This document shows, in pieces, positions 1 through 64,000 of a stretch of 64,000 nt of DNA. The DNA is from Aquabacterium lacunae. GTDB taxonomy: Bacteria; Pseudomonadota; Gammaproteobacteria; Burkholderiales; Burkholderiaceae_C. Made by a program: the position numbers and the translations under genes. Below the pieces are notes generated by a model. The model was not told the origin of the DNA and searched no databases. It worked only from the letters and a program-made list of their open reading frames with translations. The first letter of the stretch is position 1. The number at the start of each line of letters is the position of its first letter. The DNA lies in contig NZ_SIXI01000004.1 of assembly GCF_004310865.1 (NCBI RefSeq), forward strand, positions 186,001 to 250,000, read 5' to 3'.

Positions 1-340
1 GGGTGGTCTCGTCAAAGAAGCCGCTGAAGTCCTGGATCTTCTTCATGCCGCCGGCAGACCCCACCGGCTTGGGCATGATCTCGCCGTGTTCACGCGCCCC
101 TTCGTAGGAGTAGCCGATCTCAACACCCCAGCGGTGACCATCGCCAAAGTAGTTCTCAATCTTCCAATGATTGAACGCCACATTGACCATGATCTCTTTG
201 ATCCCGTAGCGGGCCAGATGCTCGATCAGGTACTCCATGACCGGCTTGCCCAGGATGGGCACCATCGGCTTGGGAATGTTTTTGGTCAGAGGACGCACCC
301 GTGTGCCTTGTCCGGCCGCCAGGATCATTGCTTTTGCCAT
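1..340 (-). CDS. NDP-sugar nucleotidyltransferase, N-terminal part (runs off the window)
   Basis: The minus-strand reading frame starts with ATG at 340 and stays open to the window edge, giving the first 113 residues. The N-terminus carries the sugar-nucleotide pyrophosphorylase signature AGQGTRVRPLTKNIPKPM (GxGTRxxPLT plus the K-P-M nucleotide-binding lysine). The enzyme family condenses a sugar-1-phosphate with an NTP to make an NDP-sugar. The fragment looks closest to mannose-1-phosphate guanylyltransferase-like or generic NDP-sugar synthases; substrate cannot be decided without the C-terminus. A guanylyltransferase would fit the context, because gmd and GDP-fucose synthase in this window both need GDP-mannose. 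It is divergent from the rhamnose operon. Confidence 0.8.
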   Translation of the reverse strand, partial: MAKAMILAAGQGTRVRPLTKNIPKPMVPILGKPVMEYLIEHLARYGIKEIMVNVAFNHWKIENYFGDGHRWGVEIGYSYEGAREHGEIMPKPVGSAGGMKKIQDFSGFFDETT

Positions 341-554
341 GTCAATCTCAACTCAAAATCAGAATGAAGACTCGCCAGACGGCGATGCGCAAGCCGCATG
401 ACCCACGCGCTCAGTCCTGTTTGTACACGTATCGGTCAGTCAGCATGCCACCAATGGGCGAGATACAACAACCCACTGCGCCCTGGATTCAGGGGGGCCC
501 CACGCGGGGAAACAACCGATAATTGGTTGGTATTCAGCATTGGCCGATCACATC
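341..554. other. Divergent intergenic region before the rhamnose operon
   Basis: This 214-bp gap separates the minus-strand nucleotidyltransferase from rfbB. The clearest element is a GATAAT hexamer at 518-523 that could be a -10 box for rfbB, but no convincing -35 lies 16-18 bp upstream. A TTG at 540 opens the rfbB frame 15 bp before the preferred ATG. I see no terminator or RNA gene. Confidence 0.3.
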
Positions 555-1640
555 ATGATTCTGATCACTGGAGGCGCCGGCTTCATCGGCGGCAACTTCG
601 TTCACCACTGGTTCGAGCGCCGTGAGCGCCTGGGCCTGCCTCGCGAGCAGGTCGTGGTGTTCGACAAGCTGACCTACGCAGGCAACCCGGCCACCATCCA
701 GGCCCAGATCGCCAGCGGTGACGCCATCCTGGTGCACGCCGACATCTGCGACCGCGATGCCGTGCGCAACGCACTGGCCACGCACAAGCCCCGCGCCGTG
801 CTGCACTTCGCCGCTGAAAGCCATGTGGACCGCTCCATCCACGGCCCTGGCGAATTCATCCAGACCAACATGGTCGGCACCTTCACCCTGCTGGAAGAAG
901 TGCGCGCCTACTGGGGCGCCATGGAGACCGCCGACAAGGCCGCCTTCCGCTTCCACCACGTCTCGACCGACGAGGTGTATGGCTCGCTGTCCGACACCGA
1001 CCCGGCCTTCAGCGAAACCACGGCCTACCAGCCCAACAGCCCCTACTCGGCCAGCAAGGCGGGCAGCGACCACCTGGTGCGCGCCTACCACCACACCTAT
1101 GGCCTGCCGGTGCTGACCACCAACTGCAGCAACAACTACGGCCCGTACCACTTTCCTGAAAAGCTGATCCCGCTGATGATCCTGAACGCGCTGGACGGCA
1201 AGCCCCTGCCCGTCTACGGCGACGGTCTGAACATCCGCGACTGGCTGTACGTGCGCGACCACTGCGAGGCCATCTGCCAGGTGCTGGAAAAGGGCACCCT
1301 GGGCGAGACCTACAACATCGGCGGCATCAACGAGATCAAGAACATCGATGTGGTGACCACCATCTGCCGCAAGCTCGATGAACTGCGCCCTCGCGCCGAT
1401 GGCGCCAAGTACGAAAGTCAGATCACCTACGTGACCGACCGCCCGGGCCACGACCGCCGCTACGCGATCGACCCGACCAAGGTGCAGCGTGACATCGGCT
1501 GGCGCCCCGCGCAGACCTTCGAAACCGGCATCGACCACACCGTGCGCTGGTACCTCGAGAACACCGAGTGGATCGACACCGTGCGCTCGGGCGCCTACCG
1601 CGACTGGATCTCCCGCAACTACGAGGGCCGTCAAGGCTGA
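555..1640 (+). CDS. rfbB: dTDP-glucose 4,6-dehydratase
   Basis: The product is 361 residues, normal for RmlB, which converts dTDP-glucose to dTDP-4-keto-6-deoxyglucose, the second step to dTDP-L-rhamnose. The N-terminus [15 protein letters not shown] is the Rossmann NAD site (GGxGFIG). The short-chain dehydrogenase catalytic lysine motif YSASK and the STDEVYG strand typical of RmlB are present. The frame is open from a TTG at 540, but the ATG at 555 puts the start exactly where RmlB proteins usually begin, so I chose it. It is the first gene of rfbBDAC; the next start lies 8 bp after its stop. Cytoplasmic. Confidence 0.95.
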
Positions 1641-1648
1641 GGCACCGC

Positions 1649-2533
1649 ATGAAGATCCTGCTGCTGGGCAAGGGCGGCCAGGTGGGCTGGGAGCTGCAAC
1701 GCGCCCTGGCCCCTCTGGGCGAGCTCATCGCCCATGACCTCGACACCGCTGACTTCACCCGCCCCGACCAGGTGGCGGCCCTGGCCCGCGACACACGCGC
1801 CGACGTGATCGTCAATGCCGCAGCCCACACCGCCGTGGACAAGGCCGAAAGCGAGCCCGACCTGGTGCGCCTGATCAACGCCACCACCCCCGCGGCGCTG
1901 GCCGCCGTGGCAGCCGAGCAAGGCAGCTGGCTGGTGCACTACAGCACCGACTACGTGTTCGACGGCTCAGGCAGCACCGCCCGCACCGAAGACGCGCCTG
2001 TGGCCCCCTTGAGCGTGTACGGCCAGACCAAGCTGGAAGGCGAGCAGGCCATCACGGCCAGCGGCTGCCAGCACCTGATCTTCCGCACCAGCTGGGTGTT
2101 TGGCGCACGTGGCGGCAACTTCGCCAAGACCATGCTGAAGCTGGCCGCAGAACGCGAGGCCCTGAAGGTGATCAACGACCAGGTGGGCGCACCCACCGGC
2201 GCTGACCTGCTGGCCGACATCACGGCCCACGCCCTGCGCACCGCACAGCAACGCCCCGAAGTCAGCGGCCTGTACCACCTGGTGGCTGGCGGCGAAACCA
2301 CCTGGTTCGACTACGCCCGCTTTGTCATCGAATGGGCACGCGCCCGCGGCGTGGCGGTGAAGGTGGCGCCTGACGCGATCGCGCCAGTGCCCACCACCGA
2401 GTACCCGACGCCGGCCAGGCGCCCACTGAACTCGCGCCTGAACACCAACAAACTTCAAGCCGCCTTCGGCCTGCGCCTGCCGCACTGGCAAGCGGGCGTC
2501 GAACGCATGCTGACCGAGCACCTGGGAGTCTGA
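1649..2533 (+). CDS. rfbD: dTDP-4-dehydrorhamnose reductase
   Basis: The 294-residue product reduces dTDP-4-keto-L-rhamnose to dTDP-L-rhamnose, the last step of the pathway. [17 protein letters not shown] is the RmlD Rossmann start (GxxGQxG), the STDYVFDG motif follows near residue 100, and [10 protein letters not shown] carries the catalytic Tyr-x-x-x-Lys. The open frame extends further upstream into rfbB, but that part is a shadow of rfbB; ATG 1649 is the family start. It sits between rfbB and rfbA with gaps of 8 and 4 bp, so co-transcription is near certain. Confidence 0.95.
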
Positions 2534-2537
2534 CACC

Positions 2538-3428
2538 ATGAGCACCAAGCGCCGCAAGGGCATCATCCTGGCCGGGGGCTCCGGCACCCGGCTGCACCCC
2601 GCCACCCTGGCCATCAGCAAGCAGCTGCTGCCGGTGTACGACAAGCCCATGGTGTATTACCCGCTCAGCACCCTGATGCTGGCCGGCATCCAGGACATCC
2701 TGGTGATCAGCACCCCGCAAGACACGCCGCGCTTTCAGGCCCTGCTGGGCGATGGCAGCCAATGGGGCCTGAACCTGAGCTACTGCGTGCAGCCCAGCCC
2801 CGACGGCCTGGCGCAAGCCTTCATCCTCGGCAAGCAGCACGTGGGCAACAACCCCTCGGCGCTGGTGCTGGGTGACAACATCTACTACGGCCACAACTTC
2901 CAGCAACTGCTGCACAACGCCGATGCACGCACCGATGGCGCCAGCGTGTTCGCCTACCACGTGCATGACCCCGAGCGCTATGGCGTGGTCGACTTCGACG
3001 CGGAGCAACGGGCGCTGAGCATCGAAGAAAAGCCTGCCCAGCCCAAGAGCAACTACGCGGTCACCGGCCTGTACTTCTACGACGAGCAGGTCTGCGACAT
3101 CGCCGCCAGCATCCAGCCCAGCCCACGCGGCGAGCTGGAGATCACCGACGTGAACGCTCGCTACCTGCAACAGGGCCAGCTCAGCGTCGAGATCATGGGC
3201 CGCGGCTACGCCTGGCTGGACACCGGCACCCACGACAGCCTGCTGGAAGCCGGCCAGTTCATCGCCACGCTGGAAAAGCGTCAGGGGCTGAAAGTGGCTT
3301 GCCTGGAAGAGATCGCCTACCGCTCGGGCTGGATCGGCGCCGAGCAGGTCGAGAAACTGGCCAAGCCCATGCTCAAGAACGGCTACGGCCAGTACCTGAT
3401 GAAGGTCATCAAGGAAAAGATCTTCTGA
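2538..3428 (+). CDS. rfbA: glucose-1-phosphate thymidylyltransferase
   Basis: The 296-residue protein is full length for the short RmlA family and makes dTDP-glucose from dTTP and glucose-1-phosphate, the entry step to dTDP-rhamnose. It has the nucleotide-binding signature [14 protein letters not shown], the [16 protein letters not shown] stretch, and the LGDNIYYG and [12 protein letters not shown] motifs of RmlA. The start follows the rfbD stop by 4 bp, and rfbC follows 7 bp later. Confidence 0.96.
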
Positions 3429-3435
3429 GGCCCGC

Positions 3436-3999
3436 ATGAAACTGATTCAAACCGCCATCCCCGACGTCGTGATCGTCGAGCCCAGCGTGTTCGGTGACGA
3501 CCGCGGCTGGTTCATGGAAAGCTTCAACGAGGCTCGGTTCCATGCCCAACTGCAGGCCCTGGGCCTGCCGGTGCCACGCCCGTTCGTGCAGGACAACCAT
3601 TCGTGCAGCCAGGCTGGGGTGCTGCGCGGCCTGCACTACCAGTTGCCCCCGCACCCGCAAGGCAAGCTGGTGCGCGTGGTCAAGGGCCGCGCCTTCGATG
3701 TCGCCGTCGACATCCGCAAGGACTCACCCACTTTCGGTCAATGGGTGGGTGTGGAGCTCACGGCCAGCAACCATCGCCAGCTGTGGATCCCAGAAGGCTT
3801 TGCGCACGGCTTCGTGTCCATGGAAGACGACACGCACTTCCTGTACAAGACCACCGATTACTACGCCAAAGAGTGCGAGCGCAGCATCGTCTGGAATGAC
3901 CCCGACATCGGCATCGAATGGCCGGCTTTTGGCGGCGAGCCCAAGCTCGCACCGAAGGATGCGCAAGCGCCGGGCGTGAAATCAGCGGATCTGTTCTGA
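3436..3999 (+). CDS. rfbC: dTDP-4-dehydrorhamnose 3,5-epimerase
   Basis: The 187-residue cupin enzyme epimerises dTDP-4-keto-6-deoxyglucose at C3 and C5. The RmlC hallmarks are visible: the DNHSCSQAGVLRGLHYQ stretch with the catalytic and active-site histidines, the FDVAVDIRKDSPTFG strand, and IPEGFAHGF. It closes the rfbBDAC operon; a glycosyltransferase gene begins 12 bp after its stop and is probably read from the same transcript. Confidence 0.96.
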   Translation: MKLIQTAIPDVVIVEPSVFGDDRGWFMESFNEARFHAQLQALGLPVPRPFVQDNHSCSQAGVLRGLHYQLPPHPQGKLVRVVKGRAFDVAVDIRKDSPTFGQWVGVELTASNHRQLWIPEGFAHGFVSMEDDTHFLYKTTDYYAKECERSIVWNDPDIGIEWPAFGGEPKLAPKDAQAPGVKSADLF

Positions 4000-4011
4000 A
4001 CCCCTGCGGTC

Positions 4012-5190
4012 ATGACCTCCAGACTGTCATTGCTGCATTGCATCGGCTCGATCAATCCTGCAACGGGTGGGCCGATCGAGGCCGTGCGACAACTCTCGGC
4101 AGTTCACCAGCGACAAGGTCACCACATCGAACTGGCCAGTCTGGACCCACCAGAGGCACCATGGGTCCATCAATCGCCCATCCAATGCCACGCATTGGGC
4201 CCAGGGCTGTTGGGCAATTTCGGGTTTTCGCCGCGATACCAACGGTGGATCGAGGGCAATGCATCCCGATTTGATGCGGTGATCGTGCATGGCTTGTGGC
4301 AGTACCACGGCGTCGGCGTCAGGCAGGGCCTGCGTCGGCACCGGACACCGTACTTTGTCTATCCGCATGGCATGCTCGACCCCTGGTTCAAGCGCACCTA
4401 CCCCTTCAAGCACCTCAAAAAGTGGCTGTTCTGGCCATGGGGGGAGTACCGCGTGCTGCGCGACGCGAATGGCGTGTTGTTCACCTGCGAGCAAGAAGCC
4501 CGACTCGCAGCGCAATCTTTCTGCCTGTACAGCACCCATGATCAAGTGGTGAGTTTCGGCACGGCCCCGCCACCAGCAGAGGCACGCCAACAGGCCTTGG
4601 CATTTGAGACGCGCTTTCCTGCTGCACAGGGCACCAGACGGCTGCTGTTTCTGGGGCGCGTGCATGAAAAGAAGGGGGTGGATCTGCTGTTGAAGGCCTG
4701 GGCACAGGTGGCACGCACCCACCCGCAAGCCCTGGCCTGCAGCCAGTTGGTGATGGCCGGGCCCGCCGATGACGCCTACGGGCAAGCCATGAAGGCTCTG
4801 GCCGTCGACCTGGGCATTGCAAGCCAAGTGGTCTGGACCGGCATGCTCTCGGGTGACGAAAAATGGGGGGCCTATCGCTGTTCAGACGCCTTCGTCCTTG
4901 CGTCGCATCAAGAGAACTTCGGGATATCGGTGGTCGAAGCATTGGCCTGCGCAAAACCTGTTCTGATCAGCCGGCAAGTCAACATCTGGCGTGAAATCGA
5001 TGCTGCGCAGGCCGGCTGGATGGTGGACGACGACATTGGCAGCGTCGCGGCCGGGCTGGGCCAATGGGCCCAAAGCACCTCCACGGAGCGCGCTCAAATG
5101 GGCGATCGCGCCGTCGCTTTGTTTCAGCAACGCTTCCACATCGAAGCGGCAGCAAAGTCCTTGCTGGATGCGCTTTCAGCGCGCGCCTGA
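4012..5190 (+). CDS. Glycosyltransferase family 4 protein
   Basis: The 392-residue protein is a GT-B fold glycosyltransferase of the GT4 type, expected to add a sugar from a nucleotide donor to the growing lipid-linked EPS unit at the inner membrane. The C-terminal donor-binding half shows LLFLGRVHEKKGVDLLLKAW (lysine/arginine phosphate contact) and the EX7E-like stretch HQENFGISVVEALACAKPV. The N-terminal half has VYPHGMLDPWF, common in WbpX/EpsF-like transferases. Donor and linkage cannot be read from sequence; its place right after rfbC suggests, without proving, a rhamnosyltransferase. The 3' end overlaps the convergent flippase gene by 15 bp. Confidence 0.88.
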   Translation: MTSRLSLLHCIGSINPATGGPIEAVRQLSAVHQRQGHHIELASLDPPEAPWVHQSPIQCHALGPGLLGNFGFSPRYQRWIEGNASRFDAVIVHGLWQYHGVGVRQGLRRHRTPYFVYPHGMLDPWFKRTYPFKHLKKWLFWPWGEYRVLRDANGVLFTCEQEARLAAQSFCLYSTHDQVVSFGTAPPPAEARQQALAFETRFPAAQGTRRLLFLGRVHEKKGVDLLLKAWAQVARTHPQALACSQLVMAGPADDAYGQAMKALAVDLGIASQVVWTGMLSGDEKWGAYRCSDAFVLASHQENFGISVVEALACAKPVLISRQVNIWREIDAAQAGWMVDDDIGSVAAGLGQWAQSTSTERAQMGDRAVALFQQRFHIEAAAKSLLDALSARA

Positions 5191-6489
5191 CCCCAGCATC
5201 TGCGACAGATCCAGTCGGCGATCACGCCACAACAGGATGAGCAGGCCCGACAGGGTCACACCTGCCGAAGCCATCACCATCCAGACCAACTCACCGGTGC
5301 TTTGACCCGTGATGTACAAGCCGCACACGGCAAAGCCCACCACCATCAACTGAAACATCGCATCAAAGGCGTGACGGTTGTTGGAAGAACTCAGGCACAC
5401 ACGGTGGCGCATCATGGATTCGAACAAGGCTTCCAGCACGAGACACACAAAGATCCAGTGAAAGCCGATCACAGTCTGCTTCACCCACCAGTTCAGGAAG
5501 GGCTCGCCGAGCCACCAGCCGCCCACGGCTGCCAGGGAAAACAGGCCGATGATCGCCCACTGTCCCTTGCGATACAGCCGTTCAATCAACCCATGCTGAC
5601 CGTTGGCGGCCATCCGGGTGTACTCGGTGAACAGCGAATAGCTCATTTGAGAGCTCAGCTGCAAAGGAAGCCTGGCCAAGGTGCGAATGGTCGAGTACGC
5701 CACCACCGCGGTCAGACCAGCCGTCGGCGCCAGGATCAGCAGAGGCACCTGCATGGACACAAAAATGATGAGCGGGCTCAAGGCATGCGTCACGGATGGC
5801 AGCCACAGGTGCTTGAATGGCTCACGGTCGCGCCAGTGCCCACGAAACAGTGTGGGCGTCAAACGTCGGGCTTGCACCGCCAGAGCCAGCATCATGAGCA
5901 CACGTGCCGCCACCAGCCCGCCGGCCATCCAGACGAACTGATTGGTTCGGATCAAGGCCAACAGCAGCATCAGCTCCAGAATGCGGGCGGCCAGATACAA
6001 CCATTGGTTCTGGTCGAAGCGGCCAGCGATCTTGAAACTGGCCACCAGCAACTCTGAAGGAAAACCCAGGATGATGTACAGGCACAGTACAAACAAGGTG
6101 GCATGAAACTCCAGGTCTCCTTGCGTGGCATGGTGCCAGGCAATCAGCGATGCCGACAACACCAGGACCAGCAACATCAGCGCCACCACCACGCGGCAGC
6201 CTGTGCGCAGCAAACGCGCAGCCTGCTCAACACGGCCCTCGACATGATGGCGATAGATCTCTGTGGAGAAGGCTGATGAGATCCCCATGTCCAGCATGAC
6301 CAGCGACGTGGGAATCGAAAACAGGTAAAGCCACTGGCCGTACCGTTCGGTGCCCAGCGCTGACACAAACAAGGGCGGAATGAGAAAACTGATCAACAAC
6401 GACATCACGTTGTTGAGCAAGCCAATCGAAAACACTCGGCGTATCCGCTGACGTGTCGCCCCGACTTCGGACGATGCTGGAAGCGTCAT
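5176..6489 (-). CDS. Polysaccharide flippase-like membrane protein (Wzx/MOP superfamily)
   Basis: The 437-residue protein is polytopic. Its N-terminus (IGLLNNVMSLLISFLIPPLF, then ALGTERYGQWLYLFSIPTSL) is the usual first helices of oligosaccharide flippases, with the small loop containing YG-WL. About 12 hydrophobic segments are apparent along its length. The family moves lipid-linked repeat units from the cytoplasmic to the periplasmic face. It is the last gene of the long minus-strand EPS run and starts 9 bp after the WcaI-like gene. A second, dissimilar flippase lies at 23435-24751, so the region carries two. Confidence 0.83.
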   Translation of the reverse strand: MTLPASSEVGATRQRIRRVFSIGLLNNVMSLLISFLIPPLFVSALGTERYGQWLYLFSIPTSLVMLDMGISSAFSTEIYRHHVEGRVEQAARLLRTGCRVVVALMLLVLVLSASLIAWHHATQGDLEFHATLFVLCLYIILGFPSELLVASFKIAGRFDQNQWLYLAARILELMLLLALIRTNQFVWMAGGLVAARVLMMLALAVQARRLTPTLFRGHWRDREPFKHLWLPSVTHALSPLIIFVSMQVPLLILAPTAGLTAVVAYSTIRTLARLPLQLSSQMSYSLFTEYTRMAANGQHGLIERLYRKGQWAIIGLFSLAAVGGWWLGEPFLNWWVKQTVIGFHWIFVCLVLEALFESMMRHRVCLSSSNNRHAFDAMFQLMVVGFAVCGLYITGQSTGELVWMVMASAGVTLSGLLILLWRDRRLDLSQMLGSGAR

Positions 6490-6498
6490 GAGATCCTG

Positions 6499-7746
6499 TC
6501 AGTGGCGGGCTCTGGACACCGTCAACTCGGGCAGAAGATCTGCACAGTCTTCCTCGAACTGACGCAGCACTCCCTCTTTGGACAGATTTTCTTCGGCGTA
6601 GCGTCGCCCTTGCCCACCAAGTGCCCGGCTGTCCTCGGGAGAATCGAGCAGACCACAAATGGCCGCAGCCAATGCGCGTGCGTCCTCTGGCGGGGTGACC
6701 ACACCGCAGTCTGCGACCACGCGTGCCAGCTCTGTGCCCTGACGACAGGTGGCGATCACAGGACGCCCACTGGCCAGCATGCCCGTGAGCTTGGACGGCA
6801 ACACGAGGTCTGCCGCTTCAGGGCTTTGGGTCAAGAGGTGGACATCGGCCAAACCCAGCCATTCACCCAGCCGCTCGGCAGGCTGCAGCGGCATGAATCG
6901 CACATTGGGCAGTCCCTCACACGCCTGCTGCAGGTCGTGCTTGACGACGCCCTCACCCCCGATCACAAACAAGATGTCTTTTCGTTCGACCAGCAGTCGG
7001 GCGGCACGTGGGATGACATCGAGTCCTTGTTTGCCGCCCAGCGTGCCAGAAAACAGCACCACCCGCATCGTGTCTGGCAGACCCAGCTCCTCGCGGTAGG
7101 CACTGGCCCTTTGCAGCACTTGCACCTGTGAGATGTCGACCCAATTCACGAATGACCGGATCTTGCCTGGCGCCACCTTTTTGGCGCGCAAACTCTCCAG
7201 CATCGGACTTGAGATGGAAGACACGACATCGAATCGACGCATCAGCAAAGACTCCATCCGGCAGACCAAGCTGCGCGCCCAACGTCCGGTCAAAAGCCCA
7301 AGGCTGAACGCCACGTCGACTTCGAAATCCTGCACATGCAGCCAAGCCTTGGCCCCGCTCAATCGGGCGACCATCCAGGCGGCCGGCGCATTGACCAGTG
7401 CAGGCGCGACACACACCACCACATCCGGCTTCCAGAACAGCTGCGCCAGGGCCACCGGGAATGAGGTCACCGCGAACGACAGAAGGTGCAGCAAGCGCGA
7501 ACGCCCCGACAGCTCTCGTGGCACCCAGAGAGGGGCCCGCCAGACATCGACGCCCCGCCAGTCTTCGCGGCGATAAACGGGGGCCTCGTAGCCTTCGGCG
7601 AGCTGCCAGTTCGGGTAATAAGGGGGCGCACAGATCACCCGAACCTCATGCCCCTGCTCGACCAGCCAGCGGGCCATTTCACCAGAGTATTTGCCGACAC
7701 CCGTCGGATCCGGTGCAAAGCTGATGGAGTACAGGAGGATCTTCAC
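6499..7746 (-). CDS. WcaI-like glycosyltransferase
   Basis: The frame is open to 7866, but the family start is the GTG at 7746 (VKILLYSISFAPDPTGVGKY), preceded by AGGAG 7 bp upstream; this gives 415 residues. The protein matches the WcaI/GT4 family of colanic-acid type loci: LVEQGHEVRVICAPPYYPNW near residue 35, FSGTLGGKQGLDVIPRAARL as start of the donor domain, and LPSKLTGMLASGRPVIA in the C-terminal nucleotide-sugar site. It presumably transfers a sugar (fucose in colanic acid) to the lipid-linked intermediate at the inner membrane. It lies between the acetyltransferase and the flippase; the 189-bp gap upstream (7747-7935) holds no gene or obvious signal. Confidence 0.87.
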   Translation of the reverse strand: MKILLYSISFAPDPTGVGKYSGEMARWLVEQGHEVRVICAPPYYPNWQLAEGYEAPVYRREDWRGVDVWRAPLWVPRELSGRSRLLHLLSFAVTSFPVALAQLFWKPDVVVCVAPALVNAPAAWMVARLSGAKAWLHVQDFEVDVAFSLGLLTGRWARSLVCRMESLLMRRFDVVSSISSPMLESLRAKKVAPGKIRSFVNWVDISQVQVLQRASAYREELGLPDTMRVVLFSGTLGGKQGLDVIPRAARLLVERKDILFVIGGEGVVKHDLQQACEGLPNVRFMPLQPAERLGEWLGLADVHLLTQSPEAADLVLPSKLTGMLASGRPVIATCRQGTELARVVADCGVVTPPEDARALAAAICGLLDSPEDSRALGGQGRRYAEENLSKEGVLRQFEEDCADLLPELTVSRARH

Positions 7747-7935
7747 CCTGCAGCTCCTGCTCGTTGTGCAGCTGAATGGCGCGCAATCACGGACGTCCCC
7801 AATGGATGGAGTGGTTGTTGGATGTGGACAGGTCCAGCCATGACGCACCTTCAAGAGGCCAGGCAAGACTCAAGCCCCCACGGTTGGAGCACCGAGGGCA
7901 CGTCAAGGTTTCACGCGCAAAAGCAACCATCTGTA

Positions 7936-8502
7936 TCAAGCTGCCCCCCCAGGAGCCTTCATGCGCCGTGCGCGCAAAGGCTGACACGGGTTGCCCGCAT
8001 ACACGGTCCAAGGCGCCCGCAAAGATTTGCCGACCACCGATCGGGCACCCACCACGCAACCGTCCGGGATGGTCACGCCAGGACAAACGAACACCCCTGC
8101 GGCCAGCCAGCATTCGCGGCCGATCCGGATGGGCGCGTGGGTGAGCGGAAAGTGCGGGTCTTCGAAATCGTGGGAGCCTGTTGACAGATAGCAGTTTTGG
8201 GAGACCACGCTCATGGTCTGTACATGCAGCATCGAGAAGTTGTAGAGCTCCGCATCACGGCCGACAGCCACGTGATCTTCGAGCACCAGGTTCCAGGGCA
8301 TCAGCACGCGAACGCCCGGCATGATCAGACAGGACTTGCCAATGCGAGCCCCCATCAACCTCAGGGCCCAGACGCGCAAAGGGCTGAACCACTTGGGCCA
8401 GAAACGCACCAAGGGTTCCAGCCCATACGTCCAGATCACCCGCCTGACCAGCACAGAGACAGGCCAGTGGGTCTTGCTTTTGCTCAGATCAGTCTGAGTC
8501 AC
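7936..8502 (-). CDS. WcaF-like acyltransferase (hexapeptide repeat)
   Basis: The protein shows the left-handed beta-helix of hexapeptide acetyltransferases: IGKSCLIMPGVRVLMPWNL, then VAVGRDAELYNF and the VCPGVTIPDGCVVGARSVVG coil. A STGSHDF loop supplies the likely catalytic histidine. Such enzymes O-acetylate EPS sugars using acetyl-CoA. I chose GTG 8502 as start: it overlaps the stop of the upstream gene as GTGA and has GGGGGAG just before it, giving 188 residues. An ATG at 8556 in the same frame would cause a 58-bp overlap. Confidence 0.88.
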   Translation of the reverse strand: MTQTDLSKSKTHWPVSVLVRRVIWTYGLEPLVRFWPKWFSPLRVWALRLMGARIGKSCLIMPGVRVLMPWNLVLEDHVAVGRDAELYNFSMLHVQTMSVVSQNCYLSTGSHDFEDPHFPLTHAPIRIGRECWLAAGVFVCPGVTIPDGCVVGARSVVGKSLRAPWTVYAGNPCQPLRARRMKAPGGAA

Positions 8503-10019
8503 TGAGACTCCCCCGCTTGATTCTGTGTCTTGACCATCGCCCGATGCCGCGTCCACGGTCGGGATTCATGCCATTGGACCAGCCACTGCACACTCCACGC
8601 AATCAGAAGAAGCACCGAGATATTGCGAATGAGCACGAAGCTTGAGGTCATGGAGCCCTCGACCTGGAGCAGGTTCTCCATGGTGGCAAAACATGCCAGC
8701 AGCCGCACCACGGGGGGCATGCCGGCGAGCAAGCGGTTGAACAGCGCGAACAGGCCGAGTGTCAGGGCCACATACAAGACCACCCCTGGCCACAGGAAAT
8801 CGCACAGCCCAGCACTGATCAGGGAGTTGGCGCCGTCCCAAAACGGCATCGCGAGATGCGCATTGCAGGCGTATTCCTCGGTTCCCACCTCCGCCATGAT
8901 TCGCCATTTGCCCGGCCAGATCACTGTGGGCACTGACGATGCCAGATTGAACTCCAGCAACTCGCCCCACATGGGTGGACGGGTCTGCAACTTCTCGACC
9001 AGTTCACCCAAGTAACCGAGGATGAAGGTGCGCGTCGCTTCGTTTTCAGCCGTTGCCTCCATCAACCCTGTCCGTTCGGCGTTCTTCAGAATGTCCACGG
9101 CACCGTTCCAGCGCTCTGACAACGTCGGATTGGGTCCGAGGGTGTACCCCGAGATGCGCATGGCCATGTAGGCCCGTGACGCACCAAAGAAGCAGGCGAC
9201 CATGACCACCAGGCCCACCAACGTTCGCAAAGTCAACAGGCCCTTCAGACCTCGCGCGCCCAGAAAGCCGATCAAGCCCACAAGCACCCCGTACATGAAA
9301 ATGCGGCGCCCCTGAATGAACAACATGACACCGATCAGCACCGCCGCAGCGATCACGAGCCAGCGGATGCCCCTGCGCTGCTCACGGGCAAACACATAAC
9401 CACTCATGCCCAGCACGCCGGCCAGGCTGGCCGACAGCACAGCCCCCAGTGCAGACACCCGGGCGGACCCTTCTTCGCTGCCCATGCCACCCTGGAATCC
9501 GATGCGGCCTGCCGCAAACGCCACCACACCGGCGAAGGTCACCAGCAACATCAGGATCAGCGCCACCTTGCGATCCAGAGGGGAAATCTCGAGCCTGGGC
9601 AAGAGCTTGTGGGTGTCGATCCGCCCCACGATCAGCAAACCAGCCGTCAGGAGCATCACCCCCCCCAAAGCCACGGCCACAGATGCCTGTGACGCAAACG
9701 TCACGGCCAGCCAGCTGGTGCCGTGGTCGTAGCCTCGCATCAGCGAATTGAACGAGCCAAAACCATAACCCAGAGACAAACTGACCGCATAGACACTCCA
9801 GGGGGTGGAAAAGCTGCGGTCCATGACCATGGCCAGCAAGCCACCAAAGCCGACCATCGACGCCAGGAATGTACCCACCCACAAGGCATGCGAGGCCTGT
9901 GACATCGTCAGCGTCCAGAACGCCGCGATGAAGGCCAGGCCACTCAGGACCAAGGGCAGACTTGCCAGACGACCGGATGCGTCAGGCATGGCCGAATCGA
10001 TGGGATGGACAACGGTCAT
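8499..10019 (-). CDS. Polytopic membrane protein, candidate EPS polymerase
   Basis: From ATG 10019 the product is 506 residues with many hydrophobic segments and a long hydrophilic loop around residues 290-390 (roughly LSERWNGAVDILKN to PGKWRIMAEVG). That layout is typical of Wzy/O-antigen ligase type proteins, which polymerise repeat units in the periplasm. No strong family motif was recognised, so the call rests on topology and on position between glycosyltransferase and acetyltransferase genes. The start overlaps the stop of the double glycosyltransferase as ATGA, which indicates translational coupling. Confidence 0.65.
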   Translation of the reverse strand: MTVVHPIDSAMPDASGRLASLPLVLSGLAFIAAFWTLTMSQASHALWVGTFLASMVGFGGLLAMVMDRSFSTPWSVYAVSLSLGYGFGSFNSLMRGYDHGTSWLAVTFASQASVAVALGGVMLLTAGLLIVGRIDTHKLLPRLEISPLDRKVALILMLLVTFAGVVAFAAGRIGFQGGMGSEEGSARVSALGAVLSASLAGVLGMSGYVFAREQRRGIRWLVIAAAVLIGVMLFIQGRRIFMYGVLVGLIGFLGARGLKGLLTLRTLVGLVVMVACFFGASRAYMAMRISGYTLGPNPTLSERWNGAVDILKNAERTGLMEATAENEATRTFILGYLGELVEKLQTRPPMWGELLEFNLASSVPTVIWPGKWRIMAEVGTEEYACNAHLAMPFWDGANSLISAGLCDFLWPGVVLYVALTLGLFALFNRLLAGMPPVVRLLACFATMENLLQVEGSMTSSFVLIRNISVLLLIAWSVQWLVQWHESRPWTRHRAMVKTQNQAGESQ

Positions 10020-12256
10020 GGTGTGTAAGCTTCGAAAACGCGCCGGAGGGAAGCCGCTGCCGCCCGCGTGGAGTAGGCCGCCATACCTGGCCGCGCCCAC
10101 GAGAAATCACGAGGCAGAGGCAACAATTCGGCCAGAGATCGAGCCAGTGCTTCGGCGTCTTCGACGGGGCTGACCCGCACCCTCTCCCAACGGCCGAACT
10201 CGACGTGACAGCCCACACCCTCGGTGATCGCCACGGCGCATCCGGCCTGCAGGGCTTCGTTGACCACCAGCCCCCAGGCTTCGCCCTGATGACGCGACGG
10301 CAAGACGAACACGTCGGTGGCCAGGTACCAAGGCGCCAGAGCGCTCTGATTGATGAAGCCCGGAAAGTGCACCCGCACACCACACTCGGCATGAAGGGTT
10401 TCGGCATGCTTCTGCAATTGAGGCCCCATGTCGCCCGCCCCCACAAACACCAGATGAAGTCGGCGTGTCTGTTCAGGCGGCAGGCGCTTGACCGCCTCAA
10501 GAATCAGGTCTGGGTGCTTCTTGGCGATCAGCTTGCCAAAGAACCCGATCACCTGGGCATCGTCGGCGATGGACAGGCTGGCACGCATGGCACGGCGCGC
10601 CTCCAGCTTGCGGGTCTCATCCCAAGATTCAAGCGGGTCTGGCACCGAGAACCAGGCGTCGGATGTGTCGATGCTCCTCACCCCGTGGTCCAGCAGATGC
10701 TGTCGGTTGAGTTGCCCGAACACAAAGAAGTGCTGCGCACGCGCGTAATAAAAGCGATAAAGGCCACTGCGCACGCGCGACTTCAGCCAACCGCGCTGCT
10801 GGGCAAACATGGCGTCTTGCGTTTCCTGCCGCACAAGCACCGGAATGCCTTGCAGCACGGCACAGGTGTAAGCCCAAAGGTCAAAGTGGTACCTGGACTG
10901 GGTGAGCATCACGGCTGCCGGACGCACCTGTTTCAGCAAACCCCACAGGCCACGGCCATGGTATTGCCGAGGCGCTCCTGTGCACCCCTCGCGTTCATTG
11001 CCCATCACCCGGTGCCGATATCCACTCATCAGCGGCGTGTCCCAAGCCACCGTGACGCCGAACTCTGCATCACGGTAGCCCTTGACGGAGGTGTCGGACG
11101 CATAGACCACCTCGAACAAGCCCGGCTGCATGACCTCCAGCATCTGGTAGACCGGCGCCTTGTATTGCACCGGTTGCACATCCATCACCAGCACGCGCTG
11201 CCGTGGCGGGGTGGCACGTTGTGCAGCCACCTGCGCCAGGACTTTGCGACACAGGTCCTCGCTGCCGACCTGATTTCTGATGACGCGCGCGCGACCGGCT
11301 GCCTTGATGCGAGCGATGCGAGCGGGGTCGGCAAGAAGACCTCGACAGACTTCGACGCACTCTTCTGGTGAAGACCAGAACACCGCTTCATCGCCCTCGT
11401 CGTACAAAGCCTGATGCTCGGTCGTGCGCTCGGCACACAGCAACCCGCCTGCGTAGGGAATCTCCATGGAACGGGTGGTGTGCTGGTCCCGGTTGCCTTT
11501 GGACAGCATGCCCAGGCAGATGCGCGCATGCCGTATGGCATCGACGTAATCACGCCCAGAGATGGAGCCTCCGCGCCAGAAAGGCGCCAGCTCGGGCCAA
11601 ACCGGTGAGCGCTGCCAGTTGTCGCCCCAAATGGCGGGCTTGAGGCCGGCACGAATCAGTGCCAGCAGCACCAGGTCCCTGCCCTCACCATTCATGTTGC
11701 GCCCGATGAAGACAATGTCGTTGTCGAATTGAGCGGGCACTCGCCCGTCAGGCACATCGACCGGCGCATGACGCACCTCGTCGTACGTCATGTAGGTGCG
11801 CATCACGGCTCGCGCGCCACATTGCAGGTACTCATCGACATTGAATGGGCGCACCACCACGCACAGGTTGTACTCGGGCAAGCCTTTCATGAAGGTGTTG
11901 AACCGCGCACCATCACGTCCGCCAGTGGGGTCGTCATGGTTGAACAACACCACCCGTCCGCAGAACAGACGCAAGCGTCGAACGGCCACATCATCCAACA
12001 GCTCTCCGCTGTCCACCCAGCACAGGTCATGCGGGGGCAACGCCTGGAGCTTTTCCTCGACCCACGTCTGAACCCGACGTCGGATCAGCGCATACCCTGT
12101 GCGGTAATGCAGCACGCCAGCCCATCCATTGAGGTGCTTGCTCAGCGCTTGGTAGGGACTGAGTCGGGTGACTTCATGACCGATTCGTTCAAGCGCATCG
12201 GATCGATGCCGCGAGGTGCTAGAGGGCGAAGTGTCGCCGATGTAGAGAATTTTCAT
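10016..12256 (-). CDS. Two-domain glycosyltransferase: CgeB-like plus GT4
   Basis: The 746-residue protein is about twice the usual size. Residues 1 to about 330 resemble the CgeB/GT1-like family: MKILYIGDTSPSSTSRHR at the start, then DIVFIGRNMNGEGRD and RHARICLGMLSKGNRDQHT followed by RSMEIPYAGG and a glutamate in the donor loop. After a junction near residue 345 (RQRVLVMDVQPVQYKAPVYQ) a complete GT4 enzyme follows, with GFFGKLIAKKHPDLILEAV and PSRHQGEAWGLVVNEALQAG in its donor domain. One polypeptide therefore probably adds two successive sugars. It overlaps the genes on both sides by 4 bp (ATGA). Confidence 0.85.
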   Translation of the reverse strand: MKILYIGDTSPSSTSRHRSDALERIGHEVTRLSPYQALSKHLNGWAGVLHYRTGYALIRRRVQTWVEEKLQALPPHDLCWVDSGELLDDVAVRRLRLFCGRVVLFNHDDPTGGRDGARFNTFMKGLPEYNLCVVVRPFNVDEYLQCGARAVMRTYMTYDEVRHAPVDVPDGRVPAQFDNDIVFIGRNMNGEGRDLVLLALIRAGLKPAIWGDNWQRSPVWPELAPFWRGGSISGRDYVDAIRHARICLGMLSKGNRDQHTTRSMEIPYAGGLLCAERTTEHQALYDEGDEAVFWSSPEECVEVCRGLLADPARIARIKAAGRARVIRNQVGSEDLCRKVLAQVAAQRATPPRQRVLVMDVQPVQYKAPVYQMLEVMQPGLFEVVYASDTSVKGYRDAEFGVTVAWDTPLMSGYRHRVMGNEREGCTGAPRQYHGRGLWGLLKQVRPAAVMLTQSRYHFDLWAYTCAVLQGIPVLVRQETQDAMFAQQRGWLKSRVRSGLYRFYYARAQHFFVFGQLNRQHLLDHGVRSIDTSDAWFSVPDPLESWDETRKLEARRAMRASLSIADDAQVIGFFGKLIAKKHPDLILEAVKRLPPEQTRRLHLVFVGAGDMGPQLQKHAETLHAECGVRVHFPGFINQSALAPWYLATDVFVLPSRHQGEAWGLVVNEALQAGCAVAITEGVGCHVEFGRWERVRVSPVEDAEALARSLAELLPLPRDFSWARPGMAAYSTRAAAASLRRVFEAYTP

Positions 12257-13428
12257 GACGCGCGCGCACCCTGGCTGCGCAGCCTTTGGAAAAGCAAACT
12301 GGCCGCCTCGCCATATTGGGCCCAGCCGTTCAAGGTCTCGACCTTCAGGCGCGCAGCCTGCGCCATGCAGCGCCTGACGTCGGGCTGGTCAGCCAACTGC
12401 TGCAGCCGCTCCAACAGGTGCTCTGCGCTGGCGGCAGGCACATGGAAGCCTTCGCGCCCGTCAGCAAAGAGGTCCTCGGCACCGGTGTTCAGCGATGCAA
12501 TCACAGGGCAGCCACAGGCCATGGCTTGCGCCATCACGAGGCCAAAACCATCTTCGACGCTCGGCAGCACCAGGACGTGACTGCGGCTCATGAGTTCGCA
12601 CAACGCGTCAGTGCTCAAATGACCGAGCAATTCGATGGCCTCATGCCAGTGCCCGCGCTGGCGCAGCTTGTGCTGCAAAGACGGCGGAAACTGACCCGCG
12701 AATCTCAAGCGCTTGGCCGGGTGTTTCAGACGCATGAAGGCCTGGATCAGGTAAGGCACGCCTTTTCTCAGGCTGGCGCCGCCCGCGAACAGCACGTCGA
12801 AGGTGTCTGACGCCGGCACCGACCTTGGCTGAAACCGGCCCAAGTCAACACCGTAAGGAAGCACATGGACCTTGCCCTCCGGCACCCCATGCGCTAGGAA
12901 GGTCCTGCGGGCAAACGATGAGGGCACCGTGATGGCGTCGGCCTCGGCGTATTCCTGCAGTTCGACGTCCACGGTGGCCGGGTGCATGTCATCACAAGGC
13001 TCACCCCAACGCGCGAATTCTTCGGTCAACAACCGAGCCTGGGCCTGAATGTGGGTAGAGCCGCGATCACACACATGCACCATGCCCATGGCGCGTGCTG
13101 TTCGACCGGACAACAGCGCTCCGCCTGACAAGCCCACGAACACATCGGCCGCCTCCAGGCAACGGCTGACACGTCGGTCCAAGTCACGCATGGTGCAGTG
13201 CTCTGCCGCACGCGCCACAGGCGCAGACAGACTGATCCGCCCTGCAACGGCCATGTAAGGAGTGCGCAACCAGGGGTGGGTCTGAATCAGGTCAGCAGGC
13301 AACCCTTCCGACCGCAGTTTGAACATCGGATATCCCGTGTGGATGCGCAAAAGCTGCCCGCGACGATGCAACTGTCTGGCCAGATCGAAGCTGTGGAACT
13401 TGCCCACCGAGGACATCACCACCTTCAC
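12253..13428 (-). CDS. Glycosyltransferase family 4 protein
   Basis: The 391-residue GT-B enzyme starts at GTG 13428 with GGAG 5 bp upstream. Its N-terminus MKVVMSSVGKFHSFDLARQL lacks the classic glycine loop but the C-terminal half is typical: VLFAGGASLRKGVPYLIQAF, a histidine-containing SRSHVLVLPSVEDGFGLVMA stretch, and ACGCPVIASLNTGAEDL. It should act on the lipid-linked EPS intermediate. It lies 15 bp downstream of epsI and overlaps the next gene by 4 bp. Confidence 0.88.
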   Translation of the reverse strand: MKVVMSSVGKFHSFDLARQLHRRGQLLRIHTGYPMFKLRSEGLPADLIQTHPWLRTPYMAVAGRISLSAPVARAAEHCTMRDLDRRVSRCLEAADVFVGLSGGALLSGRTARAMGMVHVCDRGSTHIQAQARLLTEEFARWGEPCDDMHPATVDVELQEYAEADAITVPSSFARRTFLAHGVPEGKVHVLPYGVDLGRFQPRSVPASDTFDVLFAGGASLRKGVPYLIQAFMRLKHPAKRLRFAGQFPPSLQHKLRQRGHWHEAIELLGHLSTDALCELMSRSHVLVLPSVEDGFGLVMAQAMACGCPVIASLNTGAEDLFADGREGFHVPAASAEHLLERLQQLADQPDVRRCMAQAARLKVETLNGWAQYGEAASLLFQRLRSQGARAS

Positions 13429-13443
13429 AGCATCTCCGACATG

Positions 13444-14151
13444 TCAGATGCTGCGGCGGCCAATCAAGTACGCGCGTTGATCAGGGGTCAGAGAACTCAG
13501 CAACTCCTGCAGGAATTGATGCTGGAGACGGTAGGAGCCTTGCGCGTCGGTGCTGATCTCCGAGACGCGCACCAGCGTTCCGTCAACCAGAAAGCCCTTC
13601 ATGGCCATGCGGATCCGCTCCAGATTGCGCTCCTTGGAGCCGCGCGCAACGTCGTTGCCCACTCGGATGAAATAGGTCAAGGGCTCTGCACGCTGCGCGC
13701 CCAACCGTGTGTCGACATGGACAGCCTTGATGTCACCCCAAGGGGTCGACACCGTCGTGTCTTCTCGAGACTCGACCTTGAACCCCTGAGAGGGGTAGCA
13801 CTGCTCCGGCGTGTGGAGCTGGGTGTCATTGGATTGATCCCGACCGTAAGCGATCGACAGCATGATCACGCGCCCCGTGGGCTGATGGACAAACGTTCGA
13901 TTGAAGGTCTGGCTGTAGATGCGCTTGAGGCTGGCCTCTTGCACAGGGTCGATCACATTGGCAGGCTCAAACGGCAACGCAACCCACTGGGAAAACTTCG
14001 CAGGAATGATCTGGTCATACCGTGGCTCACCGGTGTGGTCGGCCCAATAGGTGGTCGGCTTGATGTACTCGGCCACAGCGACAGAGCCCAGCATGATGGC
14101 CATGGCCACGACCAGGCGCGCCACGCCCATGCGACGAGGTTGGAACAACAT
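13444..14151 (-). CDS. epsI: EpsI family protein (copy 1)
   Basis: From ATG 14151 (GGAG 5 bp upstream, inside the end of the exosortase gene) the product is 235 residues. It has one N-terminal hydrophobic segment and an extracytoplasmic domain with the EpsI core VIMLSIAYGRDQSND and a conserved cysteine in HTPEQCYPSQGF (residue 118). EpsI proteins accompany exosortases, sometimes fused to them, and are required in methanolan-type EPS loci; their biochemical role is not settled. It directly follows exosortase B copy 1, and a paralogue lies at 20872-21564. Confidence 0.9.
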   Translation of the reverse strand: MLFQPRRMGVARLVVAMAIMLGSVAVAEYIKPTTYWADHTGEPRYDQIIPAKFSQWVALPFEPANVIDPVQEASLKRIYSQTFNRTFVHQPTGRVIMLSIAYGRDQSNDTQLHTPEQCYPSQGFKVESREDTTVSTPWGDIKAVHVDTRLGAQRAEPLTYFIRVGNDVARGSKERNLERIRMAMKGFLVDGTLVRVSEISTDAQGSYRLQHQFLQELLSSLTPDQRAYLIGRRSI

Positions 14152-14152
14152 C

Positions 14153-15082
14153 TCAGGCTCCTTGCAACTGCTGATCACGAGACGGGCGAGACATCAGGCG
14201 CAGGAGACCGTCTGCGCCCACAGTCAAGGCCAGTGCAATGCCGAAGAGCACAATGCCTGCCAGACCGTGCAGATACCCCTGCCCCATTTCATCGCCCAGG
14301 TGATAGGTGATCAGCGCGAGAAACAGCACCCGCAGCATGTTGGCCAGGAAAGAGATCGGAACGATCAGGATGCCCAGGATGACGTTGCGCGTCATGGACG
14401 AGTGCTTGACCACATTCAGGTAAAAAATGCCAAGCGCCTCAAGCATGAACAGGGTGCGCATGCCTGCGCAAGCATCCGCCACCAGCAACTGGTAGGGACC
14501 GATGGCCAGGACCACGCCGGTGTGAGCGATCGGGTAACCGAAGAAATGAAGGATCTCTGTCACCACGATCGAGATGTGCAGCTTCACGAACTGGCTGATC
14601 GGATCCAGCACGAAGCCCGGGATCGGTACCATGAACATCATGAAGAACAAGGGGAACTTCAGCTTCATCAGCAAAGGCCACCCTCCCAGGAGCGCCACCA
14701 TGCCGATCAGCATGGGCACAAAGGCGAAGGTCTCGAAGTAGATGATGTTCAACGCCCGCCCGGGGATGTAAAACGCCACCCCAATCAGGAAAAACACCCA
14801 GCCCGACCAGGTGCCAGCAGCGCTGCCGTCCAGGGTCCCTTCGAAGTCCTGCCACCGGGTCCAGAGCAACCACAGAGACAGGCACAGCATGATGGGGCCA
14901 TGGCTGTGCTCGTCCTTGTTCCACAGACCTCCGTCTTCGTGGAAGAACAGGCTGTAAAGCGTGAGGGCAAACATGCCAAACAGTCCGATGGCCAGCACCA
15001 GGACATCGACATTGATTGGCAACAAGGAACCCCGCTCTGGGGTGCTTGATGTGGGTGTGGTTGTGGTTGTGGATGGATTCAT
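14153..15082 (-). CDS. xrtB: Exosortase B (copy 1)
   Basis: Exosortases are polytopic inner-membrane cysteine transpeptidases thought to cut PEP-CTERM proteins and link them to a surface partner. This copy (309 residues from ATG 15082, GGGAG upstream; an in-frame ATG at 15136 would overlap epsG) shows the family triad: Cys205 in LLVADACAGMRTLF, Arg251 in FLANMLRVLFLALITYH, and His272 in GQGYLHGLAG. It has about eight hydrophobic segments and the DEHSHGPIML motif near the N-terminus. It sits between epsG and epsI in the order typical of XrtB EPS loci. A second copy is at 19997-20875. Confidence 0.93.
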   Translation of the reverse strand: MNPSTTTTTPTSSTPERGSLLPINVDVLVLAIGLFGMFALTLYSLFFHEDGGLWNKDEHSHGPIMLCLSLWLLWTRWQDFEGTLDGSAAGTWSGWVFFLIGVAFYIPGRALNIIYFETFAFVPMLIGMVALLGGWPLLMKLKFPLFFMMFMVPIPGFVLDPISQFVKLHISIVVTEILHFFGYPIAHTGVVLAIGPYQLLVADACAGMRTLFMLEALGIFYLNVVKHSSMTRNVILGILIVPISFLANMLRVLFLALITYHLGDEMGQGYLHGLAGIVLFGIALALTVGADGLLRLMSRPSRDQQLQGA

Positions 15083-15125
15083 GGACCGCTCTCCCTGCCC
15101 AGTGATTCTTGAAGTTGAGGCTCGC

Positions 15126-16040
15126 TCAGTGGTCATTCATGAGAACGCCACCAACGCGTACCGTCGACTTTTTGAGTTGCTTGACAAACTGCTGCATGTT
15201 GTCGACGCGGGTGCGCCCTGAACGCCCGACCAAAAGGCATGCGCCACAGTGCGCAGCGATCATGCGGGCGTCAGGCCCCAAGCTGGCTGCCGGCGTGTCC
15301 ACCAGCAGGTAATCGAACTTGCCCAACAACTCCTTGATGAGCAACGAGAAGGCAGCCCTGTGCAGCAGTTCAGCCGGGTTGGGCGGCATCACGCCTGCGG
15401 GCAGCATGTAAAGATTGGGCAGGTGTTTGACTGGCTTGATGACATTGGCCGCAGCGCGCCCTGAAAGAATGCCCGAGAGTCCGCTGCTGACATCCACACC
15501 GAAGATTTCATGCAGGCGTGGGTTCCGCAGATCGGCGTCGACCAGCAAGGTGCGCCCAGGCAACTGACTGAAAGCCACAGCCAGGTTGGCCGCCACGAAC
15601 GATTTGCCATCGCCGACGTCGCTGCTGACGATCGACAGCGCCTTGCGGTCATCGCCATGGCCCATGGGCCCGGAAAGCATCTGGGTGCGCAATTCCCGGA
15701 ACGACTCCACCTGCTCGCTGAAGGGCGTGTTGGCGACCACCAGTTCGGCGTGCAGTTCACCTTCGGAGGTGGGCGTGTAGGGGTAGTGAAACTGCTGAGC
15801 CAACGCCCAGACGATGTCCTGGGAGGTGGCCAATCCAAGGGCCACAACCGCTTCGCCGAACCTGACGCCGTTGAGGTTCTGGTAATCCAGCGCGTCCTTG
15901 ACCTGCTCGGCCGTCAGGCCTTTGGTCCTTCGCAGGATGTCGCCCAGGGAGTTTTCGGCCTGCTCAGGCATGACGGCTTCGCGGCCGATCATCGAGGGTT
16001 GCTCGGTCATCGGAGCGTTGGGGTGTGTGTTCTTGTACAT
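15126..16040 (-). CDS. epsG: EPS chain-length tyrosine kinase-like ATPase EpsG (copy 1)
   Basis: The 304-residue protein has two parts. Residues 30-90 (LGDILRRTKGLTAEQVKDAL onward to FHYPY) resemble the GspE/MshE N-terminal domain. Residues 105-304 are a BY-kinase ATPase with Walker A SSDVGDGKS (139-147), Walker A' LLVDADLRNP and Walker B DYLLVDTP (243-250). The C-terminus ends VGGVLMNDH without the tyrosine cluster of Wzc/CapB kinases. It should work with EpsF to control polymer length and export at the inner membrane. The start ATG has GAGG 5 bp upstream and lies 7 bp after epsF. Confidence 0.92.
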   Translation of the reverse strand: MYKNTHPNAPMTEQPSMIGREAVMPEQAENSLGDILRRTKGLTAEQVKDALDYQNLNGVRFGEAVVALGLATSQDIVWALAQQFHYPYTPTSEGELHAELVVANTPFSEQVESFRELRTQMLSGPMGHGDDRKALSIVSSDVGDGKSFVAANLAVAFSQLPGRTLLVDADLRNPRLHEIFGVDVSSGLSGILSGRAAANVIKPVKHLPNLYMLPAGVMPPNPAELLHRAAFSLLIKELLGKFDYLLVDTPAASLGPDARMIAAHCGACLLVGRSGRTRVDNMQQFVKQLKKSTVRVGGVLMNDH

Positions 16041-16047
16041 GACAGCC

Positions 16048-17475
16048 TCAGCGGTTGAGCAATTTCAGACGTGGCATCGTCATCTGGCGAACACGATCCA
16101 GCCACCGACTGCTGCCGCGAGCACCGTCCAGTCGGAAGGTCGGCAACGACCCCACGTGCGGAAGCTGGAACAACACTTCGATCTGATCAACCGTGCGCAA
16201 ACGCTGATCCATGCGCTCAATCAACGCCACCACCAAAGCCCCCAAAAACAGCCCGCCCATCAGGCCCAGGGACAGATTGGTCATGACGCGCGGACTGGTC
16301 GGAATGGCCGGCACCGCAGCAAACTCCAGGGGCTGGATGTTGTTCTGCTGGGCCTGGGCCTCCAGCGAGGTCAGATTCAGGCGCGACAGGATGCTGTCAT
16401 AGGTGCGCTGTGCAAAGTCGACGTCTTTTTGCAGCATCGCAGCGTCGTCACGCAGTTGCTTGAGCTTCAACACCTTGGCGCGCTGCTCTTCCAGAGAAGC
16501 CTTGATCTGGCTGGCACGGTTCAAGTTGATCGAGTTGTTGGTGTGGATGCTGGCGCTGACCCGTCGCACTTCCGCCTCGAGCTTGCGGCGGGTGTCTTCC
16601 AGATTGGTCTTGAGCTCGATGGTGTTCGGATGGCTGTCGCCAAGGCGCGTCTGAAGCTGAGCCAGGGCCGTCTCGGCACGGACCACGTCCTGCTTGAGGC
16701 TGGACACCAATGGACTCGACATCACGTCCTGCATGGTATTGGCCTGCGTGGCGGCTGCAGTGCGCCGGCTGTCCGAGTCGGCCAGCACGGCCTGCATGCT
16801 CACGTACTGCTGGGACAGTTCGCTCAGACGCGAGGTTTCAATGTCCATGCGCTCGTCGGTCAAAACGATGCCCTGCTTCTGCTGGTACTCGGACAGCACA
16901 CGCTGAGCCTGTTCCAGCTTGTCGCGAGCCTCCTTGGCCGATGCATCGAAAAAGCTGCCGTACCGTTTGGCCGGATCGGTTCGCATCTCCATGGAGATGT
17001 CCATGTAGGCCTGCACATATGCGTTGACGATCGTCGCCGCAAAGGCTGGATCCGAGGATTCGTAGGTGACGTTGATCACATTCGAGCCACGGGACGGCCG
17101 GGCCTGCAGGCCCGAGCCGATCAATTGAGCGACGTAGCCTTCGAAGCTGCCGGTCCCGCCAGTGTTCTTGCGCCACTGAGCCTGCAGCGCCGGCACTTCG
17201 GTCAGCCGCAGGTTGGACACCACGCGCTGAGACACGCGGGTGCTCGACAGCACATCCACCTGCGTGATCAGGAAGTTGGGAGACAACATGGCTTGTGGCG
17301 CAGCCCCCGCGATCGGGTCCATGTTTTTGACGTCCAGCAAGATGGACGCAGACGCGGTGTACACCTTCGGCGTCCACCATGTGATACCGGCCACCACGCC
17401 AAACACCAGCGCTGCCACGCCCACCAGAATCGCCCATCGGGCCTTCAGAACCGCCAATACATGTGCAACTGACAT
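16048..17475 (-). CDS. epsF: EPS chain-length determinant protein EpsF (copy 1)
   Basis: From ATG 17475 the product is 475 residues; the open frame reaches 17649 but that part lies inside the GDP-fucose synthase gene. It has the Wzz/PCP-2a layout: a first membrane helix at about 15-37, a long periplasmic coiled-coil region (residues about 180-380), and a second helix near residue 415 (VMTNLSLGLMGGLFLGALVV) followed by a short cytoplasmic tail. PCP proteins govern EPS chain length and bridge to the outer-membrane channel. The kinase partner EpsG follows immediately. A paralogue is at 29655-31073. Confidence 0.92.
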   Translation of the reverse strand: MSVAHVLAVLKARWAILVGVAALVFGVVAGITWWTPKVYTASASILLDVKNMDPIAGAAPQAMLSPNFLITQVDVLSSTRVSQRVVSNLRLTEVPALQAQWRKNTGGTGSFEGYVAQLIGSGLQARPSRGSNVINVTYESSDPAFAATIVNAYVQAYMDISMEMRTDPAKRYGSFFDASAKEARDKLEQAQRVLSEYQQKQGIVLTDERMDIETSRLSELSQQYVSMQAVLADSDSRRTAAATQANTMQDVMSSPLVSSLKQDVVRAETALAQLQTRLGDSHPNTIELKTNLEDTRRKLEAEVRRVSASIHTNNSINLNRASQIKASLEEQRAKVLKLKQLRDDAAMLQKDVDFAQRTYDSILSRLNLTSLEAQAQQNNIQPLEFAAVPAIPTSPRVMTNLSLGLMGGLFLGALVVALIERMDQRLRTVDQIEVLFQLPHVGSLPTFRLDGARGSSRWLDRVRQMTMPRLKLLNR

Positions 17476-17548
17476 CTCCCCCCCATTCCTCAGATCTTGT
17501 GTTGTGACGCCGACGAAGGCTTCGGGCCTCTGGTCGGTCTGCCTGGCA

Positions 17549-18487
17549 TCAATTCGCGTATCGCTTGAGATAGTCCTGGAAGGCCAAGGCAATGCCCTGT
17601 TCCAGCGGGGTTTTGGCCACCCAGCCCAACGCTCGCAATCGCGACACATCCATCAGCTTGCGAGGGGTTCCATCGGGCTTCGACGCATCGAACACCAGCT
17701 GCCCGGTGAACCCGACCACACGCGCCACTGTTTCAGCCAGCTCTCGGATGGTGAGATCGACGCCCGTACCAATGTTCAGCAGGGGGCCGTCATAGCCCTG
17801 CTCCATGAGGTAGACACAGGCATCGGCCAGGTCATCGGCATACAGGAACTCCCTCAACGGTGTCCCCGACCCCCAGACCACCAGCTCACGGTCGCCTCGC
17901 TGCTTGGCTTCGTGCGCCTTGCGGATCAAGGCTGGCAACACGTGGCTGTTGTTCAGGTCGTAATTGTCATTGGGGCCGTACAAGTTGGTGGGCATGACAC
18001 TGATGTACTGACGCCCGTGCTGATGGTTGTAGGCCTCGCACAGTTTGATGCCAGCAATTTTGGCGATGGCATACGGTTCGTTGGTCGGCTCCAGCGGACC
18101 GGTCAGCAAGGAGCTTTCTTGCAAGGGTTGCGGGGCCAGCTTGGGATAGATGCACGAAGAACCGAGGAACATCATGCGTTGCACACCAGCGAGGTGCGCA
18201 CCGTGCACCAGGTTGGATTCGATCATGAGGTTCTGGAACAGAAAGTCAGCGCGGTAAGTGTTGTTGGCGTGAATGCCACCGACCTTGGCGGCCGCCACAA
18301 AAATGTAGTCAGGTTTTTCGTCGGCCAGAAACTGGGCCACCGCATGCTGATCCAGCAGGTCCAGTTCCTGGCGACTGCGCACGATCACACGGGCATACCC
18401 CGCAGACTGAAGGCGTCGCACGATGGCCGACCCGACCATGCCTCGGTGTCCGGCGACAAAAATCTTGAGACTGCTGTTCATGTTCAT
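17549..18487 (-). CDS. fcl: GDP-L-fucose synthase
   Basis: The 312-residue enzyme converts GDP-4-keto-6-deoxymannose to GDP-L-fucose by epimerisation and NADPH reduction. It has the Rossmann motif [13 protein letters not shown], the [11 protein letters not shown] strand characteristic of Fcl/WcaG, SSCIYP, and the catalytic tetrad motif [10 protein letters not shown]. The start is ATG 18487 or ATG 18481 two codons later; neither has a strong ribosome site. It heads the long minus-strand EPS run. Gmd, its pathway partner, is on the opposite strand at 21578-22708, so the pathway is split. Confidence 0.94.
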
Positions 18488-18530
18488 TCTGGGGTGAGAG
18501 TTCACTGGGGTGATGGAGCCAGCCAGACCG

Positions 18531-18546
18531 TGCAAGTTCCGGTCCT
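18531..18546 (-). promoter_or_regulatory. Candidate sigma-54 promoter for the fcl-epsF-epsG-xrtB run
   Basis: Read on the minus strand the site is AGGACCGGAACTTGCA. Against the sigma-54 consensus (TGGCACG, four free bases, TTGCA) it keeps GG and GC at the required 10-base spacing, the CG of the -24 box and a perfect TTGCA in the -12 box: 9 of 12 positions. Transcription would begin about 33 bp before the fcl start. PrsR, a sigma-54 activator, is encoded at 62281-63645. Found by eye, so a chance match is possible. Confidence 0.45.
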
Positions 18547-18617
18547 TGACCACCCGCCCTGGGGGGAGGCAGCGAGTGTAAGACCCGAATTCCCGAGCTC
18601 ATGGCACCCGAACCCCA

Positions 18618-18647
18618 GGGGATACCCCGGACATTTGGGGTATCCCC
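18618..18647. repeat. Inverted repeat with 11-bp arms in the divergent EPS control region
   Basis: The arms GGGGATACCCC (18618-18628) and GGGGTATCCCC (18637-18647) are exact reverse complements separated by eight bases. Each arm is itself nearly palindromic, so the element could be a dimer or tetramer operator, or fold as a hairpin in the leader RNA of either transcript. It lies about 80 bp before the plus-strand gene at 18725 and 130 bp before fcl. Confidence 0.6.
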
Positions 18648-18657
18648 CGAGGAAGCG

Positions 18658-18671
18658 CCCCCTTTTGGGGG
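18658..18671. repeat. GC-rich hairpin, CCCCC-TTTT-GGGGG
   Basis: A five-base stem with a TTTT loop sits between two copies of GGAAGCG (18651-18657 and 18671-18677). It follows the 11-bp inverted repeat. It has no T-tract, so it is not a classic terminator. Confidence 0.4.
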
Positions 18672-18724
18672 GAAGCGTCCTGTGACAATGTGTTCCCGCC
18701 TGATTTCGATTCAACCGCGCCCTC

Positions 18725-19921
18725 ATGCCAACGCTACGCATCCTGGTGATCCACTGTGCCTACCAGTTGAGGGGCGGAGAGGACAGCGTGGTGGAGTCTG
18801 AGGTCGCCCTGCTCCAGCAACATGGGCATGACGTCAAGCTCTGGTTGAAGCACAACTCGGACATCGACCACATGCCGCGCTGGCAAGTGGCACTGGATAC
18901 CATCTGGTCCCGCCGCAGCGTGCAGGAACTCAAAGCACGGGTGGCAGACTGGCGCCCCGACGTGATCCACGTTCACAACACCAGCCTCGTGATGTCGCCA
19001 TCGGTGCTTTGGGCCGCCCATGAACTCTGCATCCCGGTGGTGCAGACGCTTCACAATTTCCGGCTCAGCTGCCTGAGCGCCACCTTTTTGCGGGACGGCA
19101 GGGTGTGCGAAGACTGCCTGGGGCACACGCCCTGGGAAGGCATTCGACATGGGTGTTACCGCGGGTCCAGGGTGCAGTCTGCCGTGCTGGCCTCCTCCAT
19201 CATGGTGCACCGTTGGCGCCAGACCCACCCCCGGACGGTTCAGCGGTTCATCGCGCTGACGGCCTTTGCGCGAGACAAGCTCGTCCAGGCAGGCTTGCCT
19301 GGCGACAGGATCCGCATCAAACCAAATTTTGTGCCAAAGGCCCCAGACACGGCAGCTTCACCACGACGTGGCGCCCTTTATGTGGGCCGACTTTCTGTCG
19401 AAAAAGGCATCAATGTGTTGCTGGAAGCGGTGCAAAAACACCAGTTACCGGTCGAGGACCTGCTCGTCTTGGGCACCGGTCCCTTCGAGGCAGCCACTCG
19501 GCAAGCGCTGGGGGTTCGCTACCGGGGACATCAACCCCTGGAGGAAGTCTTGACGTGCATGCATCGCGCCAGTTTCTTGCTGCTCCCCAGCGTCTGTTAC
19601 GAGGGCTTTCCCCGCACCGTGGTCGAGGCGTTCTCCAGGGGACTGCCCGTGATCGCCAGCCGACTCGGTTCGATGGCTGAACTGATCGAACACCAGCGCA
19701 CCGGCCTGCTGTTCACACCAGGCGATTCGGCCGACCTGGCGCGCACGGTGAAATGGGCCCTGGACAACCCCGACAACATGGCCGCCATGGGTGAAAACGC
19801 TCGACAGGTTCACCAAACCCATTTCACTGAAGACCGAAACCATGACTTGCTGGTGTCGATCTATCAGGAAGCCATCGCAGAAGCCAAGCCTCACGCCCCC
19901 CGGAATGCGGGCCCGCAATGA
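18725..19921 (+). CDS. Glycosyltransferase family 4 protein
   Basis: The 398-residue GT-B enzyme begins MPTLRILVIHCAYQLRGGED, where the YQLRGGED loop is a common GT4 acceptor-side motif. HVHNTSLVMSPSVL and VQTLHNFRLSC follow. In the donor half LYVGRLSVEKGINVLLEAV and LLPSVCYEGFPRTVVEAFSR (EX7E-like) are clear. It is the first gene of the plus-strand run glycosyltransferase, exosortase B copy 2, EpsI copy 2, gmd. Donor unknown; a fucosyltransferase role is possible from the nearby gmd but unproven. Confidence 0.88.
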   Translation: MPTLRILVIHCAYQLRGGEDSVVESEVALLQQHGHDVKLWLKHNSDIDHMPRWQVALDTIWSRRSVQELKARVADWRPDVIHVHNTSLVMSPSVLWAAHELCIPVVQTLHNFRLSCLSATFLRDGRVCEDCLGHTPWEGIRHGCYRGSRVQSAVLASSIMVHRWRQTHPRTVQRFIALTAFARDKLVQAGLPGDRIRIKPNFVPKAPDTAASPRRGALYVGRLSVEKGINVLLEAVQKHQLPVEDLLVLGTGPFEAATRQALGVRYRGHQPLEEVLTCMHRASFLLLPSVCYEGFPRTVVEAFSRGLPVIASRLGSMAELIEHQRTGLLFTPGDSADLARTVKWALDNPDNMAAMGENARQVHQTHFTEDRNHDLLVSIYQEAIAEAKPHAPRNAGPQ

Positions 19922-19996
19922 CCCTCGGTTGCGAAGTGCCCATCGGAACTTCGCTGCCCAAGATCGTTCTGACCACTGGATTTTGAAGTACCGCCC

Positions 19997-20875
19997 ATGA
20001 ATTCAAGCACCACCTCAGGGGCCCCCGTCAAACCGGAACTTCCGGTGATGGCGTTGGGTGCCTGGCTTCTGGCCTATGTTCTGTTCTACGCATCGACGTA
20101 CAGCGTCCTGATGCGTGACACCTGGAGCACCGACGATCAAGGGCATGGCCCGATGATCATCGCAGCGGCTGCTTTCCTCGCGTGGCAGCGCCGTCATGAC
20201 ATCTTTGCGGGCTCGGCCCGCCCCGCCCCCGGTTGGGCGGGCGCTCTGATGGTGCTGGCCATGTTGATGTACGTGGTTGGGCATTCGCAGAACATCATTG
20301 AAATGGAAGCGCTGTCGCAGATCCCGGTGCTGATCGCCGGGCTTCTGCTGGTCCATGGGTGGTCGGCGGTGCGCAAGGTCTGGTTTCCGCTGTTCTTCCT
20401 GCTGTTTTCCATGCCGCTACCAGGCGCCTTGACACAGATGATCACCATGCCACTGAAGTTGGCGGTGTCCACGGTGGCCGAACAGGTGCTGTACTGGATG
20501 GACTACCCGATCGCGCGTGTGGGCGTGATGCTCACGGTCGGACATTACCAACTGCTGGTCGCCGACGCATGCTCGGGCTTGAATTCGCTGTTCACGCTGG
20601 AAGCCCTCGGGCTGCTGTACATGAACGTCATGAACTACACCAATCGCGCACGGAATGTGCTGCTGGCGGTGATGATCGTGCCCATTTCGTTCCTGTCGAA
20701 CGTCACCCGCGTCATCGTCCTGGTGCTGCTGACCTACCACTACGGCGACGAAGTCGGGCAAGGCTTCGCTCATAACTTCTCGGGCATGGTCCTGTTCACG
20801 GTGGCCCTCGTGCTGACCTATTTGTTTGACTGCCTGCTGTCGATGTGGTTTGACAAAAAGAGGAAAAAAGCATGA
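19997..20875 (+). CDS. xrtB: Exosortase B (copy 2)
   Basis: The 292-residue polytopic protein has the complete exosortase triad: Cys192 in LLVADACSGLNSLF, Arg238 in FLSNVTRVIVLVLLTYHYG, and His259 in GQGFAHNFSG. The N-terminal motif DDQGHGPMII corresponds to the EHSHGP motif of copy 1. By eye it is clearly homologous to copy 1 but far from identical, which argues against a recent duplication. EpsI copy 2 overlaps its stop by 4 bp (ATGA). A 75-bp gap separates it from the glycosyltransferase upstream. Confidence 0.93.
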   Translation: MNSSTTSGAPVKPELPVMALGAWLLAYVLFYASTYSVLMRDTWSTDDQGHGPMIIAAAAFLAWQRRHDIFAGSARPAPGWAGALMVLAMLMYVVGHSQNIIEMEALSQIPVLIAGLLLVHGWSAVRKVWFPLFFLLFSMPLPGALTQMITMPLKLAVSTVAEQVLYWMDYPIARVGVMLTVGHYQLLVADACSGLNSLFTLEALGLLYMNVMNYTNRARNVLLAVMIVPISFLSNVTRVIVLVLLTYHYGDEVGQGFAHNFSGMVLFTVALVLTYLFDCLLSMWFDKKRKKA

Positions 20876-21564
20876 CCCCCGGGATGAAACGTCCTCCAAT
20901 CTCCGTGCTGGTGGCCATCGCTGTGATGGGTGCATGCTGGCTGCTGGCGCGCTGGATGGTGCCCAACACCTACATGGCCGACGAGCGACACCGTGCCCCC
21001 ATCCAGTCATTGGTGCCACACGCATTTGGCCAGTGGCAGGAAGAAGAATCTGGCATGGTGGTGGTCGCCGACCCCACCCTGCAAAGCTCGATCGACAAGC
21101 TGTACAGCGAGGTGGTCAATCGCACTTATGTGGACAGGAATGGCCACCGTGTGATGCTGTCGATTGCATACGGGAAGAACCAGAACTCCCACTCGACCGC
21201 TGCGCACCGGCCCGAGTTCTGTTACTCAGCGCAAGGATTCCTGGTCGAGCGCCATGGCAATCGCCCGCTGCAACTGAACGATCACGTCATCCCGACCGCA
21301 CGCGTGGTGGGTAAACTGGCAGAACGCCATGAGCCCATCACTTACTGGGTGACGCTGGATGAAACGCCGACACTTCCAGGGCTGAGTCGCAAGATCCAGC
21401 AGCTCCGGTACGGCTTGCAAGGCAAGATTGCCGACGGCATGCTGGTTCGAATTTCAACCATTGGCAACTCAACGGAAGAAGAGTTTGCTGTCCACGATCG
21501 CTTTGTTCGGGAATGGCGTGAAGCCATGCCCGAAGCACACAAAGCCCGCTTCTTCGGCTCCTGA
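20872..21564 (+). CDS. epsI: EpsI family protein (copy 2)
   Basis: The 230-residue protein has an N-terminal membrane anchor (about residues 8-30) and the EpsI extracytoplasmic domain, with [14 protein letters not shown] and the conserved cysteine (residue 117) in [12 protein letters not shown]. It is translationally coupled to exosortase B copy 2 by ATGA overlap; an alternative ATG lies four codons in. Compared with copy 1 (13444-14151) the same motifs are kept while most other positions differ. Confidence 0.9.
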
Positions 21565-21577
21565 GCCCACACTCCCC

Positions 21578-22708
21578 ATGAACAAGAAAGTCGCACTCAT
21601 CACCGGCGTGACCGGTCAAGATGGCTCCTACCTGGCAGAGTTCCTGCTGAAGAAGGGTTATGAAGTTCACGGCATCAAGCGCCGCTCGTCGCTGTTCAAC
21701 ACCGACCGCATTGATCACCTGTACCAGGACCCGCACGTCGACAACCGCAACTTCATCCTGCACTACGGCGACCTGACCGACTCGACCTCGCTGACCCGCA
21801 TCGTGCAGAAGGTGCAGCCCGACGAGATCTACAACCTGGCCGCCCAGAGCCACGTGGGCGTGAGCTTCGAAGAGCCCGAGTACACGGCCAATGCCGACGG
21901 CATCGGCACGCTGCGCCTGCTGGAAGCCATCCGCATCCTGGGCCTGGAGAAGAAGACCCGCTTCTACCAGGCCTCGACCAGCGAGCTGTATGGCCTGGTG
22001 CAAGAGATTCCCCAGAAGGAAACCACGCCCTTCTACCCCCGCAGCCCGTATGCGGTGGCCAAGCTGTACGCCTACTGGATCACGGTGAACTACCGCGAGG
22101 CCTATGGCATGTACGCCTGCAACGGCGTGCTGTTCAACCACGAAAGCCCGGTGCGCGGTGAAACCTTCGTAACCCGCAAGATCACGCGGGCCATCAGCCG
22201 CATTGCGCTGGGCCTGCAAGAGTGCCTGTACCTGGGCAACATGAGCGCCCTGCGCGACTGGGGCCACGCCAAGGACTACGTGGAAATGCAGTGGCTGATG
22301 CTGCAGCAAGATCAAGCCGAAGACTTCGTGATCGCCACGGGCGTGCAGTACAGCGTGCGCCAGTTTGTGGAGATGTCGGCCAAGGAGCTGGGTGTGACCC
22401 TGGCTTTTGAAGGCGAGGCCGAAGCCGAAGTGGGCCGCGTGGTCAAGGTCGAACCGGTGAACGGCGAAGTGCTGGCCAAGTGCAAGGTGGGCGATGTGAT
22501 CGTGCGCGTGGACCCGCGCTACTACCGCCCCACCGAGGTCGAAACGCTGCTGGGCGACCCGACCAAGGCCAAGGAAAAGCTGGGCTGGGAGCCCAAGATC
22601 ACGCTGCCCGAGCTGGTGGCCGAAATGGTCAAGAGCGACTACACCTCGGCCAAGCGCGACAGCCTGGTCAAGCTGGCGGGCTTCCAGGCCTACGACCACT
22701 ACGAGTGA
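21578..22708 (+). CDS. gmd: GDP-mannose 4,6-dehydratase
   Basis: The 376-residue enzyme makes GDP-4-keto-6-deoxymannose, the substrate of the GDP-fucose synthase at 17549. [20 protein letters not shown] is the NADP Rossmann start and [15 protein letters not shown] the family-specific loop. The STSELYG strand and [10 protein letters not shown] carry the catalytic residues, and [15 protein letters not shown] is the Gmd substrate loop. The open frame extends upstream into epsI but ATG 21578, 13 bp after the epsI stop, is the family start. The 3' end overlaps the convergent gene by 41 bp. Confidence 0.96.
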
Positions 22709-23438
22709 TCCCGACCGGGTGGCGGCCCAGCAGCCGCCAAGCCCGGTTGCGCAACTGCCAGAGCACCCGCCAATGCCACCCGGGGGCGTGCAGGCTGCCG
22801 TCTGAGCCCGACACCCCGACCACTTGGGGGGGCGGCACCATCACGTAGCGCTGGACGGGCAAAGCCTGCAGCGCCTGCAACAGGCAATGCTCCAGGTACC
22901 AACCCCGGTCGTCATCAACCTGTTCGTGGGCCTGTGCCATGTGCTGGTCATAAAAGGCCGACTCCACCAGGTAAAACCGGCTGTCCACACTCCGGACGCG
23001 ATGAAAACCCCGGATGTCGAAGGACGCCGGCCCCTGAAAACCTGCCAGGCACTCGGCAAAGTTCTGCACCCAGAGCTTGCCCGTGCATTTGGCCCACACC
23101 CGGGCCTCGCCCAGGTACAGGCTGTGCCGCAACGCGTAGGCCACGATCTGGCCCTCGCCATGGCCCTTGCCTTGCCGGCGCACAGCGGCCACATCGTTCT
23201 GAAAGGCCAGGCACTCCACCGGGGCCTCTCCCGGCTTCGCGGGTGGCACGCTGGCCGACAGATCGACGCCCGAGCCGTCACACAGCACCACCACGCTGAC
23301 GCCTGGCGTACGGCGCCACAAGGCCACGCTCTCCAGGGTCAGACGCAAGCGCTCGCTTGCATCCTGCAGGGCCGTGTGCTGAGCCGACACGCGCACCGCC
23401 GAAGTCAGCAGCACCGGAATGTTGCCGATCCAGGTCAC
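22668..23438 (-). CDS. Uncharacterised EPS-locus protein
   Basis: I do not recognise a named family. From GTG 23438, which overlaps the flippase stop as GTGA, the product is 256 residues; the longer open frame is a shadow of the flippase. It is soluble-looking and begins [17 protein letters not shown]. Visible blocks include [53 protein letters not shown] and a C-terminal [13 protein letters not shown]. Aspartate in VVLCDGS and the general alpha/beta pattern would suit a GT-A-like transferase, but there is no clear DxD. Its coupling to a flippase gene indicates a role in EPS synthesis. Confidence 0.7.
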
Positions 23439-24751
23439 ACCTTGGCCCCTTGCTGGCATGCCTGCAAACGCCACATGAGAAACGCCAGCCCCAATGCCCC
23501 TGCCATGGCGGCTGCCGCCGCCATGCCGGCGCCCCCTCGCCACTGAATGGCTGGCCATGCCAAGGCGCCCAAGGTCACGGCCTGAATCAGCACGGCCTGC
23601 ACCACCCAGCCCGGGCGCCCTATGGCACGCACCTGCGCCACCGCCATGGCCATGAGCGCACCCACCCACATGGCCAGGCACTGCATCTGAAGGGCCGGCA
23701 CCGCGGCCAGCCATGCGGGGCCCAAGACGAAGTTCAACAGGGGACCCGCCGCTGCAGCCAGCAACGTGGCCAGCACGCCGGCCGCCAAGGCTGTCCAGCC
23801 AAAGTAACGCCAAAACAAGGGTTGCGCGCCCGGAACGCCATGCGCATGGAATGCACGCGACAGGTTGGCAAAAGCGTGTTGCGATGCGGCCGACGGCAGA
23901 TCGGTGACGACCAGCTGCGCCAGCCGAGCAGCAGTCTGGTAAAGACCGAACTCGACGCCTCCCAACCAGCGCGCCACCACCACCTTGTCAAACTGATTGA
24001 GCAGCACGGCCAGCGCGCTGGTGGCCCAGACCCACAGGCCAAACTGCCCCAGCGCCACGATGCGATGCCATTGCAGATTGGGCTGCCAGGGCTGGCGTGC
24101 CAGCCACGCCCCCGCCAGCAAGCGCCAGAGGTCTGAAGACAAGGTGCCCCAGACCAGCGCCACAGGCCCTGCGCCCAGCTTGAGTGCGCCGCACGTGACC
24201 GTCAGATCCACCAGAGCCCCGCTGGACTCGACCAGGCTCACCGAACGAAACGCCCGCTCCCGCTGCAGCAAAACGTAGCCCGGGTGCACAGCATTGCGAA
24301 CCAAGGGGATGCAGGCCACCAGACCAATCAGCTCTGCGGCCTGCGGCAGACTGAACAGCGCGGCAAGGGGATCTCGAGCCAACCACAACACCATTGCCAG
24401 GCACAGGCCTCGCACCCATTGCAGGCTCCAGACAGCACCCAACTCCTGGGGCGTCAGCGGCGCATCGCGCTGCACCATGGCGGGCCCCAGCCCGGTGTCG
24501 GACAGCGCCTCCGCGACCAGCAGGACGGTCATGGCAACGGCCACCAACGCGAAAGCCTCTGGCCCCAACCAACGGGCGGCCACCAAAAACTTCAACGCCT
24601 GACAGCCCCGCAGACAGATTTGCTGCGCCAGCACCCAGGCCACATGCCCAGGGTCACGGCTGATCGACAAAGGATGGAATCGGTGCAAGGCCACAAACAA
24701 CCAGAAATTCTGCCCTTCCGGCAGCCAGTCAACGCGAGAGAATACGCCCAA
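23435..24751 (-). CDS. Second polysaccharide flippase-like membrane protein
   Basis: The frame gives up to 438 residues and is strongly hydrophobic with 12 or more segments. QALKFLVAARWLGPEAFALV followed by TVLLVAEALSDTGLGPAMVQ is the standard N-terminal pattern of Wzx/MOP flippases (family motif around LGPxxFGL, then DTGLGxAxVQ). The start is unsure: the open frame begins at a TTG (24751), with GTG candidates at 24694 and 24643, none with a good ribosome site. It is divergent from the GT2 gene at 24891 and coupled to the unknown gene downstream. Confidence 0.82.
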   Translation of the reverse strand: MGVFSRVDWLPEGQNFWLFVALHRFHPLSISRDPGHVAWVLAQQICLRGCQALKFLVAARWLGPEAFALVAVAMTVLLVAEALSDTGLGPAMVQRDAPLTPQELGAVWSLQWVRGLCLAMVLWLARDPLAALFSLPQAAELIGLVACIPLVRNAVHPGYVLLQRERAFRSVSLVESSGALVDLTVTCGALKLGAGPVALVWGTLSSDLWRLLAGAWLARQPWQPNLQWHRIVALGQFGLWVWATSALAVLLNQFDKVVVARWLGGVEFGLYQTAARLAQLVVTDLPSAASQHAFANLSRAFHAHGVPGAQPLFWRYFGWTALAAGVLATLLAAAAGPLLNFVLGPAWLAAVPALQMQCLAMWVGALMAMAVAQVRAIGRPGWVVQAVLIQAVTLGALAWPAIQWRGGAGMAAAAAMAGALGLAFLMWRLQACQQGAKV

Positions 24752-24890
24752 ACCCGGGAGTCAGCCCCACAAACCCTGGTTACAAAGGGAACTCCCTTAG
24801 CCAGAGCCCCGGAACATGTGGCCCTCTCCGTTGTCCAATGGAGGTTTTGCTGCCAGGTTGTCACGGCAGCGCCAGAAGTCGTCCCATCGC
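24752..24890. other. Divergent intergenic region before the GT2-polymerase run
   Basis: This 139-bp gap separates the second flippase gene (minus) from the GT2 gene (plus). It holds a short palindrome AAGGGA-AC-TCCCTT around 24785-24800 and a weak GG-N10-GC arrangement near 24840, too degenerate to call a sigma-54 site. I see no clear sigma-70 boxes. Confidence 0.3.
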
Positions 24891-25718
24891 ATGAGCCTGC
24901 CCAAGATTTCCATCGTCACCTGCTCGTACCAGCAGGGTCAGTTCCTCGACGCCACGATGCGTTCGGTGCTGGACCAGCGATACCCCGAACTCGAATACAT
25001 CGTCATCGACGGCGGGTCGAAAGACAACTCGGTCGACGTGATCCAACGCCACGCCGGTGACCTGGCCTATTGGGTGTCAGAGAAAGACAGGGGGCAGACT
25101 CACGCCCTGCAAAAGGGGTTCGAGCGAGCCACCGGAGAGATCCTGGGCTGGCTGTGCTCCGACGACCTGCTGCTGCCTGGTGCGCTTCAAGCCGTGGGCG
25201 AGTTCTTCAGGGACCACCCAGATGTGGACATGGTTTACGGCGATGCGCTCTGGATCGACGCGCAGGGCCGGTACATTCGCCCCAAAAAGGAAATGCCCTG
25301 GAGTCGATTCGTTTTCCTTTTCGACTTCAACTACATCGCACAGCCCTCATGCTTCTGGCGGCGCCGACTGCATGACAAAGTGGGTGGCCTGCAAGAAAAA
25401 TGGAACCTGAACATGGATTCCGACCTCTGGCTGCGCTTTGCATCGGCCACACAGCCGGCCTACCAGCCGGGCTACTGGTCGGGCATTCGGGACTATCCAG
25501 AACAAAAAACCCGTGCCTTGCGACCTGCTGGACAAAAGGAATGGGATGCGCTGATCGCTCGTGAAGCACCGGCACTGGCCAGCTGGCCACGCAAGCCTCT
25601 CAACCTGACTGCACGCGCGCTTCGTGTGGGCAGCAAAATGCTCCATGGTGGGTACGGAGCGCAGCCCCCCCGCGCGCTGGTGGAGAGCCTGAAACGTTAC
25701 GAGATCTCGGGAACCTGA
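24891..25718 (+). CDS. Glycosyltransferase family 2 protein
   Basis: From ATG 24891 the product is 275 residues. It has the GT-A signature: PKISIVTCSYQQGQFLDATM at the N-terminus, YIVIDGGSKDNSVDVI with the uridine-binding aspartate, and LGWLCSDDLLLPGALQAVG with the metal-binding SDD. QPSCFWRRRL and NMDSDLWLRFA in the C-terminal half match acceptor-side motifs of WcaA/EpsO-type enzymes. It is the only GT2 in the EPS region and starts the run GT2, polymerase-like, beta-helix. Confidence 0.92.
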   Translation: MSLPKISIVTCSYQQGQFLDATMRSVLDQRYPELEYIVIDGGSKDNSVDVIQRHAGDLAYWVSEKDRGQTHALQKGFERATGEILGWLCSDDLLLPGALQAVGEFFRDHPDVDMVYGDALWIDAQGRYIRPKKEMPWSRFVFLFDFNYIAQPSCFWRRRLHDKVGGLQEKWNLNMDSDLWLRFASATQPAYQPGYWSGIRDYPEQKTRALRPAGQKEWDALIAREAPALASWPRKPLNLTARALRVGSKMLHGGYGAQPPRALVESLKRYEISGT

Positions 25719-25725
25719 GGCCGCC

Positions 25726-27015
25726 ATGTCCAGCCGATCGACGCGAGCCAATGACATCTTGATGACCGGGCGTGTACGCACCCCGGACAGCCTGGAGATG
25801 ACCGATTACTTTGTGCTGTTCAGCCTCTTCCTGGTGCTGGGTTGGTCGATCGACCCCATGCGTTGGCAGCTGGAATCGGTACCGGGCCTGAAGCGCTTCC
25901 CGCAGATCATGCTGGGGATCAACTTTGCGTTCATCTTCCTGGGCAAAGCGCTGTTTCAATTCAAAGCACCACGCGTGAGCGGCACACGAACGCTGCTGGA
26001 ACATCGCTGGCTGGTGCTGTTTGCGCTGTTCGTCGTGGCCGGCAGCCTGTTCGCCAAGTACAAGAACCAGATCGACGAAACCTTCCTGACGCTGGGACTG
26101 TTCACACTGACGGCCCCACTGATGCATTGGTACACCCTCAATGCCAGGGCCCCGTGGAAGTTGCTAAAGGCCATCCTGGGTGTGTTCATTTTCTGGTCTC
26201 TGGTGACCCTGGCTGTTCAGTTTTACTTCTTTAGGCGCATTGAGATCTTCCATGCGCGGGAACACATCGTGCTGCCGATTGCCGGGGCCATGTTCTATTA
26301 CCACCCCAACAAGATGGCCCGTGTTTTCGGTGTGCTGCTGGTGATCACGGCCGCCATTGCGGTCAGTAAAATCACGGCCTTCATCGTCGGCACCATGACC
26401 CTGATCTACCTGTTCGGGGTCTCGCTGTTCACACGGATTCACCGTCAGAAGGACGGACTGATCAAAACCTTTGTGGTGGTGGGATTCGTCTCGGCCGTGA
26501 TCTTGGCGATTACCGCGGTCGTGGTCGCCTACTTCACCGCCGGTCAGGCGGCCCCGTCGGGGAACATCGGCTACCGCGCGCACACCTACGAAATGGCCTG
26601 GAAGAAATTCCTGGCTTCTCCGGTGTGGGGCAATGGTTTCACCAAGGAGGCGGTCATTGATTTCGACCTGTTCACGGTGGAAACCAACACCCAGCGCCTT
26701 CCCACCCACAGCGATCCGCTGGACATCCTGGCCGCAGGTGGGCTGATCGGCGGGCTGCTGTGGCTCGCCAGCTTGTGGCCCAAGGTGGTGAGGGCATTTC
26801 GAGAAGTCACCTTGCGCAGAGGCTCATTGCCCTGGGACCAGTTCATGGTTCACCAATCCATGATGATGATGGTGGTCGGGGGCGTGGTGGTGGCGGCCTT
26901 CAACCCCATCCTCAACATCCCGAACACTGCCATCGCATTCTGGTTGGCGCTCGGGTGCCTGGCCACGACCACCCAACTGGGTCTGCAGACCCTGTCGGAG
27001 CACAAAAGGAGCTGA
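25726..27015 (+). CDS. Second polymerase-like polytopic membrane protein
   Basis: The 429-residue protein has about ten hydrophobic segments. Toward the C-terminus the motif GYRAHTYEMAWKKFLASPVWGNGFTKEA followed by RLPTHSDPLDILAAGG resembles the periplasmic loop of O-antigen ligase/Wzy proteins (the PWxGxG and xHNxxL/HSDxLD patterns). It probably polymerises or ligates repeat units in the periplasm. It begins 7 bp after the GT2 gene and is followed 3 bp later by the beta-helix protein. A different polymerase candidate lies at 8499-10019. Confidence 0.78.
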   Translation: MSSRSTRANDILMTGRVRTPDSLEMTDYFVLFSLFLVLGWSIDPMRWQLESVPGLKRFPQIMLGINFAFIFLGKALFQFKAPRVSGTRTLLEHRWLVLFALFVVAGSLFAKYKNQIDETFLTLGLFTLTAPLMHWYTLNARAPWKLLKAILGVFIFWSLVTLAVQFYFFRRIEIFHAREHIVLPIAGAMFYYHPNKMARVFGVLLVITAAIAVSKITAFIVGTMTLIYLFGVSLFTRIHRQKDGLIKTFVVVGFVSAVILAITAVVVAYFTAGQAAPSGNIGYRAHTYEMAWKKFLASPVWGNGFTKEAVIDFDLFTVETNTQRLPTHSDPLDILAAGGLIGGLLWLASLWPKVVRAFREVTLRRGSLPWDQFMVHQSMMMMVVGGVVVAAFNPILNIPNTAIAFWLALGCLATTTQLGLQTLSEHKRS

Positions 27016-27018
27016 GCG

Positions 27019-28668
27019 ATGAAAGCAGCTGGTTGGCGAACAGGGCTGTTGATTCTGGTGGGCGTGACGGCATGGGGCACATCACACGCCGAGGTGATCA
27101 GGGTGAGCCCTGATCAGAACCTGGACGCAGCCGTGGCTCGCCTTCGTGCCGGCGACACCCTGTTGCTCAGCGCTGGTGTCTATCGACAGACCTTGCTGCT
27201 CAATGGCAAGCGTGGTGGCTTGGCCGAGCCCATCACGATCGAAGGTGTCGGCGATGCCACCATCATCCGAGGCTCCGACGTGCTCAAGCGCTGGACCCCT
27301 CTGGGCAATGACCTCTACAGCCATCCGCTGAAAGAGGAAAGCTCCATGGTGTTCGTCAATGGCAACGCGTTACAGCAGATCGGCGGCACCTTGTACGACG
27401 GGTACCCGCTGAACCCGCAGAGCGATTACAGAGACCTGCACAAAAGCGAGGGCGGCATCTGGCTGGGCCGGGTGCCTGACGTGAAACGCCCCCAGGAATT
27501 ACCCCCGGAAAGCTTCTGGTACGACGCCACCCTGAAGACGCTTTACGTGCGCAGTCGTCAAGACCTGCAACATGCTCTGGTGGAGGCTTCGCAACGAACA
27601 CGCGCGGTTGAAGCCGAAGGCGTGGGCAACATGGTGTTTCGCAAGTTCAGGGTGCAACATGCCAACACCGCGGTCCGGGGCCGCGGCGCCGCCATGACCG
27701 TGCGGGGCGACAACCTTGTGATTGAACAGATCACGGCCGACTGGAACGACGCGATTGGCTTGGGCACCAACGGCACGCAGGTGCGGGTTTCTGACGTGCG
27801 CGTGGCCTACAACGGGCAACTGGGCATGTCGGGTCAGGGATACAAGCACCACATCGAGCGTGTGACGGCGGTGCACAACAACCGTCGCAAGTTCAACAAA
27901 TGGTGGGAAGCTGGCGGCTTCAAGTTCATCGGCAATGGTGGCTTGCGCGATTCGGTGTTCGAGCACTGCGTGGCCCTGCACAACCTGGGGGACGGCATCT
28001 GGTTCGACTGGAAGAACCGCAATGTCGACATCCGCCGCAACTTGTCGGCCTACAACACGGGCTTCGGGATTCACTTTGAAGCCAGCGGGCCAGGCCTGAT
28101 CCAGCACAACGTGAGCGTTGGCAACGGACAGCGCGGCATCTACCTCTCAGCCTCGCACCAGACGCAGGTGCGCCACAACCTGATCATCGGCAATGGGCTG
28201 CAGGGCATCGCTTCAGCCCTGGAGGACCGCGCCGACGAGAACGGGGTGAAGTTCACCGCCAAAGGCAATCGCTTCCACCGCAATGTGATCGCATGGAACA
28301 AGGAAGGCGCCTTGTTCATTCCGGAAGATGACGCAGAGCGATCCAACCACAACGTGTTCCTGGGGCGCGAACGCCACATGATGTTCAGCGTGGAGTTCCC
28401 GTCACTCACCCGCCCCAGCCGCCAGGGCTTGACCGAGTGGAACCAGCAGACCGGGCAGGACACACGCTCCTGGTCCTGGGACGTGCCAATGCCAGCGACG
28501 TGGTCCACATACTTGAACAAGCAGTCCACCGACATGGCACCACTGGCCAGGCTGCTTCAGGATGTCCGCCGCACCCCTCCTGCTGACCAGAGCACGCTGG
28601 GCAGTGAGAACCGCGCCTTGAAGCTGCGTGTACCGATCGAAGACGCCGGCCCGGATTGGGTTCGTTGA
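27019..28668 (+). CDS. Secreted right-handed parallel beta-helix protein
   Basis: The 549-residue protein has a signal peptide (cleavage likely after THA at about residue 24) and the PbH1-type repeat pattern of pectate-lyase-fold proteins, for example NVDIRRNLSAYNTGFGIHFE and SVGNGQRGIYLSASHQTQVR, strongest at residues 200-460. Such proteins in EPS loci are usually polysaccharide lyases, hydrolases or C5-epimerases acting in the periplasm on the polymer. I cannot assign catalytic residues. A good AAGGAG site precedes the ATG, which is 3 bp after the polymerase-like gene. Confidence 0.85.
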   Translation: MKAAGWRTGLLILVGVTAWGTSHAEVIRVSPDQNLDAAVARLRAGDTLLLSAGVYRQTLLLNGKRGGLAEPITIEGVGDATIIRGSDVLKRWTPLGNDLYSHPLKEESSMVFVNGNALQQIGGTLYDGYPLNPQSDYRDLHKSEGGIWLGRVPDVKRPQELPPESFWYDATLKTLYVRSRQDLQHALVEASQRTRAVEAEGVGNMVFRKFRVQHANTAVRGRGAAMTVRGDNLVIEQITADWNDAIGLGTNGTQVRVSDVRVAYNGQLGMSGQGYKHHIERVTAVHNNRRKFNKWWEAGGFKFIGNGGLRDSVFEHCVALHNLGDGIWFDWKNRNVDIRRNLSAYNTGFGIHFEASGPGLIQHNVSVGNGQRGIYLSASHQTQVRHNLIIGNGLQGIASALEDRADENGVKFTAKGNRFHRNVIAWNKEGALFIPEDDAERSNHNVFLGRERHMMFSVEFPSLTRPSRQGLTEWNQQTGQDTRSWSWDVPMPATWSTYLNKQSTDMAPLARLLQDVRRTPPADQSTLGSENRALKLRVPIEDAGPDWVR

Positions 28669-28725
28669 AATCGAAACCCGATGGCGTCAACGTGGTGCCC
28701 ACCGCCACGCGATGGGCCCTGGGCG

Positions 28726-29646
28726 TCAGTGATCGTTGAGGATCACACCCACCAAGTTCACCTGACCGATGCGCGCGGTGCTGGAGAGGTTCTGCATGAC
28801 ATGCAGATTGCTCTTGTCGCGTCGCGCCATCATGACGGCAGCGCCACACTTGGCAGCAATGACCGCATAGTCGGCGCCCAACGAGGCGGCAGGCGTGTCC
28901 ACGATGATGCGGTCGAATTTGGCCAGCAGCTCACGGATCAGCAGACCAAAGGCCGGCCGCTCGACCAATTCGAGCGGGTTGGGCGGGACCACGCCGACAG
29001 GCAACACATACAGGCTGGGCAACTCGCGCACGTGATGGATCACGTTGCTGGCTGCACGGCCCGACAGAATGGTTGACAGGCCAGCGCCCTTGTCAGACAA
29101 ACCGAAAATCTCGTGCTGGCGCGGGTTGCGCATGTCGGCATCGATCAGCAGTGTCTTGCCGGACAACTGGGAAAATGCAGCGGCCACGTTGGCGGCGAAG
29201 TAGCTCTTGCCGTCACCGGTGTCGGGACTGATCACCGAAATCGCCTGTTTGGGCTGATCAGGGTCACTGAACAGCTTCATGATCAGGTGGCTTCGGATGG
29301 TGCGGAAACCCTCCGCCTGCTCTGAGAACGGTTGGTTGGCAACCACCAGATCCGGGTGCAATCCCTTGGCGCTGTCTTGCGAATAGGGGTAATGGAACTG
29401 CTGAGCCAGGGCCCAGAGCACGTCGTCGGAACTGGCCAACCCCAGGGCCACGGCGGCTTCACCAAAGCGAACACCGTGCTCGCGCTGGTAGGCCAGCACT
29501 TTCTCGATTTGCTCGGCAGTCAGGCTGTTGGCCTGGCTGATGATCTCGCCAATGGTTCGTTCACCCGGGGCTTGCTGGGTCGTGTCCTGGAACTCGGATT
29601 CAAGCATGGTCGACACGGTGGGCTTGGATTGAGGGGCTTCCGTCAT
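28726..29646 (-). CDS. epsG: EPS chain-length tyrosine kinase-like ATPase EpsG (copy 2)
   Basis: The 306-residue protein repeats the layout of copy 1: an MshE/GspE-N-like region (IGEIISQANSLTAEQIEKVL to QQFHYPYS), then a BY-kinase ATPase with Walker A SPDTGDGKSY, Walker A' LLIDADMRNP and Walker B DRIIVDTP. It also ends without a tyrosine cluster (VGVILNDH). By eye it is more alike to copy 1 than the two exosortases are to each other. It is the last gene of the minus-strand run epsD-epsF-epsG and starts 8 bp after epsF copy 2. Confidence 0.92.
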   Translation of the reverse strand: MTEAPQSKPTVSTMLESEFQDTTQQAPGERTIGEIISQANSLTAEQIEKVLAYQREHGVRFGEAAVALGLASSDDVLWALAQQFHYPYSQDSAKGLHPDLVVANQPFSEQAEGFRTIRSHLIMKLFSDPDQPKQAISVISPDTGDGKSYFAANVAAAFSQLSGKTLLIDADMRNPRQHEIFGLSDKGAGLSTILSGRAASNVIHHVRELPSLYVLPVGVVPPNPLELVERPAFGLLIRELLAKFDRIIVDTPAASLGADYAVIAAKCGAAVMMARRDKSNLHVMQNLSSTARIGQVNLVGVILNDH

Positions 29647-29654
29647 GGTCGAAC

Positions 29655-31073
29655 TCAGCGGCTGGGGACGACCTGGCGGCCGAGTTTGAGGGTGTTCAGC
29701 ATGCGACGAGCCATCGACAGCTTGCGGGGGCCCGGCGGAGGCAGCACACCAATCACGGGCAACTCCAGCACCTGGATGATGTCGGTGGTGGTGCGGACCC
29801 GGCGATCCAGCAGTTCGGCTGCCAGCGTGAGGAACAAAGTGATGATCACGCCCAGAGACAAGGCCAGCACGATGTTCAGGCCCATCTTGGGGAACGAATG
29901 GTCAGGTGGCTCCACTGCCGGGCTGAGCAGGTAGGAGTTCGACTGGTTGTTGCTGCCTTCCAGGCTGGACTGGCTCTGGCGCAGCGAAATGCTTTCGTAG
30001 ATGCGCTGTGCGTTGGAAACTTCCTGTTCAAGCAGCACCAGCTGGTTGCGCTTTTCCTTCATTTCAAGCAGTTTGCTGCGCTGATCCTCATACGCCGCGC
30101 GTGCAGCCGCTTCACGTTCGCGAAGCACCGTGTCGTTGGACTTCACAACACCTGCCACCTTGGTGATCTCGCTGCGCAGACGTGCCTCGTGCTGGGCGAT
30201 GCTGGCGCGCATCTGGATCACCTGGGGATGTTTGTCACCCAGGTTGATCTGAAGCTCGGCCAGGCTGGCCTGCAGGCGCGCAAGGTCGGCCTTGTGCTGC
30301 ATGACGACACCGTTGGTCGCGACTTCCACAGTGCGCTCAGGACCGGATTCGGCCACATCACGGCGACTGGTGGATTCCACGCGCAGGGCGCGGATGCCGC
30401 TGAGTTGTGAGCCCAGTTCATTGAGCCGCACAGTTTCCATGTCCAGGCGCTCGTCGGTCAGCACCACGCCCTGCTGCTTCTGGGCCTGAGCCAACGCAGA
30501 CTGAGCCTCTTCAAGTTGCTTGCGTGCCGCAGTCGCGCGCTCTTCAAAGAAGCCGGCGTACTGGCGTGCGGGGTCTGTGCGCAATTGCACCAGGGTGTCG
30601 AGGTAAGACTTGGCGAACGCGTTGGCCAGAACGGCCGCGAACGTTGGCTCGATGGATTCGTATTCGATCTCGAGCACCGTCGAATCTTTGGAGGGCTTGA
30701 CGATCAGGCCCTTGAGCAGCGTTTTGCCCAGCCAGTCTTCAAATGAACCCTTGCCCTGGGTTTCTTTCTTCCATTTGGCCTGGGTTTCTTCGCTGCGCAT
30801 CAGGTTGAGGTCTCTGACCACCTTGCGCGCCACATGGTCACTCTGGATGATGCTGGTTTGCGTGGCCAGCACAGCATCAGGCTGCATGATGCCGTTGGAT
30901 GCAGCACCCGTGAGCGGATCCACCTTGAAGTCAACCACCACCGTCGCGGTGGCTCGGTAACTCTTGGGCCACAACTTGCCGTGCAAGACCGCCAGGGTCA
31001 GGATCAATCCGAACACGATCCACGCCAATCGACGATGGGCTTTCAGGATGCGATAGAACTGTTCAAACGTCAT
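29655..31073 (-). CDS. epsF: EPS chain-length determinant protein EpsF (copy 2)
   Basis: The 472-residue protein is a PCP-2a chain-length determinant. It has an N-terminal helix (residues about 16-32, WIVFGLILTLAVLHG), the first periplasmic domain with VVVDFKVDPLTGAASNG, a long coiled-coil (about 180-360) and a second helix near 410-430 (MGLNIVLALSLGVIITLFLTL, shortened here), ending in a basic cytoplasmic tail. It follows epsD and pairs with epsG copy 2. Confidence 0.92.
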   Translation of the reverse strand: MTFEQFYRILKAHRRLAWIVFGLILTLAVLHGKLWPKSYRATATVVVDFKVDPLTGAASNGIMQPDAVLATQTSIIQSDHVARKVVRDLNLMRSEETQAKWKKETQGKGSFEDWLGKTLLKGLIVKPSKDSTVLEIEYESIEPTFAAVLANAFAKSYLDTLVQLRTDPARQYAGFFEERATAARKQLEEAQSALAQAQKQQGVVLTDERLDMETVRLNELGSQLSGIRALRVESTSRRDVAESGPERTVEVATNGVVMQHKADLARLQASLAELQINLGDKHPQVIQMRASIAQHEARLRSEITKVAGVVKSNDTVLREREAAARAAYEDQRSKLLEMKEKRNQLVLLEQEVSNAQRIYESISLRQSQSSLEGSNNQSNSYLLSPAVEPPDHSFPKMGLNIVLALSLGVIITLFLTLAAELLDRRVRTTTDIIQVLELPVIGVLPPPGPRKLSMARRMLNTLKLGRQVVPSR

Positions 31074-31097
31074 GTGCGGGCACTCGGGTACAGCAGT

Positions 31098-31121
31098 CCG
31101 CCCCAGCGGCCACCGGGGCGG
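31098..31121. repeat. Intercistronic hairpin between epsD and epsF copy 2
   Basis: CCGCCCC (31098-31104) and GGGGCGG (31115-31121) form a 7-bp stem with a 10-base loop. It lies in the 82-bp gap upstream of the epsF start. No T-tract follows, so RNA processing or partial attenuation is more likely than full termination. Confidence 0.4.
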
Positions 31122-31155
31122 GATTTACATCAGCAGGTTTTCGGCCGTTTTTGAG

Positions 31156-32160
31156 TTATTTCAAGCCCGACAGACCTTTGCTGAGGGAATCGGCGTCGAG
31201 CCCTGCCGAGGCAGCAGCCGATGCAGCTGGAATGACCGACGTCGCGGCAGGGGCCGCAGCCGAGGCACCCGATGCCGCTGCTGCCGGCTTCTCGGCGAAC
31301 TTGCCGACATACTCGATCTTGGCCGCAGCGCGCATGTCCTTGATGTGTTTTTGCATCCACTCGTTGCGACGGGTTTCACCCAGGAATCGCTCGATCAGCG
31401 GTTTGGCCTGTTCGAAGGTCAGGGGTTGCGAGCGGCTGGCCGCCACCAGGATGGCCTTCATGCCACCCTCACCCTGCTGATAAAGCGCCTGGCCATCCTT
31501 GAGGGCACCGATGCGGTCGACCAGGTTCAGCGGGATGTTTTCAGCCGGCTGGGTCACTTGGTTGACCACGAACTTCAAGCCCGAATCTTTCAGTGTTTCA
31601 ACGAAAGCCTGGGGGGAGCCTGCGGCTTCCAGCTTGGCCTGGAGGGCCTTGGTGGCTTCGGCTTCACCCGCGATGGTGAACTCTTGCAGCATGTACACGC
31701 GACGTTCGGAGAACAGCGCGGGCTTGGAGTCAAAGTACTTGCGCACTTCATCGGCGGAAGGGGTGGGCACGCCAGCAGCGGCTGCCTTCTGGATGTAGGC
31801 CTGTGCCAGGGTGGCTCGGCGCTGTGCGTCGAGCAACTGGACGATCTTGGGGTCGCGGTCCAGCTTGTCTTCCACGGCTTTTTCAACCGCGAGTTGCTGG
31901 TCGATCAGACCTTCGAGGATCTGGCGACCAGCGGCATCGGCCATTTCAGGGCGCAAGCCGGGCTGCCGCTCGAGCATGAGATTGATCTGATGGACGGTGA
32001 GTTCTTCACCGTTGACTTTGGCCGCAGCCTGACTGGCTCCCTTTTCGCCTTCCTTGTCCCCGCCGCAGCCGGCCAGCAGGGCGGCTGCCACGAGGGCGGG
32101 GACCAGTGCCACACGGGCCACGGCGAATTTGCGTTGCTTGTTGTGCATGACGAAGTGCAT
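31156..32160 (-). CDS. epsD: EpsD family peptidyl-prolyl cis-trans isomerase lipoprotein
   Basis: From ATG 32160 the product is 334 residues; an ATG four codons in (32148) is equally possible. A lipoprotein signal ends in LLAGC (Cys32). The mature part follows the SurA/parvulin arrangement of EpsD proteins: an N-terminal chaperone-like region (VNGEELTVHQINLMLERQPG) and a PpiC-like domain around residues 120-260. The C-terminus is Ala/Ser rich (about 275-325) and low complexity. EpsD is a periplasmic foldase found in XrtB-type EPS loci. It is the first gene of the epsD-epsF-epsG run. Confidence 0.88.
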   Translation of the reverse strand: MHFVMHNKQRKFAVARVALVPALVAAALLAGCGGDKEGEKGASQAAAKVNGEELTVHQINLMLERQPGLRPEMADAAGRQILEGLIDQQLAVEKAVEDKLDRDPKIVQLLDAQRRATLAQAYIQKAAAAGVPTPSADEVRKYFDSKPALFSERRVYMLQEFTIAGEAEATKALQAKLEAAGSPQAFVETLKDSGLKFVVNQVTQPAENIPLNLVDRIGALKDGQALYQQGEGGMKAILVAASRSQPLTFEQAKPLIERFLGETRRNEWMQKHIKDMRAAAKIEYVGKFAEKPAAAASGASAAAPAATSVIPAASAAASAGLDADSLSKGLSGLK

Positions 32161-32334
32161 AGGACAGTAGAGAAGGAGATGTCGAACAGTGCGGTAGACC
32201 CGCTTTCGACGATCTGGTTCCTGCCTGTTTTGCATTCACAGGCAGGAGAGGCCAGAGTTTAAGAGGCCTCACCCCTCGTTTTGGGGTCAATTCGGCGATG
32301 GCGCCCCCGAGTATTCCCGCACGCCCCACGCGGA
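32161..32334. other. Intergenic region between glnE and epsD
   Basis: This 174-bp stretch lies downstream of glnE and upstream of epsD, both minus strand. It contains the 9-bp inverted repeat listed next and, nearer glnE, a weak ACCCC...GGGGT hairpin (around 32272-32287) and a GAGGCC...GGCCTC hairpin without a T-tract. An epsD promoter should lie here but no clear boxes are visible. Confidence 0.35.
32220..32246. repeat. 9-bp inverted repeat upstream of epsD
   Basis: CCTGCCTGT (32220-32228) and ACAGGCAGG (32238-32246) are exact reverse complements around a 9-base loop, about 60 bp before the epsD start. It could be an operator or a leader hairpin. Confidence 0.5.
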
Positions 32335-35259
32335 TCAGTGTCTGGTCAACCCGAAGACGTGTTGCCACAGTTGCAGAACTGCGTCACGCAGTGGGGCCAT
32401 GTCAGAGCGACCCGCCACCAGTTCCAGCCGGGTCGGCGCCTCATTCAGGCGCGCCCTGTGCTGCAAGCGTCGCAGGGTGCGGTAAGCGTCCCCCGCCGCG
32501 CGTCCGACGCCGGGCGGCAACAGGCCAGCGTCTTCGGCGATCTGCAACAGGGCGATGTTGCCCAGGTTGCCCAGCAATTCGGGGGTGCGGTGGCTGTGGG
32601 CCAGCACCAGGAATTGCACGGTGAATTCGACGTCGATCATGCCACCTGGGCTGTGCTTGAGGTCGAACTCTTCGGGCGGGCAGGCGTGGGCCGCACGCAG
32701 TTTCTCGCGCATGGCCACCACCTCGTCGCGCAGGGCAGGCACATCGCGCACCGTGGAGAGCACGGCGTTGCGGGTGTCTTCAAAGCGGGCGGCCAGGGCC
32801 GGCTCACCGGCACACCAGCGGGCACGGGTCAGGGCCTGGTGTTCCCAGGTCCAGGCGGTGTTGCTGCCGCGCTGGCGCTGGTAATCGTCATAGGCATGGA
32901 AGGACGACACCAGCAGGCCCGAGCTGCCATTGGGGCGCAGGGCCGTGTCGATGTCGAACAACTCGCCCGTGGAGGTGCGCAAGGTGAGCCAGTTCACCAG
33001 CTTGCGAGCGAAGGCCATGTAGGCATCGATCGGGCTGGGGGCGTCGGGGCCGCCGCCGTCGGTCGGGTCATCGTCCTGGGTGTCGTCGTACACGAAGACC
33101 AGGTCCAGGTCACTGCCGTAACCCAGCTCCTTGCCGCCCAGCTTGCCGTAAGCGATGACGGCAAAGTGCGGGGCACGGCCCACGCACCAGGAGGCCATCT
33201 TGCCAGGGCGCAGTTGCAGGTGGGACCAGGCCCAGCGCAGGGCCATTTCCAGTGTGGCATCCGCCAGGGCCGAGAGGTCATCGGCCACCTGCTCGACCGT
33301 GATCAGGCCTTCGACGTCGCGCACCAGGGTGCGGAACACCTCGGCGTGGTGGGCGCGGCGCAGGGTGTCAAGCAAGGCTTCCTCGTCGGCCTGGCCGGTG
33401 CGCTGCCAGGCTTCATGGCGCTCGGACAACTCGCGGATGAAGGTGGCGCGCTCGAAACGGCCGTCGAGCAGGCGGGGGTCGGCCAGCTCGTCGATCACGC
33501 CGGGGTGCTGCATCAGGTAGCGCATGGGCCAGCGGGCCAGGCCCAGCAAGCGCAGCAGGCGCCGCAGCACTTCAGGGCGTTCGGCCAGCATCGACAGGTA
33601 GCTGTCGCGGCGCAGCAAAGGGTTGAGCCAGTCGACAAAACGCAGCACCGCGGCTTCGCCCAGGGTGACGCCATCTTCTCCGGTGGGTTCGCTCAGGGCG
33701 ATCTGGGTGGCGCGGCCGATCAGCTTGGCCAGGCGCAGTTTGGCCGCATCGGACAGCATGGCCACCTTGGGCTGCTGCACGAACTGGTGCACGTGGCTGC
33801 CAATGGCGGGCGGCAGGTGGGCCAGGAATTCTTCGCTGTCGACGGGACGGGGTGGGCCGCCACAGCCACCACCACGGCACGGGCCTTGGCCGGGCGCACG
33901 ACCGTCGTGCAACAGGGCGTCGAACTCGGTGGCCACGAACTCGCGCACCTGGCACAAGGCTGCCATGAGCTGGCAGGCGCCGGTGTCGCAATCGTCCGAA
34001 CGTTGGCCGAGCAGCTCGGGCGTTTCGTCCAGGCCCAGGCTGGCCGCAATCCAGGCCAGATCGACTGGCTGGGTGGGCAGCAGGTGGGTCTGCTGGTCGT
34101 CCAGGTACTGGATGCGGTGCTCGATGCGGCGCAGCAGCACGTAGCAGTTGGCCAGTCGCTGGGCCGTGTCGGCAGGGATCAAGCCCCGCGCGGCCAGGCG
34201 CTTGAGCGCCTTCAGCGTGGAACGGGTGCGAATTTCGGGGAACTGCCCGCCGCGCACCACCTGCAGCAGCTGCACGGTGAATTCGATTTCGCGGATGCCA
34301 CCACGCGAGAGCTTGACGTCGTTGGCGCGCTCGGGGCGCCCGGCGGCCCGGCGGGTGGCTTCGTCGCGGATCTTGCGGTGCAGCTGGCGCAGGGCCTCGA
34401 AGACGCCGTAATCCAGGTAGCGGCGGAACACAAAGGGAATGACCACATCGCGCAAGGCCAGCGAAGCCTCCCGGCGGCTGCCACCGGGCATGGCCTCGAC
34501 TGGGGCCACCACGCGGCTCTTGAGCCAGGCGAAGCGTTCCCATTCGCGCCCCTGCGTGAGGAAGTATTCCTCCAGCATGGACAGGCTGACCACGGCCGGC
34601 CCCGAGTTGCCGTTGGGGCGCAAGGCCAGGTCCACCCGGAACACGAAGCCGTCTTCGGTGGTGTCGCCAATGAGCGCGTACAGCCGCTTGACCACGTGGC
34701 TGAAGTATTCATGGATGGAGATCTGGCCGCTCAAGCCGCCACGGCCATCGTCCACCCCGGCGGTGGTGCCATCTTCTTCGTAGACGTAAATCAGGTCGAT
34801 GTCGGACGAGACATTCAGTTCGCGCCCGCCCAGCTTGCCCATGCCCACCACCCACAGATCGACCCGGCGCCCCTGGGGCCCGATGGGTGCGCCATGTCGT
34901 TCGTCAAATTCGGCCTGGGCAGCGGTGAGCGCACGGTCGAGGGTGACCTCGGCCAGCTGGGTCATGGCAGCGGTGACATCGGCCAGCGCCGCATGGGCTT
35001 CGACGTCGAGCGTGGCCAGCCGCTCCAGCACCAGCTGCCTGGCCACCCGCAGGGCGGACGCCAGGGGGCGCCCCCCAGCCAGCAAGTGCTCGATCAGGGC
35101 CTGCAAGGGGGCCGCCAAGGGCACGCCAGGGTGCTGATCGGCAAACCAGGCGCGCTCGGTCTCGTACCGCCGCCGGATGCGTTGCACATAGCGGGAATGG
35201 CTGGCACTGGCGACCGGAGGAAGCGGCTCGTGGCCGGTGGCAGGAGAAAGCTCAGACAT
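32335..35259 (-). CDS. glnE: Bifunctional glutamine synthetase adenylyltransferase/deadenylase
   Basis: The 974-residue protein adds and removes AMP on glutamine synthetase in response to PII state and glutamine. Two nucleotidyltransferase domains are visible, each with a G/S-S-D-x-D core: SSDIDLIYVYEED near residue 150 (deadenylylase half) and LGYGSDLDLVFVYDD near residue 716 (adenylyltransferase half). GGIREIEFTVQLLQ and PGGMIDVEFTVQFLV are the matching helices. The open frame extends to 35391, but ATG 35259 fits the family start. It is divergent from yhdP and not part of the EPS region. Confidence 0.95.
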   Translation of the reverse strand: MSELSPATGHEPLPPVASASHSRYVQRIRRRYETERAWFADQHPGVPLAAPLQALIEHLLAGGRPLASALRVARQLVLERLATLDVEAHAALADVTAAMTQLAEVTLDRALTAAQAEFDERHGAPIGPQGRRVDLWVVGMGKLGGRELNVSSDIDLIYVYEEDGTTAGVDDGRGGLSGQISIHEYFSHVVKRLYALIGDTTEDGFVFRVDLALRPNGNSGPAVVSLSMLEEYFLTQGREWERFAWLKSRVVAPVEAMPGGSRREASLALRDVVIPFVFRRYLDYGVFEALRQLHRKIRDEATRRAAGRPERANDVKLSRGGIREIEFTVQLLQVVRGGQFPEIRTRSTLKALKRLAARGLIPADTAQRLANCYVLLRRIEHRIQYLDDQQTHLLPTQPVDLAWIAASLGLDETPELLGQRSDDCDTGACQLMAALCQVREFVATEFDALLHDGRAPGQGPCRGGGCGGPPRPVDSEEFLAHLPPAIGSHVHQFVQQPKVAMLSDAAKLRLAKLIGRATQIALSEPTGEDGVTLGEAAVLRFVDWLNPLLRRDSYLSMLAERPEVLRRLLRLLGLARWPMRYLMQHPGVIDELADPRLLDGRFERATFIRELSERHEAWQRTGQADEEALLDTLRRAHHAEVFRTLVRDVEGLITVEQVADDLSALADATLEMALRWAWSHLQLRPGKMASWCVGRAPHFAVIAYGKLGGKELGYGSDLDLVFVYDDTQDDDPTDGGGPDAPSPIDAYMAFARKLVNWLTLRTSTGELFDIDTALRPNGSSGLLVSSFHAYDDYQRQRGSNTAWTWEHQALTRARWCAGEPALAARFEDTRNAVLSTVRDVPALRDEVVAMREKLRAAHACPPEEFDLKHSPGGMIDVEFTVQFLVLAHSHRTPELLGNLGNIALLQIAEDAGLLPPGVGRAAGDAYRTLRRLQHRARLNEAPTRLELVAGRSDMAPLRDAVLQLWQHVFGLTRH

Positions 35260-35399
35260 GAACCGGCAAAGGGCGTGTGCTAGGGTAGAAGGTTGTCGGG
35301 CCTGGGCCCCAGGGTGCACTGTTGGGGCCTCTGGGGGGCTGAGCCAGACACCGCGCTGCCTGATGCGCGCGGTGGCTCGACGATCGATCACGCTGTTTC
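35260..35399. other. Divergent promoter region between glnE and yhdP
   Basis: This 140-bp gap must contain promoters for both genes. I see no convincing -10/-35 pair and no repeat. Confidence 0.3.
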
Positions 35400-38300
35400 A
35401 TGCCCCATTCCCCATCCGAACACCACCCGACCCGGCCGGACACCGTGGGCCATCGTGCCCCACGTTCCGGCAGCCTGGTCAGAGGGCTTGCCCGCTGGAC
35501 CCTGCTCACGGTGGGCGTGACCTTGGCCGCCCTGGTGGCTGCCTGGTGGATCCTGTTGCATCAGATTGTGCCCAAAATCGGCCAATGGCGTGAGCCGATC
35601 GCACAACAGGCCTCGGCGCTGCTGGGAATGCCGGTGCAGATCGGCCAGCTCAGTGGCAAGGCCCGCGGCTGGCTGCCCGAGCTCACCCTCGACAACGTGG
35701 TGCTGAACGACACCGCCGGGCAGCCTGCCCTGCGCCTGCCGCAGGTGGTGGTGCGCCTGTCGTCGGCCACGTTCTCGCCACGGGCACTCTGGCGCCAGGA
35801 AGTGCATGTCGACGAACTGACGCTGGTGCGGCCCAGCCTGGACATCCGTCGTGACACCCAGGGCCGCCTGCATGTGGCCGGCCGTGTGATCGACCTGCAG
35901 CAAGGCCCGACAGGCGACCACCAGCCCTTGCTCGACTGGTTGCTGAGCCAGCGCCTGCTGCGCATCGAACAAGGGCGAATCCAGTGGCACGACGAATGGC
36001 GGCAGGCGCCGCCTCTGGCGCTGGAGCAGGTCGACCTGAGCATGCGCATGCGCAACAACCTGATCCGCCGCAGCCACGACTGGACGCTGTCTGCGACGCC
36101 GCCGGCTGCGTTCGGCCAGCGAGGTCGCTTCGAGGCCCGCATCACGCAGCCACTGTGGCTGCGCGAGGGTGTGGCCACCAGCGAGCCCCACTGGTGGTCG
36201 CGGTGGATCGGCAGCCCCACAGCCTCCAGCGACTGGCGCAGCTGGTCGGGGCGGGCCAGCGTGGTGCTGCCGCAGGTGGATGTGCAGGCGCTGCGCCACC
36301 ACGCGCAGTTGCCTTTTGACCTGCAAGGCGGGCACGGGGCGCTGAGCCTGCACCTGGACATGGTGCAGGGCCAGCCCCGGCAGGTGGGCCTGGACGTGTC
36401 CATCAGCGATGTGAACCTGCGGCTGGCGCGCGAACTGCCCGCGCTTCGCTTTCGGCGCATCGACGGGCACATCGAGGCCCTGCATGAGCCCACCCGCACA
36501 CAACTGGCCTGGCAGAAACTCACGTTCCAGACCGACGACGGCCTGACCTGGCCAGCCAGCCAGGCCCGACTGCAATGGCGCCACCCTGCCGCCAGCCCGT
36601 CTGCAGGTACGGCAGGCCCTTCGGCGCTGCTGCCCGAACTGCAAGGCGAGGCCTGGGAGCGCACACTCGACGGACAACTCGACATCGACCACCTCGACCT
36701 GGCCATCCTGGCCCGCCTGGCCGACCGCCTGCCCCTGGCGGCCGGCCTGCGCGAACAGTTGCAGGCCCTGGCGCCGCGGGGTGTGGCGCGGCAGCTGTCG
36801 CTGAGCTGGGAGGGACCGGCCCTGGCGCCCCGCACTTACAGCACCCGCGGCCAGCTGGTGGGGGCCGCCTGGGACGCCGCTGGCTACCCAGGGCTGTCTG
36901 GCGCCAACCTGAGCTTCCAGGCCACGCAAAACGGTGGACAGGCCTCGGCGGACATCGGGCAAGGCTGGGTGGAATTCCCGGGTGTGTTCGACGAACCCCG
37001 CATTCCGGTTCAGCAACTCAAGGCCCAGGTGGGCTGGACCGTCACGCCCCGCGCAGGCCTGCCCCCGATGCTGGCCGTGGATGTGAAAGACGCGCACTTT
37101 GCCAACGACGACGCGGAAGGCACCGTGAGCGCCCGCTGGGAAACCGGCCCAGGCGAGGGCGTGGGGGCCGAAGGCCGCTACCCTGGCCGCATGACACTCA
37201 AAGGCATGCTCAGCCGGGCCCGGGGTGACCGGGTGTGGCGCTACTTGCCCTCCAGCATCCTGGTCGATGCCCGCCACTATGTGCGTGACGCCGTGCGGGA
37301 AGGGCATGCCAGCCAGGTTCAGTTTGCACTGAACGGCGACCTCTGGCACTTTCCTTTCCCCAAGGACCAGGGGGGGCATTTCCACGTGCATGTGCCCCTT
37401 CAGGATGTGACGCTGGACTACGTGCCGATGGCCCGCAAAGCCAGCGCGCAGGGTGCTGGAGCCTCTGCCGGAGCTTCTGCTGACCCTTACTGGCCCATGT
37501 TCAGCCGGCTCAATGGACGGCTGATCTTCGAAGGGCAGTCGATGCGCATCGAAGACGCCACAGCCGTGCTGCAAGGGGTGGGCTCCGGCGGCTACCGCCT
37601 GCAGAGCGTGCGCGGTGAGATCGATGACCTCGCGGCCGATGAACCCGTGTTGCGCATCGAGGGCAAAGGCCAGGGCCCCCTCGATGACCTGCTGCACTAC
37701 GTGAACACATCGCCCGTGGGCGCCTGGACCGATCAGCTGCTTCAACAGGCCCAGGGCCGCGGCGATGCCCGACTGGAGTTGGCACTGGACATCCCGCTGG
37801 CACGGGTCGAAAAGGCCACCGTGAAGGGGCAGGTCAGCCTGCAGGACAAGGATCAGGCCGCGCTGCGTCTGTCGCCAGGCATGCCATGGCTGAGCCAGGC
37901 CCGCGGCACCGTGCAGTTCACCGAAAACAGCATCCAGGTGCAGACCCAGACCCGCGTGCTGGGCCAAGACATCCGCCTGTCGGGTGAGCGCGATGCCCAG
38001 GGGGTGCCCCGCTTCACGGCCAACGGGCTGCTGACCGCCGAAGGCCTGCGCAACAGCACCGAATGGCCCGCCCTGGCACGACTGGCTCGGCAAATGAGCG
38101 GCCAGACGCCGCTGACCGTCAGTGTGGCCCTGGCGCGCAGCCGGGGTGCCTCTGGGGGGGCTGCGAGCAACAAAGGAGGGAGCCTGCGCCCTGAACTCCA
38201 GCTCCACAGCACCCTGCAAGGCCTGGGTCTGACCTTGCCAGCCCCCTTCGCCAAAAATCCGCAAGACGCCTGGCCCCTGAAGATCACACATCGGACCGAA

Positions 38301-39809
38301 GGCGCTCAGGGCGAAAGCGATCACCTGTCGGTCGAACTGGCCTCGCCTCAGGCACTCAACCTGGACTACCGCCGCGAGCGCACAGAAGGTCGCATGAAGG
38401 TGCGGCAAGGCACATTGCTGCTGGGTACCAACTCAGGTGCGGGCGGCTATGCCGACCGCGTGATCGCACGCGCCCAACTGCCTGTACTCGACCTGGACGC
38501 CTGGCAAGCCGTGCTGGCCACACTGAACGAGCCAAGCGCCACACCGACCGCACCGTTGGCTGGCACGCCTGTCGCACCCAGCACAACGCCCGCGGCCGAG
38601 ACCTGGTCCGAACTGTTGCCTTCAAGCGTGCAGTTCCGGGTGGCCGACCTGGTGTGGAGACAACGCCACTTCAAGGACATGTCAGTGGCCTTGAGCCAGC
38701 CGGCGCCGCGCCAGTGGCGTGCTCAGGTGGAAGCACCCTTGATGGCCGGCACGGTCGACGTGCGGCAGGACGGTGCCAACCGCAAAGTACAAGCTCGCCT
38801 CAGCCGCCTGTCGGTGCCCGCAGCAGAAGCCGACCAGCTCGAACGTCAGGGGGCGCTGCAGCTGATGGGCGAAGAAACCCCCGCGGTGCCCGCATTGGAC
38901 TTGGTCATCGACCAGTTCGAATGGCGTGGTCTGCCGCTCGGCAGGCTGGAGGTTGAGGCCGTGAATCGCCCGCTCCAGGCCAGTGGCCTGACCGAATGGC
39001 GGCTGGCCCGCTTGAAACTGGCCTCTCCCGACGCCACGCTCACTGCCAGCGGCAACTGGGCACCCGTGGGGGCACAAGCCAGTGCGACGCCCTTCCCCCC
39101 GATGGGCAAGGGTGCCGCAGCCCACCGGGCCGCCTTCACGTTCACCCTGGACCTGCAAAACACTGGTGGTCTGATGGGGCGCCTGGGCCAGCCCCAGACC
39201 CTCAAGGGTGGACGGGGCAAGCTGTCAGGGCAGGTGTCGTGGCTGGGCTCGCCCCTGGAGCCTCACGCCGCCAGCCTGCAAGGGGAGATGAAGGTGATCA
39301 TCGACGAAGGCCAGTTCCTGAAGGCTGAGCCCGGCATGGCGAAGCTGCTGGGCGTGCTGAGCCTGCAATCGCTGCCACGCCGTCTGGTGCTCGATTTCCG
39401 CGATGTGTTCCAGCAGGGCTTTGCCTTCGACCGCATTGAAGGCGATGTGCGCGTTCAGCAAGGCGTGGCCGACACCCGCAACCTGCGAATGCGTGGCGTG
39501 CAAGCCATCGTGCTGATGGAGGGGCAGGCCGACCTCAGCCAGGAAACGCAGAACCTGCGGGTGTTCGTGGTGCCCGAGATCAATGCGGGCACCGCGTCTT
39601 TGGCATATGCCGCCATCAACCCGGCTGTCGGACTGGGTACTTTCATTGCGCAGGTGCTGCTGCGCAAGACGGTGGTTGAAGCCAGCACCCGCGAATTCAC
39701 GGTCAAGGGCTCCTGGGCTGACCCGCAGGTCGAACGTGTGCCACGCACTTCAGTGCCCACCGCAGAGCTGCCACAGGGCGGCACCGCCAAGGCACAATCG
39801 GGCGGCTGA
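35400..39809 (+). CDS. yhdP: YhdP family AsmA-like protein
   Basis: The 1469-residue protein is full length for the YhdP/TIGR02099 group, long inner-membrane-anchored proteins of the AsmA-like clan that are thought to bridge the periplasm and move phospholipid to the outer membrane. It has an N-terminal membrane helix at about residues 37-58 (LLTVGVTLAALVAAWWILL), the DUF3971-like repeats in the middle, and the AsmA_2 C-terminal domain (LLGVLSLQSLPRRLVLDFRD, then NLRVFVVPEINAGTASLAYA). The ATG start is unambiguous in a frame with no upstream alternative. Confidence 0.92.
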   Translation: MPHSPSEHHPTRPDTVGHRAPRSGSLVRGLARWTLLTVGVTLAALVAAWWILLHQIVPKIGQWREPIAQQASALLGMPVQIGQLSGKARGWLPELTLDNVVLNDTAGQPALRLPQVVVRLSSATFSPRALWRQEVHVDELTLVRPSLDIRRDTQGRLHVAGRVIDLQQGPTGDHQPLLDWLLSQRLLRIEQGRIQWHDEWRQAPPLALEQVDLSMRMRNNLIRRSHDWTLSATPPAAFGQRGRFEARITQPLWLREGVATSEPHWWSRWIGSPTASSDWRSWSGRASVVLPQVDVQALRHHAQLPFDLQGGHGALSLHLDMVQGQPRQVGLDVSISDVNLRLARELPALRFRRIDGHIEALHEPTRTQLAWQKLTFQTDDGLTWPASQARLQWRHPAASPSAGTAGPSALLPELQGEAWERTLDGQLDIDHLDLAILARLADRLPLAAGLREQLQALAPRGVARQLSLSWEGPALAPRTYSTRGQLVGAAWDAAGYPGLSGANLSFQATQNGGQASADIGQGWVEFPGVFDEPRIPVQQLKAQVGWTVTPRAGLPPMLAVDVKDAHFANDDAEGTVSARWETGPGEGVGAEGRYPGRMTLKGMLSRARGDRVWRYLPSSILVDARHYVRDAVREGHASQVQFALNGDLWHFPFPKDQGGHFHVHVPLQDVTLDYVPMARKASAQGAGASAGASADPYWPMFSRLNGRLIFEGQSMRIEDATAVLQGVGSGGYRLQSVRGEIDDLAADEPVLRIEGKGQGPLDDLLHYVNTSPVGAWTDQLLQQAQGRGDARLELALDIPLARVEKATVKGQVSLQDKDQAALRLSPGMPWLSQARGTVQFTENSIQVQTQTRVLGQDIRLSGERDAQGVPRFTANGLLTAEGLRNSTEWPALARLARQMSGQTPLTVSVALARSRGASGGAASNKGGSLRPELQLHSTLQGLGLTLPAPFAKNPQDAWPLKITHRTEGAQGESDHLSVELASPQALNLDYRRERTEGRMKVRQGTLLLGTNSGAGGYADRVIARAQLPVLDLDAWQAVLATLNEPSATPTAPLAGTPVAPSTTPAAETWSELLPSSVQFRVADLVWRQRHFKDMSVALSQPAPRQWRAQVEAPLMAGTVDVRQDGANRKVQARLSRLSVPAAEADQLERQGALQLMGEETPAVPALDLVIDQFEWRGLPLGRLEVEAVNRPLQASGLTEWRLARLKLASPDATLTASGNWAPVGAQASATPFPPMGKGAAAHRAAFTFTLDLQNTGGLMGRLGQPQTLKGGRGKLSGQVSWLGSPLEPHAASLQGEMKVIIDEGQFLKAEPGMAKLLGVLSLQSLPRRLVLDFRDVFQQGFAFDRIEGDVRVQQGVADTRNLRMRGVQAIVLMEGQADLSQETQNLRVFVVPEINAGTASLAYAAINPAVGLGTFIAQVLLRKTVVEASTREFTVKGSWADPQVERVPRTSVPTAELPQGGTAKAQSGG

Positions 39810-39876
39810 GCCCCGTGGCCAGCCCTCTCTGCCAGCTTCCGCCCATCGCCGTCAACCTTCATCGCACATTGCCACC

Positions 39877-40398
39877 ATGGACCGCACGCATGTTGAACAC
39901 CTGCCTTGCACCCGCCGACACTGGCTGGCCCTGACCGCTGTCGCGCCACTGGCGTTGAGCGCCTGCAGCCAAGACCAGGGCTCACGTGCGCCCGACGTGC
40001 CGTTCACACAGCTCGACGGCAAGGTCGTGCCCATGGCAGACCTGCAAGGCAAAGTCACGTTGGTGAACTTCTGGGCCACCAGCTGCTCGACGTGCATCAA
40101 GGAAATGCCTGAACTGGTCGCCACCCATCAGAAGTTCCAGGCCCGCGGATTCGAGACCCTGGCCGTGGCCATGAGCTATGACCCCCCGGCCTACGTGATG
40201 CAGTTCGCCGAAAGCCGTCAACTGCCCTTCCGGGTGGCCATCGACCACTCTGGGGATCTGGCCAAAGGCTTCGGTGACGTGCAACTCACACCAACCACCT
40301 TCTTGCTGGACAAGCAGGGGCGCATCGTCAAGCGCTACGTCGGCGCCCCCGATTTCGCAGCCATGCACCAGCTGATCGACAAGTTGCTGAAGGCCTGA
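39877..40398 (+). CDS. TlpA-like thiol-disulfide lipoprotein
   Basis: From ATG 39877 the product is 173 residues. The signal has both a twin-arginine motif (TRRHWLALTAVAPLALSAC) and a lipobox with Cys30, so it may be a Tat-exported lipoprotein. The mature part is a thioredoxin-fold domain with the redox pair Cys70-Ser-Thr-Cys73 in NFWATSCSTCIKEMPEL and the cis-proline motif LTPTTFLLDKQGRI. TlpA/ResA proteins reduce periplasmic disulfides, often for cytochrome c or oxidase assembly. The open frame reaches into yhdP but that part is a shadow. Confidence 0.9.
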   Translation: MDRTHVEHLPCTRRHWLALTAVAPLALSACSQDQGSRAPDVPFTQLDGKVVPMADLQGKVTLVNFWATSCSTCIKEMPELVATHQKFQARGFETLAVAMSYDPPAYVMQFAESRQLPFRVAIDHSGDLAKGFGDVQLTPTTFLLDKQGRIVKRYVGAPDFAAMHQLIDKLLKA

Positions 40399-40441
40399 TC
40401 AGCTGGGGCGGTGGCCGTCGGACGTCGGCACCACTGCACGC

Positions 40442-41650
40442 TCAACGCGCCCGGGTGAGTTCATGCACCAACGCAGCGGGCAGCGAATCGAGCAGCGCTT
40501 CTCGCCCCACACGGGCCATGCCCGTGGCGCTGTTGTCAGACAACTCGAACACCTGACCTTCTTCCAGCAGTTCGATGGCGACAAAATCTGGGGCCTCCAG
40601 GCGGATGCTGGCCAGCAACTGATCGAGGCGCAAGCCCTTGAGCGACGACTCGAACACCAGTGCATGCGGCAGGCTGTCGCGACAGAATGTGGTCGCCTCG
40701 GTCACGGTCGACACGAAATCGACCACCATGCCCATGGCTCGCAAAGACTCGCGCACCAGCAGTCGCAAATCGCGTCGATGAGCCACAACCAGCACATGGC
40801 TGCCCGCCAAGGGACGTGAGTTCAACGTGCTGGAAAAGCCAGGGACGTCGCTTGACAGGGGCAAGGTGTCGTCCATCAGGGTGTGGGATACCGTGCCCGG
40901 AAACTCAATTTGCACATCGACATGCCAGGGCATCACCGACCGTGTCACTTGCAAGCCCATGCTGCGTGCGTATTGATCGGCCAGGTGCCAGGCCAGCGCC
41001 TGCAGTCCTTCAGGCTGAGGTGTCTCCTGGCCGGCCTGCCACGTGTCAATGGCTCCGGTGACCACCCGCAAGCGCAAGATGCCATGCGCAGGCCATGGCT
41101 GCATGGACAGCGACCACTCGATGGCGCCGTGGGCACAACCGGCCGCCCAGTCGATCAGGCTGTTGAGCAAGGCGAACAGCATGGAGGCGTCCACCCGAAC
41201 CTCGACCGACTCAAGCGTCTGGTGCACCGAGATGCCCCGGGCCTGCAACTCGCGCGCACGGTGTGACAGCACCGACTGAAGGGTGTGGGTGAGGTGAACT
41301 CGCTCATGGCTGGGGTGCACACGCCCGGTGGCCAGCCGCGTGATCTGCTGACATTGAATGCCAGCCTGACGCGCACGGGTGACCTCGCCAAGCAAGGCCT
41401 TGAGGCCTGATCGGTCGATCTTGCCTGTGCCCACCAGGGCATCGATGCGTTCCAGGGCCGTGGTCAGCGGTTCAGCCAGTTCGCGCCCCACCTGTGTGAG
41501 CAGCTCCTGAAATCGCATCAGCTCGGCCTGGGTGCGTTGCAACACCGCCTGGTCGACCGACTGCCCTTCGGTGCCTGGGGCCAACTCAGGCGAATCGGCA
41601 CCCAGCAGGGTGTCGTGTGGCAGCTGGAAGATGGGTTCTGATCGCTCCAT
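40442..41650 (-). CDS. Degenerate histidine kinase with receiver-like C-terminal domain
   Basis: From ATG 41650 the product is 402 residues; an ATG at 41698 adds 16. Residues about 40-260 follow the DHp-plus-ATPase order of sensor kinases, but the H-box reads VGRELAEPL (the phospho-histidine position near residue 56 is Arg) and the N-box is only LLNSLIDWA with no clear DxGxG. Residues about 280-402 resemble a receiver (SHVLVVAHRRDLRLLVRESL), but the phospho-acceptor position in HALVFESSLKG is Glu near residue 334. Both halves look non-catalytic, suggesting a scaffold or allosteric role. Divergent from a lipoprotein gene, overlapping none. Confidence 0.65.
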   Translation of the reverse strand: MERSEPIFQLPHDTLLGADSPELAPGTEGQSVDQAVLQRTQAELMRFQELLTQVGRELAEPLTTALERIDALVGTGKIDRSGLKALLGEVTRARQAGIQCQQITRLATGRVHPSHERVHLTHTLQSVLSHRARELQARGISVHQTLESVEVRVDASMLFALLNSLIDWAAGCAHGAIEWSLSMQPWPAHGILRLRVVTGAIDTWQAGQETPQPEGLQALAWHLADQYARSMGLQVTRSVMPWHVDVQIEFPGTVSHTLMDDTLPLSSDVPGFSSTLNSRPLAGSHVLVVAHRRDLRLLVRESLRAMGMVVDFVSTVTEATTFCRDSLPHALVFESSLKGLRLDQLLASIRLEAPDFVAIELLEEGQVFELSDNSATGMARVGREALLDSLPAALVHELTRAR

Positions 41651-41775
41651 GGCAGGATGCTGGTGTGAGGTCCCTGAAAACAATGAGTGTGGGCGCATGC
41701 CCCACTGTCGTCCACCCCCGGCACGGGTGAAAGCCCGCACGCCAGATTTCACCCCATGGAAGGATTTGACACAAG

Positions 41776-42384
41776 ATGCCCCGTCTGCCCTCACGTGTCG
41801 CCCGGCCCACCTCGCTCTGCGGCCTCATGGGTGCCCTGGGCCTCCTGCTGACCCTGGGCGGGTGCAGCCCTGCCCTGGACTGGCGCACGCTCAATCCCAC
41901 CGAAGCCCCTGGGCTGAGCATGGCGTTTCCCTGTAAGCCCGACATGCTGAGCCGGCCTCAGGCCCTGGCCAGCCTGGGCCAGCGTGCCGTGCAACTGACG
42001 CAGTGGCAATGCGAGGCCGACGGCATCCGATGGAGCCTGATGCGCGCCCAGGCCGACACGCCCGAGATGCGCCTGCAACTGCTCAAGGCCCTGCGCGAAG
42101 GCCTGGGGCGCAACATGAGCCCACCCGAAGGCCAGGAGGCACGCCTGAAGCGCGTGGCCGACCTGAAGCATCCGGCAGGCCGCACGCCGCACCCCGACGA
42201 GGGCCAGTACCTGATCGAAGGCCAGTTACCGCGCATTGATGCGCCTCCGGCGCCCATGCATGCCGTGTTGTGGCAGTTCAGCAAAGGCATGGACGTGTAC
42301 CAGTTGGGCGCCTGGCACCCCACGTTGCGGCCCGACGACCCCCGCCTCGCACCATTTGCAGAAGGTGTGAATTTTCGTGACTGA
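41776..42384 (+). CDS. Lipoprotein of unknown function
   Basis: The 202-residue protein has a signal peptide ending in a lipobox, LTLGGC (Cys30), so it should be an envelope lipoprotein. The mature part contains AFPCKPDMLSRPQALASLGQ and a C-terminal WQFSKGMDVYQLGAWHP block. I do not recognise a family. It is followed 21 bp later by the EIIA-Man gene and could share its transcript. Confidence 0.78.
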   Translation: MPRLPSRVARPTSLCGLMGALGLLLTLGGCSPALDWRTLNPTEAPGLSMAFPCKPDMLSRPQALASLGQRAVQLTQWQCEADGIRWSLMRAQADTPEMRLQLLKALREGLGRNMSPPEGQEARLKRVADLKHPAGRTPHPDEGQYLIEGQLPRIDAPPAPMHAVLWQFSKGMDVYQLGAWHPTLRPDDPRLAPFAEGVNFRD

Positions 42385-42405
42385 CCGACCGATAATCAGC
42401 TTTGT

Positions 42406-42864
42406 ATGCCCGGCCTGCTGATCATTGCCCACGCGCCCCTGGCGACTGCCCTTCGGCAGGCCGCTGCGCACACCTTTGCCGATGCGGCCGAGCACATCGA
42501 GGCCCTGGACGTGCAGGCCAACCTGAGTTGCGAGGAAATCGAAGCCCAGGCCCGCATCCTGCTGACCGGCCTGACCGAGCGAGACGAACGCCACGAAGCC
42601 CTGATCCTGACCGACGTGTTCGGCGCCACCCCGTGCAACGTGGTGCAGCGCCTGGCCGACGGACAACTCATCAAGGTCATCACCGGGGTGAACGTGCCCA
42701 TGCTGTGGCGCGCCCTGAATTACCGACACGAACCCCTTGACACCCTGGTCACGCGCGCCGTGGCGGGCGGCACCCAGGGCGTGATGCAGATCGCCTCGCC
42801 ACGTCCGCAAAACCAGGCGATCCACCCAAGCCATGATCAAGACCACCGTCACCATCAGCAATAA
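42406..42864 (+). CDS. ptsM: PTS EIIA-Man domain protein
   Basis: The 152-residue protein is an EIIA of the mannose/fructose PTS family: LLIIAHAPLA carries the phospho-histidine (His9) and LTDVFGATPCNVVQRL is the family motif. In many betaproteobacteria this single-domain protein with HPr forms a regulatory PTS relay that transports no sugar. The last 11 codons overlap the ptsH start and encode a His-rich tail (HPSHDQDHRHHQQ). Located just before ptsH, as usual. Confidence 0.9.
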   Translation: MPGLLIIAHAPLATALRQAAAHTFADAAEHIEALDVQANLSCEEIEAQARILLTGLTERDERHEALILTDVFGATPCNVVQRLADGQLIKVITGVNVPMLWRALNYRHEPLDTLVTRAVAGGTQGVMQIASPRPQNQAIHPSHDQDHRHHQQ

Positions 42865-43102
42865 GCTGGGCCTGCACGCCCGCGCATCGGCCAAGCTCAC
42901 CAAGCTGGCCAGCAGCTTCCCCTGCGACGTCTTCCTGACCCGCAACGACCGCCGCGTCAATGCCAAGAGCATCATGGGCGTGATGATGCTCGCAGCCGGC
43001 CTGGGCACCACGGTGGAACTCGAGTGCAGCGGCACCAAAGAGCAGGAAGCCAACGACGCCATCGTGGCCCTGATCAACGACAAGTTCGGCGAAGGCGAAT
43101 GA
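42833..43102 (+). CDS. ptsH: Phosphocarrier protein HPr
   Basis: The 89-residue protein has the active-site histidine (His15 in KLGLHARAS) phosphorylated by enzyme I and the regulatory serine (Ser46 in NAKSIMGVMM) that HprK phosphorylates. Both are intact, so it should be functional. It overlaps ptsM by 32 bp. In most relatives ptsI (enzyme I) comes next; here it does not, and an outer-membrane protein gene follows 222 bp later. Confidence 0.95.
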   Translation: MIKTTVTISNKLGLHARASAKLTKLASSFPCDVFLTRNDRRVNAKSIMGVMMLAAGLGTTVELECSGTKEQEANDAIVALINDKFGEGE

Positions 43103-43324
43103 GCCCTCGGGGCCCGCTCTGGCCCCGCCGCACTGACCACCGCCCCGCAATGGCCCGCGAGACTGTCTCGCAGAGGCCACATTTCCGGTCAAACCCTGAG
43201 GCCGATCCCCCGTCTGCGGAGGCCACGCAAGCCCTTGAAGGCTTGACACTTCATGGTTCATGTACAGATTCGCTGCGCCGCGTCGATGACACACAGGCCT
43301 GAACGTCACAACTGAGGAATTCCC
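43103..43324 (+). promoter_or_regulatory. Intergenic region with candidate promoter for the outer-membrane protein
   Basis: A GGGGCC-cgctct-GGCCCC hairpin (43109-43126) lies just after ptsH but lacks a T-tract. Further on TTGACA (43243-43248) is a perfect -35 box; the best -10 (around 43265-43270, CAGATT) is weak. No gene is visible here where ptsI would be expected. Confidence 0.4.
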
Positions 43325-44566
43325 ATGCAACGCTCCAAGAAGTCGACCCTTTCCATGACGCTGGTGGCGGGCGCCGTGGCAAGTGCCCTGGCCTTGTCGG
43401 CCCAGGCCGCTGAAAACCGCGCGCAACGCTACACCGCCGGCCTGGGCGGCACCGACATGACCACCATGCTCACCCCGGGCTGGTACGGCCAGGTTGCGGC
43501 CATTCACTACCACGCCACCAAGCTGAAAGACGCTGGCGGCAACCGCGTGGGCACCTTGAGTGGCGGCTCGGTGAGCGCAGCCCAGGTGGGCCAGGCCGCA
43601 GGCGGTGCCCTGATCGGGACGGGACTCGCAGGCTTCGCGGCCGGTGCAGCCACCAACGTGGCCGCCCGAGTGGGTGCTGCAGGTCTGCAGTACAGCACCA
43701 ACCTGGACAACATCCGCACCGACGCCTACGTGCTGCTGCCCCGCCTGACCTACATCAGCAACCAGAAACTGCTGGGTGCGCACGTGGGCTTCACCGTGAT
43801 GATGCCCATCATCGAGCGCCAGACCCGCATCAACGGCAGCAACAGCTTTGTCAACCAGACCGCCAACATCGCCGCCGGCTACAACGACACCAACCCGGCC
43901 ATCAACGTGGGCGCCCCCACGGCTGCGGCCAGCGTCAACGCCGGCATCCAGTCGAATGTGAACAGCCAGGTCGCAGCGACGCTGGCGGGCCGCTCCGGCA
44001 CGCGCGCCGGCCATGGCGACCTCGAATTCGCCCCCGTGTTCAACTGGGAAATTGGCGACCACCAGACCGCCACCCTGACGCCCACGATCGTGCTGCCCAC
44101 CGGCCGCTATGACGCTGGCGCCCCCGTGAACCCCGGCTTCGGTGATTTCTACACATTCCGCCCGTCGTTCCAGTACGGGTTCATCGGTGACGGCTGGGAC
44201 GTGGGCGCTCGCGCCATCTTCTCGTTCAACACCCGCAACAAGGACACCGGCTACAAGAGCGGCACCATGTTCAACCTGGACTTCGCCCTCATGAAGTTCG
44301 TGTCGGACGACGTGCGCCTGGGCCTGCAGGGTTATGTGGTGCAGCAACTGACCGACGACAAGAGCGATGTGGCCGCCACCCAGGCCACCATCAACGCAGC
44401 TGATGGCGCCAAGATGCGTGCCTACGCCCTGGGCCCGGCCCTGGGCTGGATCGTCAACGGCGGCGAAATGGTCGTCGAAGGCAAGCTGCTCAAGGAGTTT
44501 GGTGCACGCAATCGCTCGGAAGGCGGCACCTACATGCTGATGCTGTCCAAGCCTTTCGGTCTGTGA
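43325..44566 (+). CDS. Outer-membrane protein of the SphA/phenol MetA-pathway family
   Basis: The 413-residue protein has a signal peptide (cleavage after AQA near residue 28) and the alternating pattern of a beta-barrel, ending in MLMLSKPFGL. Motifs such as LTPGWYGQVAAIHYHATKLK at the N-terminus and VLPTGRYDAGAPVNPGFG mark the Phenol_MetA_deg/SphA-like group of putative outer-membrane channels. The substrate is unknown. A GAGG site lies 8 bp before the ATG. The chalcone-isomerase-like gene follows 21 bp after its stop, probably in one operon. Confidence 0.82.
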   Translation: MQRSKKSTLSMTLVAGAVASALALSAQAAENRAQRYTAGLGGTDMTTMLTPGWYGQVAAIHYHATKLKDAGGNRVGTLSGGSVSAAQVGQAAGGALIGTGLAGFAAGAATNVAARVGAAGLQYSTNLDNIRTDAYVLLPRLTYISNQKLLGAHVGFTVMMPIIERQTRINGSNSFVNQTANIAAGYNDTNPAINVGAPTAAASVNAGIQSNVNSQVAATLAGRSGTRAGHGDLEFAPVFNWEIGDHQTATLTPTIVLPTGRYDAGAPVNPGFGDFYTFRPSFQYGFIGDGWDVGARAIFSFNTRNKDTGYKSGTMFNLDFALMKFVSDDVRLGLQGYVVQQLTDDKSDVAATQATINAADGAKMRAYALGPALGWIVNGGEMVVEGKLLKEFGARNRSEGGTYMLMLSKPFGL

Positions 44567-44587
44567 TCGGAGTCGAGGGAGTCTCCC

Positions 44588-45256
44588 ATGCATCTGCCAA
44601 CGATCGCTCCCTCCCGTGGCACCACCGATGAACACGACGGCAGCCGCCGACAGTTCATGGTGAGTGCCGCCGGCGCAGCCCTGCTGCCGTTCGCCACCGA
44701 AGCGCAGGCCGACGTCGAATTGGAAGGGGTCACCCTGGAAGAAACCATCACCGTGGGCGGGCGCAAGCTGGTGCTCAATGGTGCCGGTGTACGCCGTCGG
44801 GGCTATTTCAAAGCCGATGTGACCGCGCTGTACCTGCCGGAAAAACGTACCACGCCCGAGTCGATCTTCAAGCTGGACGGCTATCGCCGCATCCAGCTGA
44901 ACATCCTGCGTGATTTCACCTCATCGACCATTTCGCGCATCTTCATCTCCGACTTCAAGCAGGCGGCCACCGAAGAAGAGTTCAAGAAACTCATCGAAGT
45001 GATCAGTCTGGTCGGTGGCGCGTACAGCAACGTCAAACGGGTCACCAAGGGCGACGTGGTCGATCTGGACTGGGTGCCGGGCAAGGGCTGGATGGCCTTT
45101 CTCAATGGCAAAGGCCTGCAGGTCCAGGGTGCAGGCACTGACGCCATCAACAATGAACTGGCCTACCAGATCTACCTGCGCATGTACATCGGTGCCTCAG
45201 CGCCTGAAGACCTGCGCAATGGCCTGCTGGGACTGACCAAGTTGAACAGGGTCTGA
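44588..45256 (+). CDS. Chalcone-isomerase-like domain protein, Tat-exported
   Basis: The 222-residue protein has a twin-arginine signal (SRRQFMVSAAGAALLPF, residues about 19-35, cleavage after AQA near 41) and a chalcone-isomerase-like domain: LNGAGVRRRGYFKADVTALY at the start and GYRRIQLNILRDFTSSTISR after it. Bacterial members are periplasmic, with no proven reaction. A good GGGAG site precedes the ATG. It probably shares an operon with the outer-membrane protein upstream. Confidence 0.85.
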   Translation: MHLPTIAPSRGTTDEHDGSRRQFMVSAAGAALLPFATEAQADVELEGVTLEETITVGGRKLVLNGAGVRRRGYFKADVTALYLPEKRTTPESIFKLDGYRRIQLNILRDFTSSTISRIFISDFKQAATEEEFKKLIEVISLVGGAYSNVKRVTKGDVVDLDWVPGKGWMAFLNGKGLQVQGAGTDAINNELAYQIYLRMYIGASAPEDLRNGLLGLTKLNRV

Positions 45257-45267
45257 GTCTGAGGCCT

Positions 45268-45283
45268 GCGCCGAGGCGCTTTG
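45268..45283 (+). terminator. Weak terminator-like hairpin
   Basis: GCGC-CGAG-GCGC followed by TTT lies 12 bp after the chalcone-isomerase-like gene, in the gap before the convergent M48-like gene. The stem is short, so efficiency is uncertain. Confidence 0.35.
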
Positions 45284-45312
45284 TGTCAAGAAGGCCGGAA
45301 GCCGTTGGGGTG

Positions 45313-47253
45313 TCAAGCTTTTGGGAACTGCGAAGCCAGTGCCGGAGGCAGCGGCGAATCCAGCAGCCCCGCCACCAGTCGCAACGCATTGGCGGCTTCG
45401 ATGCGCATCAGCCCGCCCGGGCTGTGATTCAAGGCCTCTTCCACCCAGGCCCGCAACAACTGCGGCCGTATCGACCATGACAGCTCCTGCACGCCCGCCA
45501 GGGCGTGGATCAGCTCGTCGGCGCCCGGCGGCACACAGTCAGGCAGCTGGTCAGCCGGCACGCCGCAACGGCGCATGACCCCACGAAACCAGGCGCGGCC
45601 AGTGCCTTCAGGCGGTCCTTTCGGTACGACCACCGGCACCAGCCGGGCCAGGTAAGCCGAGAAAGTGGCCACATGAAACCGCTCGTCTTCGGACAACTGG
45701 CTGAGGTCTCGCCCCTGTCCGGTGATGGGTCGGATCAGGCCCAACGGCGCTCCGGCCGCCACCTCACCCATGCGGTGCCGCGCCACCAGCCACCACAGGC
45801 GGTCCATGGCTGACACCCGACCATCGGCCTTGAGCAAGTTGCGCAGGCTGATGACCAGGTCCCGACGGCTGCTCAGTGATTCGTATGCCAGTTGCCCCAG
45901 CAGACGCTCATACTCGGGCACCCGCCAGGCCGGGGGCAAGGCCAGCACGTCACGCAAGATACCGGGCGCCCAGGGGTGGCCGAAACTCTGCTCACGCCAG
46001 AAGCCTTCTTCAGCCTGCTGCCCAGGGCGCACCATGAACGCCAGCAAGGCCAGTCGCCGTTGGAGAGGTCCTGACAAGGCCCGCAGTCGGCCCAGAGCCT
46101 CGGTGGCTTCAGGGGTCAAGCCCGGTGGCGTGATCAGGCGGGCTGGCACGCGGGGTGGCAGCGACGCGGGCTCGCTGTCACCCGCCATGCCGGAGGCTCT
46201 GAAGGCGCTGTCGTCGAGCGCCATGCGAGGCTCGAGCACAGCGTCCTTCATCTCGAGCAGGGCTGGGGTGGGCAACGGCGGCAACAGGGCCCCGTAGAGG
46301 CGCATGACCCGCTCGCTCAAGGGTGGGTGGCCACTGAGCCAGCCGGCTGTGCCGGGCAGGTGCAGCCACAACACTGCCAGGGCGTCAGCGCCAGGGTGGC
46401 GAAAGCCGTCGACCTCAGACTGCCTTTCGTGCATCAGCTTGCGGAGCACACGACCCAGGCCATCAACGTCTCGGGTCAGGTGGGTGGCGCGGGCGTCGCA
46501 GCGCACATCCAGCTCGCGAAACACCGCCATCGGCAACAGGCGCCCAGCCACCCAGCCTGGCCAACCGATTGCCGCCAGCAACGCGCCTGCTGCCCAGCGC
46601 CACGGAGGCACCTGCCCCTCTGCATCAGGGGCCATCAGTCCACGCCCAGCATCGTGCACGCACGACAGGCCCTTCACCATGGCCACGATTTGCCGGTCGG
46701 TGCGGCCATGTCGCACGGCCAGTCGGGCGAAGGCATGGGCCAGCAACCCCTGCAACTCGCCGCGGTTCAGCCGGTTCAGCGCACCTTGCGTCACACACAG
46801 CGAAGCGTCTGCGGGCTGCCAGCCGGCCATCAGCACATTGATGCCCGGCTCCTGGGGCAGCACGAACACGCGGGGCACAGGCTGCCCGGCGGCCAATGCC
46901 ACCTCATCGATCACGTTGAGCAAACGGCGGTACAGCGCGTCACCGCTGTCCTTCACCTCGAGCCCTCCCAGACGCAAAGCCAGGCCCTGGCTGCCGTGCC
47001 GGCGCAGTCGCCAGCCCTCCCAGGCTGTCACCAACAGCACCCCCAGCGCCAGCACCAGACTCACCAGCACGAACGGGGCCAGCGGCCAGCCGCGATGAAA
47101 GGGGAACACTGCCTTGAACACAAGGGCAAGCAGCACATTACCCACCACCAGCAGGGCCAGAAGGTGCAGCATGAAGAGCGGCCAGACCGGCCTGGGTGGC
47201 GGAACCTGATCCGACAGGGCCACAGGCGGCGCACGCCGAGTCACCGCACTCAT
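45313..47253 (-). CDS. Catalytically degenerate M48 (HtpX-like) membrane peptidase
   Basis: The 646-residue protein has two membrane helices at about 27-48 and 58-77 and an M48 domain recognisable from INVLMAGWQPADASLCVTQG (residues 138-157). The zinc motif that should read HExxH is HAFAR (residues 173-177): Glu is Ala and the second His is Arg. The downstream zinc-glutamate region (FRELDVRCDARA) is still visible. Catalysis by the usual mechanism looks impossible. The large C-terminal part (about 330-646) is unique. It overlaps the LemA-like gene by 4 bp, preserving the known LemA-M48 pairing. Confidence 0.78.
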   Translation of the reverse strand: MSAVTRRAPPVALSDQVPPPRPVWPLFMLHLLALLVVGNVLLALVFKAVFPFHRGWPLAPFVLVSLVLALGVLLVTAWEGWRLRRHGSQGLALRLGGLEVKDSGDALYRRLLNVIDEVALAAGQPVPRVFVLPQEPGINVLMAGWQPADASLCVTQGALNRLNRGELQGLLAHAFARLAVRHGRTDRQIVAMVKGLSCVHDAGRGLMAPDAEGQVPPWRWAAGALLAAIGWPGWVAGRLLPMAVFRELDVRCDARATHLTRDVDGLGRVLRKLMHERQSEVDGFRHPGADALAVLWLHLPGTAGWLSGHPPLSERVMRLYGALLPPLPTPALLEMKDAVLEPRMALDDSAFRASGMAGDSEPASLPPRVPARLITPPGLTPEATEALGRLRALSGPLQRRLALLAFMVRPGQQAEEGFWREQSFGHPWAPGILRDVLALPPAWRVPEYERLLGQLAYESLSSRRDLVISLRNLLKADGRVSAMDRLWWLVARHRMGEVAAGAPLGLIRPITGQGRDLSQLSEDERFHVATFSAYLARLVPVVVPKGPPEGTGRAWFRGVMRRCGVPADQLPDCVPPGADELIHALAGVQELSWSIRPQLLRAWVEEALNHSPGGLMRIEAANALRLVAGLLDSPLPPALASQFPKA

Positions 47254-47807
47254 GCGGCGCCTCGCGCAGGCGGCATCGCCTCACCCCAAGTAGGCAAGGT
47301 TGGCAAAGGCCGATGCCTGGCCAACCACGACACCACGCGCGAAGGCCAGCGTTCACAGGCCAACAGGTGGACCTGGGCTTCCCGGTTGTAATTCGCCAAG
47401 GCGAAGTCCAAGCTCTGCTCAGCCTGGCGCCAAGCGGCATGCTCGCCGTCGCTCAACAGGGCATGCGGGTCGTCCAGTACCGCCAGGGCCACCTCACGGG
47501 CGGAGGCCAGGGCCAGGCCACAACTGCGCAAGCTGGCCGCGTCGTGGCGTTGCACTCGGGCCAGCGCCACGGCTGCCTGCAGTTGCTGATCGGCTGCCCG
47601 ACATCGCTCGGCCAGGTCATGACCACCAGAAACGGCAGCCAGTGCCTCGGAATGGGTCAGCCAGGCAGGGCTGCGCTGCGCCAGCAACAGCGCCACCTGA
47701 CCAAAGGCCTGTACTGCGTTTTGCCGAAGGGACAACAGGCGCTGATGCACACCCACCGTCCAGAACAGCAGCAACGTGCTCAGCGCCATCAGGAGCCACA
47801 CCCCCAT
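47250..47807 (-). CDS. LemA-like membrane protein
   Basis: The 185-residue protein has an N-terminal membrane helix (residues 2-20) and a helical domain ending with the LemA signature LANYNREAQ near residue 140. Sequence is divergent from canonical LemA, which normally has two YN motifs. LemA proteins commonly sit beside HtpX/M48 peptidases; function unknown. It is translationally coupled to the degenerate M48 gene and is followed upstream by queC after 9 bp. Confidence 0.68.
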   Translation of the reverse strand: MGVWLLMALSTLLLFWTVGVHQRLLSLRQNAVQAFGQVALLLAQRSPAWLTHSEALAAVSGGHDLAERCRAADQQLQAAVALARVQRHDAASLRSCGLALASAREVALAVLDDPHALLSDGEHAAWRQAEQSLDFALANYNREAQVHLLACERWPSRVVSWLARHRPLPTLPTWGEAMPPARGAA

Positions 47808-47816
47808 GCTGACCCC

Positions 47817-48557
47817 TCAGTTGGCAGGCTGGGCCGCCTGCCGGGCGGCCAGCCATTGTTCATGCCCGTCGCGGCGCAATTCGCATGCGGGACACTGACC
47901 ACAGCCATAGCCCCACGCGTGGCGCACCAACCGATCGCCGAGGTAGCAGGTGTGGGTGTGCTCTGTGATGATCGCGTTCAGGCGCTCGCCGCCCAGCGAG
48001 TCACTGAGCGCCCAGGTCTGGGCCTTGGTCAGCCACATCAGCGGTGTTTCGACCGTCATGGGGGCATCCAGGCCCAGGCTCAGGGCCACCTGCAAGGCCT
48101 TGAGGGTGTTGTCCCGGCAATCGGGGTAGCCCGAGAAATCGGTTTCACACATGCCGCCCACCAGCACGCTGGCCCCCCGGCGGTAGGCCAGCGCCGCAGC
48201 AAAGTTCAGGAAGATCAGGTTGCGCCCCGGCACAAAGGTGTTGGGCAGGCCATTGGCCGCCATCTCGATGGCTCGGGTTTCGGTCAGGGCTGTGTCGGAA
48301 ATCTGGCCCAGCAGGCGCAGGTCCAGCAGGTGGTCGTTGCCCAGGCGCTCCCCCCAGGCCGGAAAGGCCTTGCTCAATTCACTGCGCACGCGGCTGCGGC
48401 AGTGCAACTCGACCCGGTGGCGCTGTCCGTAGTCGAAACCGATGGTCTCGACATGCGTGTAACGAGACAAGGCCCAGGCCAGACACACGGTGGAATCCTG
48501 GCCGCCCGAAAAGACAACGAGGGCGGTGCGGGGGTCCAGGGAATCGAGGGCGGACAT
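47817..48557 (-). CDS. queC: 7-cyano-7-deazaguanine synthase
   Basis: From ATG 48557 the product is 246 residues; the longer open frame adds a Cys-rich shadow. QueC makes preQ0 from 7-carboxy-7-deazaguanine using ATP and ammonia, for queuosine tRNA modification. [17 protein letters not shown] is the PP-loop, IGFDYGQRH the following substrate strand, and the C-terminal cysteines in [13 protein letters not shown] bind zinc. Divergent from fpr. Confidence 0.95.
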
Positions 48558-48774
48558 GGGCGGGGCGAGCAGTTGCAGACAGGGAGGACAGCACTGTATC
48601 GGACTTGCCCCACAGGGCTGGCGCACGCAGCGGCAAAGCTCCCTTGTACACAAAGCCGATCCATCGCCCAAGCCCCTGTTCACCCGGGTTCGCGGGGTGA
48701 AAATGCCCATCATTTGCCCAGCCTGCGCGGTTTGCGCGACAATCTAGGGTTTTCGTCAAGAGTGCTCACCGATC

Positions 48775-49551
48775 ATGGCCGCGTTCCAAGAAGAAACCGT
48801 CACTTCCGTCCACCACTGGAATGACACGCTGTTCAGCTTTCGCACCACGCGTGATCCGTCGCTGCGTTTTTCCAGCGGCCACTTCGTGATGATTGGCCTG
48901 CAGGTCGACGGCAAGCCGCTGATGCGCGCGTACTCGGTGGCCAGCGCCAACTACGAAGAACACCTCGAATTCCTGTCGATCAAGGTGCAGGACGGCCCCC
49001 TGACCTCGCGCCTGCAGAAGATCCAGGTGGGCGACAAGATCCTGGTGGGCCGCAAGGCCGTGGGCACCCTGGTGGTCGACGACCTCAAGCCCGCCAAGAA
49101 CCTGTACCTGTTCGGCACTGGCACCGGCCTGGCCCCGTTCATGAGCATCATCCAGGACCCGTACACCTACGAGAAGTTCGAGAAGGTCGTGCTGGTGCAC
49201 GGCGTGCGCCTGGTCAGCGAGCTGGCCTACCACGACTTCATCACCCACGAGCTGCCCAACCACGAGCTGCTGGGCGAGCTGGTGCGCGACAAGCTGATCT
49301 ACTACCCGCTGGTCACCCGCGAAGCATTCCGCAACCAGGGCCGCCTGACCGACCAGATCGTCAACGGCGAGCTGGCCAAGGGTGTGGGCCTGCCGCAGCT
49401 GAGCCCCGAGAACGACCGCGCCATGATGTGCGGCAGCCCCTCGATGCTGAAAGACCTCTGCAAGATCCTGGACGACGCCGGCTTCCAGGTGTCCGAGTCG
49501 CAAGGCGTGCCGGGCGACTACGTGATCGAACGCGCCTTCGTCGAGAAGTGA
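48775..49551 (+). CDS. fpr: Ferredoxin-NADP+ reductase
   Basis: The 258-residue flavoprotein exchanges electrons between NADPH and ferredoxin or flavodoxin. RAYSVASANY (residues 51-60) is the FAD-binding motif, FGTGTGLAPFMSI the NADP phosphate loop, and MMCGSPSMLKDL the nicotinamide-side motif. The C-terminus IERAFVEK is typical of the bacterial subclass, where the terminal residues stack near FAD. Single gene with its own terminator. Confidence 0.95.
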   Translation: MAAFQEETVTSVHHWNDTLFSFRTTRDPSLRFSSGHFVMIGLQVDGKPLMRAYSVASANYEEHLEFLSIKVQDGPLTSRLQKIQVGDKILVGRKAVGTLVVDDLKPAKNLYLFGTGTGLAPFMSIIQDPYTYEKFEKVVLVHGVRLVSELAYHDFITHELPNHELLGELVRDKLIYYPLVTREAFRNQGRLTDQIVNGELAKGVGLPQLSPENDRAMMCGSPSMLKDLCKILDDAGFQVSESQGVPGDYVIERAFVEK

Positions 49552-49593
49552 TGCCGGGGTGACAGGCGCCCCTGCGCCCTGCCCCTCTCATCA

Positions 49594-49617
49594 GGCCAGC
49601 CCCGTGCTGGCCTTTTT
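49594..49617 (+). terminator. Rho-independent terminator of fpr
   Basis: GGCCAGC and GCTGGCC form a perfect 7-bp stem with a CCCGT loop, followed by TTTTT. It begins 43 bp after the fpr stop and ends at the convergent DUF2061 gene's stop codon. Confidence 0.9.
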
Positions 49618-49856
49618 CATGCCTGGGCCGCTGGCGAGCGCCGCATGATCCAACGCAATCCGCGGTGCATGTCGGCGCGCAACTTTTCGGCGCGGGGATG
49701 ATCCCAGTACTTGTCGAAGAAATAGTGCATCACGGTGTTGACGATCGGCTCCACGAAGGTCACGACGCCGGCGATGGTGAGGCTGCCGGTCATGGCATAG
49801 GTCACGGAAAATGCGGTGATCACGTGCATGACGCCGAAAGTTGCGGTCTTGGCCAT
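49617..49856 (-). CDS. DUF2061 family small membrane protein
   Basis: The 79-residue protein has two short hydrophobic segments (FGVMHVITAFSVTYAMTGSL and TIAGVVTFVEPIVNTVMHYF) in the DUF2061 pattern, ending with a charged tail. I chose ATG 49856 because GGAG lies 6 bp upstream; longer starts at 49868 and GTG 49904 would place the Fur-like palindrome inside the coding region. Function of the family is unknown. Confidence 0.78.
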   Translation of the reverse strand: MAKTATFGVMHVITAFSVTYAMTGSLTIAGVVTFVEPIVNTVMHYFFDKYWDHPRAEKLRADMHRGLRWIMRRSPAAQA

Positions 49857-49881
49857 GTGGAACTCCATGCGGTGAGGTGAC

Positions 49882-49896
49882 TGAGAATGGTTCTCA
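49882..49896. promoter_or_regulatory. Fur-box-like palindrome
   Basis: TGAGAATGGTTCTCA has 6-bp perfect arms around three bases and matches the core TGAGAATnATTCTCA form of Fur boxes. It lies 26 bp upstream of the DUF2061 start and 57 bp upstream of the divergent beta-propeller gene. It sits at the end of a possible minus-strand -10 box, where a repressor would block transcription. Confidence 0.55.
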
Positions 49897-49924
49897 TTGT
49901 TCACCTCGCCATCCGATCAAGCAA
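49896..49924 (-). promoter_or_regulatory. Candidate sigma-70 promoter for the DUF2061 gene
   Basis: On the minus strand TTGCTT (49924-49919), 17 bp, then AACAAT (49901-49896) form an imperfect but correctly spaced -35/-10 pair. The -10 touches the Fur-like palindrome. Confidence 0.35.
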
Positions 49925-49953
49925 TTTGATTCAAACAACAAAACCGATAGCCC

Positions 49954-51153
49954 ATGACAATCAACAAACCCAGCCAGCGCTCGTGGTTGCGCTTCATTGG
50001 CTCCTGGCTGACCCCGCTGATCGCCCTGGTGGTGTGGCTGGGCTTCTGGCCTGTGCCCATCCAGCCCGTGGCCTGGCAGGCCCCGACCGATGCGGGCCAC
50101 ACCGCCCCCCATGCGCCCAACACCCGGCTGGCAGGTCTTCAGCAATGGCCGCTGCCCGAGGGCCAGGAAGGGCCTGAGCACATCACGGCCCACCGAGGGC
50201 AGGTGTACACCGCCCTGGCCAACGGCGATGTGGTGCGACTGGGCCCTGAAGGCCAGCTCGACAAACTGGCCAACACCGGCGGCCGACCGCTGGGGCTGGA
50301 GATCTCGCCCGACGGCACCCTGTACATCGCCGATGCCATGAAGGGCCTGCTGGCCATGCGGCTGGAAGGCGGGGCCAGCACCCTCAAGCCCCTGGTGACC
50401 GAGGTGGACCACCCCGTGCCCAACGACCCCATCCGCTACGCCGACGCCGTGGCGCTGGACGTGCGCGGCAATGTGTGGTTCTCTGACGCCACACGCCGCT
50501 TCAGCGCCCGCGAAGTGGGCAGCACCTTCGACGCCAGCGTGCTGGACATCCTGGAAAACAGCTGCACCGGCCGCCTGCTGGTGCTCGATCCCGCCACGCA
50601 GCGCCACCGCGAAGCCTTGTCAGGCCTGTGCTTCCCCAACGGCCTGGCGTTTTCCGCCGATGGCCGCAGCCTGTTCGTGGCCGAAACCGGGCGCTACCGC
50701 ATCCTGAAGGTCGATCTGGCTGCCTTGTCCACCACGCGCTCCAGCCAGGGCATGAGCAATGTGCCCAGCCTGAAAGACGCCATGGACCAGGGCGCCGCCC
50801 GCATCCTGATCGACAACCTGCCCGGCTACCCCGACAACCTGACCCGCGGCGAAAACGGCCGCCTCTGGACGGGCTTGACCAAACCCCGCAGCAAGCTGCT
50901 GGACCTGGCCGCCGACAAGCCCTGGCTGCGCGAGGTGATGGTGCGCCTGCCCAAGGCCCTGTGTCCCGTACCGCCGGCCTACGGCCATGTGATCGCCTTC
51001 GACGAGAACGGCCAGATCGTGGACGACCTGCAAGACCCGAAAGGCGCCTACCCGGAAACCACCGCCGCCACCGAGGTGGGCGGCAAGCTGTTCATCCAGA
51101 GCCTGCACGCGCACAGCGTGGGCTGGATGCCGTACAGCGGGCCGGCACGCTGA
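49954..51153 (+). CDS. Strictosidine-synthase/SMP-30-like beta-propeller protein
   Basis: The 399-residue protein has an N-terminal membrane anchor (residues about 16-36, WLTPLIALVVWLGFWPVPIQ) and a six-blade propeller: ISPDGTLYIADAMKGLLAMR, AVALDVRGNVWFSDATRRFS, GLAFSADGRSLFVAETGRYR and NLTRGENGRLWTGLTKPRSK are successive blades. The pattern matches the strictosidine-synthase-like/APMAP group, usually lactonase- or esterase-like. Substrate unknown. Confidence 0.82.
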   Translation: MTINKPSQRSWLRFIGSWLTPLIALVVWLGFWPVPIQPVAWQAPTDAGHTAPHAPNTRLAGLQQWPLPEGQEGPEHITAHRGQVYTALANGDVVRLGPEGQLDKLANTGGRPLGLEISPDGTLYIADAMKGLLAMRLEGGASTLKPLVTEVDHPVPNDPIRYADAVALDVRGNVWFSDATRRFSAREVGSTFDASVLDILENSCTGRLLVLDPATQRHREALSGLCFPNGLAFSADGRSLFVAETGRYRILKVDLAALSTTRSSQGMSNVPSLKDAMDQGAARILIDNLPGYPDNLTRGENGRLWTGLTKPRSKLLDLAADKPWLREVMVRLPKALCPVPPAYGHVIAFDENGQIVDDLQDPKGAYPETTAATEVGGKLFIQSLHAHSVGWMPYSGPAR

Positions 51154-51170
51154 GCCGCATCAACACCGTA

Positions 51171-51950
51171 TCAAGGCCTGAACCAGCCGTCGTACCCGGT
51201 CTTGCAGATCAACAGGCCCACCACCACCAGGAACACGGTGCGCACGAACTGCGCGCCGTGTTTCAGGGCCAGGCGGGTGCCCACGCTGCTGCCGGCGATG
51301 TTGGCCAGCGCCGCCGGGATGGCGAGCGCCCAGGCTACATGCCCGTGCGGGATGTAGAAGGCCAACGCGGCGGCATTGGTGGCCAGGTTCAAGCGCTTGG
51401 CGGCCGCGCTGGCATGCAGGAAATCCCAGCCCAGGCCGCGCACCATGGCGAAGATGAAGAAGCTGCCCGTGCCGGGCCCGAAGATGCCGTCGTACAGGCC
51501 GATGACCAGCCCGATCAGGGTGGCCAGCAGCGTTTCCACCGGCGCCGACCAGTGCGGCAGGTGATGCTGCCCCAGGTCCTTGCGCCACAGCGTGTACAGC
51601 CACACCGCCGCCAGCACGCCGGGCAACACCGCCCGGAAATGCTGTGAGGGCACCTGCGTGGACAACCAGGCCCCCGTGGCGCTGCCCGCCATGGTGGCCC
51701 CGAACGCCCACAGCAGGCGCAAGGAGGGCAGCCGCACGCGGCGCCCGTACTGCCACGCCGACCAGGCCGTGCCGGCAATGGCCGTGGCCTTGTTGGTGCC
51801 CAGCAGCGTGGCCGGAGCCGCGTTGGGGAACAAGCCGAACAGCGCGGGCACGGTGATCATGCCCCCGCCGCCCACGATGGCATCGACCAGGCCGGCGCTG
51901 GCCGCCGCCAGCAGCATCAGGCCGACGGAAACGGCATCGAGTTCAAGCAA
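51171..51950 (-). CDS. TSUP family membrane transporter (TauE/SafE)
   Basis: The 259-residue protein has about eight hydrophobic segments and the family repeat: AGLVDAIVGGGGMITVPALF near the N-terminus and GLYDGIFGPGTGSFFIFAMV in the second half. TSUP proteins export or import sulfur-containing or organic anions. The best start is TTG 51950; an ATG at 51917 would cut into the first helix. The 3' end is convergent with the beta-propeller gene, 17 bp apart. Confidence 0.88.
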   Translation of the reverse strand: MLELDAVSVGLMLLAAASAGLVDAIVGGGGMITVPALFGLFPNAAPATLLGTNKATAIAGTAWSAWQYGRRVRLPSLRLLWAFGATMAGSATGAWLSTQVPSQHFRAVLPGVLAAVWLYTLWRKDLGQHHLPHWSAPVETLLATLIGLVIGLYDGIFGPGTGSFFIFAMVRGLGWDFLHASAAAKRLNLATNAAALAFYIPHGHVAWALAIPAALANIAGSSVGTRLALKHGAQFVRTVFLVVVGLLICKTGYDGWFRP

Positions 51951-51976
51951 AACGGCAGTCGATCAGAGGGGGGCGG

Positions 51977-53284
51977 TCAGGTGCGCACTTCGCCCTGGCC
52001 CAGCACCACGAACTTCATCGAGGTCAGGCCCTCCAGGCCCACCGGGCCACGGGCGTGGAACTTGTCGGTGCTGATGCCGATCTCGGCGCCCAGACCGTAT
52101 TCGAAGCCATCGGCAAAGCGGGTGGAGGCGTTGATCATCACGCTGGCCGAATCGACCTCACGGATGAAACGCATGCCGTTGGGGTGGTTCGTGGTCAGGA
52201 TCGAATCGGTGTGGTGCGAGCCATAGCGGTTGATGTGCGCAATGGCTTCGTCCAGCGAATCGACCACCTTCACGGCGATGACCGGGGCCAGGTACTCTTC
52301 GAACCAGTCTTGCTCGGTGGCGTCGACCACCTTCGCGCCCGGCACGTCGGCCAGGATGGCCTTGGCGCGGGCGTCACAGCGCATTTCCACGCCCTTGTCG
52401 GCGAAGACCTTGCCGATCAAAGGCAGGAAGGCTGAGGCTTGCGCCACGTGCACCAGCAGCGATTCGGTCGCGTTGCAGGGGCTGTACTTCTGGGTCTTGG
52501 CGTTGTCGGTCACCTTCACGGCCAGGGCCAGGTCCACCGCCTCGTCCACGTAGGTGTGGCAGTTGCCATCGAGGTGCTTGATGACCGGCACGCGCGCTTC
52601 GTTGCTGATGCGCTCGATCAGGCCCTTGCCGCCACGGGGAATGATCACATCCACAAACTCGGGCATGGCGATCAGGCGGCCCACGGCGGCGCGGTCGGTG
52701 GTGGGCACCAGCTGCACGGCATCAGACGGCAGGCCGGCTTCGACCAGGGCGGCCTGCACCAGCTTCCACAGCGCCAGGTTGGAATGGATCGCTTCCGAGC
52801 CGCCACGCAGCACGCAACCGTTGCCGCTCTTGATGGCCAGCGAAGCGGCTTCGATGGTCACGTTGGGGCGGCTTTCGTAGATCATGCCGAACACGCCGAT
52901 GGGCACGCGCATCTGGCCCACGCTGATGCCCGTGGGGCGGCGGCGCACATTGGTGATCTCACCGACCGGGTCGGGCAAGGCCGCCACCTGTTCGCAGCTT
53001 TCGGCCATGGTGGCAATCACCTTGTCGGTCAGGCGCAGGCGGTCGACCATGGGCTCGGCCAGGCCATTGGCGATGGCGGCGTTCACGTCTTGCGCGTTGG
53101 CGACCTTCAGGGCCTCGGCACTCGCACGGATCTGGGCGCCCAGGGCCAGCAGGGCCTGGTTCTTGGCGGCGGTCGAGGCAGCGGCCATGGTGGTGGCGGC
53201 GCGGCGGGCGGCCTGGCCCAGGCGGTTCATGACGGCGTCAACCGAGTCGACGGCTTGATCGGTGGATTGGGCAGCGGTGTTCAT
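51977..53284 (-). CDS. proA: Gamma-glutamyl phosphate reductase
   Basis: From ATG 53284 the 435-residue enzyme reduces gamma-glutamyl phosphate to glutamate-5-semialdehyde in proline synthesis. Recognisable are [20 protein letters not shown], the aldehyde-dehydrogenase-like [32 protein letters not shown] and the catalytic-cysteine segment [16 protein letters not shown] (Cys in NATE context). [20 protein letters not shown] near the C-terminus is the ProA signature. Single gene; the YkgJ-like gene is divergent. Confidence 0.96.
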
Positions 53285-53312
53285 GGGGCATGATTGTCGC
53301 AAACCCCGCGCC

Positions 53313-53663
53313 ATGACGCACCAGGTCATCCACATTCACCCCGACGCCCCCCGCAAGCCGGCGGAGGGCCAGCCCTGCAATGGCTGTGGCGTGTGCTGCC
53401 TGGCCGAGCCCTGCCCCGTGGGCATGGTGATCAGCCGCAAGCGGGTGGGCGCGTGCACCGCGCTGCAATGGCACGAGGCCGAGGGCCGCTACCGCTGTGG
53501 CCTGCTGATGCGCCCGGCACGCTGGCCCTGGCAACGCCTGGCCCGGGCCTGGGCCGCGCGGGTGATCTCGGCGGGCAGCGGATGTGACGCCAGCCTGAGC
53601 GCCGAGCCCACGCCCGCCGAAGATTGTCCAACCCGCGACAGAGACGAAACAGGGCCCCCATGA
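53313..53663 (+). CDS. YkgJ-like cysteine-cluster protein
   Basis: From ATG 53313 the product is 116 residues. The N-terminal half has the Cys-rich block [16 protein letters not shown], characteristic of YkgJ/Fe-S-cluster-like zinc or iron binding proteins, and a further Cys before the C-terminus (GSGCDASLS). The family is widespread and uncharacterised. It is divergent from proA, 28 bp apart. Confidence 0.8.
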
Positions 53664-53737
53664 GGCGGTTTCTTGGGGCTTGGCCTGGCCCCATGCTTGC
53701 ATACGATGAAACCATCGAAGCCCGGAGCCCCACCGCC

Positions 53738-53878
53738 ATGCGCAAGCTGCTGCAAAACACCCTGTTCGCCGCCATGACCGCCTGGGCGCTGTACGGCGTT
53801 CAGGCCCACATCGAGGGCCAGGAAGGCCACGGGCACATGGCGTTCCTCACCAGCCCCGTGAGCCTGGCTCAGCGGTGA
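53738..53878 (+). CDS. Possible small membrane protein
   Basis: ATG 53738 opens a 46-residue frame, MRKLLQNTLFAAMTAWALYG followed by a His-rich VQAHIEGQEGHGHM stretch. One hydrophobic segment is possible. GGAG lies 11 bp upstream, a poor distance. The frame extends upstream to 53624 without clear coding signs. It may be spurious. Confidence 0.3.
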   Translation: MRKLLQNTLFAAMTAWALYGVQAHIEGQEGHGHMAFLTSPVSLAQR

Positions 53879-55230
53879 CCGAACATCATCAGCTGCGCCA
53901 GCGCCTGGCGCGCCGGTGACACCTGCTGAAGCAGGCCCAGCCCCAGGCCCCGCAAGGTGGCCAGCACGGGCGGGGTCCAGGTGAAGCTGCGGGCCAGGAA
54001 GTCGGTGCCCGCGATCAGCGCCAGTCGGTCGGGCTGGCGTTTGCGTTCGAAACGCGCCAGGGCTTGCGCCACCGCGGCCCGAGACCCTGCGGCCATGCCC
54101 TCGCGCGACACCTGCGCGGCCACCGGGCGCAAGGCCTCCAGCAACTCATGCACATCGCGCAAGCCGAGGTTCAGGCCCTGCCCGGCCACCGGGTGCAGGG
54201 TCTGGGCCGCATTGCCGATGCGCGCCACCAGGCCATCGTCGACCAGGCGCGCGTGGGCATTGAGCCCCAACGGGAAGGCCTTCAGGGGCGAGACCTCCAG
54301 GATCTCGCCCACCTGCTCGGGGAACAGTGAATTGAGCAAGATGCGGCGCTGGGCGTCGTTCAGCGCCAGCACCGGGTCGTCGGCCTTCTGCACGCACCAC
54401 ACCAGCGCCGCGCGGCGCCCCACGGTGCCGCCGGGCACCACGGCACCTGGCGGCAGAGGCAGCAAGGCGGCCGGGCCAGCCGGCGTGAAGCGCTCATGGG
54501 CCACCCCCTCAGGCCCGCCGGCCAGGCGCACCTGACCCACCCAGGCGGTCTGCCCGTAGTCACGGCTCAGCCCCTGCGGCCAGCTCAGCGCTGGCTGGTC
54601 GGCAAAGACACCCCCTTCAGCCACCACGGCCAGGTCAAAAGTTTCCGCGATGTCGGCGTCCACCTCGACCCCGCCGTCCACCGGCTTGAAGCCGCGCACG
54701 GGCGTGCCAAACCGCAGGTGCAGCCGCTGCCCTTGCCCGACATGCCCGGCCTGGGCAGCCACCGCCGCCTCGTAGGCCTTCTGCAAGGGGGCCACCAGGG
54801 TGCCGTAAGCCAGCACCGAGCCCAGCTGCGGCACACGTTGCTCGGCCGCCGTGATGCGCACCACGGGCTGCTGGGCACCCGGCCAGACCAGCGTGGGCTG
54901 CTGCTGGGACACCTGCACCTCGCGGATGGGGCACACCTTGCCCGAACCCTCGATGGCGCCCCACACGCCCAGGCGCTGCAGGAACTGCACACTGCCTTGC
55001 GACAGGGCCAGGGTGCGCGGGTCGCCCGACACGTCCTTGTCGGCCGGACGGGCGTCGAACACCGTGACGTCCAGCTCGGGCAGGCGCTGGGCGGCCGCCA
55101 GGGCCAGGGCCAGACCGGCCGGCCCGGCACCGATCACGGCCAGGCGCAGGCGCGCAGACGGGGTCGATGCATCGCGCACGGCCGCAGGCGGCGTGGCAGC
55201 TTGGGAAGGGGCTTGGGGCGAAGTGGGCAT
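53869..55230 (-). CDS. FAD-dependent hydroxylase of the UbiH/COQ6 family
   Basis: From ATG 55230 the product is 453 residues. LRLAVIGAGPAGLALALAAA is the FAD Rossmann motif, SGDPRTLALSQGSVQFLQRL the UbiH/UbiF/COQ6 substrate-side motif and IGNAAQTLHPVAGQGLNLGL the second FAD contact. These enzymes hydroxylate the ubiquinone ring. Which position is not readable. Divergent from ispB, which makes the quinone tail, supporting a quinone role. Confidence 0.88.
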   Translation of the reverse strand: MPTSPQAPSQAATPPAAVRDASTPSARLRLAVIGAGPAGLALALAAAQRLPELDVTVFDARPADKDVSGDPRTLALSQGSVQFLQRLGVWGAIEGSGKVCPIREVQVSQQQPTLVWPGAQQPVVRITAAEQRVPQLGSVLAYGTLVAPLQKAYEAAVAAQAGHVGQGQRLHLRFGTPVRGFKPVDGGVEVDADIAETFDLAVVAEGGVFADQPALSWPQGLSRDYGQTAWVGQVRLAGGPEGVAHERFTPAGPAALLPLPPGAVVPGGTVGRRAALVWCVQKADDPVLALNDAQRRILLNSLFPEQVGEILEVSPLKAFPLGLNAHARLVDDGLVARIGNAAQTLHPVAGQGLNLGLRDVHELLEALRPVAAQVSREGMAAGSRAAVAQALARFERKRQPDRLALIAGTDFLARSFTWTPPVLATLRGLGLGLLQQVSPARQALAQLMMFGHR

Positions 55231-55307
55231 GGCTGTCGCTCGGACCAGGACACAGCCCCGATTGTCGCGCGAGCCCGGGCCCGGCGAGGGGTTTCGATGC
55301 GGCTTCC

Positions 55308-55313
55308 TATAAT
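55308..55313 (+). promoter_or_regulatory. Candidate -10 box for ispB
   Basis: A perfect TATAAT lies 37 bp before the ispB GTG start. No good -35 is seen at 16-18 bp, so this is a half-supported promoter. Confidence 0.4.
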
Positions 55314-55349
55314 CGCGGGCATCGATTCGGCCCTGATTGGACCTTGCCT

Positions 55350-56330
55350 GTGGCTTCCCCTGCAACTCCCGTTGATTACCGCGCCCTGATGGCCCCCGAA
55401 ATGGAAGAGGTCAATGCGGTGATCCATCGCCGCCTGAGCTCCCAGGTGGCCCTGGTCAACCAGATCTCGCATTACATCGTGCAGGCCGGGGGCAAACGGG
55501 TGCGCCCGCTGCTGCTGTTGCTGGTGGCCCGCGCCCTGGGCCACGACACGCCACACCGCCATGAAATGGCGGCCGTGGTCGAGTTCATCCACACGGCCAC
55601 CCTGCTGCACGACGACGTGGTCGACGAATCGGAGCTGCGCCGGGGCCGCCAGACCGCCAACGCCATGTTCGGCAACGCGGCCAGCGTGCTGGTGGGCGAC
55701 TTCCTGTACTCGCGCGCCTTCCAGATGATGGTGTCGACCGACCGCATGCGCGTGCTGGAAGTGCTGGCCGACGCCACCAACATCATCGCCGAGGGCGAGG
55801 TGCTGCAGCTGATGAACATGCACGACCCCGACATCTCGGTGGCCGACTACCTCAAGGTGATCGAATACAAGACCGCCAAGCTGTTCGAAGCCAGCGCCCG
55901 CCTGGGCGCCGTGATCTGCGACGCGCCCCAAGCCGTCGAAGACGCCTGCGCCGCCTACGGACGCGCCGTGGGCACCGCGTTCCAGCTGGTCGATGACCTG
56001 CTGGACTACGAAGGCACCACGGCCGAACTGGGCAAGAACATCGGCGACGACCTGCGCGAAGGCAAACCCACCCTGCCGTTGCTGGAAGCCATGTCGCGCG
56101 GCACCGCCGAACAGCGCGAGATGATCCGCAATGCCATCATCCATGGCGAGGTCGAGCGCATGCCCGACATCGTCGCCGTGGTCAAAGCCACGGGCGCCCT
56201 GGAAGCCACCCGCGAAGCCGCCGTGGCCCAGGCCGAGGCTGCCAAGGCCCACCTGGCGGTGCTGCCAGAGTCTGTGTTCAAGGAATCTCTGCTACAATTG
56301 GCGATTCATTCGGTGCACCGCTCAGCTTGA
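55350..56330 (+). CDS. ispB: Octaprenyl (polyprenyl) diphosphate synthase
   Basis: The 326-residue enzyme builds the ubiquinone side chain from IPP and FPP. ATLLHDDVVDESELRRGR carries the first aspartate motif (DDxxD, residues 88-92) and FQLVDDLLDYEG the second; GGKRVRPLLLLLVARAL is the usual N-terminal block. GTG 55350 gives the family-like start VASPATPVDYRAL; ATG 55389 is the alternative and would remove 13 residues. A tRNA-Pro gene follows 17 bp after the stop. Confidence 0.95.
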   Translation: MASPATPVDYRALMAPEMEEVNAVIHRRLSSQVALVNQISHYIVQAGGKRVRPLLLLLVARALGHDTPHRHEMAAVVEFIHTATLLHDDVVDESELRRGRQTANAMFGNAASVLVGDFLYSRAFQMMVSTDRMRVLEVLADATNIIAEGEVLQLMNMHDPDISVADYLKVIEYKTAKLFEASARLGAVICDAPQAVEDACAAYGRAVGTAFQLVDDLLDYEGTTAELGKNIGDDLREGKPTLPLLEAMSRGTAEQREMIRNAIIHGEVERMPDIVAVVKATGALEATREAAVAQAEAAKAHLAVLPESVFKESLLQLAIHSVHRSA

Positions 56331-56347
56331 GTGGCAGCCGCCGAAAA

Positions 56348-56424
56348 CGGGGTGTAGCTTAGCCTGGTAGAGCGCTACGTTCGGGACGTAGAGGCCGGAG
56401 GTTCGAATCCTCTCACCCCGACCA
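56348..56424 (+). tRNA. tRNA-Pro (anticodon CGG)
   Basis: The 77-nt gene folds as a cloverleaf: acceptor CGGGGTG/CACCCCG, D-arm AGCTTAGCCTGGTAGAGC, anticodon stem CTACG/CGTAG with loop TTCGGGA (anticodon CGG), T-arm GGAGGTTCGAATCCTCT and an encoded 3' CCA. It reads CCG codons, common in this GC-rich genome. Confidence 0.97.
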
Positions 56425-56435
56425 GGACACCTCAC

Positions 56436-56468
56436 AAAGCCCCTGCATGCAGGGGCTTTGTGCTTTTC
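56436..56468 (+). terminator. Terminator after tRNA-Pro
   Basis: A perfect 24-bp palindrome (AAAGCCCCTGCA then TGCAGGGGCTTT, 56436-56459) is followed by GTGCTTTT. It lies 11 bp after the tRNA and faces the convergent nucleotidyltransferase gene, so it may serve both strands. Confidence 0.8.
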
Positions 56469-56498
56469 GGATGCGACCAGTCTGCTGCCTTAGGGACT

Positions 56499-57602
56499 TC
56501 AATTCGCGTGGCGACCGCCACGAGCCTCCGCCCCCAGCCCTTTGCGTGCCAGGTGCACCATCAGCAAAGCCGGTGGCATGCGCAACCAATGCCCGCGGAT
56601 GTAGAGGGCTGTCTGCGCCAACGGCGTCCAGGCATCGGAGAGCATCGGGTGTTGCGGAACCAACGCACGGTCGAAACATGCGTCGAGTACCGCCTGGCGC
56701 CAGCCCTTCGCCTGACCAGGCGCTGCACCAGCCAGCGCCTCCAGACATGCTGCGGGGACCGGCTCCTCCAGTTGCCTTTGCAGCTGCCGCAACGCTTGTC
56801 GCAATGGTATGCACAAAGACAGGTGCTGAGCCCGCGACACCAACTGCCCCCAAAAGGCCTCACCACATTGAGCCACGTTGGCGCGGATCAGGGCCTGCAG
56901 GTCCAGCAAGCCTCGGAACCCTTGCTCGAAACTGCCCTCATGCATCAGGTGCGTGGCGCTGTGCAACACCATGTCGACATCACCAAGCACCCGGTACCCA
57001 CCACGCACCGGCACAGACCCGGCCAACAGCAGGGCGGAAGAAGGGCTCAATCGTGCCGTCCGGGGCAAGATGGCATGGTGAACATCGACGACCGTGCCAC
57101 GCCTGATGTGCACCATGGGCGGCAGCTCATGCATCCACCGACGGTAATAGCGCTGGTCATAGTCGGATTTGCCCGACGAGGACCAACCGGCAGCCAGCAA
57201 AGCCGACTCCACACGGTCGAGATCGGCACCAGGCACCAGGATGTCGACATCTGAGACGGTTCGGCCCAGACCGGCATCCATCCCGGCCAGGATGTAGGCC
57301 GCACCCTTGAGCAGTACCACCTGCACACCCAGGCCCTGGACTGCCCCCATGATCTCCTGAACCTCGAAGTCCAGTTCCAGATGCTGCCTGCGGGTCACCA
57401 ACTCCGCAGCCACGAGATGGGCACGCACGGGGTCTGGAACTTCGGCCCATCGCCCCGACCGCCTGATCATGGCAGCCAGCCGCCCCATCACATCGGCTGC
57501 ACGCGCCAGTCGGATGACTGTTTCCCACGCCTGGGGTGACGGCAAAGGCTCATCCTGCCGCCCAGACAGACACCGCACCAGCGTGCGAATCGCCTCATGC
57601 AT
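56499..57602 (-). CDS. Nucleotidyltransferase family protein of the HPr-rel-A cassette
   Basis: From ATG 57602 the product is 367 residues. It has the minimal nucleotidyltransferase core: VVLLKGAAYILAGM (Lys99-Gly100) and RTVSDVDILVPGADL with the metal aspartates Asp118 and Asp120, matching the NTP_transf_5-type family. The C-terminal 200 residues are helical and unassigned. The ATG overlaps the stop of the HprK-related gene by 8 bp (ATGCATGA), so the two are coupled. It is the last gene of the prsR-prsT-cassette run. Such enzymes move a nucleotide onto a protein or small molecule; the acceptor here is unknown. Confidence 0.8.
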   Translation of the reverse strand: MHEAIRTLVRCLSGRQDEPLPSPQAWETVIRLARAADVMGRLAAMIRRSGRWAEVPDPVRAHLVAAELVTRRQHLELDFEVQEIMGAVQGLGVQVVLLKGAAYILAGMDAGLGRTVSDVDILVPGADLDRVESALLAAGWSSSGKSDYDQRYYRRWMHELPPMVHIRRGTVVDVHHAILPRTARLSPSSALLLAGSVPVRGGYRVLGDVDMVLHSATHLMHEGSFEQGFRGLLDLQALIRANVAQCGEAFWGQLVSRAQHLSLCIPLRQALRQLQRQLEEPVPAACLEALAGAAPGQAKGWRQAVLDACFDRALVPQHPMLSDAWTPLAQTALYIRGHWLRMPPALLMVHLARKGLGAEARGGRHAN

Positions 57603-58506
57603 GCTCGGCCTCCAGCGCATCGAACCAGGCCAAGGCATCGTTCAGACGGCTGTAGGTCAGCTCGTGGCTGCTGCTGCGATCCACCAGGTCTGCCAAGGCA
57701 TGAAAACCAGCATGCCCATGCAGATGTCGATTGAAGCTGTTGCGCTGCAACTGCAGCAGCGTGTGGGGCCGTGACAAAGGCGCAGCCTGCAAATCAGCGC
57801 CCGCCATGTAACGGGGGAAAACCACCCAGGCGGGGCGCGCCCTGACATCGGCCAACTCAATGCAGTGTGAGGCCACCTGCAAATGGCACACCGTGCCCTT
57901 CTGTGTGTCTCGTGCGACGGGTCCCATGTTCAAGGTCCCCTTGCGTCCGCTGATCAATTCAATGGAAGCGTTCTTCAGGCTGATCGGCCGCGGATTGGGC
58001 ACCAGCATGCCATCGACCGGATCCAGCATGGCGAGCTCATCCGACAGGAGGCGCCAGCCATGCAGCATCAGCGCCGCACACAAAGTGCTCTTGCCCGATC
58101 CCGGCGGTGCGGGCAGCAAGACCGCAAGACCGTTTTTTTCCAGCACCGCAGCGTGGATGTGAATCCACCTGTGGCAATGGCTGGTGACGCACCAGTTCAG
58201 CCCCCACTCAAAAAAAGCGTACGCTTCGCTGCGGGCCAATGGCGTGAAAGGCCGTCGACCGTCGAGCTCGAAGTGAGATTGCGGTGACCAAGGCCACCCA
58301 CCCGCCTTGACGGCCACTCTGAAGTCCACAAACCCCGTGGGCTCCAGCCACGCCTGGTGCTCGGCGTACAGGGCATGCAGTCCGTCGGCGACCACTGGCA
58401 CATCGCTTCGAACGTGCACCACAAACGGTGACACGCTGAGAAACAGGCCATCACCTTGCAACGCTTTCAGCAACTGAGGCCGGCTCCAATGCGACAAGAC
58501 GGGCAT
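57595..58506 (-). CDS. HprK-related kinase A
   Basis: From ATG 58506 the product is 303 residues. It shares the HPr kinase P-loop region, LLPAPPGSGKSTLCAAL (Walker A at residues 132-140), the preceding HIHAAVLEKNG strand and the following WRLLSDELAMLDP motif, but lacks the N-terminal and phosphorylase signature parts of true HprK. I recall such genes as HPr-rel-A kinases, found with PqqD-like and nucleotidyltransferase genes, often in PEP-CTERM bacteria. The start overlaps the PqqD-like stop as TGATG. A client protein, not HPr, is the likely substrate. Confidence 0.85.
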   Translation of the reverse strand: MPVLSHWSRPQLLKALQGDGLFLSVSPFVVHVRSDVPVVADGLHALYAEHQAWLEPTGFVDFRVAVKAGGWPWSPQSHFELDGRRPFTPLARSEAYAFFEWGLNWCVTSHCHRWIHIHAAVLEKNGLAVLLPAPPGSGKSTLCAALMLHGWRLLSDELAMLDPVDGMLVPNPRPISLKNASIELISGRKGTLNMGPVARDTQKGTVCHLQVASHCIELADVRARPAWVVFPRYMAGADLQAAPLSRPHTLLQLQRNSFNRHLHGHAGFHALADLVDRSSSHELTYSRLNDALAWFDALEAEHA

Positions 58507-58787
58507 CAGGCACCTTGCACAATGAAGCCTTGTTCGGCCAGGGCCACCATCAACGCGGCCACCTGCTCGCACTCGGTCGCTGTGGCTGACTGGTCGAGCA
58601 GCCTTTGCGCATATTGGTCAGCGGTGCCACCTGGGTGGTCGGCGATCATGGCCATCAGCTCGGCCGCCACGGGCGTGACTTCGTACAGCGAACCATCGGC
58701 CTCATCATGCACCACCCCACCCTCGGGCCAGCCTCGCAGGGCATACCGGCCAGCGTTAGGCCAATACCGAACGCCAGGCGTCAACAC
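58506..58787 (-). CDS. PqqD-like protein of the HPr-rel-A cassette
   Basis: From GTG 58787 the 93-residue product has the size and fold pattern of PqqD (winged helix, RiPP recognition element): the strand pair RYALRGWPEGGVVHDEADGS and YEVTPVAAELMAMIADHPGG, then helices to the C-terminus. PqqD-type domains bind precursor or leader peptides and hand them to modifying enzymes. The start codon is embedded in the last codons of the upstream secreted-protein gene (GTGTTGA; TTG 58784 is an alternative start), so translation is coupled to it. Longer open frame upstream is a shadow. Confidence 0.8.
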   Translation of the reverse strand: MLTPGVRYWPNAGRYALRGWPEGGVVHDEADGSLYEVTPVAAELMAMIADHPGGTADQYAQRLLDQSATATECEQVAALMVALAEQGFIVQGA

Positions 58788-59434
58788 GAAGTGGTGCTGT
58801 TGATGAGACAGGGCGCGAACTGCCCAGGTTGAGTCGAATACACGCGGGCAAAGTACTGCAGCGTGGTGGGGAGGTCCCAGTTGACCCCGGCCACGGGACT
58901 CCAAACGCCTTTGTTTTCCCAAATGGCGCGCACCTGGGCCATGGTGATGAAGCTGTTGCCGCCGTACAGGTGGGCAGACAGGTAAGCTGCAGCCAGATAA
59001 ACGCCGAGTTTGACCTGTGCCGAGGTGGTGTTGACCGGGTCAACATGCATCACCGACCGGAGCGTGGCGGTGCTGGAAAAACCGCAGCCGGTGTAGCTCT
59101 TGAACCCGCAGTGGGAATAGAGGGAGTTGACGAGGAATCGCCAGTCACCAGGCGACGTGGAGCACCGGGTGCGGCAATCGGCGAGCGGCAGGTAAGAACC
59201 CGTGGTGGTACGACCAGGCGCAGCACTCATGTGGCTGGCCACGAAGGAGGCGTAGCAAGACGGCCGGACGGTGCTGTAGGCACTGGTGCTGGCCAAAACC
59301 AGATCGGATTGCACAGCTGCCAACACGGGCGCTGCCGCCAACCCGGCGCGCATCAGATCTCGCCGAGACACAGGCGACTGCAAGCGACTGGTGCCGGCCG
59401 TTTCGGTTTTCGGTTCCTGCTGTCGTTCGCTCAT
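58781..59434 (-). CDS. Tat-signal, Cys-rich secreted protein of unknown function
   Basis: From ATG 59434 (AAGG 7 bp upstream; a GTG two codons earlier is possible) the product is 217 residues. It begins with a twin-arginine signal, SRRDLMRAGLAAAPVLAAV (Arg24-Arg25), likely cleaved after about residue 48. The mature part has seven cysteines at 60, 87, 91, 109, 117, 209 and 217; the last residue is cysteine. The tail is PCLINSTTSC, rich in Ser/Thr. No family recognised, no PEP-CTERM motif, no membrane anchor. Its position between prsT and the PqqD/HprK/nucleotidyltransferase genes, with an overlap to PqqD, makes it the most likely client of that cassette. Confidence 0.75.
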   Translation of the reverse strand: MSERQQEPKTETAGTSRLQSPVSRRDLMRAGLAAAPVLAAVQSDLVLASTSAYSTVRPSCYASFVASHMSAAPGRTTTGSYLPLADCRTRCSTSPGDWRFLVNSLYSHCGFKSYTGCGFSSTATLRSVMHVDPVNTTSAQVKLGVYLAAAYLSAHLYGGNSFITMAQVRAIWENKGVWSPVAGVNWDLPTTLQYFARVYSTQPGQFAPCLINSTTSC

Positions 59435-59476
59435 GTCCACACCTTACGATTCACCGTTCTCACCCTGCACACCGGC

Positions 59477-62278
59477 TCACAACTGCTTCCAGAGGCCTTC
59501 GACTTCCGCCTGGCCCTTGAATTCAGACCCCAGCTTGCGAAGGACTGACAAGGTTTCCCGAGCGCCATTTTTATCACCGGACGCCAACTGATAGCGCGCC
59601 AGGGCCAACTTCAACTCAGGCTGAGACGGCTGGAGCTGCACGACCTGCTTTTGCAACTCCAGGGCCTTCGCCCACTGCTTGCCCTCTGCCAGCAACATGG
59701 CCCAGGTGTCGAGCACCATGGGATTCTTGGGGGCCAGCTTGTCCGCTTTCTGCACGAGCAGCAATGCTTCGCTTTTCCCTTGTTTGCCTTGGGCCCAGGC
59801 CAGGTTGTTCAGCGCCATCACGTTGTTGGGCTGCGCAGCGACCACTGCAGCGTAGAGCTTCTCTGCCAGAGGATACCGGTTTTCCGCCAAAGCGCGCTCC
59901 CCCATGTAAGTGAGGAACCCCCAATCTTTGGGGTGCTCCCTCATCCTTTGGGCGGACACCTTGTCCGCTTCTTCGACCTGACCAGACGCCCTGAGGGCCG
60001 CGTCCAGCTTCACCGCCAGGGTGGTCAACTCCGGCTGGAGACCTGACGCAGTGCGGTAGGGCGCCACGGCTTGTGCGGGCTGACCCGCCTGAACTTGAAG
60101 ATCGCCTTCGAGCACAAAACCAACCGGCTGCTTGGGGCGTTGCGACTGAACCTGTCGGGCCACGGCCAGGGCCTCCGGGATGCGTTTGAGCTGAATGTTG
60201 ACATTGACCAAAGCCGTCTGGGCAGCCAGCAATTGCGGCTCGACCTCAAGCGCCTTGTTCAGGCTGTCTCGGGCTGCCGGCCAGTTTTTGGCCGCCGCGT
60301 GCACTGAGGCGATCTGCACGTGCGGCATGCCAGATTCAGGCGCCTTCGCTGCAATCTTTCCATACGACGACAATGCCTGGTTGTGTTCGCCGGCGGCCAC
60401 CTGAACGGCTGCGAGAGCCTCGATCACCCTGACATTGTCGGGCGCGGCCGCCAACGCCGCCTGCGCGGTAGACAGTGCGCCCCGAACGTCTTTCTGGCGC
60501 AACTGGTAACTCACCAAAGCCAGGCGCGGCTCCATGACATCGGGGCTGGCGTCGATCGCCTTCTGAAGCTGGGCCACCACCTCCGAAGGCGCCGCTCCGC
60601 GCACAGCCTTGAGTTCGGCAAACGCCATCAGCGCCGCAGAGTGCTTGGGCTCTGTGGCCAGGAATGCCGCCACTTTGCTCTCAGCCTCGGCCAGTTTTTT
60701 CTCCAAAACATCCTGGGCCACCAGCGCTTTGACCAGCGGAAAAAACTTGGGATGCTGAGCGATCGCCGCCTGCAACACCTGACGGGAACCTGCGGCGTCG
60801 CCCTTGAGCATGAGCACCCGACTGCGCAGCAGCACCGGCATGGGGTCGTCCTTGCGCTTGCCTTGCAGTTGGTCCAGCGCCTTCAGCGCACCCGCCAGAT
60901 CGCCCTTCTGAACCAGTGTGTTGATCAACGCCATGTCGGCCATGACGCCCGTGTCCGTCGCCGCAATGCGCCGAAGGTCCTGAATCCCTTGCTCGGTCTC
61001 TCCACCCTGAAGTCGGCTGACAGCGAGTGCCGTCTGTTTGGCCGGGTCATTGGGGGTCATGCCTGCAGCCTTGCGCAACAAGGCATCTGCCTTGTCCTGG
61101 CTGCCCTGGAGGAGGTAGGCCTGACCAGCCGCAGCGATGAGGTCGCTGTCCGAACTGTCGATCACGTCCTCAGGGACCAAATCAATGGCCTTGTCCACCT
61201 GCCCAAGCTGCATGTAGGTCAGCATCAGCAGCCGACGAGCCACCGTGGAGTTAGGCGACGCCTTGACCGCCTTGCGCAACAAGGGTTCAGCCTGGAGCAA
61301 AGCCCCCGACTTGAACTCGACGACACCCGCCAGCTCCTGCACCTGAGGATTGTCGGGAGACTTGATCAGCAACTTCTGAAGGATCTCGCGTGTCTTGGGC
61401 AGGTCATTGGCCGCAAACGCCACCTGCGCTTCCATGAATTGCGTGAAGGGCAAGCCAGGGTCGAGTTTCTGCAGCTGCCCCAAGGCTTCAGAGGCCTCTT
61501 TCACACGTCCCAGGCTGAGGTGCACCCGCACGATGCCGACCAGCGCATCGCGAGCGCGGGGCTTCACTTCAACTGCCTTGCGATAGGCCTCAAGTGCCTC
61601 ATCTGACCTCTTGAGGCCGTAGTGATACAGGTCACCCTTGAGTTTCCATGCATCCGCGTCGTCAGGGTACTGTTTCAAGACTGAGGCCAACAGGGCATCG
61701 GCCTCATCGTACTTGCGTGCGCCCGCCAGGAATCTGGCCTTGAACACCTTGGCGCCGGCGTGCTCGGGCTGCAGCTGCAAGGCGGCGTCCACCACCTCCT
61801 GCGCACGCTCTCCTCGGTTCAGGCCGAGGTGAGCCTCGGCCACCAGCACCAGAAGGTCGGTTTGTGCCTTGGGGGTCGACAGCTTTTGGCGAGCAAACTG
61901 GTCAACGACTTTCTGATGCTGCAACTGAACCAGCATGGTTTCAACAAGCCGCGGCACCACCAGATCAGGGCTGTACCCCAGACTCAGTGCCTTGCGGTAC
62001 TCGCTTTCGGCGCCGACAGCATCACCTGTGGCCTGAAGAGATTGCGCCAGCAGCCACCGAGCTTCTGCCGAGTCAGGCTGCTGCTGGATCAGGTTCTTGA
62101 GCTGAATCACGGCGGCCGCATGGTCGCGCTTTTCCGCGTAAGCCTTCGCAGACGACATCAGCTCGGCAGGGTCGCTGCCACTGCATGCGATCAAACTGCC
62201 ACAGACCAGCCACACAGCCAGCCAGACCGATCGCCTGGTTTGAAAAACAAGAGACACAAAACCCCCAAATCTGGACAC
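59477..62278 (-). CDS. prsT: PEP-CTERM system TPR-repeat lipoprotein PrsT
   Basis: The 933-residue protein has a lipobox (CGSLIAC, Cys32) and then over 20 TPR-type repeats, for example LKNLIQQQPDSAEARWLLAQ and YAAVVAAQPNNVMALNNLAW. It belongs to the PrsT group found with the PrsK/PrsR two-component system in PEP-CTERM bacteria. It should be an envelope scaffold, possibly for EPS or exosortase complexes. Start is GTG 62278, 2 bp after the prsR stop, so it is coupled to prsR. The Cys-rich protein gene follows 42 bp downstream. Confidence 0.9.
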   Translation of the reverse strand: MSRFGGFVSLVFQTRRSVWLAVWLVCGSLIACSGSDPAELMSSAKAYAEKRDHAAAVIQLKNLIQQQPDSAEARWLLAQSLQATGDAVGAESEYRKALSLGYSPDLVVPRLVETMLVQLQHQKVVDQFARQKLSTPKAQTDLLVLVAEAHLGLNRGERAQEVVDAALQLQPEHAGAKVFKARFLAGARKYDEADALLASVLKQYPDDADAWKLKGDLYHYGLKRSDEALEAYRKAVEVKPRARDALVGIVRVHLSLGRVKEASEALGQLQKLDPGLPFTQFMEAQVAFAANDLPKTREILQKLLIKSPDNPQVQELAGVVEFKSGALLQAEPLLRKAVKASPNSTVARRLLMLTYMQLGQVDKAIDLVPEDVIDSSDSDLIAAAGQAYLLQGSQDKADALLRKAAGMTPNDPAKQTALAVSRLQGGETEQGIQDLRRIAATDTGVMADMALINTLVQKGDLAGALKALDQLQGKRKDDPMPVLLRSRVLMLKGDAAGSRQVLQAAIAQHPKFFPLVKALVAQDVLEKKLAEAESKVAAFLATEPKHSAALMAFAELKAVRGAAPSEVVAQLQKAIDASPDVMEPRLALVSYQLRQKDVRGALSTAQAALAAAPDNVRVIEALAAVQVAAGEHNQALSSYGKIAAKAPESGMPHVQIASVHAAAKNWPAARDSLNKALEVEPQLLAAQTALVNVNIQLKRIPEALAVARQVQSQRPKQPVGFVLEGDLQVQAGQPAQAVAPYRTASGLQPELTTLAVKLDAALRASGQVEEADKVSAQRMREHPKDWGFLTYMGERALAENRYPLAEKLYAAVVAAQPNNVMALNNLAWAQGKQGKSEALLLVQKADKLAPKNPMVLDTWAMLLAEGKQWAKALELQKQVVQLQPSQPELKLALARYQLASGDKNGARETLSVLRKLGSEFKGQAEVEGLWKQL

Positions 62279-62280
62279 GG

Positions 62281-63645
62281 TCAGCGAAGCCCAAGGCGGT
62301 GCATCAGGTCATACAGAGTGGGTCGGCTGACCCCAAGCAACTCTGCGGCCTGCAACACATTGCCATCCACACGAGCCAGTGCGGTGATGACCGCACGGCG
62401 TTCAGCCATCTCACGCACCTTGCGCAGGTCGAGCCCCTCGTCCGGCGACAACGACTCATCCAGCGGAGGCAAGCCGAGGTCGTCCGGCAGGATGCGCGGG
62501 CCATCTGCCATGATGCAGGCGCGCTTGATGCAATTTTCCAACTCTCGAATATTGCCAGGCCAGGCGTGGTGCTCAATGGCGCGCACGGCCTCGGGAGACA
62601 GGGACAAGGCGGCTCGCCCTGGCTGGGTGGCAAACCGCGCCACAAAAGCATGAGCGATCAGCACGGCATCACCCAAGCGCTGGCGAAGCGCTGGGATCTC
62701 GACCACGATTTCTGCCAGGCGATAGAAGAGATCTTCGCGGAACTGCCCCTGCGCGATCAGTTGCTTGAGATCCTGGTGGGTCGCACACACGATGCGCACA
62801 TCCACACTGATCTCCTGACGCCCGCCCACGCGCTCGATGACTCGCTCCTGCAAAAAGCGAAGCAGCTTGGCTTGCAGAGGCAACGGCAGGTCACCGATTT
62901 CGTCCAGCATCAAGGTGCCACCGTGCGCGGTCTCGATCTTGCCTTGAGTGGTCTTGACCGCCCCCGTGAATGCACCTTTTTCATGCCCGAACAACTCTGT
63001 TTCAAGCAGATTTTCGGGAATGGCAGCGCAGTTGATCGCCACGAATTTGCCGGTATGGCGGCCGCTGGCCTGGTGCAGCCCTCTGGCCATGACCTCTTTG
63101 CCTGTGCCACTCTCGCCCAGCAGCATGACCGTGGCATCGGTGTTGGCCACTTTTTCGATCATGCGGCATACCTTCAGCATACCGGGGTCGCGGGTGATCA
63201 GCCCCGCCATGGCGTCAGGCGCCTGGGCATGGCGCAAGCGGCGATTTTCCTGCTGCAACTCGTGCAACCGGAAAGCGCGCTCCACGGTCAGGGCCAAAAC
63301 CTCCGGCTCGAAGGGTTTGGCCAGAAAATCATATGCGCCCTCGTCCACGGCCTTGAGCGCATGCGCTTGATCGTTCTGTCCCGTCAACACAATGACCTTC
63401 GTGTCTGGGAACGCTGCCATGATCTCGGCCAGCAAGGCAAAGCCTTCGGTGGCATGGTCGGCGGCTGGAGGCAGGCCCAGGTCCATGGTCACCACAGGTG
63501 GCTGATGGCGTCTCATCAACGCCATGGCCTCCTGTCGGTCAGCTGCCGCCACAGACTCCAGGCGATCGAGCGACCAGCGAATCTGCTTTTGCAAGGCCAG
63601 ATCGTCTTCCACGACCAGGACGGAAGGGGTTTTCGCTTGGCTCAT
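62281..63645 (-). CDS. prsR: PEP-CTERM-box response regulator PrsR (sigma-54 activator)
   Basis: The 454-residue protein has a receiver (EDD 13-15, phospho-Asp55 in VVTMDLGLPP), a sigma-54 AAA+ domain with Walker A LGESGTGKE and the sigma-54 contact GAFTGA in GHEKGAFTGAVKTTQ, and a C-terminal Fis-type helix-turn-helix (ELLGVSRPTLYDLMHRLGLR). All catalytic motifs are intact. It is the partner of PrsK and should open sigma-54 promoters of EPS or PEP-CTERM genes. It overlaps prsK by 4 bp. Confidence 0.93.
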   Translation of the reverse strand: MSQAKTPSVLVVEDDLALQKQIRWSLDRLESVAAADRQEAMALMRRHQPPVVTMDLGLPPAADHATEGFALLAEIMAAFPDTKVIVLTGQNDQAHALKAVDEGAYDFLAKPFEPEVLALTVERAFRLHELQQENRRLRHAQAPDAMAGLITRDPGMLKVCRMIEKVANTDATVMLLGESGTGKEVMARGLHQASGRHTGKFVAINCAAIPENLLETELFGHEKGAFTGAVKTTQGKIETAHGGTLMLDEIGDLPLPLQAKLLRFLQERVIERVGGRQEISVDVRIVCATHQDLKQLIAQGQFREDLFYRLAEIVVEIPALRQRLGDAVLIAHAFVARFATQPGRAALSLSPEAVRAIEHHAWPGNIRELENCIKRACIMADGPRILPDDLGLPPLDESLSPDEGLDLRKVREMAERRAVITALARVDGNVLQAAELLGVSRPTLYDLMHRLGLR

Positions 63646-64000
63646 GGTCGCACTCCGGCCTCAGGCACCCCGAGCGTGCCCGTGTCCAGCAAGGGCAGCA
63701 TCAAGCTGATCCGGGTACCGCCCCCAACCTTGCTGTCCACATTCATCTTGCCCCCCAACTCTTGCACGTATTGAGCGCTCTCGAATGCACCAATGCCCAT
63801 GCCTGCAGACTTGGTGGTCTGAAAAGGCCGGAAAAGGCGCGCACGGACAAACTCTTCGCTCATGCCGACACCATTGTCCTGGACTTCCAGGCAAGCATGG
63901 CTGCCAAATCGGTGCGACTTGACCCACACCCGGTGTCCGGTCGATTCCGTAGCGTCCAACGCATTGTGGATCAGATGTCCGACCACACGCGCCAGACGTT
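63642..64000 (-). CDS. prsK: PEP-CTERM histidine kinase PrsK, C-terminal end (partial)
   Basis: Only the last 118 residues are in the window; the frame is open to the edge. It contains the ATPase motifs of a histidine kinase: N-box VGHLIHNALDATE, G1 DNGVGMSEEF and G2 GMGIGAFESAQYV. The gene order prsK-prsR-prsT with 4-bp overlap identifies it. Confidence 0.88.
   Translation of the reverse strand, partial: RLARVVGHLIHNALDATESTGHRVWVKSHRFGSHACLEVQDNGVGMSEEFVRARLFRPFQTTKSAGMGIGAFESAQYVQELGGKMNVDSKVGGGTRISLMLPLLDTGTLGVPEAGVRP

Follow-up and report, generated by a model that had tools for sequence, protein, structure and literature searches.

An apparently exported protein with a conserved leader as the probable client of an HprK-related kinase cassette

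The apparently exported protein encoded beside an HprK-related kinase is probably what this kinase, a nucleotidyltransferase and a PqqD-like helper chemically modify before export. We give a probability of roughly two in three to a leader-guided protein-modification system, in which binding by a RiPP recognition element (RRE) and serine phosphorylation would be followed by a nucleotidyltransferase step and Tat export. The identity of the client is well supported, while the chemistry of its modification, and the term 'protein-modifying' itself, are what we infer by analogy with related systems. The window (the whole 64,000-nucleotide stretch of DNA that was analysed) carries the cassette as four minus-strand genes at 56499-59434, directly downstream of prsT:

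56499..57602, minus strand: nucleotidyltransferase NTP_transf_5 (PF14907, 168.5 bits, cut-off 31.2)
57595..58506, minus strand: HprK-related kinase A (TIGR04352, 341.6 bits, cut-off 200)
58506..58787, minus strand: PqqD-like protein, putative RRE (TIGR04353, 22.9 bits; predicted fold)
58781..59434, minus strand: client or precursor, 217 aa, apparently exported, with a Tat-like leader and 7 Cys (ORF; group A)
59288..59365, minus strand: leader of the client, from the twin Arg to an A-x-A-like end, residues 24-49 (leader profile)
59243..59260, minus strand: SCYASF, client residues 59-64, candidate target Ser motif (alignment and motif match)
59477..62278, minus strand: PrsT, XrtA/PEP-CTERM TPR protein (TIGR02917, 683 bits, cut-off 312.2)
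62281..63645, minus strand: PrsR, PEP-CTERM-box response regulator (TIGR02915, 723.7 bits, cut-off 502.6)
L089:14643-16868, mostly beyond the window: PrsK, next after PrsR (TIGR02916, 760.8 bits)

The four genes overlap in series, as the initial annotation had described. The client gene runs from the ATG at 59434 to the TGA at 58781, and the PqqD-like gene starts with a GTG at 58787 within the 3' end of the client (GTGTTGA, 7-nt overlap); its ORF opens at 58922 and alternative starts are possible. The kinase starts at the ATG at 58506, with a 1-nt overlap (TGATG) with the PqqD-like gene, and ends at 57595. The nucleotidyltransferase starts at the ATG at 57602, shares 8 nt with the kinase (ATGCATGA) and ends at 56499. 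The limits given initially for the four genes stand, but the chain of genes is longer than annotated, with prsK-prsR-prsT directly upstream on the same strand. A scan for a sigma-54-like pattern in the part of the window upstream of the cassette gave none.

Co-occurrence of client and cassette

The initial annotation had set a test beforehand, namely whether the secreted protein always accompanies the cassette, and had named a cassette mostly lacking it as refutation. The outcome supports the initial interpretation. A client whose leader is of the same type was identified for 105 of the 107 kinase loci (in the locus itself for 99, and at another place in the genome for 6), counts in which related genomes are not independent, and the leader-bearing client profiles matched none of the kinase-free genomes sampled. 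The two loci without a client are L171, where none was found, and L152, where the contig ends inside the kinase gene. All 52 training loci have a client (45 recognized by eye, 6 by a profile made from those 45, and 1 by eye), as do 53 of the 55 held-out loci. Of these 53 clients, the leader profile recovered 42 and a second profile 2, another 3 were recognized by eye, and 6 lie outside the locus in the same genome. The leader profile behind the 42 recoveries had been trained on 45 other loci; it gave at most one match per locus, and no match in 4 other loci. Held-out leader scores were often low (12-44 bits, with 16 of 42 below 21) and within the range of ordinary signals, so that for those loci it is the position beside the cassette that carries the claim.

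Rows for the client profiles A1 (31) and A2 (27) were chosen from 97 clients, leaving out L155 from A1 and L123 and L148 from A2 for mis-trimming, while the leader-only profile A5 has 52 rows. Of the 300 genomes searched with the group-A profile, 50 have the kinase, and every one of its 36 leader-bearing matches falls within these 50. The group-B profile matched 39 of 398 genomes, all of them among the 61 with the kinase and none among the 337 without it. Genomes that were searched also contributed rows to A1, A2 and A5 (27 of the leader-bearing A1 matches, out of 36, and 21 A2 rows are of this kind), so the informative part of these searches is the absence of matches from kinase-free genomes. 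In 42 of the 50 kinase genomes the leader-only profile had one match of at least 31 bits, located at the cassette; its best score in 50 kinase-free genomes was 25.1 bits. These 50 were picked by kinship and handle order among genomes lacking any kinase match at E 0.001, a choice that leaves genomes with weak HprK-like similarity out of the control. Greedy gene calling was misled by shadow ORFs at several loci rich in GC, and all frames were therefore used when clients were collected.

In seven stretches the client lies apart from the main kinase match, and a PqqD-like gene adjoins it in six of them. We rejected a fixed place of the client beside PqqD, since five f44 loci have the client after the nucleotidyltransferase and PqqD ahead of the kinase.

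By curated score the kinase is a member of the system that NCBI names HPr-rel-A (TIGR04352 HprK_rel_A, TIGR04353 PqqD_rel_X). The PqqD-like protein is the usual partner of this kinase, and here the nucleotidyltransferase gene (PF14907) is adjacent. Judged against NCBI family names and model scores, the new part is that the client appears to belong to the same system. A kinase family with a curated name thereby receives a specific, testable candidate substrate; our search of the open literature found no paper naming this family (TIGR04352/TIGR04353).

The client leader and its predicted recognition element

What is conserved among the clients is the leader, and the body behind it is highly variable, which the initial annotation had missed. 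The consensus of 52 leaders reads RRRLxKGxxAxxPVxxTLxSxxxLA, and Arg-Arg is present in 95 of the 95 aligned leaders (97 clients), together with a hydrophobic stretch and an A/G (A-x-A-like) ending. The window client has its twin Arg at residues 24-25; it scores 43 bits in the leader profile, of which it is a training row, and 36.7 bits in A5, of which it is also a row. Among the A5 matches listed for the genome of the window, the client leader is the only one above 20 bits. Genomic matches that rank next in the leader-profile search are for the most part partial and confined to the Arg-Arg half, and we read them as ordinary Tat signals.

The Tat signal annotated at first has its Arg-Arg, hydrophobic stretch and A-x-A-like end in its favour, but it is weak by Pfam (PF10518, 14.6 bits against a cut-off of 22.7), and the client relatives scanned also remain below the gathering score. 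These low scores would fit a leader that serves for RRE binding and is not a Tat signal, with export by another route or absent, and so would the hydrophobic part, whose conserved P, T, L and S are unusual for a plain signal. We nevertheless hold this to be unlikely, given the Arg-Arg, hydrophobic stretch and A/G ending of the aligned leaders and the ordinary Tat signals apparent among the next-best matches.

The PqqD-like protein scores below the TIGR04353 cut-off of 35 bits; its position, the relatives found by iterated search and its fold indicate that it is the HPr-rel-A homologue. An AlphaFold model of the protein (pLDDT 86.5) aligns with PDB entries 6jx3, 5v1u_B, 5v1v and 5sxy at TM-scores of 0.65-0.67 (query). 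The best match is 6jx3 (E 8.8e-4), the sole one with E < 0.001; 5v1u and 5v1v are complexes of lasso B1 proteins with leaders, and 5sxy is PqqD. The predicted fold is thus of the winged-helix PqqD type and closest to leader-bound lasso B1 proteins, in agreement with the PqqD-like pattern noticed initially. A Thr of the leader and a 'TH' of PqqD covary (72 pairs with T and TH, 12 with TH only, 5 with neither and 0 with T only), which favours the leader-guided reading. Against it, in the window the near-invariant TH is missing from PqqD and the near-invariant Thr from the leader.

Client bodies and related modification systems

The bodies behind the leader vary widely, as those of RiPP precursors do. 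The window client is row 1 of the group-A profile A1 (106.7 bits). Its 7 Cys (residues 60, 87, 91, 109, 117, 209 and 217) all lie C-terminal of the leader, and the initial label 'Cys-rich' holds for this member more than for the family. The window client matched no NCBIfam family at E 1 and in Pfam gave only the sub-threshold TAT_signal match, and its relatives gave one stray NCBIfam match and no convincing Pfam match. A PDB sequence search with the group-A profile returned nothing (best E 0.8), and structure prediction gave no usable model of the client (pLDDT 32). With P0001 alone as query, 3 of 300 genomes matched, its own included; the lack of a client family that this search first suggested was overturned by reading the ORFs upstream of PqqD.

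SCYASF of the window client aligns near conserved Ser columns of A1 and matches the C-terminal hexamer of group B (shuffle P-value 0.003, unadjusted and for one of 61 clients tested). Of the 97 clients, 77 contain a broad Ser pattern (shuffle mean 9.9) and 44 contain the narrow pattern [ST]C[WYF]xS[FLIV] (shuffle mean 0.13), but most of the clients in both cases are homologues. When the group-B hexamer matrix (36 clients) was applied to the 61 others, 12 matched at P-value <= 0.05 against a chance expectation of 3; the closest relatives of the window client were not among them. We therefore rejected one Ser motif common to all clients. Sequence comparison suggests instead motifs that hold within subfamilies: group A has C..SGxxSGN behind the leader, and the end of the protein carries SCWxSF in group B and TC[FY]ASL in f85. 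For some clients, L036, L053, L068, L071, L123, L148, L149 and L153 among them, the Arg-Arg regular expression used in the pattern survey put the leader in the wrong place, so that the lengths and motif positions from this survey are wrong for those clients, and leader counts come from aligned leaders.

A close counterpart is LPP (linear polyphosphorylated peptides), a family with an RRE, an HprK-like kinase and an NTP transferase in Bacillota (Popov et al. 2026, PMC13381572). The part of that paper available to us describes LPP as Bacillota-restricted, with precursors of 35-200 aa that have a conserved N-terminus and a variable C-terminus and are encoded among polysaccharide genes; in that description the leader carries YxxP, and the systems include a SipW-like peptidase and an MsbA-like transporter. 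The paper also covers the chemistry of LppK with LppB, a related system. Our cassette resembles LPP, as described there, in its discrete RRE, kinase, NTP transferase, precursor layout and setting among polysaccharide genes, and differs in its occurrence in the window's own phylum and its exosortase setting. The LPP motif YxxPxVLxHQxIxFETxxS is absent from the 52-leader consensus, which has twin-Arg instead. An LPP-type leader peptidase was rejected, as the SipW-like model TIGR02228 stayed below its cut-off in all 48 kinase genomes searched (of 50 in the host's order, the Burkholderiales, and including that of the window), with one weak match (27.1 bits, cut-off 51.85) and a positive B. subtilis control. 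Inspection of the neighbour clusters listed revealed no MsbA-like transporter.

In lasso peptides, according to the portion of PMC9266682 consulted, HprK-like kinases act on the precursor (PadeK, ThcoK, SyanK, PsmK/PsmN), and paeninodin-like systems have a discrete B1 RRE and need a nucleotidyltransferase homologue to place a hexose on the phosphate. On that description, kinase, nucleotidyltransferase and discrete RRE are shared, and our reading of the corresponding positions is that the lasso kinase motif His-Lys-Asp-Asp appears here as His-Lys-Asp-Glu. Unlike these systems, the four-gene cassette has no cyclase or B2 peptidase, both of which are also absent from the neighbours scanned, and its client is a 217-aa protein. 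The lasso analogy drawn initially thus proved apt, and closer than thought through the Bacillota family, as far as the consulted part of its description goes.

These likenesses, within what the two sources describe, would also suit a natural product of the RiPP type, whose long precursor, with its leader and variable body, would be cut after modification to a small active peptide and the rest discarded; an asparagine-synthetase-like (AsnB-like) gene within 7 kb in 28 of the 107 loci points the same way. The one such gene scanned, in L081, is under every lasso-cyclase cut-off. We consider this outcome improbable, because the group-A bodies (some 140-245 residues, in which W, NA and Cys columns of the core are conserved) look like folded domains, the group-A domain is found also inside ORFs of 1046-2888 aa, and the LPP-type peptidase does not reach its cut-off in the kinase genomes of the order.

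Proposed mechanism and genomic setting

The catalytic residues noted initially are intact. The kinase has the P-loop GSGKST with K139, H118 and D156-E157, these four residues being conserved at 0.99-1.00 in 107 kinases, and D118, D120 and D173 of the nucleotidyltransferase are conserved at 0.99 in 95 sequences. A nucleotidyltransferase homologue is present at 95 of the 107 kinase loci (52 of 52 training and 43 of 55 held-out), and the PqqD-like gene was detected at 52 of 52 training and 42 of 55 held-out loci. A degenerate scan of genome contigs with P0003 gave two loci only. That the kinase is an HPr kinase/phosphorylase-like regulator of exopolysaccharide genes, acting via an HPr-like or regulatory protein and with the exported protein merely co-regulated, is less likely still: the place directly downstream of prsK-prsR-prsT, a faint HprK resemblance (TIGR00679, 18.3 bits, below the cut-off of 240; PDB 1jb1, E 0.22) and pst/phoR-like genes nearby in family f85 favour it, but it leaves the RRE fold, the conserved leader and the near-obligate client unexplained, and no HPr-like gene was noticed by inspection among the neighbour clusters listed.

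In the leader-guided modification that we favour, the PqqD-type domain would bind the conserved client leader in the cytoplasm and present the client to the kinase, which would phosphorylate one conserved Ser of the body. The phosphate may then be extended by the nucleotidyltransferase with a nucleotide or sugar-phosphate, after which the modified client would leave by the Tat pathway, with its leader removed by signal peptidase, and could end in the envelope or the exopolysaccharide layer. By analogy, the system would work like Bacillota LPP and paeninodin, differing in its Tat-type leader, in clients of protein size and in the lack of an LPP-type peptidase. If true, RRE-guided modification would extend from Bacillota peptides to whole exported proteins in another phylum, and an export signal peptide could also be a docking site for modifying enzymes.

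More tentatively, and with less than even odds, the Tat-type signal peptide may double as a RiPP-style recognition leader for one dedicated protein per genome, seldom two, which would be phosphorylated and sugar-phosphate-capped in the cytoplasm and then exported into, or joined to, the exopolysaccharide produced next to it. The phospho-RiPPs would then have a Gram-negative branch at the scale of proteins, and systems that occur with exosortase A would add a third chemistry to PEP-CTERM sorting and exopolysaccharide synthesis.

In the order of the host, the system goes with exosortase A (XrtA), a link absent from the initial annotation: XrtA is over cut-off in 47 of 50 Burkholderiales kinase genomes vs 6 of 50 kinase-free ones, the latter picked in the way given above for the leader-only control. 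As a universal partner of the cassette it was rejected, since outside the order it is over cut-off in 19 of 55 kinase genomes. The cassette is a likely accessory of the exosortase A system in this order. As in the XrtA/PEP-CTERM system (PMC1569441), prsK-prsR-prsT and glycosyltransferases adjoin it; the client differs in bearing its leader at the N-terminus, and none of the C-terminal sorting models matched it.

Genes for the exopolysaccharide layer or the envelope surround many of the cassettes.

Association of the cassette with a client protein

The initial annotation described four minus-strand genes overlapping in series (56499-59434), and we verified every overlap in the sequence. The kinase is assigned by its profile score to HPr-rel-A (HprK-related kinase A; NCBIfam TIGR04352, 341.6 bits against a cut-off of 200) and the nucleotidyltransferase matches Pfam PF14907 (168.5 against 31.2 bits), while the PqqD-like protein lies under the TIGR04353 cut-off (22.9 against 35 bits). 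The client, the presumed substrate, is an apparently exported protein of 217 amino acids with a Tat-like leader (58781..59434); it had no NCBIfam family match in the profile scan and only a sub-threshold TAT_signal match in Pfam. Searches of a collection of open-access papers with 'HPr-rel-A', 'HprK-related kinase', 'HprK-rel', TIGR04352 or TIGR04353 returned no paper using these terms, and among the matches listed for the components together we recognized none describing this system.

Kinase scores above the TIGR04352 cut-off occurred in 50 of the 300 genomes from the order (Burkholderiales) and in 61 of the 398 genomes of the phylum sample (Pseudomonadota), six being common to both sets. These samples and two named records (L035, L036) gave 107 kinase loci, divided into a training set of 52 (order and named records) and a held-out set of 55.

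The secreted protein had been proposed to accompany the cassette, and this holds: a client was found for 52 of 52 training and 53 of 55 held-out loci. Forty-five training clients were chosen by eye, upstream of the PqqD gene; the leader profile built from them returned six more, all downstream of the nucleotidyltransferase, and the last (L069) was read by eye. In the held-out loci, the profile identified a client in the cassette region of 42 out of 55 (E ≤ 0.023 among 13,351 ORFs; 12-44 bits), never with more than one match per locus, and had no match in four other loci. Three further held-out clients were recognized by eye (L159, L163, L168) and another two with the help of a second profile (L165, L167). 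For six loci the client lay at a different place in the genome, one of these being a locus divided by a contig break. No client was found for L171, and the contig of L152 stops within the kinase gene. By profile evidence alone, all four components are present in 78 of the 107 loci. One genome (G478, contig C66; L188) carries an additional client and, for it, a separate PqqD-like gene, on a contig other than that of the kinase.

The reverse search used two client subfamilies, defined by their bodies. The group-A profile (31 clients) had matches in 39 of 300 genomes. Thirty-six matches included the leader and all lay at the kinase locus of kinase genomes, 27 of them being rows of the profile itself. 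The other four were to the domain only, within ORFs of 1046-2888 amino acids (G088:C22, G108:C33, G184:C43, G067:C65), and kinase-free genomes account for two of them; the group-A body therefore doubles as a module of large proteins. The group-B profile (27 clients, 21 of them drawn from the searched sample) matched 39 of 398 genomes, all within the 61 with the kinase. What counts in this comparison is the absence of leader-bearing matches from kinase-free genomes (none in 250 of the order sample and 337 of the phylum sample); the Fisher values (2e-35 and 1e-38) ignore kinship and profile construction and indicate scale only. Overall, the evidence for the client-cassette relation is strong.

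Leader and body of the client

Of 97 clients, 95 gave an alignment with the leader profile. The two arginines are invariant in these 95 leaders, and one position in the hydrophobic stretch is T or S in 88. A leader-only profile (52 rows, some taken from the same order as the searched genomes) had one match of at least 31 bits in each of 42 out of 50 kinase genomes, and this match was at the cassette every time; elsewhere in these genomes it reached at most 22 bits, and its best score in 50 kinase-free genomes was 25.1 bits. Judged from sequence, the leader goes beyond an ordinary Tat signal, because this profile singles out the cassettes in kinase genomes.

The bodies fall into several types:

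Client bodies
Group A: PGYW; C..SGxxSGN directly behind the leader
Group B: SCWxSF at the end; C and second S invariant in 36
Group f85: TC[FY]ASL at the end
Others: several, one of low-complexity Ser/Gly/Asn

RiPP precursors likewise combine a conserved leader and a variable body.

Proposed recognition and modification of the client

The structure model of the PqqD-like protein (pLDDT 86.5) has as top PDB matches lasso B1 proteins solved with leaders (6jx3, 5v1u, 5v1v; E < 0.001 for 6jx3 only), followed by other enzymes bearing a RiPP recognition element (RRE) and by PqqD. The model thus gives good support for a predicted RRE. Among 89 loci aligned at both positions, leader Thr and the near-invariant PqqD TH occur together in 72, TH without Thr in 12, neither in five and Thr without TH in none (p 1.5e-4), which is suggestive but not conclusive, because the columns were picked after the window's departure at both had been noticed and the loci are related.

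The His, P-loop Lys, Asp and next Glu are conserved (0.99-1.00) in 107 kinases, as are three Asp (0.99) in 95 nucleotidyltransferases. The HprK-like kinases of lasso systems phosphorylate a precursor Ser. Attachment of a hexose to that phosphate requires PsmN, an annotated nucleotidyltransferase, although the review also allows for nucleotidyl transfer with a host enzyme acting afterwards (PMC9266682). In the linear polyphosphorylated peptides (LPP) of Bacillota, the RRE LppB reportedly binds the precursor leader and LppK phosphorylates Ser3 of the core (PMC13381572). By analogy, the PqqD-type RRE would bind the client leader as LppB does, the kinase would phosphorylate a client Ser as in both systems, and the nucleotidyltransferase would act on that phosphate as PsmN does. 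Phosphorylation of the client is likely on this analogy, and the Ser of the subfamily motifs is the likeliest target. Evidence for one Ser motif common to all clients is mixed: the group-B matrix picks SCYASF of the window client (residues 59-64; p 0.003, unadjusted), but of the 61 clients outside group B it picks just 12 at p 0.05. The cassette system works like LPP but is not a member, because the LPP leader motif was not found in it and, in the order, neither was the LPP archaeal-type signal peptidase (over cut-off in none of 48 kinase genomes).

Genomic neighbourhood

At this locus, prsK-prsR-prsT of the XrtA/PEP-CTERM system precede the cassette and share its strand; an EpsB_2-type transferase is encoded still further upstream. 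PrsK, PrsR and PrsT are named in the PEP-CTERM paper of 2006, a text search of which returned neither 'HPr' nor 'nucleotidyltransferase' (PMC1569441). Other features of the window are:

56348-56424, strand opposite the nucleotidyltransferase and directly after it: tRNA-Pro (CGG)
19997-20875, plus strand: exosortase over the XrtB cut-off (325.9 against 275 bits)
14153-15136, minus strand: exosortase over the XrtB cut-off (280.8 against 275 bits)

The same genome also carries XrtA (C44:281868-282638) and a fourth exosortase on contig C62. Within the order, XrtA scores above its cut-off in 47 of 50 genomes that have the kinase and in 6 of 50 that lack it; outside the order, no more than 19 of 55 kinase genomes have such a score.

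Neighbours within 7 kb of 107 loci (BLAST clusters, named from one scanned member each)
AsnB-like (asparagine-synthetase-like): 28 (L066, L070, L079-L082, 22 loci of L118-L172)
Glycosyltransferase, representative TIGR03088: 25
HtrA-like protease: 21 (L042, L044, L046, L053, L054, L056, L060-L063, L068, L071-L073, L075, L084, L085, L132, L155, L159, L160)
Second glycosyltransferase, representative TIGR03087: 19
PrsT-like: 15
EpsB_2-like: 9

LPP and paeninodin clusters are also reported near capsular polysaccharide genes (PMC13381572). The asparagine-synthetase-like gene possibly provides an extra amide-forming step. At L079-L082 it lies directly upstream of the cassette and its displayed translation starts without the usual MCG, which most other loci retain. 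Genes that we read as pstB/pstC-like occur within 7 kb at L161-L166, L168 (family f85) and L170, a setting that differs from the EPS loci; L161 also has a PhoR-like histidine kinase, under its cut-off.
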